A stretch of DNA of 34,434 bases, taken from positions 1-34,434 of the forward strand of contig JAENWF010000107.1 in the NCBI GenBank assembly GCA_016650215.1, read 5' to 3'. This document shows positions 1 to 34,434 of the stretch, piece after piece. The translations under genes and the position numbers were made by a program. The DNA is from Thermoanaerobaculia bacterium. Lineage in GTDB: Bacteria > Acidobacteriota > Thermoanaerobaculia > Gp7-AA8. The notes below the pieces were generated by a model, which did no database searches, was not told where the DNA came from, and was given only the letters and a program-made list of their open reading frames with translations. Each line of letters opens with the position of its first letter. Position 1 is the first letter of the stretch.

Positions 1-28
1 ATGCTGCCTCGAGCCATGCATGACGTGG

Positions 29-46
29 CGCCGGCTTCAGCCGGCG
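29..46. terminator. GC hairpin, probable bidirectional terminator
   Basis: Perfect 7-bp stem CGCCGGC / GCCGGCG with a TTCA loop lies 22 bases beyond the stop of the leftward outer-membrane protein gene. The T-richer side (GTCTTTCGTT) follows on the plus strand, so it could also end a rightward gene lying outside the window. Confidence 0.5.
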
Positions 47-68
47 GTCTTTCGTTCCTCGACCCAAG

Positions 69-761
69 CTAGAACGAGATCGACAGGCCGATGCTTGCCT
101 CTCCCTGGTACAGATCGCGGCCCCGATCTTCTTCGCAGCGGAAGCAGTTGTTGTTGTTGGAGTCGCCGAGGGATGTGAAGTAGCCGCGGCCTTCAACCCG
201 AAGCGCGAGGTTGCGGTTGAACGGGACCTTGACGCCAACGCCCGCTGACGCGGAGAAGCGATTCTCGGAGCTGATGCCTTCGAGCTGCGGATCGAGATTC
301 GCGATTCCTGCGCTCACGACGAAGAACGGCGTCGCGTTGTACGAATCGCCCAGAGGGACCTGAAGGCCGGCGTGGTAGTGCGTGATGTCGAAATCGGCGA
401 GGCGGAAGTCGGGCTCGAAGAGGCCGCCGCCAGCGGTGAGATGCGTCTCCTGGCGATTGAGCATCAGCTCGAGTTTCATTCGCGAGTCGCCAATGGGGAT
501 CCCGAAGTTGAGGCCAAGAGCGCCGCTGCTCTCGACGTCGGCATCTTCACCGAAGAGATCGGTGCGATCGGCGAAGAGCGTTCCGCCCCAGCGATAGGCG
601 GCGAAGGGCGTCAGCTCGAACAGGTTGTCGCGGCGGGAGTCGTACCGGCGGCCGTGGCGATCGCGGTCACGATCGCGATCGCGCCCCCTGTCCTCCCGGT
701 CCTGCGCGAAGAGAGAAGTGGGAACGACGAGAAGCATCAACAGCAGAACGAGTCTACGCAT
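69..761 (-). CDS. outer-membrane beta-barrel protein
   Basis: Predicted exported outer-membrane beta-barrel protein of 230 residues, function unknown. The start is set at the ATG at 761, not at the longer ORF start. GGAGG lies 5 bases upstream, and the protein then begins MRRLVLLLMLLVVPTSLFAQ, a textbook signal peptide. Directly after the cleavage site comes an Arg/Asp-rich low-complexity stretch (REDRGRDRDRDRDRHGRR). It is encoded by a tandem cgatcg-like run and probably stays periplasmic. The rest alternates short amphipathic strands and turns (ELTPFAAYRWGG, LGLNFGIPIG, ASAGVGVKVPF) and ends GEASIGLSISF, with the C-terminal Phe typical of BAM substrates. Two cysteines (CFRC) sit near the C-terminus. 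It is divergent from exonuclease III with about 50 bases between starts. Confidence 0.75.
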   Translation of the reverse strand: MRRLVLLLMLLVVPTSLFAQDREDRGRDRDRDRDRHGRRYDSRRDNLFELTPFAAYRWGGTLFADRTDLFGEDADVESSGALGLNFGIPIGDSRMKLELMLNRQETHLTAGGGLFEPDFRLADFDITHYHAGLQVPLGDSYNATPFFVVSAGIANLDPQLEGISSENRFSASAGVGVKVPFNRNLALRVEGRGYFTSLGDSNNNNCFRCEEDRGRDLYQGEASIGLSISF

Positions 762-811
762 GGATCCTCCACATGATGGAAGTTGGACGGGCGGAGCAAA
801 AATTTCGTTTA

Positions 812-1558
812 ATGCGCCGCGTGAAGATTGCGACATGGAACGTTAACGGGATTCGCGCGCGCAACACGCAGTTCATCGACTGGGTCGCTGCCGAGCAGCC
901 AGACGTCATCTGCCTCCAGGAGATCAAAGCGGCGATCCCGCAGGTCCCCGAGAGCTGTAACGTCGAGGGTTACACCTGCTACTGGCACGGCGCCGGGGGC
1001 TATTCGGGCGTCGCACTGCATGTGCGGCAGTCGTTTGCTGCAAAGCCGGAGTTTACGCATCCCGAGTTCGATCACGAGACGCGCATCGTGCAGGCGGAGA
1101 TCCGCGACACGGTGTTCGCGTCGGTTTACGTCCCGAATGGCGGGAAGGACTTCGAGGCGAAGATCGCGTTCTACAACTCGCTGATCGGATACGCGGACAC
1201 GATCCGCAAGCGCGGGATTAAGCTCGTGCTCTGCGGCGACATGAACGTTGCGCGGACGGATATGGACGTGCATCCAAAGGAGCGGAAGCCGGTGATCGGG
1301 CAGCTTCCGCAGGAGCGCGATCTACTCGAGAGATTGATCGGAGCGGGGCTCGTTGATGTCGGCCGGTTGCTCTACCCCGAGGACGAGAACTACTTCACGT
1401 GGTGGGCGCCGTGGCGGAACATGCGCCAGCGCAACATCGGATGGCGGCTCGACTACGTGCTCGCGAGCGAAGAGCTGGCGAATCGCGCGGTGTCGTGTCC
1501 TTCGATGCGGGAAGTCGGCACGAGCGATCACGCGCCGGTCGTGGCGACGTTCGCGTGA
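812..1558 (+). CDS. xth: exodeoxyribonuclease III (AP endonuclease)
   Basis: Mg-dependent AP endonuclease / 3'-5' exonuclease of base-excision repair, EEP (exonuclease-endonuclease-phosphatase) family. The family blocks appear in order: KIATWNVNGIRAR at the N-terminus, CLQEIK (metal-binding Glu), the HGAGGYSGVAL loop, VYVPNGG, GDMNVA (Asp/Asn of the active site), RLDYVLAS and the closing GTSDHAPV with the catalytic His. Length from the chosen ATG is 248 residues, close to the usual 250-270. The ORF-track start adds 13 residues that do not match the family; a GTG at 821 is another possible start. No strong ribosome binding site is seen. The gene stands alone and is followed by a repeat element. 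Confidence 0.93.
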   Translation: MRRVKIATWNVNGIRARNTQFIDWVAAEQPDVICLQEIKAAIPQVPESCNVEGYTCYWHGAGGYSGVALHVRQSFAAKPEFTHPEFDHETRIVQAEIRDTVFASVYVPNGGKDFEAKIAFYNSLIGYADTIRKRGIKLVLCGDMNVARTDMDVHPKERKPVIGQLPQERDLLERLIGAGLVDVGRLLYPEDENYFTWWAPWRNMRQRNIGWRLDYVLASEELANRAVSCPSMREVGTSDHAPVVATFA

Positions 1559-1577
1559 GCGGGCCGCAGCCCGCGCT

Positions 1578-1683
1578 CATCCTGAGCCGCGAAGACGGCG
1601 AAGGATCTTCTGAGAGCACTAGGGAGCACGGAGTTCGATTCTCCCCAGACACATCAGAAGACCCTTCGCTTCGCTCAGGGTTG
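1578..1683. repeat. family-1 interspersed inverted repeat, copy A
   Basis: The left arm begins CATCCTGAGC, then a variant stem (CGCGAAGACGGCGAAGGATCTTCTGA). The right arm is TCAGAAGACCCTTCGCTTCGCTCAGGGTTG, the inverse complement of the left with mismatches. It lies 19 bases after the exonuclease III stop and ends a few bases before the stop of the convergent OmpA-like gene, so it fills the whole tail-to-tail gap. A smaller hairpin (GCGGGC-CGCA-GCCCGC) precedes it. Likely doubles as a bidirectional transcript end. Confidence 0.8.
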
Positions 1684-1689
1684 AAGCGT

Positions 1690-2304
1690 TTACTCGAGGA
1701 CGACGAGAACCACGCGGCGATTTGCGGTGCGGCCTTTCTTCGTCTTGTTGCTCTCGGCCGGCAGCGTGTCGCCGTACGAGATCGTCGACATCCGGTTCAG
1801 AGGAACCATGTGCTCGCGCGATAAGTAGCGGCGCACCGAATCGGCGCGGCGCTGTCCGAGATCATCGTTGTACGGGGTGCCGCCCGTATCGTCGGTGTGA
1901 CCCTGGATCTCGACGAAATACTGCGTGTCGAGTCCCTTCACGCGGTTCGCGAACTCGGTCAGCGCGTTCTGCGCGTTCTTGTCGAGCTCGTGCTTATTCA
2001 CGCCGAACTTGATCCGGTCCTCGGTGAAGGCCTGCTCGAAGACGACCTTCCCCTTCGCCAGAACTCCCGCTTCCTGCGCGCGCTTGAGCGCTTCGCGCGA
2101 TTCCTGGCTGAGCTCGTCGAGGCGGACATCGGTCTGTTGCTGCTTCTGCTGCAGGCCCTCGACCTGTCCTACGACCGATTCGAGCTTCTGCTCGGTCGTG
2201 GCCTGCGCCTCCGCGATCTTGCGATCGACGGTCTTCGTCGTCGCACATCCGCCGAGCATCGCTGCGCATGCGGTCACTGCAAGAACCCTTGTGTAGATCT
2301 TCAT
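1690..2304 (-). CDS. OmpA/Pal-family lipoprotein with coiled coil
   Basis: Peptidoglycan-binding envelope lipoprotein of 204 residues. It starts MKIYTRVLAVTACAAMLGGCATTK, with a lipobox ending in Cys. A long Gln/Glu-rich stretch follows (roughly residues 25-85, QKLESVV..LQQKQQQTD), likely coiled coil. The OmpA-like C-terminal domain is clear: VEIQGHTDDTGG, LGQRRADSVRRYL and KGRTANRRVVLVV carry the residues that bind diaminopimelate. The ORF track starts one codon earlier at TTG. I use the ATG, which shares its A with the TGA stop of the upstream VWA gene (TGATG), so the two are translationally coupled. AAAGGAAAGG upstream is a plausible ribosome site. The coil makes it Lpp- or Pal-like, but it is not next to tol genes. 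Confidence 0.85.
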   Translation of the reverse strand: MKIYTRVLAVTACAAMLGGCATTKTVDRKIAEAQATTEQKLESVVGQVEGLQQKQQQTDVRLDELSQESREALKRAQEAGVLAKGKVVFEQAFTEDRIKFGVNKHELDKNAQNALTEFANRVKGLDTQYFVEIQGHTDDTGGTPYNDDLGQRRADSVRRYLSREHMVPLNRMSTISYGDTLPAESNKTKKGRTANRRVVLVVLE

Positions 2305-3296
2305 CAACTACCTTTCCTTTCGTTACGTTTCGATTTGCCGCGCGACCGGCTGGCAGTGAGCACTGGCGGCTCGGTGCCTTTGTAGCCGGCTCGCACGCGA
2401 ACGGAGCGATCGCGCCCCGCAACTTTGAGCGATATGCGTCGGTACTTCACAACACCCTTCCCGGTCGGCGGAAAGCCGATCAGGTATTGGGCGCGAAGGG
2501 CCTGGTCGAGTCCTGCGACGGCCTGCGCGAAGTGTTCCGGTTTTGTGCCGAGGAAGAGCTTCCCCCCCGTTTCGTCCGCGATCTCCTGGAGCATCTCAAT
2601 GTCGCTCAGCTCTTCGTCGACGCGTCCGCTCGGCCCGCGGCGCGCGGCGGGGCTGAGGTACGGACGAAGCGCAAGCGGAAAGATCGGAATGGAGACGCCT
2701 TCGAGTCTTGCTGCGAGCTGCAGGCGCGTGAGGCGCGACGAGTTGTCGATCCCATCGCTGAGCAGAATGATCGCGCGCGTCGGGTTCGTTCCCAGCTCGC
2801 TGCGTGCGGGCATGGTGGCGACCGCGTCGAAAAACGCAGTCTTGCCGTAAGGCTTGACCGTGTCGAGTGCGCGGAGCACTTTCGTTGCGTCCGGAGTGGG
2901 AGGAACGACTTCGATCGTCTCTCGATCGTCGAAGACGTAGAGCGAGAACTCGTCGCCCGGTCGCTTGCTCGCGATGAACGCTCTGACCGCGGCACGCGCT
3001 GCATCCATCTTCCCCGCGAGCGCCATTGAGCCGGATCCATCCAGCAGAATCGTGAAAGACACCGGAGCCTTCATCGACTTCTCGAACAGGTCGGTTGCGA
3101 CCTGAACGTTATCGACCAGGAGCGTGATGTCTTTCTCGCTCACTGTCGTGAGCGGCACCCCTTTGGGCCCGAGGACCGTGAAGGGAACCATCACGTAATT
3201 GACGGATACAGCGTCAGTTAGCCCTGCGTCCGTCTGTGCAAACAGAGGTCCGCCGAGCAGGCAGAGCCATCCCAGGAGTACGCCGGCCAGTTTCAT
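2304..3296 (-). CDS. VWFA-domain secreted protein (TIGR03436-like)
   Basis: Exported von Willebrand factor A domain protein, 330 residues, of the type named 'VWFA-related Acidobacterial domain'. A signal peptide MKLAGVLLGWLCLLGGPLFAQ is followed by a short beta domain (VMVPFTVLGPKGVPL...ITLLVDNV). The VWA domain begins around residue 80. It has an intact MIDAS: DGSGS at 86-90, the Thr of GKTAFFDAV and LSDGIDNS. Metal-dependent ligand or partner binding is expected. The tail is basic (SRGKSKRNERKGS). It overlaps the OmpA-like lipoprotein gene by one base, suggesting the two products are made in fixed ratio. Its binding partner is unknown. Confidence 0.88.
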   Translation of the reverse strand: MKLAGVLLGWLCLLGGPLFAQTDAGLTDAVSVNYVMVPFTVLGPKGVPLTTVSEKDITLLVDNVQVATDLFEKSMKAPVSFTILLDGSGSMALAGKMDAARAAVRAFIASKRPGDEFSLYVFDDRETIEVVPPTPDATKVLRALDTVKPYGKTAFFDAVATMPARSELGTNPTRAIILLSDGIDNSSRLTRLQLAARLEGVSIPIFPLALRPYLSPAARRGPSGRVDEELSDIEMLQEIADETGGKLFLGTKPEHFAQAVAGLDQALRAQYLIGFPPTGKGVVKYRRISLKVAGRDRSVRVRAGYKGTEPPVLTASRSRGKSKRNERKGS

Positions 3297-3332
3297 CAGT
3301 ATGTGTGAAGCCAGTTTTGCCCTAATGCGATT

Positions 3333-3719
3333 TCAATACCGTTTCATTGGAATGAATTCGGGATCTTCCTGATGAGACCGCTCCCACTTCAGGAAATCGT
3401 AGTACCCGCACCTGGGCTGGTCCGGGTACTCATGGCAGACGCCCGGGCGGGCATCGTAGATCGTGCACCGGCGCGATTTCGTGTCGATGAACATACAGAT
3501 GCTACCGAATATCTTGTCCTTCTGATGACGGAGAACCCGTTCGCCTTCAATCTCTTTCGTGAAACGGCGCGTCGCCGTCTCCTCGTCGATTCCAAAATGC
3601 TTCGCGAGCCGCTTGAGGTCGCGCTTCTCCACGACAATGCTGTCGTAGCTGCAGCAATAGGCAGGGCACTTGAGGCAATCGTACTGAAGCTTCGGTCTCG
3701 GTTTTTCCGTCACGGACAT
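3333..3719 (-). CDS. YkgJ-family cysteine-cluster protein
   Basis: Small cytoplasmic protein (128 residues) of the YkgJ / UPF0153 family, thought to chelate zinc or an iron-sulfur cluster; its cellular job is unknown. The pattern is complete: CLKCPAYCC at residues 15-23, then [25 protein letters not shown] and a final Cys in QPRCGYYDF. The ATG at 3719 fits the usual N-terminus, just ahead of the first Cys motif. It is transcribed away from the hydrolase-like lipoprotein with 44 bases between starts. Confidence 0.85.
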
Positions 3720-3763
3720 GCGGGATCAAGTGTACTGGCATCGGGCTGGCTTCGGTAGCCTTC

Positions 3764-4621
3764 ATGCGAAAGAAATGGATCGTGATCATCGGCACGCTGC
3801 TCGCGGGCGGATGCTGCACTTCGCGTCCGGATGTTGCCGTTGATTCCGGAGCCGCCCGCTCGATCCCCGTGATGACCAGCTCGTCGGAAACTCCGGTCGT
3901 CGAGACTCGTTACGACTGGCACGATGCGACGCGGAACCGCGCGGTGCCGGTGAAAATCTACGCCGCGGCCGGCGCGGATCGCGCTCCAGTCGTCATCGTC
4001 TCCCGCGGCATCGGTGAGGATCGCGACTCCTACGAATACCTCGGCCTCGCGCTGGCGGCGCGCGGCTTCATGGCGGTTCACATCACCCACGCCGGGACGG
4101 ATCGCGCGACGCTCGAGCGCGGATACCTTCACCTCTACCGCGCGACCAAAGACAAAAAGAACTGGGTAAATCGGCCGCTCGATGTCTCGTTCGTGCTCGA
4201 CCAGTTGAAGGACGACCCGCGCGTGAGAGTCATCGTGCCGATGTCGATGCCGCGGATGGACGGCGTCGTGCCGCCCGGCGGCTACGATGCGATCGAGGTG
4301 CCGGCGCTCAACATCACCGGAACGTGCGACTCGAGCCTCATCTACCGCACGCTTCCACGCCACCGGCGCGTTCCATTCGAGTCGGGCCGCGCCGCCGCTC
4401 AATATCTCGTGACGCTTCGTGGCGTGACTCACAACTCGTTCTCGAATCGCGAAGACGTTCGTCACCCGGCCATCGCGGCGCTCGCCGTCGAGTTCCTGCG
4501 TGCGCATCTGATGGGTGACGCGGCGGCGGCGGCCTTCTTCGACACGCCGCGCAAGACTACGTTCGTCGCAACCGAAATGACCATTGAACGGAATGACGCC
4601 GGCGTCCGCGCCGTGCGATGA
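3764..4621 (+). CDS. alpha/beta-hydrolase lipoprotein lacking nucleophile elbow
   Basis: Relative of the predicted dienelactone hydrolase / PAF-acetylhydrolase-like family, 285 residues. The N-terminus MRKKWIVIIGTLLAGGCC looks like a lipoprotein signal with an imperfect lipobox. Family landmarks before and after the active site remain: APVVIVSRGIGEDRDSYEYLG (residues 75-94), VHITHAGTD, the conserved DVSFVLDQL, then DDPRVRVIVPMSMP, NITGTCDSS (acidic residue) and GVTHNSF (His 223). In the family about 45 residues carrying GHSFGA lie between VLDQL and DPR. Here they are absent, so there is no nucleophile Ser. The usual HG oxyanion motif is also RG. Reading frame is intact, so this is either a non-catalytic protein or an in-frame decayed gene. 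It forms a unit with the next gene, 9 bases away. Confidence 0.75.
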   Translation: MRKKWIVIIGTLLAGGCCTSRPDVAVDSGAARSIPVMTSSSETPVVETRYDWHDATRNRAVPVKIYAAAGADRAPVVIVSRGIGEDRDSYEYLGLALAARGFMAVHITHAGTDRATLERGYLHLYRATKDKKNWVNRPLDVSFVLDQLKDDPRVRVIVPMSMPRMDGVVPPGGYDAIEVPALNITGTCDSSLIYRTLPRHRRVPFESGRAAAQYLVTLRGVTHNSFSNREDVRHPAIAALAVEFLRAHLMGDAAAAAFFDTPRKTTFVATEMTIERNDAGVRAVR

Positions 4622-4630
4622 TCGAGACCG

Positions 4631-5350
4631 ATGGACCACGCCGTTTCACTCGTGCAGTCATATCTCCAACTCAATGGATACTTCACCTCGGCCGAGTACC
4701 CCATCGTCGCCGGTGCCGGCCGCAACGGCTTCCGGACCCTTACCGACATCGACATTCTCGCCTTCCGGTTTCCCAGCGGCGTGCCGGTGCAGCCCGGACG
4801 AAACTCGCCGCAGGGAATCGATATCAGCGACGTCGATCCGGGTCTCGGCATCACGACGAACTATGTCGATACGATCATCGGTGAGGTGAAGGAAGGTCGC
4901 GTCGGGATCAACTCCGGCATCCGCGACCCAGCCGTGCTCAAAGCGGTGATCGGCCGCTTCGGCAACCCAACCGAAGAGGATTTGAAGATCGTCGATGAGC
5001 TGCTGAAGAAGGGAATCGCAACGCTGACGAGCGGCAACGTCGTGCGGCTGGTCGCATTCGGCGCCTTTCCGCCGGGCGCCCCGGTTCCCCCCTGCCGGAT
5101 CATCAGCCTTGGCCATGTGCTGAACTTCCTTCAGGGTTACGTGCGCCGGCACTGGAGCATGCTGCGCCATCTTCAGTTCAAAGATCCCGCCCTGGGATTT
5201 CTGATGACGCTGGAGAAAGCGCGTCGCGGCGGGGCCGGCCGCCGCGGAGCAGAAGGGGTCGAAGTCGTCCCTGCAGTCGGCGAAGAACGCGTCGCGCGCC
5301 CCAGACCGGAGAGTCAGGCGCGGCGAAACAAGCCGCGGGATCCGAAGTAG
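4631..5350 (+). CDS. conserved hypothetical, possible PD-(D/E)XK fold
   Basis: Unrecognised protein of 239 residues, no signal peptide or membrane segment, so cytoplasmic. The N-terminal helix (HAVSLVQSYLQLNGYF) is followed by EYPIV at residues 22-26, TDIDILAF at 38-45 and IIGEVKEG at 82-89. The spacing E22...D41...E85-V-K87, with each acidic residue on a hydrophobic strand, matches the core of restriction-endonuclease-like PD-(D/E)XK nucleases. NVVRLVAFG (136-144) would be the next strand. The last 40 residues are Arg/Ala/Pro-rich and probably disordered. It follows the hydrolase-like gene by 9 bases and ends three bases before the convergent cyclase gene. The nuclease idea is inference from motif spacing only. 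Confidence 0.7.
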   Translation: MDHAVSLVQSYLQLNGYFTSAEYPIVAGAGRNGFRTLTDIDILAFRFPSGVPVQPGRNSPQGIDISDVDPGLGITTNYVDTIIGEVKEGRVGINSGIRDPAVLKAVIGRFGNPTEEDLKIVDELLKKGIATLTSGNVVRLVAFGAFPPGAPVPPCRIISLGHVLNFLQGYVRRHWSMLRHLQFKDPALGFLMTLEKARRGGAGRRGAEGVEVVPAVGEERVARPRPESQARRNKPRDPK

Positions 5351-5353
5351 CGA

Positions 5354-7429
5354 CTATTCGCTTGTGACTGCCTGCGTGTGCGAGTTGTCGCAGAACGGTT
5401 TGTTCTTCGAGTGGCCGCAGCGGCAGAGCGCCATGCGGGTGTCTTTGCGGACCAGAGCGCCGTCGTGCGATTCGACCGTGATGTCGCCGCGGACGTAGAG
5501 CGGGCCGCCGGCGACGAGCATGATCGCGTCTTCCTGCGGCACGGACTCTCGTGAGCCTCCGTCGCGGCGCACGTAGTGCAGTGCACCCGTCGGACACTGC
5601 GCGATGACCGCCGCCAGTTGTTCAGGTGTTGCGTTTTCGGGCCTGATCCACGGTTTCAGCTTCGGATCAAAAACGCCGGGAAGGCTCGAGACGCATCGTG
5701 CGGCGTGGGTACAGCTTCGTGGATCGAAGTAGACCTCGATCCCGGGCGCTGAATACTTCTTGCCGCGAGGCTCCATATCGGGGCTGTAGACGACGACGCG
5801 GTTGCGGCCCGAGCGTTTCGCCTCGTACAGCGCGTGATCGGCGTGATCGATGAGCGTCTGTCTCTTGCGACCGTCGCCGTCGGGAGCTGCGGTCGCAACG
5901 CCGATGCTGACGGTCACGCTCGAGCCGGCTGGCCCGGCAGGATGATGAATCTGCAGTGCGGCTACGCGATCGCGGATCAACTCCGCAAGCCGCCCGGCAT
6001 TCTCTCCGTCGGTGTCGGGCAGGAGGATGGCGAACTCCTCGCCGCCATATCGCGCGACGACATCGCCCGCACGATGAACAGCCGAGCGGATCGCATCGGC
6101 GACGCGCTTGATGCACTTGTCACCAGCGGGGTGGCCGAGGACGTCGTTGTACGCTTTGAAACCGTCGATGTCGGCGATGAGGAGCGAGAGCGCAACATCC
6201 ACGCGCGCGGCACGCCGCCACTCGATCCCGATCATGTGATCGAAATGACGGCGCGTCTGCAGTCCGGTGAGCGAGTCCTGCGCGGAGACCTCATGCAGCT
6301 TCTCGACAGCACCCGCCAGCAACGCGTTCGCGTCCTCGAGATCCTTCTTCTGCTGGTGCAGCTCCGACTTCGCCGCGGCCAGCTCGTCGTTGGTCCGCAC
6401 CATCTTCAAACCGCCGGCGATCTGATCCGCGAACGCTTCGACCGCCATCACCGTTGCCGCAGAAAACGTGTTGGCGGCACTGCTCTCGAGATTGAAGACT
6501 CCGAGGAGCTCGCCCTGGAGCCGGATCGGCACGACCAGTTCGGAGACGACCGTCGGCGTTCCGCAGATGTAGTCCGGATCGGTGGTCACATCGCGAACGA
6601 GCTGCGTGTGGCCGGTCCGGAGACAGCGGCCGATGATTCCAACGCTGACAGGCCAGCGGTTCAACGCCGAGCTCCGCGGAATGTTTCCGATCTCCGCCGC
6701 GCGGTAGTACTCGAGTCGTTCGGCGTCATAGAGCCGGATGGAGACGATCTCGAGCGGGAATCGCTCGTAAACGTACGAGACCACACGCGCGAGAAAGTCA
6801 TCGAGATGCGTCGCCTCGAGCGCCGAGCGCGAGACCTCGCTCATCATCTGCATCAGACGCGCTCGCTCCTCCAGCTCCGCGTAGAGGCGGGCACTGCCGA
6901 TCGTGCCGGCGATCTGGTCGGCAATCATCTGCAGAAGCGGAAGCTGGCCGTGAAACGCGGCCAGGCGCGTGCTCTCGATGTTCAGCACGGCGACGACCTT
7001 GCCTTTGTGCTTGATGGGAACGCAGATTTCCGACAACACGCCCGGCGTTGTGTCGACATAATTCGCGTGGAGGCGCACATCGTCGATCAGCATCGGCAAC
7101 TGCGTGGCCACGACTTCACCGACCACGCCCGAGCCGAGCGGACGGCTATACCCGACGTGAACATCGGTCGGGAGCGAGTTGCTCATCGCCTCGCAGACGA
7201 AGCTCGTTCCCTCGCGATCCGCGACGACAAGCGCCACGAGCTGCCAGTCGAAGTGCCGAATGAGCGTGTCGGTGATTCGCTGCAGTATCGGACGCAGTTC
7301 GAGATCGAGGTTGGCGATGCGCGTCAGCTCGTTGAGAACCTCGAGATGCTTCTCATCGCCAGGGCCGGTGTGTGCGCCTGCATTCGCATCGGAGATGACC
7401 ATGAGGCGCGTGGGATCCGGAACGTCCAT
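5354..7429 (-). CDS. GAF-GAF-GGDEF cyclase fused to Fer4_19 and CDGSH Fe-S domains
   Basis: 691-residue multidomain protein. Residues ~35-185 and ~200-345 are two GAF sensor domains (e.g. EICVPIKHKGKVVAVLNIES, ELVVPIRLQGELLGVFNLES). ~345-382 is a coiled-coil linker. ~385-550 is a diguanylate cyclase with DSLTGLQTRRHFD, LIADIDGFKAYND, signature GGEEF at 462-466 and an allosteric I-site RAGD exactly five residues before it, so it should make c-di-GMP. Without any stop the frame continues into a Fer4_19-type ferredoxin domain (~560-623; Cys 573, 579, 612) and a CDGSH-type domain ending CRCGHSKNKPFCDNSH (Cys 669, 671, 680, His 684). Such Fe-S pairs are usually a stand-alone protein of about 140 residues. 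An in-frame ATG at residue 552 could allow separate translation, but no ribosome site precedes it. No strong Shine-Dalgarno precedes the main start either. Confidence 0.9.
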   Translation of the reverse strand: MDVPDPTRLMVISDANAGAHTGPGDEKHLEVLNELTRIANLDLELRPILQRITDTLIRHFDWQLVALVVADREGTSFVCEAMSNSLPTDVHVGYSRPLGSGVVGEVVATQLPMLIDDVRLHANYVDTTPGVLSEICVPIKHKGKVVAVLNIESTRLAAFHGQLPLLQMIADQIAGTIGSARLYAELEERARLMQMMSEVSRSALEATHLDDFLARVVSYVYERFPLEIVSIRLYDAERLEYYRAAEIGNIPRSSALNRWPVSVGIIGRCLRTGHTQLVRDVTTDPDYICGTPTVVSELVVPIRLQGELLGVFNLESSAANTFSAATVMAVEAFADQIAGGLKMVRTNDELAAAKSELHQQKKDLEDANALLAGAVEKLHEVSAQDSLTGLQTRRHFDHMIGIEWRRAARVDVALSLLIADIDGFKAYNDVLGHPAGDKCIKRVADAIRSAVHRAGDVVARYGGEEFAILLPDTDGENAGRLAELIRDRVAALQIHHPAGPAGSSVTVSIGVATAAPDGDGRKRQTLIDHADHALYEAKRSGRNRVVVYSPDMEPRGKKYSAPGIEVYFDPRSCTHAARCVSSLPGVFDPKLKPWIRPENATPEQLAAVIAQCPTGALHYVRRDGGSRESVPQEDAIMLVAGGPLYVRGDITVESHDGALVRKDTRMALCRCGHSKNKPFCDNSHTQAVTSE

Positions 7430-7453
7430 CAGGGTAGCCCGAAAGCTGAGGCA

Positions 7454-7606
7454 TCAGCCTGCGGGTCTATGTTCCTCCTCACGGGTCGACCTCGCAAGTC
7501 CCCCTGCCAGTTGCTCGAGGGCTTCGCGCTCCGAGCAGCTGAAGGTGCGGACATTGTGGAGACGGTTAGCCGGATCGGGTTTGACGATCAGAGCGAGCGG
7601 TTTCAT
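7454..7606 (-). CDS. small ORF (50 aa) upstream of the cyclase gene
   Basis: ORF too short for the track, in the leader of the cyclase gene. The product would be 50 residues, beginning MKPLALIVKPDPANRLHNV and containing SCSEREALEQLAGGLA. The first 30 codons have mostly G or C in third position, as in the neighbouring genes. No good ribosome binding site precedes the ATG, and no family is recognised. It ends 24 bases before the cyclase start. It could be a real microprotein, a leader peptide, or chance. Confidence 0.35.
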   Translation of the reverse strand: MKPLALIVKPDPANRLHNVRTFSCSEREALEQLAGGLARSTREEEHRPAG

Positions 7607-7655
7607 TGCCGAATGGGCAAGAATACGTTACCGCCCGAGGATGGGCAAAACGGGC

Positions 7656-7671
7656 GTCAGACCCTTCTGAC
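7656..7671. promoter_or_regulatory. short inverted repeat GTCAGA-CCCT-TCTGAC
   Basis: Perfect 6-bp dyad with a 4-base spacer, between the small 74-aa ORF and the cyclase leader. It could be an operator or a weak hairpin ending the small gene; nothing further supports either reading. Confidence 0.3.
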
Positions 7672-7679
7672 ACAGGAAA

Positions 7680-7904
7680 TCAGTCTGTAAGCGTTTTCAT
7701 CAGCTCGTTGACCCTGTCGTAAACCCCTCGCACTGAGGTCTCGATGCTACGCGATGTCTCATCGACGAGGCGTTCCTGCGTCCCGATCATGTCGAGAATC
7801 TCGTCGCTCGCGAACATGATGTCCGCGAGCCGATCGAGAACCCGCTCCGAAAGGGGCATCTGGATCGCTGTTACGGGGTCAAAGTCGAACTTTAGCGAGG
7901 TCAC
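7680..7904 (-). CDS. small hypothetical protein (74 aa)
   Basis: 74-residue ORF with GTG start. The product is acidic and probably all-helical (LSERVLDRLADIMFASDEILDMIGTQERLVDETSRSIET), no signal peptide, no recognised family. An internal ATG at 7859 is an alternative start. It lies upstream of the cyclase gene on the same strand, about 250 bases away. The start region overlaps a perfect dyad (CACTCC-AACACA-GGAGTG), which could control it. The length, lack of shadowing by another gene and protein-like composition favour a real gene. Confidence 0.55.
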   Translation of the reverse strand: MTSLKFDFDPVTAIQMPLSERVLDRLADIMFASDEILDMIGTQERLVDETSRSIETSVRGVYDRVNELMKTLTD

Positions 7905-7919
7905 TCCAACACAGGAGTG
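7902..7919. promoter_or_regulatory. perfect dyad CACTCC-N6-GGAGTG at the start of the 74-aa ORF
   Basis: Six-base inverted repeat with a 6-base spacer overlapping the GTG start codon of the small ORF. Read on the minus strand, the transcript would hide its own start in a hairpin. Apart from this dyad, I see nothing notable in the ~200 bases up to the M28 peptidase gene. Confidence 0.35.
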
Positions 7920-8109
7920 ATCGGCGCGAACGAATCCCTACCCTCTCTTTGAGTAAATCGTCATCGTTTACCCGCGGTGACCGGGAGGTGCAGGCCGCAC
8001 GGGCTCAGGAAGTGAGCGACTTTCAGGCCGAGTGCATTGCGCTCGCTTTCGGAAGCTTCCGGTTATCCTATCGGGCCCGCACCGCCATTCATAAGGCCAA
8101 GGAGACCTC

Positions 8110-9798
8110 ATGCACCGATTCCTTCTACTCTCTCTCGTGACTCTGATCATCATTCCCGCCGAAGCTGCATCGCCCGCCAGAAAAGGCACGAGTGTCGTGC
8201 CTGTCCCGGTTCAGAAGGCGATGGGTGAGCTCGATGCCGCGGCGATCCGAGCGCACACCCGATTTCTGTCGAGCGACCTTCTCGAAGGACGCGGACCCGG
8301 CACGCGTGGCGACGCGCTTGCGACTCAGTACATCGCCTCCCAGTTCGAGGCGCTCGGGCTCCAGCCGAACGGCGACGATGGTTCGTACTTTCAAAAGGTC
8401 TCGCTCCTCGGACTCACCTTCGACGCGACCCGCAGCGCGTTGACGCTCGCGCGCGGAGATGCCGGCTCCCCGCCGCTCAAGTACCTCGAACAGTTCGTCG
8501 GCGGAAATCAGACGCAGCAGGAAACCACCACACTCGACTCGGAAGTGATCTTCGTCGGACATGGCGTCGTCGCCCCGGAGTACGGCTGGGATGACTACAA
8601 AGGCATCGACCCTCGCGGCAAGACGCTTGTGATGCTGGTGAACGATCCGCCGGCGAACGAGAAAGAACCCGACTTGTTCAAGGGCCGTACGCGGACTTAC
8701 TACGGCCGCTGGACGTATAAATTCGAGATCGGTGCGGCAAAAGGTGCGGAAGCGGTAATTCTGATTCACACCGACGATGCGGCGGGCTACGGCTGGCAGG
8801 TCGTACGGAACTCCTGGAGCAACGAGAATTCGTACACGAAGCTCAAGGACGGCGAGACCGCACTTCGGTTCGCCGGCTGGGTGACCGAGGAGGTCGCGTC
8901 GGGGCTGTTCCAGGGCGCCGGACTCGATCTGCATGCGATGACCAGGGCCGCCGGTTCGCGCGACTTCCGTCCTGTGTCACTCGGCTATCGGATGAAAGGG
9001 ACCGTTGCGAGCAGGATTCGTCCGTTCAACACCAGCAATGTCGTCGCGAGACTCGAGGGAAGCGATGCGAAGCTGCGTGACGAAGCAATTCTCTACACCG
9101 CACATCACGATCACCTCGGAGTCGGTGCGCCAAACGCGAAGGGCGATACGATCTACAACGGCGCGATCGACAACGCATCGGGCTCGGCACTCCTGATCGA
9201 GTTGGCGCGCGTCTGGGCCGCGACGACTCCAACACCGAAGCGGAGCATCGTCTTCGCCGCGGTCGCGGCCGAAGAGCAGGGACTGCTCGGCTCCCGCTGG
9301 TACGGCAAGAACCCGACCGTCCCGGCCGGGAAGATCGCCCTGGGACTCAACTTCGACGCGATCTACATGATCGGCCGTGTCAGCGACATCACAATGATCG
9401 GAGTCGAGCGGACGTCTTTCAATGCGACCGCCGAGCGCGTCACCAAAGCGCTCGGACTCACGATCGTTCCCGATCAGAGTCCCGAGCAGGGCTACTACTA
9501 CCGCTCGGATCACTTCAGCCTCGCGAAGGCGGGCGTGCCGGCGTTCTCCGTCGATCAGGGACATCACGTGCTCGGGAAGCCCGAGTCGTGGGGCAAAGAC
9601 AAGACAGACGACTATCGAAAGAACGACTATCACCAGCCGAGCGATGAGATCGCACCGTCATGGGACTGGTCGTCGGCTGTGCAGATGGGCGAGCTCGGAT
9701 TCTGGCTCGGTTGGGAAGCGGCAAACGCGATCGACATGCCGAACTGGCTTGCCGGCGAGGAGTTCCGCGCGGCGAGAGATCGCAGCCAGGGGAAGTAA
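8110..9798 (+). CDS. M28 family zinc metallopeptidase with PA domain
   Basis: Secreted aminopeptidase-type enzyme of 562 residues. A signal peptide (MHRFLLLSLVTLIIIPAEAA) is followed by an N-terminal segment with the family motif HTRFLSSDLLEGRGPGTRG. A protease-associated (PA) insert spans roughly residues 130-260. The M28 catalytic core has the zinc ligands and general base: TAHHDHLG, NGAIDNASG, AAEEQGLLGS, NFDAIY and the final Gln-Gly-His-His. A complete binuclear zinc site is therefore present. The AAGGAG at 8099-8104 fixes the ATG start. It is convergent with the CHRD gene, separated by a GC hairpin. Likely role: periplasmic or extracellular peptide degradation. Confidence 0.92.
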   Translation: MHRFLLLSLVTLIIIPAEAASPARKGTSVVPVPVQKAMGELDAAAIRAHTRFLSSDLLEGRGPGTRGDALATQYIASQFEALGLQPNGDDGSYFQKVSLLGLTFDATRSALTLARGDAGSPPLKYLEQFVGGNQTQQETTTLDSEVIFVGHGVVAPEYGWDDYKGIDPRGKTLVMLVNDPPANEKEPDLFKGRTRTYYGRWTYKFEIGAAKGAEAVILIHTDDAAGYGWQVVRNSWSNENSYTKLKDGETALRFAGWVTEEVASGLFQGAGLDLHAMTRAAGSRDFRPVSLGYRMKGTVASRIRPFNTSNVVARLEGSDAKLRDEAILYTAHHDHLGVGAPNAKGDTIYNGAIDNASGSALLIELARVWAATTPTPKRSIVFAAVAAEEQGLLGSRWYGKNPTVPAGKIALGLNFDAIYMIGRVSDITMIGVERTSFNATAERVTKALGLTIVPDQSPEQGYYYRSDHFSLAKAGVPAFSVDQGHHVLGKPESWGKDKTDDYRKNDYHQPSDEIAPSWDWSSAVQMGELGFWLGWEAANAIDMPNWLAGEEFRAARDRSQGK

Positions 9799-9828
9799 CG
9801 ACGCACCAGAATTCACGCGATGTGAGTT

Positions 9829-9860
9829 CGTGTGGCGGCGGGCGCCCTCGCCCGCCGCTC
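9829..9860. repeat. family-2 GC hairpin, single copy, terminator-like
   Basis: Perfect 10-bp stem GCGGCGGGCG / CGCCCGCCGC with a CCCT loop (9835-9858), preceded by GTGTG. The same string, inverse complemented, is one arm of the element at 16783-16869. It lies between the convergent M28 and CHRD genes, 13 bases from the latter's stop, so it probably acts as a bidirectional terminator. Confidence 0.7.
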
Positions 9861-9871
9861 TCGGAACGAAA

Positions 9872-11443
9872 TCACAGAGTTGGCGCGGCCTCGCTGTAGT
9901 CCCATTCACCCTCTCCGCCGCTGTTCGGCGGTGTTTCCTCCTGCGCCGGGACGAAGATCGGATCGTTCGACACGTTGTCGACAAGCGAGCCATAGAAAAG
10001 GATCGGTGCGCTCGCATCGAAACTAAGCGAGAGCGCCTCGCGGTTCCTCAGGTCGATACCCGGAAAGAAGTCGGAGATCGCGTTCTGCCTCTGCTGCAGA
10101 GGCGCCAGGATCGGCGTCGCGGTCGCGACGAGTGCTCCGGCTGGGTCACGAAGCTCGAGGCGAACGAATACGGTCGAGTTCGTCGGATTGAACCAGCCGA
10201 TATTCGAGCGATAGCCGGCGGCGGTCCCATCGAGCCGGTTCGAGATTGGTATGACCACACCGTGGCGCAGCCCTTTTCCTCGTGGCGTTGCCGCGACGAA
10301 TTGGCCGAGAGTTCCGCGGCTCGAGCTTCGCAGGTCGGCGAAGATGCTCGAGGTGACGACGAGCCGCGAGGTGCTGGACACGCGTAGCGCGCCGGTCGAG
10401 CTGACGTTGAATCCTGCCGCGCCGGCGACGTCATCGAGAGCCGCGGTTCCACGCGCCGGAATCGCAACCGTGGTCGATGCGGATGCATTCGCGTTCGCCC
10501 CGGCAGTCGTCGGAAAGAACTCGAGCAACGCGACAATGGCCGTCGTGTAGGAGGGGTTGAAGACGCGCGCGTCGGTCACGAACGTCACACCACTCCCACC
10601 GGTGACGCGACCTGAGAGCGGCAGATCGTACTCGTTCGCCGCAGCGAGCTGGCCGCGGATCTCGCCTTCGCCGAACTGTGTCGTGTGGACGTTCACGTAA
10701 TAGATCGATGGATTGTTTCGGATGGCGGCCGCGACGTCGTTCGGAACGGCCGCGGTACCGCTGAGTTTCCCGTTGGAAAACGCCGCGGCTGATGTTGCGA
10801 GATTCACCACGGGTGAGCCGGTGCCTCCGGCAATGCCGAGGTGAATGTGCGCGAGCGTCGGATTCTGCAGCGAGCCGAGGTTGAGGTGGAAGGCGAGGTT
10901 GTTCGCGTTGTCGAGCGTGAGGAAGAATGATCCGAGCGCCGTGCTGCCGGTCGGTGGCACCTCGTTCGATCCGCGAAGCTCGCCCCCGAAGATTGCCGTG
11001 TCGTTGATCGGGGTGAGCTGGCCGCGGATCTCGCCGCCGGTGAACTGCGTCGTGTGAACGTTGAGGTAGTAGTTCTGCGGATTCGCGAAAATCTTGTCGC
11101 CGAGATCGACTTTCTGAATCGTATACGTTGCGTTCAGCCGCCCGTTCGAAAGGTTCGTGGCGGGTACGAGATCGAGGACGATTCCGCCGGCGGTTCCGGC
11201 CGGACCGACGTGAATGTGCGCGTTGTTGACCGGGGTGGTGAGGCCGGAGATCGTCATGTTGACGGTCAGTTGCGTGTGCGAACCGTCGAGTGTGACGGTC
11301 GCGGTGCCGAATCCCGGAGTGTCGCGCGGGGTCGGCGCCTCCTGCGCGCCGGTAAGGACCGCGCCGAGTGTCACCGCTTGGGCGAAGACGGACGGTGCGG
11401 AGAGAAACACAAGCACTGCGACAAGAGAGACAGCTCGTTTCAT
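9872..11443 (-). CDS. secreted protein with two CHRD domains
   Basis: Exported protein of 523 residues. The chosen ATG gives MKRAVSLVAVLVFLSAPSVFAQ, a clear signal peptide, and is preceded by AGGAGG at 8 bases. The longer ORF start has neither. Two CHRD (chordin-type) domains follow. Each has the family pattern of GAQEAP or SNEVPP near its start, AHIHVGPAG or AHIHLGIAG in the middle, and YYLNVHTTQFTGGEIRGQL or YYVNVHTTQFGEGEIRGQL at its end. The C-terminal ~230 residues contain YRSNIGWFNPT, resembling a beta-rich module seen in secreted acidobacterial proteins. No enzyme activity is known for CHRD domains; a surface or adhesive role is possible. It is divergent from the OmpW-like gene. Confidence 0.9.
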   Translation of the reverse strand: MKRAVSLVAVLVFLSAPSVFAQAVTLGAVLTGAQEAPTPRDTPGFGTATVTLDGSHTQLTVNMTISGLTTPVNNAHIHVGPAGTAGGIVLDLVPATNLSNGRLNATYTIQKVDLGDKIFANPQNYYLNVHTTQFTGGEIRGQLTPINDTAIFGGELRGSNEVPPTGSTALGSFFLTLDNANNLAFHLNLGSLQNPTLAHIHLGIAGGTGSPVVNLATSAAAFSNGKLSGTAAVPNDVAAAIRNNPSIYYVNVHTTQFGEGEIRGQLAAANEYDLPLSGRVTGGSGVTFVTDARVFNPSYTTAIVALLEFFPTTAGANANASASTTVAIPARGTAALDDVAGAAGFNVSSTGALRVSSTSRLVVTSSIFADLRSSSRGTLGQFVAATPRGKGLRHGVVIPISNRLDGTAAGYRSNIGWFNPTNSTVFVRLELRDPAGALVATATPILAPLQQRQNAISDFFPGIDLRNREALSLSFDASAPILFYGSLVDNVSNDPIFVPAQEETPPNSGGEGEWDYSEAAPTL

Positions 11444-11536
11444 CGTGATGCCTCCTGATATGTAGGCGAAGAACGTCAGGATACACCGCGAGGATGGCGG
11501 CTCCATTGCACAGGCCAGCATTGGAGGCCTATACCG

Positions 11537-12175
11537 ATGAAACCGCTTTTCGTTGCCGTAGCGCTCGCTCTTTTCCTCGCTCCCCCCGCATTCGCCGACC
11601 GGACGTTTGACCTCACCGGCTTCGTTGTCTGGGTCGATCCCAACAGCGAAGGGACATTCGACTCCCCCACCGACGAGATCGACGTAGACCTCGGCGACGA
11701 GATGGGCTACGGCGCGTCCGTCAACATCTTTTTCACCGACCGAATCTCGACCGAGCTCTCCGTTTCGCAGGTGGATTCGTCATTTGGATTGAGTGCGCGC
11801 CGTCGTGCGGTCAACGTGTCCGATGGCAAGTTCGACATGATCCCGATCACCGGCGTCATCCAGTTCCACTTTGCTCCTGAAGGAGTGATCGATCCGTACA
11901 TCGGCGCCGGCGGCGCCTACATCGTCTTCGGCGACGTGACCGGCGACAACGCGGGCAATCTCGCGATCGACGACATCGATAGCGACGACCTCGGACTCGT
12001 GCTCAACGCCGGCATCGGAGTCCGGCTCGGCCAGCGCTTCGGCCTCGTTGGCGACGTGAAATACATCCCCGTCGGATCAGCCGCCCGCGGCGTCCTGAAC
12101 GACGCCGCAGGAACCGAGACCGACATCGAGATCAGCCCGATCATCGTCTCAGCGGGGATCCAGATCAGATTCTGA
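11537..12175 (+). CDS. OmpW-like outer-membrane protein
   Basis: Predicted outer-membrane beta barrel of 212 residues. Signal peptide MKPLFVAVALALFLAPPAFAD; GGAGG at 11523-11527 supports the ATG. The OmpW-type core is visible: FFTDRISTELSVSQ, then GVIQFHFAPEG.IDPYIGAGGAYIVF and GLVLNAGIGVRLGQRFGLVGDVKYI, ending in ISAGIQIRF-like strands with C-terminal Phe. OmpW homologues form small eight-stranded barrels that may pass hydrophobic molecules. The gene is divergent from the CHRD gene (93 bases between starts) and ends in front of a long hairpin element. Confidence 0.8.
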   Translation: MKPLFVAVALALFLAPPAFADRTFDLTGFVVWVDPNSEGTFDSPTDEIDVDLGDEMGYGASVNIFFTDRISTELSVSQVDSSFGLSARRRAVNVSDGKFDMIPITGVIQFHFAPEGVIDPYIGAGGAYIVFGDVTGDNAGNLAIDDIDSDDLGLVLNAGIGVRLGQRFGLVGDVKYIPVGSAARGVLNDAAGTETDIEISPIIVSAGIQIRF

Positions 12176-12193
12176 CGGAGAGTTAGAGGGGAC

Positions 12194-12285
12194 GGGAGAG
12201 CCTTTCAACATTCAACATTCAACATTCCCGTCTCTAACCACAGGGAACGGGAATGTTGAATGTTGAATGTTGAATGTTGAAAAAG
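12194..12285. repeat. long hairpin of tandem 7-mers (TCAACAT)3 and inverse
   Basis: The left arm GGGAGAG..TTCAACATTCAACATTCAACATTCCCG pairs with the right arm CGGGAATGTTGAATGTTGAATGTTGAA..GCTCTCCC across an ~18-base loop. Each arm holds three copies of a 7-bp unit. It lies between the convergent OmpW-like and kinase genes, about 20 bases from each stop, so it should end both transcripts. AT-rich composition contrasts with the GC-rich surroundings. Confidence 0.85.
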
Positions 12286-12305
12286 CTCTCCCCCCTCCCA
12301 TTGAC

Positions 12306-13253
12306 CTACGTCCCCCCGCGCGTCGGCCGGGGGTTCTCGGCCGCGCGTACCGCCATCATTGCGGCGCCTTCGACCGGGGTGGTCTTTGGCTCGATCAGTT
12401 CGGCGCCGGGCGCTTGTGATGCGAGCGCCGCGCGCATGGGGCCGAGGAGAAGGTCGCCGGCGTGGAACGCGCCGCCGACGTAGGCGACGGGAAAATCGCT
12501 TGCTGTGAGCTTGAGCCGGCGCGCAACGGCGAGGACGCATTCGCCGAGCTCACGGCCTCCCCGCTCGAGGATCTCGCCTGCGACTTCGTCGCCGGTGCGC
12601 GCGGCTTCGATGACGAGCTTGCCGTACCGCGCAATGTCATCCGCGTGCGTAGTCGATGCATAGACGAAGCGCGGCAGGTCCTCGGGCGTGCACATGTCGT
12701 AGTCGTAGCAGAGAATCTCGGTCATCTTTGTCGGCCGGCCGCGGCCGTCGTGCGCGCGAACGATTGCAGATAGCCCTTCGCGCCCGATCGCGTAGCCGCT
12801 TCCCTCATCGCCGAGAGTCGGCCCCCACCCGCCTGCACGCGCTTCCTGCCCTGTCTCGTTGCGGCCGAACGCGACCGATCCCGTGCCGGAGATGATCACG
12901 ATGCCGCTGCTGAACCCGACGGCGCCGGTGAGCGCGATGCGCGCGTCGTTGTCGACGATGAAGTTGTCACGGGGGAAGAAGATTCGGAGCGAGTCGATCA
13001 CGCGCTGGCGGTGCGCGGGATGATCGGCGCCGGCGATTCCGCAGTACGCGTAATCGACGTTACGGATGGCGATGCCGGCCTCGACCAGCGCGATGTTCAC
13101 CGCCCGCTCGATATTGCGCGTCGCGGTGTCGATGCCGACGCGGAGGTGGTTCGACGCCCCTGCCTGTCCGCGTCCAAGCTGATGCCCCTCTTCGTCGATG
13201 ACGAGCGCGGCAGTTTTCGACCCTCCGCCGTCCACCCCGATGTAGTACTTCAT
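12306..13253 (-). CDS. BadF/BadG/NagK-type sugar kinase family protein
   Basis: ASKHA-fold ATPase of 315 residues, nearest to bacterial N-acetylglucosamine kinase-like proteins. Motifs in order: GVDGGGSKTAALVID (phosphate 1), GASNHLRVG, YCGIAGADHP, VDNDARIALTGA, IISGTGSVAFG (phosphate 2), GGWGPTLGDEGSGYAIGREGL and AYVGGAFHAG (adenosine). All nucleotide-binding segments are intact. It probably phosphorylates an amino sugar such as GlcNAc or an anhydro sugar released during murein recycling, but no neighbouring gene confirms the substrate. The start codon ATG is preceded by only a weak ribosome site. Confidence 0.87.
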   Translation of the reverse strand: MKYYIGVDGGGSKTAALVIDEEGHQLGRGQAGASNHLRVGIDTATRNIERAVNIALVEAGIAIRNVDYAYCGIAGADHPAHRQRVIDSLRIFFPRDNFIVDNDARIALTGAVGFSSGIVIISGTGSVAFGRNETGQEARAGGWGPTLGDEGSGYAIGREGLSAIVRAHDGRGRPTKMTEILCYDYDMCTPEDLPRFVYASTTHADDIARYGKLVIEAARTGDEVAGEILERGGRELGECVLAVARRLKLTASDFPVAYVGGAFHAGDLLLGPMRAALASQAPGAELIEPKTTPVEGAAMMAVRAAENPRPTRGGT

Positions 13254-13361
13254 GCTGCTTTCAGCCGCTTCGCAATCACGATGCCTCCCATTCTAGATAC
13301 TCCCGAGCTCTTCCGAGCCCCGAGAGAGGGAGTTGGGCTCACGTTTGCAAATAACGAGATT

Positions 13362-13389
13362 GCCGGGCGCTCGGGACAGAGCCCCCGGC
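13362..13389 (+). promoter_or_regulatory. 5' leader hairpin ahead of a small secreted-protein unit
   Basis: GCCGGGCGCTC and GAGCCCCCGGC can pair (10 of 11) around GGGACA, ending 12 bases before the AAGGAG ribosome site of the next gene. It may stabilise the transcript or limit translation; no riboswitch consensus is recognised. Confidence 0.35.
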
Positions 13390-13413
13390 GCAATGAGAGA
13401 TAAGGAGTTGCAA

Positions 13414-13896
13414 ATGAATCGAAATCGATTTTTCACGGTGACCCTCATGATTCTGCTCGCCATCTCGCTCGTGGGCACTACGGCCTGCAAGAGCGGCGGC
13501 ATGGCGGTGACCTCGCGTGGCCAGCTTCTCAAGTTGAACATCGAGCACCCGAAAGACCTGCCGGACAACGGCGAAGACAACCTCGACGTCACCATCAGCA
13601 ACCGCGGGGCAAACAATGTGACGGATGTGCTCCTCGACGTCGAACTTCCTTCGCAGCTTGTCGTGCTCGATCAGACGAACGAGCGGGGAATCCAGGTGAC
13701 CCGCGATCCTTCGTCCAACGTCTACCACTTTGCGTTCGAGAACATTCAGCCGACCGAGAGCTCGCGCATCCGCTTCAAAGTGCGCACAGCGTTCGGAACA
13801 ATGCGTGAGACCGGAACTGTGAAGGTGACCGCATGGCAGCGCGATCTGCCGGGCGATCGCCTCATCGAGACAGCCGTCATCAAGATGCGTAACTAA
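13414..13896 (+). CDS. secreted or lipid-anchored DUF11-like beta protein
   Basis: 160-residue exported protein. The start is placed at ATG 13414 because AAGGAG lies 6 bases upstream and the product begins MNRNRFFTVTLMILLAISLVGTTAC, a signal peptide that may end in a lipid-modified Cys (lipobox imperfect). The mature part resembles one Ig-like DUF11/CARDB module: DNLDVTISNRGANNVTDVLLDVELPSQL with a later IRFKVRTAFG strand and TGTVKVTAWQRD. Such modules occur in cell-surface proteins. Followed after 17 bases by a 50-aa gene in the same direction. Partner unknown. Confidence 0.8.
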   Translation: MNRNRFFTVTLMILLAISLVGTTACKSGGMAVTSRGQLLKLNIEHPKDLPDNGEDNLDVTISNRGANNVTDVLLDVELPSQLVVLDQTNERGIQVTRDPSSNVYHFAFENIQPTESSRIRFKVRTAFGTMRETGTVKVTAWQRDLPGDRLIETAVIKMRN

Positions 13897-13913
13897 GCCA
13901 AAGGGGGCTTGTG

Positions 13914-14066
13914 ATGCGAATTCAGGAAACGGATCGAGTTCTCAAAGACGCGCGCATCGCGCGCAAGCAGACCGCGCAGCAGGTGCAGCATCCTGGGTTT
14001 CTGGACCGCGCATGGAAATTCGTATCGGAACTCCCGGGCAAAGTGACCGGGATGTTCAAGCACTAG
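13914..14066 (+). CDS. small basic protein (50 aa)
   Basis: Gene missed by the ORF track because it is short. The AAGGGGG at 13901-13907 precedes ATG by 6 bases. The product is MRIQETDRVLKDARIARKQ followed by QQVQHPGFLDRAWKFVSELPGKVTGMFKH, 50 residues. It is basic, with an amphipathic second half but no signal peptide. It sits 17 bases after the DUF11-like gene and right before a strong terminator, so both are likely one transcript. No family recognised. A good ribosome site, placement and codon use make it more than chance. Confidence 0.65.
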   Translation: MRIQETDRVLKDARIARKQTAQQVQHPGFLDRAWKFVSELPGKVTGMFKH

Positions 14067-14089
14067 TAAGGTGATTCGTCGATAGACAC

Positions 14090-14119
14090 GACAGCGCCGC
14101 CGGAAACGGCGGCGCTGTC
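14090..14119. terminator. strong GNRA-capped terminator hairpin
   Basis: Perfect 13-bp stem GACAGCGCCGCCG / CGGCGGCGCTGTC with a GAAA loop, 23 bases after the 50-aa gene and 2 bases from the stop of the convergent transporter gene. The T tail is weak, but position and strength indicate a shared bidirectional terminator. Confidence 0.8.
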
Positions 14120-14121
14120 CC

Positions 14122-15450
14122 TTATGTCGTGACTTGCTTTTCTTCCATTTCTTCGGTCATCGGCATCTGTATCTCCACGATGACCCAGCGGACCCGAAAG
14201 CGCTCGGCGTCGATCACCTGAATCGCGAGGTCGCCGAGCTCCACGCGGTCGCCGGGCGCCACTTCGCGCTCGAGCCGCGCCTGCACGTATCCGCCGATCG
14301 TTTCCTCAGCCGGAGTGCCGAGGTCGATCTTCAGGCGGTCGGCGAGATCCTCGATCAGATAGTCGCCCCGCACGCGATACCGGCCGTTGCCGAGGGGCTC
14401 GATCTCAGGGCGCTCGCGATCGAATTCGTCCTGGATCTGCCCGAACAGTTCCTCGGTGATGTTCTCGAGCGCCACAATTCCTGACGAGCCGCCGTATTCG
14501 TCGATCACCACTGCCATGTGCGTCTTGTGCTCGATAAACTGTGAGAGGAGCACCTCGACCGTGCTGTTCTCCGGGACGAAGAGGACGTCGCGCTTCAACT
14601 CCTGCAACGACCTCCCGGGCCCGCGAAGCTGCGCGAGCATGAGGTCCTTCACGTGAATCAATCCCACGGTCTGATCGAGACTGCCGTCGCAAAGCGGATA
14701 GCGCGTGTGCCGTGTCGTGCGAATGGTCTCGAGGTTCTGCTCGATCGTCTTCCGCGTCGAAAGGAACACGACGTCGGTGCGCGGAACCATGATCTGCCGC
14801 GCCGTCCGCTTCGCGAACTGAAAGACTCCCTCGATGATCTCGCGGTTCTCTTCCGACAGGACGCCCGCCTTCTCAGAGCTCGCGAGGATCATCCGCAGCT
14901 CCTCGGGCGAATGCGCGAGCTCCAGCTCGTCTGCAGGCTTGATTCCGACCAGTCGCAGAATCGCGCGGGCGATTGTGTTGAGCAGCCAGATCACCGGGAA
15001 CGCGACTACGTAGAAGGCGTGCAGGGCGTGCGCGACCCAGAGCGACGTGCCGACCGGCTGCTGAATGGCGAGCGTCTTCGGCGCGAGCTCTCCCAGCACG
15101 ATGTGCAGGACCGAAATGATCGTGAACGCGAGTGTGGTCGAGACCGAGGGTGCGTAGGCAGCGGCACCTGGTCCCGCCCTGGCGAACAGCGGCTCGATCA
15201 GCCGGGCGAACGCCGGCTCCCCGATCCAGCCGAGCGCGAGTGAGGCGAGCGTGATGCCGAGTTGCGTGGCGGAGAGATACGCGTCGAGGTGCTTGGTCAG
15301 ACGCTTCGCCATCCGCGCCCGTGAGCTGCCTGCCTGCACAAGCTCGGCGAGCTGCGTTGGGCGCACTTTCACGATCGCAAACTCCGCCGCAACGAAGAAT
15401 CCGTTGGCGATCACAAAGAGCAGCGCGAGAAGCAGATACCAGTAAGTCAT
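14122..15450 (-). CDS. CNNM/CorC-type membrane transporter (hemolysin family)
   Basis: 442-residue inner-membrane protein of the UPF0053 / CNNM family, implicated in Mg or Co efflux; the old name 'hemolysin' is historical. The N-terminal DUF21 domain (about 1-195) has four hydrophobic segments, opening MTYWYLLLALLFVIANGFFVAAEFAIVKVR. Residues ~205-330 are a CBS pair beginning VFQFAKRTARQIMVPRTDV and including HMAVVIDEYGGSSGIV. ~345-430 is the CorC/HlyC C-terminal domain (RYRVRGDYLIEDL, ETIGGYVQARL, RFRVRWVIVEI). All parts are complete. It appears monocistronic. Confidence 0.93.
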   Translation of the reverse strand: MTYWYLLLALLFVIANGFFVAAEFAIVKVRPTQLAELVQAGSSRARMAKRLTKHLDAYLSATQLGITLASLALGWIGEPAFARLIEPLFARAGPGAAAYAPSVSTTLAFTIISVLHIVLGELAPKTLAIQQPVGTSLWVAHALHAFYVVAFPVIWLLNTIARAILRLVGIKPADELELAHSPEELRMILASSEKAGVLSEENREIIEGVFQFAKRTARQIMVPRTDVVFLSTRKTIEQNLETIRTTRHTRYPLCDGSLDQTVGLIHVKDLMLAQLRGPGRSLQELKRDVLFVPENSTVEVLLSQFIEHKTHMAVVIDEYGGSSGIVALENITEELFGQIQDEFDRERPEIEPLGNGRYRVRGDYLIEDLADRLKIDLGTPAEETIGGYVQARLEREVAPGDRVELGDLAIQVIDAERFRVRWVIVEIQMPMTEEMEEKQVTT

Positions 15451-15483
15451 CAGGTCGACATCGGCGAAGCCGCGTATTTTAGT

Positions 15484-16746
15484 TCAGACAGGCTTTGCAA
15501 CCTCGTCCAAAGTGCGCCAGAACCGCGGATAGGACTTCGAGACCACCTGCTCCTGGGCGATGGTCACGTTTCCCCGGGCGAGGCCGGCGATGGCGAAGGA
15601 CATGGCGATTCGATGGTCGTTGTGGGTCTCGATCGTTGCCGGGTCCGAGCTCCAGCCGGGCTGAATGGTAAGGCCATCGCTCCGCTCGTCGACGGTCGCA
15701 CCGAGGCGCCGCAGCTCGGACGTCACGGTCGCGAGCCGGTCGGACTCTTTGACGCGAAGGTTTGCGACGTTCGTGATCTCGACCGGCGAGGATGCCAGCG
15801 GGGCGATCGCTGCGAGTGTTGGAACGATGTCGGGCATCGCGTTGCAGTCGAAGGTACCGCCGAGAAGCGGCGCGCCGCGCACGATCACGCCGTCACCGTC
15901 GACGCGCGCGTTGCAGCCCATCTTCACGAGAATGTCGAGCAGCGCTGAGTCGCCCTGCGCGGTCGGACTCGCGAGGCCGAGCACTTTCACCTCGCCGCCG
16001 GTTGCTGCTGCAGCCGCGAACCAGTAGGAAGCGGATGAGTAATCGCCCTCGACTCGATACTCGTCGCGCTCGAGCCGGCTGCCGTGAACGCGGATCGTGT
16101 TTCCGCTCCGTTCCACCCGGCCACCAAACGACTCCAGGATGTCGGCCGTGATGTCAACGTACGGCGCCGACACGAGCGACTCGACACGCAGCGTGATTCC
16201 GGCAGGAAGCGTCGCACCTCCGAGCATCAGTGCCGAGACGAACTGGCTCGACGTCGCCGCAGAGATCGTGAGATCGAATCCGCCCCGCATCTTCTTCCCG
16301 CGGATGCGAAGCGGCGGATAGCCTTCCTTCTCCGCGTACTCGACCTCGGCATCGATGCTCGTGAGCACATCGACGAGATCGCCGATCGGCCGCTGATACA
16401 TCCGCTCCTCCCCGTGAAGGAGGAAGCGTCCCGGCGTGAACGCGAGCCATCCGGTGAGAAACCGCATCGCCGTCCCCGCGTTGCCGACGAAGATCGGCAC
16501 TTCATTCGCCGACATCGACTTGCGAGGACCGATGTAGAGCTCGCGCTGAAACGACCCGCTGACGTCGAAGCCGAGGGATCGGAGCGCTTCGAACGCATAA
16601 CGCGTGTCATCCGCGTCGAGGCAGTTGGTGATGGTGGTGTTGCCCTCCGACATCGCACCGAGAAGGATCGCGCGCACCGAATACGACTTTGACGGCGGCG
16701 CGGTAACGGTCGCGTTGATCGGGCCGGATCTGGGGATGAGTCTCAT
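15484..16746 (-). CDS. aroA: 3-phosphoshikimate 1-carboxyvinyltransferase (EPSP synthase)
   Basis: Shikimate-pathway enzyme joining shikimate-3-phosphate and PEP. The start is taken at ATG 16746, giving MRLIPRSGPINATVTAPPSKSYSVRAILLGAMSEG and 420 residues, near the usual 427. The ORF's extra 46 N-terminal residues are translated repeat sequence (family-2 hairpin) and are not real. Diagnostic blocks are present: PPSKSYSVRA, LDADDTRYAFEALRSLG, GNAGTAMRFLTG, SSQFVSALMLG, EGDYSSASYW, LRVKESDRLATV and IETHNDHRIAMSFA. No Shine-Dalgarno is visible before the ATG. A repeat element separates it from the upstream MBL gene, so it may have its own transcription start or read through. Confidence 0.94.
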   Translation of the reverse strand: MRLIPRSGPINATVTAPPSKSYSVRAILLGAMSEGNTTITNCLDADDTRYAFEALRSLGFDVSGSFQRELYIGPRKSMSANEVPIFVGNAGTAMRFLTGWLAFTPGRFLLHGEERMYQRPIGDLVDVLTSIDAEVEYAEKEGYPPLRIRGKKMRGGFDLTISAATSSQFVSALMLGGATLPAGITLRVESLVSAPYVDITADILESFGGRVERSGNTIRVHGSRLERDEYRVEGDYSSASYWFAAAAATGGEVKVLGLASPTAQGDSALLDILVKMGCNARVDGDGVIVRGAPLLGGTFDCNAMPDIVPTLAAIAPLASSPVEITNVANLRVKESDRLATVTSELRRLGATVDERSDGLTIQPGWSSDPATIETHNDHRIAMSFAIAGLARGNVTIAQEQVVSKSYPRFWRTLDEVAKPV

Positions 16747-16782
16747 GGGAGGGACTGCTCGCCACTGCCGTGCGACTCGATG

Positions 16783-16869
16783 CCTCTGTGTGGGAGCAGG
16801 CGCCCTCGCCCGCTCGCTCGTGCGGGGCGGGGAACGCGGCGGGCGAGGGCGCCCGCCGCCACACAGAGG
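16783..16869. repeat. family-2 inverted repeat, full copy
   Basis: Left arm CCTCTGTGTGG..GCGCCCTCGCCCG; right arm CGGGCGAGGGCGCCCGCCGCCACACAGAGG; 11-bp perfect outer ends and a GC-rich inner stem with mismatches. It lies between the stop of the MBL gene (20 bases) and the aroA start (37 bases) and is the source of the false N-terminal extension of the aroA ORF. Confidence 0.85.
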
Positions 16870-16888
16870 ACATGCGTCGTGCACAGCC

Positions 16889-17650
16889 TCATATCTCCAA
16901 CCTCAGTCCGTCGTACGCGAGGTGGAATCCTTTCGGCAACGTGGCCTCGAACGCCTCGTGATCGATGTCGTGCGTGAGGTGAATCAGCCATGTCTCGCGC
17001 GGGCCGATCGCATTGGCAGCCTCGATTGCCTCGGCGATCGTAAAGTGTGTCGGATGCGGCGGTGAGGGGCGCAATCCGTCGAGCGCGAGAATCTCTACGC
17101 CCTCGAGCAGCTTCATCGAAGCGGGAGGAATCCCGTTGGTGTCGGTGATGTACGCGAACTTTCCGATGCGAAATCCGAGGATGGTCCAGTCTCCGTGCGC
17201 GACAGGAATCGGGATGATCTCGACGCCGTCGTGCGTGAAGGCCCCGTCAATCTCGACCAGATCGAGCTGCGGCTTGCCGCCACCTTCCTGCGTGTCGTTC
17301 CAGATGTAGCTGAAGACGCGTCGGATCGCCTTCGCGGTCGGAGGGTTTGCATAGGCGCGAATCGGTTCCCGCTGGCGGAAGTTGAACGGCCGGATGTCGT
17401 CGAGCCCCATCAGATGATCGGAGTGGGAATGGGTGAAGAGAATGAAGTCGAGGCGTGGAATCGGATCACGGAGCAGTTGCAGCCGCAGATCGGGAGTCGT
17501 GTCGATCAGAAAATGCTTTCCCTTCGACTCGATCTTGACCGATTGCCGCAGCCGCTTGTTCCGCGGGTGATCGGATGTGCAGACGCGGCAGCGGCACCCG
17601 ACGACAGGCACGCCGGTGGAAGTTCCAGATCCGAGAAACGAGATGACCAT
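16889..17650 (-). CDS. PhnP-like MBL-fold metallohydrolase
   Basis: Zinc metallo-beta-lactamase-fold phosphodiesterase family, 253 residues. N-terminal VISFLGSGTSTGVPVVGCRCRVCTS includes the Cys triad (GCRCRVC) used by PhnP-type enzymes for a structural zinc. The active-site motif is THSHSDHLMGLDD, with VAHGD, YITDTNGIP and the terminal LTHDIDH completing the two-metal site. PhnP cleaves cyclic ribose phosphates, but there are no phn genes here, so the substrate is unknown. The gene starts five bases after the LpxH-like stop, last of the dnaJ-led operon. Confidence 0.88.
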   Translation of the reverse strand: MVISFLGSGTSTGVPVVGCRCRVCTSDHPRNKRLRQSVKIESKGKHFLIDTTPDLRLQLLRDPIPRLDFILFTHSHSDHLMGLDDIRPFNFRQREPIRAYANPPTAKAIRRVFSYIWNDTQEGGGKPQLDLVEIDGAFTHDGVEIIPIPVAHGDWTILGFRIGKFAYITDTNGIPPASMKLLEGVEILALDGLRPSPPHPTHFTIAEAIEAANAIGPRETWLIHLTHDIDHEAFEATLPKGFHLAYDGLRLEI

Positions 17651-17655
17651 GAGCT

Positions 17656-18390
17656 TCAGATGCGGACGAAGGAGAACTCGCCGCTCTCGGGCGAGATGAT
17701 CATCGCCTCACCGGTCTCGTACCAGGGCGGAAGAATCGTGACGGTCGCGGTGCCCACCGGCATGACGACCTTCGCATGAAAATGTCCGAACACCACGTGC
17801 GTGAATCCTTCTCTGCCGCGGCGGCGGCCGTACGCTTCGAGCAATTCGACCGGCAGCCGCGACTTGTGCTTGAAGTTCGATCTGGCGAGACGCTGCTCGA
17901 CGCTGTCGACAAATGTCTTCGCCCACTTTTTCGGGATGAGCTCGAGCCCCAGTCGCGTCAATGGATTCTTCGAGACGCGCCGCCAGAAGCGGTACGGCCA
18001 GTCGCGGTCGTTGATCATGTCGCCGTGAACAATGAGATATCGGTTTTTCCCGGCCGGCACCGAATACTCGACGGCGATGTCGCTCACCGCCTGCTCGACG
18101 AACGAGCCTTTGAGAAAGAAGTCGCGGTTCCCCTCGACGTAGTGGATCTCGATTCCGCGGTCTGCGATCTCGCGGAACTTTCGCATCACCGCCTCGACCG
18201 AGTGGCTCAGGAACTTGCGATGCGCGATGAGATAGTGAAAGAGGTCGCCGTTGAGGTATAGCGCTTTCGGCTTCGTCGCCGCCATTCTCTCGAGCCACTC
18301 GTTGACCGGTTTCTCGCTGCCGTCGCTCAGGCCGATGTGGGAGTCGCCGATGACGAAGATCTGCCCTGGAGGAATCTGGTCCGCAGTCAC
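17656..18390 (-). CDS. LpxH-like metallophosphoesterase
   Basis: Calcineurin-type phosphoesterase of 244 residues, probably UDP-2,3-diacylglucosamine hydrolase-like (lipid A pathway). The start is GTG 18390: AGGAGG is 10 bases upstream, and GTG overlaps the TGA of the macro-domain gene (GTGA). The longer ORF adds 55 residues that are only frame shadow. Metal-binding motifs: GDSHIGLSD, LNGDLFHYL, EGNRDFF, IVHGDMIND and FGHFHAKV; GNRD and the HGD...GHxH set are as in LpxH. Divergent from E. coli LpxH, so the substrate is less certain than the fold. An outer membrane with lipid A is consistent with the other genes here. Confidence 0.78.
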   Translation of the reverse strand: MTADQIPPGQIFVIGDSHIGLSDGSEKPVNEWLERMAATKPKALYLNGDLFHYLIAHRKFLSHSVEAVMRKFREIADRGIEIHYVEGNRDFFLKGSFVEQAVSDIAVEYSVPAGKNRYLIVHGDMINDRDWPYRFWRRVSKNPLTRLGLELIPKKWAKTFVDSVEQRLARSNFKHKSRLPVELLEAYGRRRGREGFTHVVFGHFHAKVVMPVGTATVTILPPWYETGEAMIISPESGEFSFVRI

Positions 18391-18794
18391 GACGGATCGA
18401 CCTCCTGCCGCACCCGCTCGAAGGTTCTGTGAACGTCCTCGCCGATCGCCATGAATACGACGCGCTGCAGACTGCGCGCGCGCGGAGCGTAAGCGAGAGC
18501 TGCGGTCAGCAGGATCCGGGCTCCGCGCTCGAGCGCTTCCGGAGGATTGAGCCACATCGGCGGAATTGCAATCGACGCGAGCGCAAGCTCTTCCGCCCGC
18601 TCGAGCGCGCGCTCGGTCGACCGCCGGAGTCGCTCCTCGGCCTCAGCCGAGCCCCACGCCGGAACCGCGGCGTGAATGACGAATTTGCAGAGCAGGTTGC
18701 CCCCGCTGGTCGTGTCCTCGTCCGATGCGGATGGACTGACCATCGCGTCCACCTTCATCGAGGTGATGTCGGCTCGGATCAACTGGATTTTCAT
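18387..18794 (-). CDS. short, divergent macro-domain protein
   Basis: 135-residue protein resembling the macro domain, which binds ADP-ribose and derivatives. The N-terminal strand and motif IQLIRADITSMKVDAMVSPS match the family's (GDIT..VDAIVNAAN), and KFVIHAAVPAWG matches the next block (YVIHAV). The Asn-rich turn is Ser-Pro-Ser, and the glycine-rich GVDGAIH segment, about 30 residues, is missing. Instead comes the short acidic SDEDTTSGG. ADP-ribose hydrolysis is therefore doubtful. Overlaps dnaJ by one base (TGATG) and the LpxH-like gene by four (GTGA), so it is translated in an operon. Confidence 0.7.
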   Translation of the reverse strand: MKIQLIRADITSMKVDAMVSPSASDEDTTSGGNLLCKFVIHAAVPAWGSAEAEERLRRSTERALERAEELALASIAIPPMWLNPPEALERGARILLTAALAYAPRARSLQRVVFMAIGEDVHRTFERVRQEVDPS

Positions 18795-19735
18795 CAGAGT
18801 GCCGTTTTCAGATGGCCGCGCGGGTCGCTCTCGTACAGTTTCTCGAGTTGCTCGACGAACTCCTGCGGGGCTTCCTTTGGAACCAGTATCTGGATCTTGT
18901 AGTAGTGATCGCCGCTGCCTTGTTTTTTTCGTACCCCTTTTCCGGAAAGCCGAAATGTCTGTCCGCCCTGCGTTCCTGCCGGGATGCGGGCGCGGACCGG
19001 ACCATGGATCGTCGGCACTTCGACCTCGCCTCCGCGAATGGCTTCAGCGATCGTAATCGGCAGATCGATGTGGATGTCGTCGCCCTTCCGCTCGAACAGC
19101 GGATGCGGGCGGACGCGGACGAGGAGATTGAGATCGCCCGGCGGACCGCCCATCGGTCCCGGGGCTCCTTTGCCTCGCAGCCTCAGACGTTGGCCGTCGC
19201 CGACGCCTTCGGGGACCTTGACCTTGACCGAGCGGCCGTCCGAAAAGCGAAGATCGACGGTCGTGCCGAGAATGGAGTCGCGAAAATCGATCGAGGTTTC
19301 CGCTTCGACATCACCGCCACGTTGGGGCGGCTGCTCGAAGCCGCCGCCGCCGCCGAACAGGTCGCCGAAAATGTCGGTGAAGTCGACGGTCGATCGCGCA
19401 CCGCCGCGGCCCCCGCTCGGCCGCCGGCCACGCGAGCCACCCGCGCCTGTGAACTGCGAGAAGTCGAAGCCGCCGAAACCACTGCCCGCCCCGCCACCCG
19501 GGCCGCCGAACGAGAACGCTTCTTTCCCGAGTCGATCGTACTGCTCGCGTTTTTCCTTGTCGCTCAGGACGGCATACGCCTCGGAGATCTCCTTGAACTT
19601 GTTCTCAGCGTCCTTGTTCCCCTTGTTCACATCGGGATGGAACTTTTTCGCGAGTTTTCGATACGACTTCTTGATATCCGGCTCGGATGAGTCCTTCTTC
19701 ACCCCGAGGATCTGGTAGTAGTCCTTCCCGGCCAC
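18794..19735 (-). CDS. DnaJ/CbpA-type co-chaperone without zinc finger
   Basis: Hsp40 co-chaperone of 313 residues that stimulates DnaK. The start is GTG 19735 (VAGKDYYQILGV), where the J domain begins; the longer ORF runs into the divergent glgC promoter region. The J domain has HPD at residues 33-35 in KKFHPDVNKG. A Gly/Phe-rich stretch with DIFGDLFGGG follows, then two substrate-binding beta domains (GDVEAETSIDFRDSILGT, KVKVPEGVGDGQRLRLRGKG, GDLNLLVRVRPHPLFERKGDDI). The CxxCxGxG zinc fingers are absent, as in CbpA or DnaJ2. First gene of an overlapping operon with the macro-domain, LpxH-like and MBL genes. No Shine-Dalgarno seen. Confidence 0.9.
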   Translation of the reverse strand: MAGKDYYQILGVKKDSSEPDIKKSYRKLAKKFHPDVNKGNKDAENKFKEISEAYAVLSDKEKREQYDRLGKEAFSFGGPGGGAGSGFGGFDFSQFTGAGGSRGRRPSGGRGGARSTVDFTDIFGDLFGGGGGFEQPPQRGGDVEAETSIDFRDSILGTTVDLRFSDGRSVKVKVPEGVGDGQRLRLRGKGAPGPMGGPPGDLNLLVRVRPHPLFERKGDDIHIDLPITIAEAIRGGEVEVPTIHGPVRARIPAGTQGGQTFRLSGKGVRKKQGSGDHYYKIQILVPKEAPQEFVEQLEKLYESDPRGHLKTAL

Positions 19736-19820
19736 GGGTGATGTTTTAGCACAGGGTGCGCCGCCTCGCTTTTGAGACGGCAATTGCTTTGCAACGCGCG
19801 CCGTAGAAGAATCCGCATCG

Positions 19821-21095
19821 ATGTACGGATCTCTAGCACGACGAAACGTCCTGACCATGATCCTCGCGGGTGGGATGGGCGAACGGCTGTACCCGCTCAC
19901 GCGCGACCGCGCGAAACCCGCGGTGCCGTTTGGCGGGCGCTATCGCATCATCGATTTCGCGATCAACAACTTCATCAACTCGGGCTTTTTCAAGATCAAG
20001 GTGTTGACGCAATTCAAGTCGACATCGCTGATCGAGCACATCACGCGGACCTGGCGGCTCGTCCCCGAAATCGGGCAATACGTCGACATCGTCCCAGCTC
20101 AGATGCGGAAAGGTCCGTTCTGGTTCCGCGGCACGGCTGACGCCGTGTTCCAGAACCTCGAACTGATCTTCGACGAGCAGCCCGACACGATCTGCGTCTT
20201 CGGCGGCGATCACATCTACAAGATGGATGTGAACCAGATGCTGCAGGAGCACCTGGCGAACGACGCCGATCTGACGATCGCGACAAATCCGGTTCCGCTG
20301 GCGGAAGCGAACCAGTTCGGTGTCGTCGAGATCGACAGCGATTTCCGCGTGACCGGATTCGTCGAGAAGCCGAAGTCGGGAGCCAAGACGATTCCGGGGC
20401 AGCCGGACAAGGTTCTCGCCTCGATGGGCAACTACATCTTCAAGGCGAGCGTGATGATCGACGTGCTCCAGCGCAACGCGCTGCGCGATTCGGCGCACGA
20501 TTTCGGCAAGGAGATCATCCCCGACATGTACCCGCGGATGAAGGTCTACGCGTACGACTTCGCGAAGAACCACATCCCGGGTGAGTCAGGTCACAACGTC
20601 GGCTACTGGCGTGACGTCGGAACGATCGATGCGTACTTTGAGGCATCGATGGATCTGGTGTCGGTCACGCCGGCATTCAACCTGTACAACCCGCTGTGGC
20701 CGGTCGTCTCCGCGCCGATGCATCTGCCGCCGGCGAAGTTCGTCTTTGCCGACAAGAACACGCAGAGAACCGGGATCGCGACCGACTCGCTCGTCTCCGA
20801 TGGCGTCATCATCTCGGGCGGAACAATCAACCGCTCGGTGCTTCACCCGCGCGTGCGGATCCACTCATACACCGATATCGACGAGTCGATCCTGATGGAT
20901 GGCGTGGACGTCGGCCGCTACTCGAAGATTCGCCGCGCGATCATCGACAAGGGTGTCAAGATCCCGCCACATACGACGATCGGATACGATCTCGAAGCCG
21001 ACCGCGAGCGCTTCACGGTGACCGAAAGCGGCATCGTCGTCGTCCCGAAAGGGTCGGAAATCGAAGAGAAAGTGCCGGCCACCCCGGCGATCTGA
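19821..21095 (+). CDS. glgC: glucose-1-phosphate adenylyltransferase
   Basis: Makes ADP-glucose from ATP and glucose-1-phosphate, the committed step of glycogen synthesis. 424 residues, normal length. The nucleotidyltransferase signature is [28 protein letters not shown]-like at the N-terminus (shortened here). It is followed by [18 protein letters not shown] (catalytic Asp), [16 protein letters not shown] (Lys for glucose-1-P), GNYIF and [13 protein letters not shown]. The C-terminal left-handed beta helix shows hexapeptide-like repeats ([27 protein letters not shown]). It is divergent from dnaJ and overlaps rph by one base (TGATG). No glgA is in the window. Confidence 0.96.
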
Positions 21096-21892
21096 TGACC
21101 AATACAAACTCTGCAGCGAAACCTCGCGCCGACGGACGCGCCGTGGATCAATTGCGTCCCGTCACCATCCACATGAACTTCATCAAGCACGCCGAAGGGT
21201 CGGTCCTCATCGAGGTCGGCGACACGCGTGTGGTCTGCACCGCTTCGATTCAGGAGAAGGTGCCGCCGTTTCTCTATCGCACCGGACGCGGTTGGGTCAC
21301 GGCAGAGTACGGAATGCTCCCGCGCGCGACGAACGAACGGACCGAGCGCGAAGCGGCGAAAGGGAAGCAGGGCGGCCGTACGATGGAGATTCAGCGCCTC
21401 ATCGGGCGCTCGCTCCGTGCCGCGGTCAACACCGAGATGATGGGCGAGCGAACCGTCTGGATCGATTGCGACGTCCTGCAGGCCGACGGCGGTACGCGCA
21501 CCGCGTCGATCACCGGCGCCTTCGTCGCGCTCGTCACCGCGCTCGGCCGTCTGTATGTCGACGGCAACATGGCGAGCTGGCCGCTGAACGATTTCATCGC
21601 CGCCGTGTCCGTCGGAATGATCGGCGGCGTGCCTTCACTCGACCTCAACTATCAGGAAGACTCCAAGGCCGGCGTGGATATGAACGTAGTCGCCACGGGC
21701 AAGGGACGCTTCATCGAGCTTCAGGGCACCGCCGAAGGCGCCTCATTCAACGATGAAGAGATGAACGCGATGATCGCGCTCGCCAAAAACGGCATCGCGC
21801 AGCTTGTCGAGAAACAGCGCGAAGTGCTCGGCCCGCTGCTGGTAAAGGTGGACGGCATGGCGAGGGACCGGCTCAACAAGAAGTTCCGGTAG
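21095..21892 (+). CDS. rph: ribonuclease PH
   Basis: Phosphorolytic 3'-5' exoribonuclease trimming tRNA 3' ends. The ATG at 21095 overlaps the glgC stop and gives 265 residues; the track's longer start lies inside glgC. The product starts with a 15-residue variable tail, then [24 protein letters not shown]. Motifs: [14 protein letters not shown] with following Arg-rich [61 protein letters not shown] and [10 protein letters not shown]. All phosphate-binding Arg positions are present. The usual partner rdgB (XTP pyrophosphatase) is not downstream; a repeat element and the convergent yfhO-like gene follow. Pairing with glgC seems incidental. Confidence 0.96.
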
Positions 21893-21903
21893 TCGTCTCT
21901 CCG

Positions 21904-22023
21904 CACCCTGAGCGATAGCGAAGGGTCAACGGCGGCACCGGGTCCGTCGCGCCACGAGCCGCGGCTGCCGTTCACCCGTCGCGGTGCCACCGTTGATCCT
22001 TCGCTGTCTTCGCAGCTCAGGAT
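21904..22023. repeat. family-1 interspersed inverted repeat, copy B
   Basis: Left arm CACCCTGAGCGATAGCGAAGGGTCAACGGCGGCACCG; right arm CGGTGCCACCGTTGATCCTTCGCTGTCTTCGCAGCTCAGGATGG. The outer arm matches the other copies, but the inner arm (CAACGG.GGCACCG) differs from the TCTTCTGA.AGCAC type, a second subtype. It begins 12 bases after the rph stop, and its far end contains the TGA stop of the convergent YfhO-family gene (22017-22019). Confidence 0.85.
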
Positions 22024-24413
22024 GGTTTTCGATTCCACACCCCGAATCCCACCATCCCCAGCGCAGTTGCCAGAGCCACCCAGAACCCTACCCGGAAACT
22101 CATCGGCGCGTACCGGACACGGACATCCGAGATCCCGGGCGGAACGACGAAGCCGAGAAATCCGCCGTTGACACGAACCGGACGCAGAGAACCGCCGTGT
22201 GATGCCACGCGCCACCCCGGCCACCACGGAATGCTGCTGACGACCATCGTGTGCCGCGGCGCGTCGACGCGCAGCGTGAAATCCGTCGGTCGGGCGCGAA
22301 CAATCTGGAGCGTTGCATGCGGCGCATCAAACGGACGCGGTGCGAGCAGGTCGGAGCGCATCTGATCGCTATCGACCGGCAACTCCTCGAGCAATGCCGT
22401 GTTCGCCCAGTCGTTGTGCGTCCCCAGCAGCTTGAAGAATGCATCGTCGCGGAACTCGAGCACGACGTTTCGCGTGGAGAAGAATCGGGGCAGCACGGTG
22501 AGGTTCTCGTAGATCCGTCCGTCGCGACCTTCGTAGACGAGCGCGAACCGCTGCTGATCCTTCAGTTTGGTGCGGGGATCGGTCACGACCCACCGGACGT
22601 TGAGAAAGTCGAGCACACCCGTCTCGTAGTTTTTCCACTGAGCGAAGTAATCAGCGGTGTTGTATCCGGTGAGTACGCGAAGCACGCCGAGGTAGCGGCC
22701 GTTGGCCATCGGATCGTGCGCGCGTACATCTTCGAACCCGAACACTGCCGGAACATTCGTGAACATCGCGGGCCCGATTCCGACCATACGGAATGGAGCG
22801 TTCGATGGCTGCGCAGCTTTCATTTTCTGCAGCGCCTCGATGAGCGGTGTCGGTGCGTAGAGCGTCGATGCCGGCACGTTCGGATTCCACGCGCGGCTGA
22901 CATTCCAGAGCTCCGCGAGAATCGCGACGGCGAGGATCGACGTCGCGAGGAGCTTGAAGCGCCCCGCGAATGGAACGGTACACGCGATGAGCAGGACGAG
23001 CATGCTCGGCACGATCGCGGCGATCGCCGTGTCGCGATGCCAAGGCAGCTCGTAAGGTGTGCTGAGGACGAGATAGAGCAGAACCGCGGCGCTGAAGCAG
23101 ACTCCGATCAGGAACGCGATGCGCGCCCGGTCGCGAAGCAGCAGATCGATCGCCGCCGCCGTCATCATCGCGAGAAGAAAGCAGAAGAGCAGCCGCAGGC
23201 GCACGTTGGCGGCGAGACGGAACACGAGATGAAAGATGTCGCTGATGCCTGGCCACGCCATGACGATGCCAAGCACAATCACTGTTGAGATGACGAAGAA
23301 CGCCTCGCGCGAGCGCCACGAGCGACTCGCGACGACGTGGATCAGCAGCGCGAGCCACGCGCCGATCCCGAGCGCTCCCGCGAAGCCGCTGATCGACTCC
23401 GCAGTCGCAGGTCCCCACGATTTCTCGAACGGGAGCTGTCCGTAGAAATGCGGCTGAAGCAGGACGACGAACGACGGCCAGTCCGAGTAGTAACCGATCG
23501 CCTGCGGACTCACCTGCAACTCCTGGTACCGCTTCGACCTGGTCAGCGCCTCGGCGAACGGTGCGAGAAACGGTGCGGCCAGCAATCCCGCGACTGCCAG
23601 GGCGCCGCCGAGCGTGAGGATGAAGCGGAACGCATCGCGCGGCGCGAACGGCCGCTCGACCAGCACGATCCAGAGGAGATAGAGAAGCGAAATGAAGAAG
23701 ATGTGGGCGACCGTCTCAGGGTGGCCGCCGAACAGCAGCGTCGCCCAGAGCGCGGCGGCGAACGCGAAGCGGCCGAAGGTGCGCTTTTCCGCCAGGAGAT
23801 CGATCTGCAACAACGCCGCCGGAACGAACGCCGCGACGGTCACCAGCGGGAAGTGCAGCCACGTGATGAGAAAGCTGCAGAAGCCGAAGCAGATCGCGCC
23901 GATCGAGCTCGCAATCTCCGAATAGCCACGCCGGCGACAGAAGAGAAACGTGAATGTGAGTGCCGCGAGAATCTTCATCGCCGCCTCGGCCGCGAAGCTC
24001 TGACCGAGAGGTAGCGGCAGCGCGAACAGCCGCAGCGGAGAGAACGCCGAGCTCTGGCCGTTCGCGAGCAGCGGATAGCCCCCGCCCGAGAGATGGTTCC
24101 AGAGCGGAAACTCGAGCGACCTCCAGCTCTCGCGTACCTGATGCGCCCACGGAGCGATCTGAAGCACGAGGTCGTTGATGTCCGAGTTGATCGGACGGTG
24201 ATCGCGCGTGAGTCCGGTCCACGGCGGCAGGATCCGGAGAAAGTCCGCCGGCAAATTCACCATGTCGCCCGTGAGCGACTGATGTAGAAAGATGAAGACC
24301 AGAAGGTAGAAGAATCCGGCGACGCGCCATCGGAGCTCCAACCCGGCACGCCGCGTCAGCCACACCGCCGCTGTGTAGACAGCCGCCACCAGAAGCCACG
24401 AAGCATTGAACAC
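22017..24413 (-). CDS. YfhO-family multi-pass membrane protein
   Basis: 798-residue inner-membrane protein, GTG start. It has about a dozen hydrophobic segments, with a first extracytoplasmic loop containing DLVLQIAPWAHQVRESWRSLEFPLWNHLSGGGYPLLANGQSSAFSPLRL. That region is the hallmark of YfhO / GT-C-type proteins, in which acidic residues of the first loop bind a lipid-linked sugar donor. The long C-terminal soluble part ends with PRHTMVVSSIPWWPGWRVASHG, also typical. B. subtilis YfhO glycosylates lipoteichoic acid; the acceptor here is unknown. Its stop codon TGA lies in the outer end of repeat copy B, so the last residues (RKPS) come from that junction. Confidence 0.87.
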   Translation of the reverse strand: MFNASWLLVAAVYTAAVWLTRRAGLELRWRVAGFFYLLVFIFLHQSLTGDMVNLPADFLRILPPWTGLTRDHRPINSDINDLVLQIAPWAHQVRESWRSLEFPLWNHLSGGGYPLLANGQSSAFSPLRLFALPLPLGQSFAAEAAMKILAALTFTFLFCRRRGYSEIASSIGAICFGFCSFLITWLHFPLVTVAAFVPAALLQIDLLAEKRTFGRFAFAAALWATLLFGGHPETVAHIFFISLLYLLWIVLVERPFAPRDAFRFILTLGGALAVAGLLAAPFLAPFAEALTRSKRYQELQVSPQAIGYYSDWPSFVVLLQPHFYGQLPFEKSWGPATAESISGFAGALGIGAWLALLIHVVASRSWRSREAFFVISTVIVLGIVMAWPGISDIFHLVFRLAANVRLRLLFCFLLAMMTAAAIDLLLRDRARIAFLIGVCFSAAVLLYLVLSTPYELPWHRDTAIAAIVPSMLVLLIACTVPFAGRFKLLATSILAVAILAELWNVSRAWNPNVPASTLYAPTPLIEALQKMKAAQPSNAPFRMVGIGPAMFTNVPAVFGFEDVRAHDPMANGRYLGVLRVLTGYNTADYFAQWKNYETGVLDFLNVRWVVTDPRTKLKDQQRFALVYEGRDGRIYENLTVLPRFFSTRNVVLEFRDDAFFKLLGTHNDWANTALLEELPVDSDQMRSDLLAPRPFDAPHATLQIVRARPTDFTLRVDAPRHTMVVSSIPWWPGWRVASHGGSLRPVRVNGGFLGFVVPPGISDVRVRYAPMSFRVGFWVALATALGMVGFGVWNRKPS

Positions 24414-24444
24414 GGCCGCGGATGATATCCGGAGTTCTGCTCAG

Positions 24445-24510
24445 CCTGAGAGGCTGTGAAAACAATTGGCTTCTGTGTGGCGCCGCAGACGCTTCGCTTC
24501 GCTCAGGGTT
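24445..24510. repeat. chimeric remnant of family-1 and family-2 repeats
   Basis: CCTGAGAGGCTGTGAAAACAATTGGCTTCTGTGTGGCGCCGC resembles the left end of the composite element at 29080. It is followed directly by ACGCTTCGCTTCGCTCAGGGTT, the right end of a family-1 copy. The middle of the composite is missing, as if deleted between inner arms. It lies between the lipoprotein stop and the start of the YfhO-family gene. Confidence 0.65.
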
Positions 24511-24521
24511 TGAACGCCCGA

Positions 24522-25052
24522 TCAGCGCGACATCAGAATCATCGTGCGATCGACCACCTGAGAGGTGGTCACGTCAAAGTACGGACGCTGCACGGTGACG
24601 CGGGGGCGATTCGGGCGCGGCTCGATTTCCGCCGCGCGATATGGGCCGGCGGCTTTCGTGATGTCGGTCTTGAGGTTCAGTTTCGGGATGAGCGACTCGA
24701 TCGCTTTGGCGTCGGCCGCAAGATCGCCGGTTCGGTAGAACGCTGGCGGTTTCGTAGCGCTGAGGTTGTTCGTCACGTTCGGGGCAACTTCAACGTAGCC
24801 GTACGACTTCGCGTAGAAGGCCGCGACCTGATCGACCGGCGCGTCGGTGTCGTAAACGGCAACAGGCGGTGGCTCCTCATTTGGCTTGAGGACCTTGTGC
24901 GCCTGCCGGGTCATGTCGCTGATGCCGCCGAGGTATTTCGCGCCCGGGTAGACGACGAAGCTGAACGCTTCCGACTCGACGTATTGATCTTCTTTCTTGC
25001 AGCCGCCCGCGATGGAGAGAAGGACGAGAGCGGCGATGATTGAACGCTTCAC
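24522..25052 (-). CDS. hypothetical lipoprotein
   Basis: 176-residue predicted lipoprotein with GTG start; GGAGG lies 9 bases upstream. N-terminus MKRSIIAALVLLSIAGGCKKED has a signal peptide ending in Cys 18, with Lys-Lys-Glu-Asp next. The mature part has FSFVVYPGAKYLGG, then VAVYDTDAPVDQVAAFYAKSYG, a pattern I associate with unnamed acidobacterial lipoproteins in which a small alpha/beta domain reads 'distance from X' (function unknown). A terminal beta portion follows. It is separate from the next upstream gene by about 40 bases. A repeat remnant follows its stop. Confidence 0.75.
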   Translation of the reverse strand: MKRSIIAALVLLSIAGGCKKEDQYVESEAFSFVVYPGAKYLGGISDMTRQAHKVLKPNEEPPPVAVYDTDAPVDQVAAFYAKSYGYVEVAPNVTNNLSATKPPAFYRTGDLAADAKAIESLIPKLNLKTDITKAAGPYRAAEIEPRPNRPRVTVQRPYFDVTTSQVVDRTMILMSR

Positions 25053-25093
25053 TGAAGGAAACCTCCGAGAAAATTGATGCGGCGCGGACGATA

Positions 25094-25408
25094 TCAGATC
25101 GGGATGACCTCGCGAAGCTCGCGCCCCACCACTTCACCGAACCGTTGCGCGTATGACTTGATCGACCCTGAAGCCTCGTCGAGGAAGATCCGTTCGACGC
25201 GGAACAGCGGTACGAACATCGTCAGAAGATCGAGGTTCGGTTCTTCATCGCGCGCGATCTGGTGAATCCAATCCTCGAAGGAATCGAGATTGATCGCACG
25301 GAACGTGACGCCGGCAGGAGAGAGCGCCGAGAGGATTCCGAAGAATTTCTCCTTCGGGTTCACCAGATTCACGATGATGAGTGACTTCGGCTCGAACCCC
25401 TCGATCAT
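25094..25408 (-). CDS. conserved hypothetical coupled to methylmalonyl-CoA epimerase
   Basis: 104-residue cytoplasmic protein. SLIIVNLVNPKEKFFGILSALSPAGVTFRAINLDSFEDW suggests a small alpha/beta fold, somewhat like an SM-like or PilZ-size barrel, followed by TMFVPLFRVERIFLDEASG. No catalytic motif is visible. The ATG overlaps the stop of the epimerase gene by four bases (ATGA), so the two are co-translated. The name of the family, if any, is not known to me; it may be a regulatory partner, but that is only inferred from coupling. Confidence 0.75.
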   Translation of the reverse strand: MIEGFEPKSLIIVNLVNPKEKFFGILSALSPAGVTFRAINLDSFEDWIHQIARDEEPNLDLLTMFVPLFRVERIFLDEASGSIKSYAQRFGEVVGRELREVIPI

Positions 25409-25803
25409 TTCACTTTCTCACTCAGCTCGATCAGCACGCCGTTGCCGGCGGCCGGATGGAGAAATGCCACGCGGCAGCCATGGGCGCCCGGCACCGGGCT
25501 CTCATTGATCAGCCGGAACCCCGCGGCCTTCAGCCGTTCGAGATGCGCGTCGATGTCGTCTACCCGAAAGCAGATGTGATGAATCCCCTCGCCCCGCTTC
25601 TCGATGAACTTTGCAACAGGCGACGCGGCCGAAGTCGGCTCGAGCAGCTCGAGACTCGAGTCGCCGACCGGAAGAAACGCGATGCGGACTCCCTGGGTCT
25701 CCACCGTCTCGACATGATCGACGGTCAGGCCCAGCGCACGGTAAACAGCAGCGCCCTCAATGGAACGAACCGCGATCCCAATGTGATCCAGTACAGGTTT
25801 CAT
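25405..25803 (-). CDS. mce: methylmalonyl-CoA epimerase
   Basis: VOC-fold enzyme interconverting (R)- and (S)-methylmalonyl-CoA, in propionate and odd-chain / branched-chain catabolism. The start is ATG 25803 (MKPVLDHIGIAV), since the six extra residues of the longer ORF precede the conserved N-terminus; 132 residues. The four metal ligands sit in DHIGIAV, SLELLEP, GIHHICF and VLIELSE. The catalytic Glu pair and overall length fit the family. Mutase genes are not in the window. It overlaps the hypothetical gene that follows; tandem short repeats lie upstream. Confidence 0.87.
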   Translation of the reverse strand: MKPVLDHIGIAVRSIEGAAVYRALGLTVDHVETVETQGVRIAFLPVGDSSLELLEPTSAASPVAKFIEKRGEGIHHICFRVDDIDAHLERLKAAGFRLINESPVPGAHGCRVAFLHPAAGNGVLIELSEKVK

Positions 25804-25818
25804 AGAATTAGTCGGTCT

Positions 25819-25879
25819 CAACTCGTCACTCGTAACGCGTCACGCGTCACAACTCAGCACTCAGTCCTCAGTCCTCGTC
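25819..25879. repeat. short imperfect tandem repeats (CGTCAC and ACTCAG types)
   Basis: ACTCGTCACTCGTAACGCGTCACGCGTCAC is followed by AACTCAGCACTCAGTCCTCAGTCCTCG. Two blocks of 7-8 bp units fill the gap between queE and the epimerase gene. They have no dyad symmetry, so this is a satellite-like spacer rather than a terminator. Confidence 0.6.
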
Positions 25880-26512
25880 TCAAACGCCATGCACATCCGC
25901 CCCCCAGATATGTTTGTGCAACTGCGTCTGGAAGCGTGCCGGGAGGCGGTCGGCGAGCATCCATTCGGCGAGCGGCTTCATCTCCATCTCGCCCCAGACC
26001 GGCGAGATGAGAATCGTCCAGCGGTCGAGTCGATGCTGCGCGATGATCCCGCGCCCCCAATCGTAATCGGCGCGGTCTGAAATCACGAACTTGATCTCAT
26101 CGTGCGCGCGAAGATGCTCGATGTTCGACCAGCGGTTCTTCTCGACTTCGCCTGAGCCGGGACACTTGATGTCGAGAATGATCTTCGCGCGCGGATCGAC
26201 GGGGGTGATGTCGATCGAGCCGGAGGTTTCGATCAGAACTTCGAATCCGTCATTGCAGAGTCTTTCGATCAGCGTGAATGCTTCGGGTTGCGCGAGCGGC
26301 TCACCTCCGGTGATCTCGACGAGGTTGCAGCCGTAGCTCTTCACCTTCTCGACGATCTGCTCGATCTCGATCTTCTCCCCGCCGGTGAAGGTGTAGGCCG
26401 AGTCGCACCAGCGGCAGCGGAGATTGCAGCCCGTGAGGCGGACAAAGACGCACGGCCGTCCGGCGTGGGACGACTCGCCCTGGATCGAGTGGAAGATTTC
26501 GGTGATTCTCAT
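25880..26512 (-). CDS. queE: 7-carboxy-7-deazaguanine synthase
   Basis: Radical SAM enzyme of preQ0 / queuosine synthesis (210 residues). It rearranges 6-carboxy-tetrahydropterin to 7-carboxy-7-deazaguanine. The N-terminal block MRITEIFHSIQGESSHAGRPCVFVRLTGCNLRCRWCDSAYTF is characteristic and carries the CxxxCxxC cluster motif (CNLRCRWC) binding 4Fe-4S. EITGGEPL is the SAM-binding GGE(P) motif, then IETSGSI and ILDIKCPGSGE. C-terminal HKHIWG is conserved. It lies on the same strand as queC, downstream of it, with repeat copy D between. Confidence 0.94.
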   Translation of the reverse strand: MRITEIFHSIQGESSHAGRPCVFVRLTGCNLRCRWCDSAYTFTGGEKIEIEQIVEKVKSYGCNLVEITGGEPLAQPEAFTLIERLCNDGFEVLIETSGSIDITPVDPRAKIILDIKCPGSGEVEKNRWSNIEHLRAHDEIKFVISDRADYDWGRGIIAQHRLDRWTILISPVWGEMEMKPLAEWMLADRLPARFQTQLHKHIWGADVHGV

Positions 26513-26533
26513 ATTCTTGGGCGGGCGGCGGCG

Positions 26534-26664
26534 TCATGCTGAGCGAAGCGAAGCATCTTCTGATAGCACAAGAGACCATTGATAGCAGCTGGGATCACGA
26601 TGTTCGTGCGCCGCACGATCTTAGCTCGTGCTCTCAGAAGATCCTTCGCTTCGCTCAGGATGAC
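26534..26664. repeat. family-1 interspersed inverted repeat, copy D
   Basis: Left arm TCATGCTGAGCGAAGCGAAGCATCTTCTGATAGCAC; right arm GTGCTCTCAGAAGATCCTTCGCTTCGCTCAGGATGAC; a ~60-base centre. It lies between queC and queE (same strand) and its right end overlaps the last 10 bases of queC including the stop. Confidence 0.88.
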
Positions 26665-27317
26665 GGGCTAAGGCCAGCCTCCTCGAATCCCCTTCTCCTC
26701 AATATGCACGAATCGCAGTGTCCGCACGGTTTTCCCGACGGATCGGGGTCATAGCAGGAGTGCGTCATCGAGTAGTCGATCCCCAGCGAAACTCCCCGCC
26801 TGATGATCTCTGCCTTGGACAACAGGATCAGGGGGGTGACGATCCGCGGCTCCCCCTTTTCCACGCCGCTCCGCGTTCCCTTGAGCACGACCTGCTGAAA
26901 CGCGTCGATGAACTCGGGGCGGCAGTCGGGATAGCCGCTGAAGTCGACGGCGTTAACGCCGAGCCAGATCTCCTGCGCTTCGCGAGCTTCGGCGAATCCG
27001 AGCGCAAGGGCGAGAAAGATCGTGTTCCGGGCCGGGACGTACGTGACCGGGATCCCCGGCGCGCCCACCGCGTCTTTGGGCACATCGATGTCCGCCGTCA
27101 GCGCGCTCGCGCCAAACACGCGGAGATTGATCGGATAGACGACGTGCTCATCGGCGTGCAGCGCTACAGCCACCCGCCTCGACGCCGCGAGCTCAATCTC
27201 ATGGCGCTGTCCGTACTGAAACGTCAGCGCGTGGCAGACACGCCCCTCCGACTTCGCGATCGCGAGGACCGTCGCGGAGTCGAGACCACCGCTGAGAAGA
27301 ACGACTGCACGAATCAC
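26655..27317 (-). CDS. queC: 7-cyano-7-deazaguanine synthase
   Basis: ATP-dependent enzyme turning 7-carboxy-7-deazaguanine into preQ0 (220 residues). The P-loop-like [10 protein letters not shown] (PP-loop) at the N-terminus, [27 protein letters not shown] and the C-terminal zinc site [23 protein letters not shown] are all present. The GTG start overlaps the pyrimidine phosphorylase stop (GTGA), so it is translationally coupled to a nucleoside-salvage gene, an uncommon neighbour. The last residues (SPSS) and the TGA stop come from the outer end of repeat copy D, replacing the usual C-terminal tail. Confidence 0.94.
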
Positions 27318-28621
27318 GTCAGATGCTCATGCACGAGTGGTCGGGGCGCAGGCGGCGCGTCGGCAAACTGAACGAACGAAAGGAAACGTGTGACGAGCTC
27401 GTCGCCTCCCCGCTTGCCGAGCTGAATCCGCGCGATCGTCTCGCCAGCCTTCACCTCGTCGCCGGTGCGGCGGTCGAACATCACGCCTGCCGCGAAATCG
27501 ATCACGTCGTCGGCCTTCTTCCGGCCTGCGCCGAGATCGACGATGAACATGCCGGCCTCATAGGTGTCGATGTGGGAGATGTAGCCGCTGCGCGGCGCTT
27601 TCACTTCGATTGTCTTCGACGGCTGGGGGAGGCGCGAGTAGTCGTCGACGATCCGCGCGTCGCCCTTCTGCGCGGCAATCCACTTTCTCGTCTGTTCGAG
27701 CGCCGCGCCGCTGCGGAGCGTTTCGTCGAGCTTCTTCCCTGCTGACGCCTCGTCGTAGCGGCCCGACATGACGAGAAGTCTGACCGCCTGCACGCGCGTG
27801 ATGTCGAGCACGTCGGACGGTCCCTTTCCTTTGAGGACTTCGATCGTCTCGACGATCTCGTTCGCGTTACCCGCGGCGACGCCGAGGGGACGATCCATGT
27901 CGGTGATGAGCGCCTCCACCTTCGTGCCCGAGCCCTCGGCAGCGGCGATCAGCGATTGTGCGAGCGCCTTCGAGTCCTGATAGAGGCGCATGAACGCGCC
28001 GCTGCCGGTCTTTACGTCGAGGATGAGTGCGGAAGCTCCCATCGCGAGCTTCTTCGACATGATCGACGCCGTGATGAGCGGCAGCGACTCGACGGTTCCG
28101 GTCACGTCGCGTAGCGCGTAGATCTTCCGGTCGGCAGGCGCGATGCCCTCGGTCGAGGTCGAGATCACGCATCCTGCTTCGGCAATCGCTCCGTCGAACT
28201 CCTTGCGCGAGAGCCGCGCGTTGAAGCCCGGGATCGCCTCGAGCTTGTCGAGCGTACCGCCCGTGTGGCCGAGGCCGCGGCCCGAGAGCATCCCGATCTT
28301 GATCCCGCACGCTGCGACCCACGGCGAGAGGACGAGCGAGATCTTGTCGCCGATGCCACCCGTCGAGTGCTTGTCGCAGATGAAGTCGTACTGATTGCGG
28401 AGGTGCCACTGCTCCCCGGAGCGGAGCATCGCCTGAGTCAGGGTGGCCATCTCCTGAGCGGTCATCCCGTTGATGGCGATCGCCATCAGGAGCGCACTCA
28501 TCTGGTAGTCGGGGATCTCTCCCCGGGTGTAGCGATCGACGAATGTCTCGATCTCATGGGGCTCCAGAGGGGCTCCGCGGCGCTTGCGGTTGAGGACTTC
28601 GTAGACACTCATCTCCTTCAT
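27314..28621 (-). CDS. pyrimidine-nucleoside / thymidine phosphorylase
   Basis: Phosphorolysis of thymidine/uridine (435 residues). Blocks: [42 protein letters not shown] (phosphate and nucleoside binding), [45 protein letters not shown] and VKTGSGAFM; the C-terminal ETIARI-type domain ends it. Intact at all positions I can check. The chosen ATG (28621) lacks a ribosome site. A second ATG nine bases on is preceded immediately by AAGGAG at zero spacing, so the start is uncertain. Its stop overlaps queC (GTGA). A CRP-like palindrome lies upstream. With deoB, it gives entry of deoxyribonucleosides into pentose metabolism. Confidence 0.94.
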
Positions 28622-28642
28622 AGGGTGGCGATTCTACTTGCA

Positions 28643-28658
28643 CGTGAGCCAGGTCACA
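28643..28658. promoter_or_regulatory. CRP-type palindrome CGTGA-N6-TCACA
   Basis: CGTGAGCCAGGTCACA differs by one base from the E. coli CRP consensus TGTGA-N6-TCACA. It lies 22 bases from the phosphorylase start and 47 from the response-regulator start, in the divergent gap. CRP controls deo genes in E. coli, so this may be an operator for a Crp/Fnr-family regulator (none is in the window). Confidence 0.4.
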
Positions 28659-28704
28659 CCGGGGAGGCCTTGTCGGATGTTTATTGCTGTTGAGGGTTCC
28701 CGCT

Positions 28705-29061
28705 GTGAACGGTGTCAAGAAGATTCTGGTCGTCGACGATGACATGCACGTGCGTGAGATGCTCGTGCAGCGTCTGCGGAGCCGTGGCTTCGAAGTCGAG
28801 GGATCGGATTCCGCAACGAGCGCGATGCAGAAACTCGACGCCGTGCGCTACGACCTGGTCGTGCTCGATCTCATTCTCCCGCGTGAAGGGGGGAAAGTCG
28901 TCGTCGAGCAGGTGCTCGCCGCGCACAACGGCACGCAGCTCATCATCATGTCGGGCGTCGCGAGACTCTGGCGCAAAGCCAATCCATCGGTGCGCGTGGC
29001 AGGAGTGCTCGAAAAGCCCTTCGCGTTCGACGAGCTCCTGCATTTCGTGAATAACTCGTAG
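28705..29061 (+). CDS. single-domain response regulator
   Basis: 118-residue receiver domain without an output domain. Start chosen at GTG 28705, where GAGGG lies 8 bases upstream and the product begins VNGVKKILVVDDD; the ORF-track start (TTG) adds seven residues with no ribosome site. Acidic pocket VVDDD, phospho-acceptor Asp in VVLDLILP, Ser in IIMSGV and Lys in LEKPF form a complete phosphorylation site. It probably passes phosphate or acts by protein contact, as in CheY-like or Spo0F-like proteins. No kinase is nearby, so it is an orphan. Followed by a composite repeat and deoB. Confidence 0.88.
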   Translation: MNGVKKILVVDDDMHVREMLVQRLRSRGFEVEGSDSATSAMQKLDAVRYDLVVLDLILPREGGKVVVEQVLAAHNGTQLIIMSGVARLWRKANPSVRVAGVLEKPFAFDELLHFVNNS

Positions 29062-29079
29062 ACGTGCGCCCGGGCGTCT

Positions 29080-29260
29080 CATCCTGAGGAGCCTGTGAAA
29101 AAATCGAACGTGGCGGTTCTGTGTGGCGCGCCGCCGACCCGCGGCGGCGACCTCGTCATTGGCGATCCATGTTCCCGACGGCCGCAGAGCGCCGCCGCGG
29201 GTCGACGGCGCCACACAGAGGCCGGATTTTCTTCACAGCCTCTGAGCGTAGCGAAGGATG
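29080..29260. repeat. composite nested repeat (family-1 type ends around a family-2 hairpin)
   Basis: Outer arms: CATCCTGAG..GCCTGTGAAAAAATC at left and GATTTTCTTCACAGCCTCTGAGCGTAGCGAAGGATG at right. Inside, CTGTGTGGCGC..CCGACCCGCGGCGGCG pairs with CGCCGCCGCGGGTCGACGGCGCCACACAG. It starts 19 bases after the response-regulator stop and ends 27 bases before the deoB start, so it separates the two genes. Its GATG is the false start of the longer deoB ORF. Confidence 0.85.
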
Positions 29261-29287
29261 ACGAAAGTATCCGGTATTCTTCGCGTC

Positions 29288-30460
29288 ATGAGACGCGCAA
29301 TCATTCTGGTGTGCGATTCGCTCGGCGTTGGTGAGCTTCCCGACGCGGCGGAATTCGGCGACGCGGGATCGAACACACTCGGACACGTTCTCTCGTCGCA
29401 GCATCCGAAGCTGCCGACGCTCACGAGCCTCGGACTTCTGCACACGCTTCCCTCCCCTGCTTCCAGCGAGACGCCGCGCGCTGCGTATGGGCGCATGGCC
29501 GAGTTGAGCGCGGGGAAAGACACGACGACTGGTCACTGGGAAATGATGGGGCTCGTCGTGAAGGATCCGTTCCGCACGTATCCCGACGGATTTCCGCGCG
29601 AAGTCATCGAAGAGTACGAGCGCCGCATCGGGCGGAAGACCCTCGGCAACAAGCCGGCGTCCGGAACCGTGATCCTCGACGAACTGGGTGAGGAGCACAT
29701 GCGTACCGGCTGCCCGATCGTTTACACGTCGGGGGACTCGGTGTTCCAGGTAGCGGCGCACGAACAGGTGATTCCGGTCGAAGAGCTCTGGCGGATCTGC
29801 GCGATCGCCCGCGAGCTGATGCGCGGCGAGCACAACATCGGACGGATCATCGCGCGGCCATTCGTCGGACCTGGAGCGGGCAAGTTCAAGAGGACCCCGA
29901 ACCGGAAGGACTTCTCCGTGAGGCCGACCGGTGAGACCGTCATGGAAAGGGCGCACAAGGCGGGACGGCAAGTCGTCGGTCTCGGAAAAATCTCCGACAT
30001 CTTCGATGGTGTCGGGATCGGAAAAGAGATCCGGACAGAATCGAACACAGACGGCATGCGAAAGACGATCGATCTGATCCGCGAATCGGACGCCGACTTC
30101 ATCTTCACGAATCTCGTGGACTTCGATTCCAAGTACGGACATCGAAACGACGCGCCCGGATACGCGCGCGCTCTCGAGAGTTTCGACGGCGAGCTGAAGG
30201 AGCTGCTCGGCGCGCTGCGGCACGACGATCTGCTGTTCATCACCGCCGATCACGGCTGCGATCCGACCGACGTCTCCACCGATCACACGCGCGAGTATGT
30301 GCCGCTCATCGTCGCCGGTCCGCGCATCTCAGCAGCTACGCCGCTCGGCACGCGCAGTACGTTCGCCGACCTCGGGGCTACCGTGTGCGAGTATCTGCGA
30401 TTACCGTTGAAGGGACTTCCCGGCAGGAGCGTATTGCCGGAACTAGGAGTAGGAAATTGA
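29288..30460 (+). CDS. deoB: phosphopentomutase
   Basis: Mn-dependent enzyme of the alkaline phosphatase superfamily moving phosphate between C1 and C5 of (deoxy)ribose, following nucleoside phosphorylase. The start is ATG 29288 (MRRAIILVCDSLGVGELPDA), 390 residues. The ORF-track ATG 30 bases upstream lies in repeat sequence. Motifs: CDSLGVGELPDA (metal), GKDTTTGHWEMMG (catalytic Thr region), SGDSVFQVAAHE, GPGAGKFKRTPNRKDFS, TNLVDFDSKYGHRND, ADHGCDPT and STDHTREYVPL. Complete. The next gene starts two bases after its stop. Together with the pyrimidine-nucleoside phosphorylase 0.7 kb away (divergent) it forms a nucleoside catabolic set. Confidence 0.96.
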   Translation: MRRAIILVCDSLGVGELPDAAEFGDAGSNTLGHVLSSQHPKLPTLTSLGLLHTLPSPASSETPRAAYGRMAELSAGKDTTTGHWEMMGLVVKDPFRTYPDGFPREVIEEYERRIGRKTLGNKPASGTVILDELGEEHMRTGCPIVYTSGDSVFQVAAHEQVIPVEELWRICAIARELMRGEHNIGRIIARPFVGPGAGKFKRTPNRKDFSVRPTGETVMERAHKAGRQVVGLGKISDIFDGVGIGKEIRTESNTDGMRKTIDLIRESDADFIFTNLVDFDSKYGHRNDAPGYARALESFDGELKELLGALRHDDLLFITADHGCDPTDVSTDHTREYVPLIVAGPRISAATPLGTRSTFADLGATVCEYLRLPLKGLPGRSVLPELGVGN

Positions 30461-30462
30461 TC

Positions 30463-31377
30463 ATGCGAACCACCGCCGCACTTTTTCTGATCGCAGCAAC
30501 GGGCCTCGGCGCCGAGGCGCCGATTCAACGCGTCGCGCAGGACGCGACAGTCGTCGACCGCGTCGCTGAGGCGAGCCGGAAGGATCTGCCGACGAACCTG
30601 CTCAAGCGGATCGTCCAGGACGACATCGATCTGCTGCGCGGCAAGCGCGCGGATGGCTCGTTTCAGTTCGCGACGTTCGAGCGGCTCGAAGCGGGACGGA
30701 TCGGGAATGATTTTTCGATCCGGAAGGAGAAAGACGAGAACGATCTGACGAAAGCCGAAGTCAAAGGCGCGTGGGTCTACCGTCTGATCGTCTCCTCGCC
30801 CTCCCGCCGGATGATGGTGACGCGCAACCGCCGCGTCTGGATCGATCGTGTCGAGCTCGAGCTCATCCCTGAGAACTCATCCGCGACGCGCACGCAGGTA
30901 TTCAAAATTGAGACGTGGCTCGAGCCGGGCGCTTCGACTCCGATTGATTTTCCGATTGTCGCGCGACAGGCAACCGCCCGGGTGTTCGCACGCGCAGACA
31001 AGGATGCTGGTTACGGCAACGTCGTGCTCACTCTCATTCAGGCGAAGATCGTCGATAACGTAGACAGTCCGTACGCGACCGCGGTCGCAAGCGCGAAAGC
31101 GCTGCTCCGTGCAATCGACAACGAGGAAGTACCCTCAATCCGCGCGATGGCGACGCGGCTGCACGACACGCTCGTCGGAGCGGGAGCGGCACCGGTCGGT
31201 GTCGCGAGCGCGCCCGCGGTCGCGCAGGTGGACGTGATCGCGCCTGCAGCAACCTCTCCCGCTTTTCAGGAAGAGCTGCAGGCGATCGAAGACCTGCTGA
31301 CCGGAACCGAAAGCGAGCGACGCGAGGGGCTGGACAAGCTGCACCAGCTTCTCCGACGAATGAGGGCGAAGCGCTAG
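30463..31377 (+). CDS. hypothetical exported protein
   Basis: 304 residues from ATG 30463, chosen because AGGAGTAGGA precedes it and the product then begins MRTTAALFLIAATGLGAEA, a signal peptide; the longer ORF start lies inside deoB. The mature protein is alpha/beta-like with no catalytic motif I know: VDRVAEASRKDLPTNLLKRIVQDDIDLLRG, then a beta-rich middle (AWVYRLIVSSPSRRMMVTRNRRVWIDRVELELIP). A Pro/Ala linker (GVASAPAVAQVDVIAPAAT) and a helical C-terminus follow. It begins two bases after deoB and so shares its transcript, though the products work in different compartments. Confidence 0.78.
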   Translation: MRTTAALFLIAATGLGAEAPIQRVAQDATVVDRVAEASRKDLPTNLLKRIVQDDIDLLRGKRADGSFQFATFERLEAGRIGNDFSIRKEKDENDLTKAEVKGAWVYRLIVSSPSRRMMVTRNRRVWIDRVELELIPENSSATRTQVFKIETWLEPGASTPIDFPIVARQATARVFARADKDAGYGNVVLTLIQAKIVDNVDSPYATAVASAKALLRAIDNEEVPSIRAMATRLHDTLVGAGAAPVGVASAPAVAQVDVIAPAATSPAFQEELQAIEDLLTGTESERREGLDKLHQLLRRMRAKR

Positions 31378-31383
31378 GTCTTA

Positions 31384-31513
31384 CAACCCTGAGCGAAGCG
31401 AAGGGTCTTCTGATAGCACAAGCTACGATCGATCCGCGCACGCGGCACGTTCTTCGAGACATGCTCTCGCGCCGCTCGTGCTCTCAGTAGACCCTTCGCT
31501 TCGCTCAGGGTTG
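31384..31513. repeat. family-1 interspersed inverted repeat, copy E
   Basis: Left arm CAACCCTGAGCGAAGCGAAGGGTCTTCTGATAGCAC; right arm GTGCTCTCAGTAGACCCTTCGCTTCGCTCAGGGTTG; the most symmetrical copy. It begins 7 bases after the stop of the exported-protein gene and occupies the first half of a ~390-base gap before carD. Confidence 0.9.
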
Positions 31514-31562
31514 AGAGAACCCAGAACCCACGCGTCCAGGCGACGGTGGTTCTTGCGCGGGA

Positions 31563-31594
31563 GATCCTTCGCCGTCTTCGCGGCTCAGGATGAC
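31563..31594. repeat. family-1 half element, copy F
   Basis: GATCCTTCGCCGTCTTCGCGGCTCAGGATGAC equals the inverse complement of the left arm of copy A (CATCCTGAGCCGCGAAGACGGCGAAGGATC). Only one arm is present, 50 bases beyond copy E. The remaining bases to the carD promoter hold nothing I recognise. Confidence 0.75.
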
Positions 31595-31693
31595 AGCAAA
31601 CCCCTGCTTTTGCCGTGACTTGAGGTGTGACGCCGCTCACGCCCACACCCCTATTGTTGAGCCGGTCATTGTCAGATTTCGGGGCGCTGTGGG

Positions 31694-31722
31694 TTGACCG
31701 ATCGGGGGCTCCAGCGTACAAT
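31694..31722 (+). promoter_or_regulatory. near-consensus sigma-70 promoter of carD
   Basis: TTGACC, 17-base spacer, TACAAT: five of six matches in each hexamer with ideal spacing. It would start transcription near 31729, about 43 bases before the carD start codon. The region between is free of hairpins. Confidence 0.75.
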
Positions 31723-31771
31723 GCGCGTCCCTCGCAGTTTCTGCCAGCAAATTCCGAAAGGAGCCTCACTA

Positions 31772-32293
31772 GTGTCTTCAATGAAACTCGGATTCAAAGT
31801 CGGCGAAAAGCTCGTTTATCCGAACCACGGTGTGACTGTCGTAGAACAGATCGGGACCTCGCCCATTTTTGGTACAGATGACACGTACTACCATCTGCGG
31901 CTTCTCGCAAATAACTCACGACTGGTGGTGCCGATCATGAACGGCGACCGCGTCGGTCTGCGCCGCCTCTACCAGCAGAAAGAGATCAAGGGGCTCATCG
32001 GGCTGATCGAAGAGCACGTCCAGAAGTCTCATACCGACTGGAAGGGCCGCTACCGCGAGAATCTGGAGAAGATGAAGACGGGACGCCTCGAAGATGTCGC
32101 CGCCGTCCTCAAGAACCTCAACGAGGTCTCGAAGAAGAAGAGCCTCTCGTTCCGTGAGAAGAAGATGTACGACCGGGCCAAGTACCTGATCGTGTCGGAA
32201 GTCGCGATCGTGAAAAACATCCCGGAGCTCGAGGCCGAGAAGCTGATCGAAAAGTCGCTCGACAAGTCGCTCGGAATCGGCGGCGGTCACTAA
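31772..32293 (+). CDS. carD: CarD/CdnL-family transcription regulator
   Basis: RNA-polymerase-binding regulator that stabilises open complexes, mainly at rRNA promoters (173 residues). The start is GTG 31772: AAAGGAG is 8 bases upstream, and the product begins (M)SSMKLGFKVGEKLVYPNHGV. The ATG nine bases on is too far from it. The N-terminal RID domain has FKVGEKLVYPNHGVTVVEQI and the TDDTYYHLRLLANNSRLVVPIMN beta core. The C-terminal helical DNA-binding domain runs from about residue 70 (W38-equivalent region RGRYRENLEKMKTGRLEDVA, SFREKKMYDRAKYLIVSEVA). It follows a strong promoter and stands alone, ending in a long hairpin. Confidence 0.92.
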   Translation: MSSMKLGFKVGEKLVYPNHGVTVVEQIGTSPIFGTDDTYYHLRLLANNSRLVVPIMNGDRVGLRRLYQQKEIKGLIGLIEEHVQKSHTDWKGRYRENLEKMKTGRLEDVAAVLKNLNEVSKKKSLSFREKKMYDRAKYLIVSEVAIVKNIPELEAEKLIEKSLDKSLGIGGGH

Positions 32294-32307
32294 CCGAACG
32301 CAACAAA

Positions 32308-32355
32308 CAGAAACGAATTGAGCGCCGCCCCGCAAGGGCGGCGTTCTTGTTTCTG
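32308..32355. terminator. extended terminator hairpin between carD and the racemase gene
   Basis: GAGCGCCGCCC / GGGCGGCGTTC with a CGCAA loop and an outer stem CAGAAAC / GTTTCTG. The TTCTTGTTT run follows the inner stem on the plus strand. It lies 14 bases after the carD stop and 2 bases from the end of the convergent racemase-family gene. Bidirectional terminator. Confidence 0.85.
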
Positions 32356-32357
32356 CG

Positions 32358-33053
32358 CTACGCGGCGATCATCCTCTCGACGACAGCCTCCACGTGGCTT
32401 CGCGTGGTGTCGATGAGTGGAACAGGCGTCGGGATATCGCTCGTCAGAATGAGAGGCAACTCCGTTCCGCCGAGAATCACCGCGTCGAGTCCGCCAGGCG
32501 CGTGCATCCGCGAGATCACCTGCAAGAGCCCTTTTCTCGTCTCGTCCCGGAACGACCCGGCCACGAGCTCGTTCATGTAGCGTTCGTGCACCCACGTGCG
32601 ATCGGCCTCGCTCGGAATCAAGATCTCAATTCCGCTCGCCTTGAAGGTCTCGGGATAGAAAGCAGACTCCATCGTGTAGCGAGTTCCGAGAAGTCCGGCG
32701 CGCCGGACTCCAAGAGCGAGCGCCGACGCGCATGCCGTGCGGACGATGCTGATGAGAGGGATCGCAGACTGGCGCTCAACCTCCTCGAAGACGATGTGCG
32801 GCGTGTTGGATGCGAAGAAACCGAAGTCTGCGCCGGCGCGCTCGAGCATCCGTACCTGGTGGAGAAGGTAGTCTGTCAGAGCGTTGCGGTCGCCCGCCGC
32901 TACCAGGCGCAGCATCTCTTCGAGATCGATGCTGTTGATCACGATGCGCGGATACGACGTGCTGCCGGTTCGCTCACGGTAACGACGGATGATCGAGCGG
33001 TAGTACTCCACGGTGGACTCAGGCGCAATCCCGCCCACGATTCCGACGATCAT
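32358..33053 (-). CDS. aspartate/glutamate racemase family protein, Cys-less
   Basis: 231 residues of the Asp/Glu racemase fold: MIVGIVGGIAPESTVEYYRSI at the N-terminus is typical, as are FASNTPHIVFEE (residues 80-90) and LGGTELPLIL (194-203). Classical members have Cys at both active sites (CNTxH and GCTE). Here they are Ser 82 and Gly 196, so the two-base racemase chemistry is not available as usually drawn. Some family members with SNTPH/GGTE-like signatures are, as far as I recall, known and uncharacterised. The ATG overlaps the ogt stop (ATGA). Third gene of the alkA-ogt unit; no link to DNA repair is evident. Confidence 0.8.
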   Translation of the reverse strand: MIVGIVGGIAPESTVEYYRSIIRRYRERTGSTSYPRIVINSIDLEEMLRLVAAGDRNALTDYLLHQVRMLERAGADFGFFASNTPHIVFEEVERQSAIPLISIVRTACASALALGVRRAGLLGTRYTMESAFYPETFKASGIEILIPSEADRTWVHERYMNELVAGSFRDETRKGLLQVISRMHAPGGLDAVILGGTELPLILTSDIPTPVPLIDTTRSHVEAVVERMIAA

Positions 33054-33544
33054 CGTGGCAGGGTTTCCGCGTAAGTCTCGAGGTCGAGAAGAAACCGCTT
33101 CGCGGTGAGGCCTCCGCCAAAGCCCGTGAGCGACCCGTTAGTGCCGATCACGCGGTGGCAGGGGACGATGATCGGCAATGGATTCGCGCCGTTCGCGGTC
33201 CCGACCGCCCGAACCGCCTCTGGGCGACCGATTGCGGCAGCAACCTGCGAGTACGACCGCGTCTCGCCGTAAGGAATCGAGCGCAAGACGTCCCACACAG
33301 AGCGCTGAAAGGGCGTCCCGGCCGGGTTGAGCTTCACTTTGAATTCAGTCAATCGGCGCTGAAAGTAAGCGCCGAGCTCCGACGCGATGTCGTCGAACGC
33401 ACGGTCGTCGCGCGTGGCAGCGGCTGGCGGGGGGGCAGGCTCCCCACCTCGCTCGAACGAGATCGCTCGCAATCCCTGCTCGTTGCGCACCAGCAGCAGC
33501 ACGCCGACGGGAGAGTCGAGATGGGTGAACGTCAGCCCGCCCAT
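33050..33544 (-). CDS. ogt: methylated-DNA--protein-cysteine methyltransferase
   Basis: Suicidal repair protein removing O6-alkylguanine lesions, 164 residues. Start ATG 33544 (MGGLTFTHLDSPVGVLLLV); the longer ORF start only overlaps the glycosylase gene. The N-terminal ribonuclease-H-like lobe is followed by the DNA-binding helix (FQRSVWDVLRSIPYGETRSYSQVAAAIGRP), the Asn hinge in GTANGANPLPIIVPCHRVIG with acceptor Cys in PCHR, and GFGGGLTAKRFLLDLE. It overlaps the AlkA-like gene by 13 bases and is overlapped by the racemase-family gene (ATGA). Coupling of Ogt with AlkA fits an adaptive alkylation response. Confidence 0.94.
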   Translation of the reverse strand: MGGLTFTHLDSPVGVLLLVRNEQGLRAISFERGGEPAPPPAAATRDDRAFDDIASELGAYFQRRLTEFKVKLNPAGTPFQRSVWDVLRSIPYGETRSYSQVAAAIGRPEAVRAVGTANGANPLPIIVPCHRVIGTNGSLTGFGGGLTAKRFLLDLETYAETLPR

Positions 33545-34419
33545 AGATGAAGGACAGCATACGCGCGCCACGGACGCCACGCCTCGGCCCGTCGCTCGAG
33601 CTGCGAGGCCGAGAGGTTGCCGGCCGCGCGGCGGAGAATCAGATCGCCCGATGGGAAGGCGTCGCGATCGCCGAGTGCGCGCATCGCGATGTAGTTCGCG
33701 GTCCACGGCCCGATTCCGTCTACGTCCTGCAGACGTCGGATGACGTCATCAGCGGACGCGTCGAATCTCAGCTCGCCTGAAGTGAGCGCAGCAGCCACTC
33801 GGCGAATCGTGGCCGCACGCCGCGTGGGCATTGGCAACGCGCCGGATTCCGACAGATCCTCTGGACGGGGAAAAAGGCATCGACCCTCGGACAGTTGCAT
33901 CCCATATCGCGCGGTGATCTTCGTCAGAACGCCGCGCGCGGCCGCGACACTCACTTGTTGGCCGGCGATCGCCCGCACCGCGATCTCGAACGGATCCCAA
34001 GCGCCCGGAAGCCTCAACCCCGGCCGCTTCGCGATGAGCGGTGCGAGCAGCCGGTCCTTCGCGAGACGCGCCGCGATCACGCCAGGATCTGCGTCAAGGT
34101 CAAACATGCGACGAAGTCGCGCGACAATTCCCCTCCGGTGCGCCGCGAAGGCCGTCGGAAGCGAGACCACAAGTGCATCGCGCTTCGGCGTCGCTCGCAT
34201 CAACCCTCGCGTGTCGCCGATCTCGATCGTCCGCTCGTAGTACGTCGCGCCGTCGCACGACTCCACGCCCGGAATCGCGCGTTTGGCGAGAAACGAGAAC
34301 ATCGCGTTCCAGTCATACGGCGGGTCATAGCTGAGCCGGATCACGAGGCCATCATGATGCGGCGTGCCGAGCCACGGAGGCCAGCAGGGTGTCAGACTTG
34401 TCACCACTGGACGCCGCAC
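33532..34419 (-). CDS. DNA-3-methyladenine glycosylase II (AlkA-like), 5' end uncertain
   Basis: Base-excision glycosylase for alkylated purines. AlkA N-terminal domain LSYDPPYDWNAMFSFLAKRAIPGVE, then HhH-GPD core: LPGAWDPFEIAVRAIAGQQVSVAAA, VDGIGPWTANYIAMRALGDRDAFPSGDLIL (the Asp of GDL is the catalytic acid) and WRPWRAYAVLHLW. The frame stays open to the window edge. Candidate starts are GTG 34419 and GTG 34344 (V)IRLSYDPP, neither with a clear ribosome site, so the gene could extend upstream and belong to a longer Ada-AlkA-like fusion. Residues 1-25 of the ORF have no family match. First visible gene of the operon with ogt and the racemase-family gene. Confidence 0.87.
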   Translation of the reverse strand: MRRPVVTSLTPCWPPWLGTPHHDGLVIRLSYDPPYDWNAMFSFLAKRAIPGVESCDGATYYERTIEIGDTRGLMRATPKRDALVVSLPTAFAAHRRGIVARLRRMFDLDADPGVIAARLAKDRLLAPLIAKRPGLRLPGAWDPFEIAVRAIAGQQVSVAAARGVLTKITARYGMQLSEGRCLFPRPEDLSESGALPMPTRRAATIRRVAAALTSGELRFDASADDVIRRLQDVDGIGPWTANYIAMRALGDRDAFPSGDLILRRAAGNLSASQLERRAEAWRPWRAYAVLHLWAG

Positions 34420-34434
34420 GCGCCACTTGCTAAC

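Follow-up and report, generated by a model that had tools for sequence, protein, structure and literature searches.

An in-frame fusion of a GAF-GAF-GGDEF diguanylate cyclase gene and a Fer4_19-CDGSH iron-sulfur gene in an Acidobacteriota genome

Results

Domain content of the fused gene

The window, i.e., the whole 34,434-nucleotide stretch analyzed here, carries at 5354-7429 on the reverse strand a single ATG-to-TAG frame of 691 codons without interruption, in which two GAF domains and a GGDEF diguanylate cyclase domain are followed by an iron-sulfur (Fe-S) part made up of a Fer4_19 and a CDGSH domain. The features are:

5354-7429, reverse strand: whole fused gene, GAF-GAF-GGDEF-Fer4_19-CDGSH (open reading frame and Pfam)
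6899-7297, reverse strand: GAF domain 1, residues 45-177 (Pfam; AlphaFold2 model)
6407-6802, reverse strand: GAF domain 2, about residues 210-341 (Pfam GAF_3 stretch plus a second GAF stretch; model)
5798-6283, reverse strand: GGDEF diguanylate cyclase domain, residues 383-544 (Pfam, 2.3e-47; NCBIfam TIGR00254, 1.9e-47)
6062-6073, reverse strand: RxxD inhibitory-site motif RAGD, residues 453-456 (motif position)
6032-6046, reverse strand: active-site motif GGEEF, residues 462-466 (motif position)
5777-5788, reverse strand: fusion joint, linker YSPD, residues 548-551 (comparison with relatives)
5774-5776, reverse strand: Met552 (alignment with the starts of free-standing Fe-S genes)
5567-5755, reverse strand: Fer4_19 domain, residues 559-621, with C573-x5-C579 ... 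C612-P and the conserved His575 (Pfam, alignment)
5378-5506, reverse strand: CDGSH domain, residues 642-684, with the ligand motif CRCGHSKNKPFCDNSH at 669-684 (Pfam, motif)
4631-5350, forward strand: convergent neighbor, no Pfam match (synteny)

Every Pfam domain of the gene was found far above its gathering cut-off (7.9e-29 for the two GAF domains, 5.7e-20 for Fer4_19 and 7.4e-18 for the one zf-CDGSH domain of the fused protein), and Pfam and motifs together agree with the original prediction, which had read the 691-codon frame as two GAF domains, a GGEEF with RAGD, a three-Cys Fer4_19 segment and a CDGSH domain. With homology support for both halves in the same frame, this is not an open frame arisen by chance from high GC content.

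The active-site and cluster-ligand residues that we recognized in the fused protein are all intact. That is, the cyclase part has the metal-binding Asp motif DIDGF (DIDxF) at residue 420 and, five residues ahead of GGEEF (462), the RAGD motif, an RxxD placed as in active cyclases; the Fer4_19 domain has Cys573, Cys579 and Cys612; and the CDGSH domain has the complete 3 Cys-1 His [2Fe-2S] motif (Cys669, Cys671, Cys680 and His684). Across 65 aligned homologues all these ligand residues were invariant, as was His575, and the Fer4_19 family alignment had no fourth invariant Cys; the three-Cys pattern is therefore the norm of the family rather than a degenerate cluster site, with a predicted [3Fe-4S] or [4Fe-4S] cluster. 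Judged by its sequence, the Fe-S part is a type 7 CISD of subtype DC, i.e., Fer4_19/DUF1271 and then one CDGSH domain (Lin et al. 2011, PMC3174974), and the homologues nearest to it (L025 and L029) are DC proteins that stand alone.

The closest solved structures to a full-length AlphaFold2 model (pLDDT 87.9, pTM 0.44) were bacteriophytochrome-diguanylate cyclases (5llw) and the GGDEF domain of WspR (3i5b); at a pTM of 0.44, the individual domains can be relied on, but not the position that the model gives the Fe-S part with respect to the cyclase. Modeled alone, the Fe-S part reached a pLDDT of 91.7 and a pTM of 0.83. Its CDGSH part is predicted to adopt a type 4-like CDGSH fold (TM 0.81 by target and rmsd 1.1 Å over 55 columns against the type 4 CISD 3tbm_A), and its Fer4_19 part gave only a weak structural match, to a complex containing the mycobacterial ferredoxin FdxE.

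The locus in related genomes

Within an 18-genome family, orthologues of the cyclase were found in G001 (63% identity), G016 (57%), and G005 and G004 (45-46%). All four have the same GAF-GAF-GGDEF arrangement as the fused gene; their match to it breaks off at query residue 547-550, and they end with the GGDEF domain (right after it, the G001 protein ends in GRNRVVCAD and the G016 protein in RNRVVA), whereas the Fe-S part is present in the window gene only. No Fer4_19-CDGSH gene was found in the other members of this family, which gave CDGSH matches only. Further, the order of the neighboring genes on both sides of the cyclase is common to the window, G001 and G016, the latter two representing two other genera of the family. 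In these two genomes, 62 and 78 bp separate the cyclase from the convergent gene (the counterpart of 4631-5350); in the window, this space is taken up by the Fe-S segment, leaving 3 bp between the two stop codons. The original prediction had named one arrangement that would speak against its own reading, namely two separate genes at the locus in close relatives. This is not what we found: relatives carry the GGDEF gene alone, with its stop and without an Fe-S gene.

The convergent neighbor belongs to a conserved family (69-76% identity in three other family genomes, without a Pfam match). In a third genome, G017, it lies about 1.7 kb from the cyclase, and the sequence in between (L143:9954-11679) looks, by eye, like an antisense amidase gene; insertion at this place may thus have happened on more than one occasion. 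Elsewhere in the window, 3333-3719 on the reverse strand encodes a small CxxCxxCC protein with a putative metal-chelating domain, which is syntenic in G001, G016 and G017.

The fusion joint

Around the joint, marked here with a slash, the window reads RNRVVVYSPD/MEPRGKKYSAPGIEVYFDP, with MEPRGKKY directly after the slash. The last GGDEF strand is followed by four residues (YSPD) and then by Met552, and it is at this place that the relatives have their stop codon. Met552 aligns with the start codon of free-standing homologues from the same class (MEREGKEYKGSA / MEREGKEYKGSAITVRF at L109 and MQRDEKDYRGESITVRF at L154), and neither gene lost any recognizable part at the joint. The pattern is also compatible with the suggestion, made from the sequence, of an independent activity merged through loss of a stop codon, in this case with capture of the Fe-S gene in full, from its start codon on. 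With stop and spacer gone, a join falls in frame roughly 1 time in 3, so the frame alone is no sign of selection. We found no Shine-Dalgarno-like motif upstream of Met552, and a clear motif of this kind is absent from most genes of the window as well; the search for RNA elements and promoters upstream gave nothing above chance.

As assembled, then, the fusion is genuine, exact at its joint and specific to one lineage, and we place the probability that it is a genomic fact at about 0.9. It is known from a single metagenome-assembled genome, representing one species of its genus.

Distribution of GGDEF/Fe-S pairings and origin of the Fe-S module

A species-wide genome scan gave 192 relatives, the best 80 of which were examined (loci totaling 700,828 bp) and contained no GGDEF fusion. 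Neither did we find another one in 352 genomes of three Acidobacteriota classes (149, 162 and 41, respectively) or in a 396-genome sample of the phylum. Matches with internal stops in G605 and G539 were checked and had no GGDEF, and several frames upstream of other Fe-S genes (L161, L165) were chance frames with no GGDEF match. The search for the same architecture in related genomes, recommended with the original prediction, thus returned no second case, and among the genomes covered the fusion is unique to the window's lineage.

A GGDEF reading frame lies beside a free-standing Fe-S gene in one of these 80 loci (the best 80 of 192), L084 from a member of the Chromatiaceae. There, at 3351-5804, a PAS-GGDEF gene is followed directly, after one stop, by a separate, in-frame Fer4_19-CDGSH-CDGSH gene; this is possibly a halfway stage of a similar joining event, or a coincidence. 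In G386 (L109/L147), a Fer4_19-CDGSH gene is divergent to a GGDEF gene, and no GGDEF gene was found in the 1.5-kb flanks of the congener's copy, L154. We rejected a recurrent GGDEF/Fe-S association, given that only L084 and L109 speak for it and that the neighbor of L109 is missing beside L154. Other arrangements of the module were also seen: three loci (L083, L092 and L095) encode a ferritin-like domain fused to Fer4_19-CDGSH-CDGSH in a protein of about 670 aa (tested with Pfam in L095 and assigned from the alignment of similar sequences in L083 and L092), and in Melioribacter (L036:936-1551) a Fer4_19-CDGSH-CDGSH gene lies in two overlapping frames, possibly due to a frameshift.

Free-standing relatives of the Fe-S part are scattered, being found in 26 of 149 genomes of the class and in 27 of 396 sampled genomes of the phylum, the window's own included. 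The window's genome yielded no type 7 CISD besides the fused gene. A tree of 121 modules placed two Gemmatimonadota genes nearest to the window (support 98/78, over few columns), which suggests a transfer from a Gemmatimonadota-like source; because the tree rests on few columns, such a transfer is suggested rather than shown. The composition of the Fe-S segment (GC 0.636, GC3 0.757) agrees with that of the host. The host's phylum is Acidobacteriota, since a 453-aa frame of the same-phylum genome G074 (L115) is identical to one of Acidobacteria bacterium Mor1 (L046); its class is probably Thermoanaerobaculia, the so-named L026 grouping with genomes of the same class.

Discussion

In the explanation that we favor, a vertically inherited Acidobacteriota GAF-GAF-GGDEF cyclase gained a complete Fer4_19-CDGSH gene in the short gap to its convergent neighbor; the stop codon of the cyclase is gone, such that both genes would give one continuous chain, joined by only a few linker residues. 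The product would be a c-di-GMP synthase with two Fe-S clusters, made as one chain and presumably dimeric, and it is probable that the fusion is indeed made as one protein in which both parts work. Diguanylate cyclases act as dimers. For type 7 CISDs, in turn, a dimer like that of type 4 has been predicted (PMC3174974), and because such a dimer-forming domain would follow each GGDEF domain by a few residues, the CDGSH dimer could hold or mis-set the catalytic pair. In the most likely mechanism, the CDGSH part, whose family has known or predicted homodimers, would tie the two GGDEF domains of the dimeric cyclase together from the C-terminal side, the GAF/coiled-coil stalk would do so from the N-terminal side, and the occupancy or oxidation of the clusters would favor or hinder a productive GGDEF pair. 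Control of the cyclase by the clusters, in whatever form, is a possibility to which we give somewhat less than even odds, and the specific version, with cluster loss or oxidation switching c-di-GMP synthesis through the CDGSH dimer as a built-in, C-terminal, two-cluster Fe-S input, is a tentative proposal, less likely than not. At the sequence level there is no sign of an effect of the clusters on the cyclase. The original suggestion that c-di-GMP synthesis may be tied to Fe-S status finds no direct support in the genomes covered: the fusion was seen in no second species, and GGDEF genes neighbored free-standing Fe-S genes at one of the 80 loci.

Alternatively, the two halves may work independently and share only a message and a chain, the Fe-S part keeping its own cluster- or electron-transfer role and the cyclase its control by the GAF domains. 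Both this explanation and Fe-S control of the cyclase are plausible, and we consider them about equally likely. The capture of a whole Fe-S gene, start included, with nothing recognizable lost from either partner, speaks for independent halves, and as no other type 7 CISD was found in the genome, this one may be retained for a task of its own; the rarity of GGDEF genes beside free-standing copies (best 80 of 192 relatives) points the same way, as does the position of the Fe-S part distal to the cyclase, as opposed to the N-terminal sensory domains of most c-di-GMP enzymes (PMC5052742). However, a linker of a few residues keeps the dimer-forming CDGSH domain near the GGDEF pair, and some mechanical effect of the former on the latter is likely.

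A different possibility is that an internal start at Met552 gives rise to the Fe-S protein, either as a second route or as the sole one, the fused chain being a by-product. The position of Met552 at the start of the free-standing homologues speaks for it, and the missing Shine-Dalgarno motif is not decisive when most genes of the window lack a clear one; yet the start would lie inside a translated frame with no stop ahead of it and with neither a Shine-Dalgarno-like motif nor a promoter-like site nearby, and we regard this explanation as improbable. Even less probable, in our view, is an artefact of assembly or base calling, whether through an overlooked stop or frameshift separating two genes or through a chimeric contig. 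The genome is a draft (3.19 Mb in 247 contigs, 87.9% complete), by its contig count and completeness probably assembled from a metagenome, and the single one of its genus, which leaves some room for error, but both flanks are syntenic with two other genera, making a simple chimeric join very unlikely, the composition agrees with the host, and the four residues at the joint leave no space for an intergenic region. We retain the one-chain fusion as the preferred reading, with regulation by the clusters as a tentative addition to it.

If the latter holds, an Fe-S cluster built into the enzyme's own chain would represent a new input to c-di-GMP synthesis, linking decisions on biofilm and motility to iron-sulfur status. 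The locus also provides a clean example of domain gain, since the ancestral gene order is kept in relatives and the states before and after the fusion can be compared, and it offers a test of the CDGSH dimer as a control element on a neighboring enzyme.

By the original prediction, no such fusion was known to be described, and we likewise found none in the open-licence literature; as far as that literature shows, the GGDEF/Fer4_19-CDGSH fusion is unrecorded. Reviews of CDGSH architectures in this literature list Fer4_19, ferritin-like (PMC5859297), Rieske, glutamate synthase, thioredoxin and cytochrome b5 partners (PMC5859297, PMC3174974), and GGDEF is absent from them. The term 'cdgSH' in two papers on Anabaena appears to be the name of a gene rather than the CDGSH motif. 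The known redox and O2 inputs of c-di-GMP enzymes are heme, flavin, di-iron (hemerythrin) and disulfides according to a census of c-di-GMP sensors, the text of which makes no mention of Fe-S clusters (PMC8846402).

Compared to known systems, the Fe-S part shares its domain order, ligands and single CDGSH domain with type 7 CISDs of subtype DC; these are small separate proteins, whereas the window copy forms the C-terminus of a larger enzyme, a diguanylate cyclase. The three ferritin-like proteins resemble the window fusion in carrying the Fer4_19-CDGSH module C-terminally in a larger protein, but their partner is a ferritin-like domain, they have two CDGSH domains, and no c-di-GMP enzyme is involved. 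On the signaling side, counterparts are VcBhr-DGC (hemerythrin), DgcO (globin-coupled) and Bhr-HD-GYP, in all of which one polypeptide combines the c-di-GMP enzyme with a metal cofactor that is proposed as a redox or O2 input (PMC8846402), the difference being that the cofactor is di-iron or heme in these proteins and, as predicted, an Fe-S cluster in the fusion described here.

Follow-up and report, generated by a model that had tools for sequence, protein, structure and literature searches.

The window analysed here is the whole 34,434-nucleotide stretch of contig JAENWF010000107.1, from a Thermoanaerobaculia bacterium. Directly upstream of deoB (from 29288, Pfam Metalloenzyme) lies an intergenic element of ∼180 bases (29080-29260), with a response regulator gene (28684-29061, PF00072) on its other side; both genes are on the forward strand. 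The element ends 27 bp ahead of the likely deoB start, which is suggested by homologues at two other loci (L191 and L192); the longest deoB ORF begins at an ATG made by one of the repeats of the element, family 1 (29258-29288). The element contains two inverted REPs forming a REPIN, which is flanked on both sides by inverted M repeats. Its parts, together with related features elsewhere in the window, are as follows.

9831-9858, forward strand: single REP with the 2b hairpin (TGTGGCGGCGGGCG...), from the window sequence and the 2b search
16783-16869, no strand: sister-type REPIN with the 2b hairpin, bounded by CCTCTGTGTGG / CCACACAGAGG and lacking M and family-1 modules, from the window sequence and the 2b search
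24444-24510, reverse strand: truncated remnant with CCTGAG, M (24450-24466), tag (24472-24480), then inverted family 1, from the sequence
29080-29088, forward strand: left part of family 1 (CATC + CTGAG), a palindrome, from the sequence and the family-1 genome count
29084-29088, no strand: left CTGAG of the two direct-repeat copies on either side of the M pair, from the sequence
29089-29105, forward strand: left M repeat, GAGCCTGTGAAAAAATC, from the sequence and the M genome count
29106-29117, forward strand: left junction, GAACGTGGCGGT (AACGYGGCGG), common to many copies, from copy comparison
29118-29149, forward strand: left REP, tag TCTGTGTGG plus hairpin, from DNA folding and copy alignment
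29150-29188, no strand: type-1 spacer of the REPIN (..GTCATTGGCGATCCATGTTCCCGACGGCCGCAG..), from copy comparison and alignment
29189-29219, reverse strand: right REP, inverted, with tag CCACACAGA at 29211-29219, from DNA folding and copy alignment
29220-29225, forward strand: right junction GGCCGG, common to most composite copies, from copy comparison
29226-29241, reverse strand: right M repeat, inverted, ATTTTCTTCACAGCCT, from the sequence and the M genome count
29242-29260, forward strand: remainder of family 1, CTGAGCGTAGCGAAGGATG, containing the second CTGAG direct-repeat copy, from the sequence

A preliminary description of this DNA had recognized family-1-like ends and an inverted segment enclosing a family-2 hairpin, and these modules are indeed in place, with genome-wide counts far beyond chance. 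We amend that reading: the family-2 hairpin constitutes a GTGG-tagged REPIN, and the outer part comprises two layers, a CTGAG-bounded M pair inside family 1. REPINs are REP doublets that form hairpins (PMC3116915). The one at 29118-29219 opens with TCTGTGTGG and closes with the inverse of this tag, which in each REP stands at the base of a hairpin rich in G and C. When folded as DNA, each end gives an unpaired tag followed by the hairpin (the left REP being folded as 29118-29148), and the entire sequence can also be folded as a single long hairpin. The window element shows the GT[AG]G tag at the hairpin foot, the inverted doublet with arms conserved over the spacer and the high copy number by which REPs and REPINs are recognized.

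In the genome to which the window belongs (3.19 Mb in 247 contigs, assembly 88 % complete), the tag motif TCTGTGTGGNNNNGNNG was matched 107 times, against two matches for the reversed control. Using the window element as query, we obtained at least 86 matches, with the best 40 of 163 candidates scored and both palindrome orientations counted. Inspection of ∼80 loci yielded 41 complete REP pairs, 28 with the spacer type of the window and 13 with other spacers. The arms are conserved and the spacer is variable across 24 aligned copies; in a set of 13 copies, identity was 0.91 for the arms and 0.63 for the spacer. About half of the 30 best copies possess the right-hand module, the join point being identical in most, and the same junctions recur on many contigs. 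These REPINs resemble those of PMC3116915 in their inverted REP pair, conserved ends, variable spacer and dozens of copies, but differ in that the window REPIN is set within further layers of repeats, which accompany it in at least one pair of copies. Four loci (L119, L129, L130 and L143) are collapsed REPINs, bearing both tags with 8 to 22 nt between them, far below a full REPIN, as expected from deletion between the arms. A search with the core in 40 relatives returned just short, weak matches outside this genome, and therefore no orthologous empty site.

A search of the genome for Y1_Tnp genes found them on two contigs (C109 and C93), and the C93 protein (P0001), used as query, added another on C184. 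P0001 passes the NCBIfam REP_Tyr_transpos cut-off (99.7 against 80 bits), and its best match of solved structure is the Escherichia coli TnpA-REP 4er8 (E-value 6.8e-9). The HUH histidines and Tyr132 are invariant in an alignment of 10 proteins that includes it. By model cut-off, HUH motif and catalytic tyrosine, P0001 is, as judged from its sequence, a REP-associated tyrosine transposase (RAYT). Its gene sits between inverted TTCTGTGTGG REPs that carry the tag of the window REPIN on a 2b hairpin instead of 2a; the 2b family numbers 92 matches at one mismatch, against 9 for the control. Across the class, 14 of 16 related RAYT genes inspected likewise lie between inverted GT[AG]G-tagged hairpins. 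The second RAYT (L085, on C184) is located between ATGTGGCGCCGGCTCTCAAGCCGGCGGCTTTCC repeats, and a similar REP occurs near locus L109. The Y1_Tnp gene on C109 (L031) was set aside as mobilizer; it is flanked by inverted GGGGTCAGGTCTTCG / GGGGTCAG repeats, which resemble the GGGGWSAS TIRs of PMC3733652. Described GTAG/GTGG REPs and their RAYTs (PMC3733652, PMC6006769, PMC2817692) share with our system the GTGG at the hairpin foot and the RAYT gene between inverted REPs, and TGTGG-type tags are listed there for Pseudomonas too; the difference is that no RAYT flanked by the exact 2a hairpin was seen in this 88 % complete genome.

For the outer layers, the M repeat GAGGCTGTGAARAAATC has 27 matches in the genome and family 1 (CTGAGCGAAGCGAAGG) has 280, with none for either control. 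CTGAG or its reverse complement, CTCAG, precedes 15 of the 27 M matches, and all three strictly matched M pairs (on C175, on C179 and in the window) have CTGAG direct repeats on both sides, which lie in or near family-1-like sequence. Removal of the insert and one CTGAG from the window copy leaves an uninterrupted family-1 palindrome, CATCCTGAGCGTAGCGAAGGATG. The M pair has the terminal inverted repeats of a MITE, and other M pairs enclose other content; among the 27 M matches we recognized no large M-bounded element and no enzyme with M ends. Insertion of IS elements into REPs (PMC1525189) is comparable in that a palindromic repeat serves as target, as it may have done for the M pair in family 1, although the M pairs inspected contain no internal transposase. 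The stems of family 1 exist in AACC/GGTC and CATC/GATC forms that switch on both sides. With regard to the tag that a CGTC-tagged REP would have before its stem, GTCAT precedes family 1 in 12 of 59 contexts, other tags being common. A literature search with the family-1 sequence string found no paper. At 26532-26665 and 31379-31518 of the window, family 1 also forms REPIN-like inverted pairs that are joined by a linker of the TCTTCTGATAGCAC type.

The preliminary description had further held that the composite did not arise by chance insertion but forms a repeated unit of its own; this is supported, and composite copies recur in the genome. Up to 70 bp from a REPIN, family 1 reaches 4.42 matches per kb, against none in the ∼55 kb that lie more than 200 bp away; M reaches 1.47 per kb near REPINs, with none beyond 70 bp. 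We used this stricter distance test because loose motif matching also hit 16 % of random positions in the repeat-rich window; by such loose matching, 21 of the 28 copies with the window's spacer type have a family-1 or M module no more than 70 bp away, 11 of them on both sides. Only 4 of the 13 copies with other spacers are so accompanied (Fisher p 0.014). The same order of modules had been ascribed to the left side of a remnant at 24445; the order is correct, but the assignment to the left side is not. With M at 24450, 11 nt lie between GAGGCTGTGAA and the tag at 24472, as in the right-hand junction of other copies read backwards (11-12 nt), whereas the left one at 29089 measures 18 nt; the remnant thus fits the right-hand junction reversed.

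Taken together, we favour, at a probability of about 75 %, a REPIN of RAYT origin, made of an inverted pair of GTGG-tagged REPs, within a composite of M pair and family-1 palindrome that arose by M-pair insertion and spread as a unit. The REPIN is probably mobile, and most likely arose through single-strand transposition. The enzyme would be a RAYT (TnpA-REP, an HUH tyrosine transposase) that recognizes the TCTGTGTGG tag plus hairpin and cuts beside the hairpin; the C93 enzyme may be the one that moves the window REPIN. As for the M pair, this would have entered a family-1 palindrome as a miniature element, duplicating CTGAG as its target. The composite would afterwards spread as a unit of ∼185 bp. 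Copies L005 and L017, which lie on different contigs, can be aligned for ∼185 bp, from the left M-like module through the REPIN to the right family 1, and then diverge. We conclude that the composite appears to have spread whole on at least one occasion, in addition to independent copies of the REPIN. In a further two (L012 and L030), the left flank, core and right flank all have variants in common; overall, the divergence of the core is only weakly correlated with that of the right flank (Mantel r 0.38, p 0.07). It is conceivable, if doubtful, that a RAYT-type REPIN captured the outer palindromes and that the larger composite now spreads by its M/family-1 ends and not by its REPs, placing a REPIN on a second mobilization system.

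These two copy pairs also weigh against repeated insertion of the REPIN alone at one preferred site beside M/family-1 repeats, such that the composite never moved whole, as does the failure to see an M pair with a clean empty site. REPs are known IS targets (PMC1525189), and REPINs with other spacers exist, some of them (L100, L107 and L136) with decayed M-like right flanks; we nevertheless consider this unlikely. Rather improbable is a role at the RNA level, in which the element would be retained for a structure that affects deoB expression, as attenuator or mRNA stabilizer, with its repetition secondary. It does lie between two forward-strand genes, 27 bp before the likely deoB start, and folds as RNA at -125.5 kcal/mol (z -5.83), yet dozens of copies sit in contexts other than deoB, Rfam gave no match in 24000-32000, and the DNA upstream is unrelated at the two loci with the nearest deoB (protein identity 83 %), with neither element nor empty site. 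A local effect on deoB is nonetheless conceivable. Several copies sit at contig ends, where repeats break assemblies, but identical junctions across many contigs and the density of family 1 and M near REPINs, with none beyond 200 bp, make chance juxtaposition or an assembly artefact, already contradicted by recurrence, extremely improbable.

As REPINs, RAYTs and the GTGG tag (PMC3116915, PMC2817692, PMC6006769) as well as palindrome-embedded dimers (PMC3733652) have been described, the element is of an already known type. REP dimers inserted within palindromes are reported for three species, as A. variabilis GTAG-15, T. roseum GTAG-23 and H. neapolitanus CGTC-1 (PMC3733652, section 7). The best reading is a GTGG-type REPIN/RAYT system with a composite like these dimers of 2013, similar in that a REP dimer lies inside a longer palindromic repeat, and different in having two outer layers whose repeats also occur without a REPIN. 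In a Thermoanaerobaculia-like acidobacterium and in its class, our findings document REPIN/RAYT systems whose tags are of the GTGG as well as the GTAG type. The nested repeats, which can be dated layer by layer, bear on the question of whether a REPIN moves by itself or takes its surroundings along. Unrelated to REPs, the window also contains, at 12204-12282, a perfect inverted repeat of TTCAACA units with arms of 25-28 nt.
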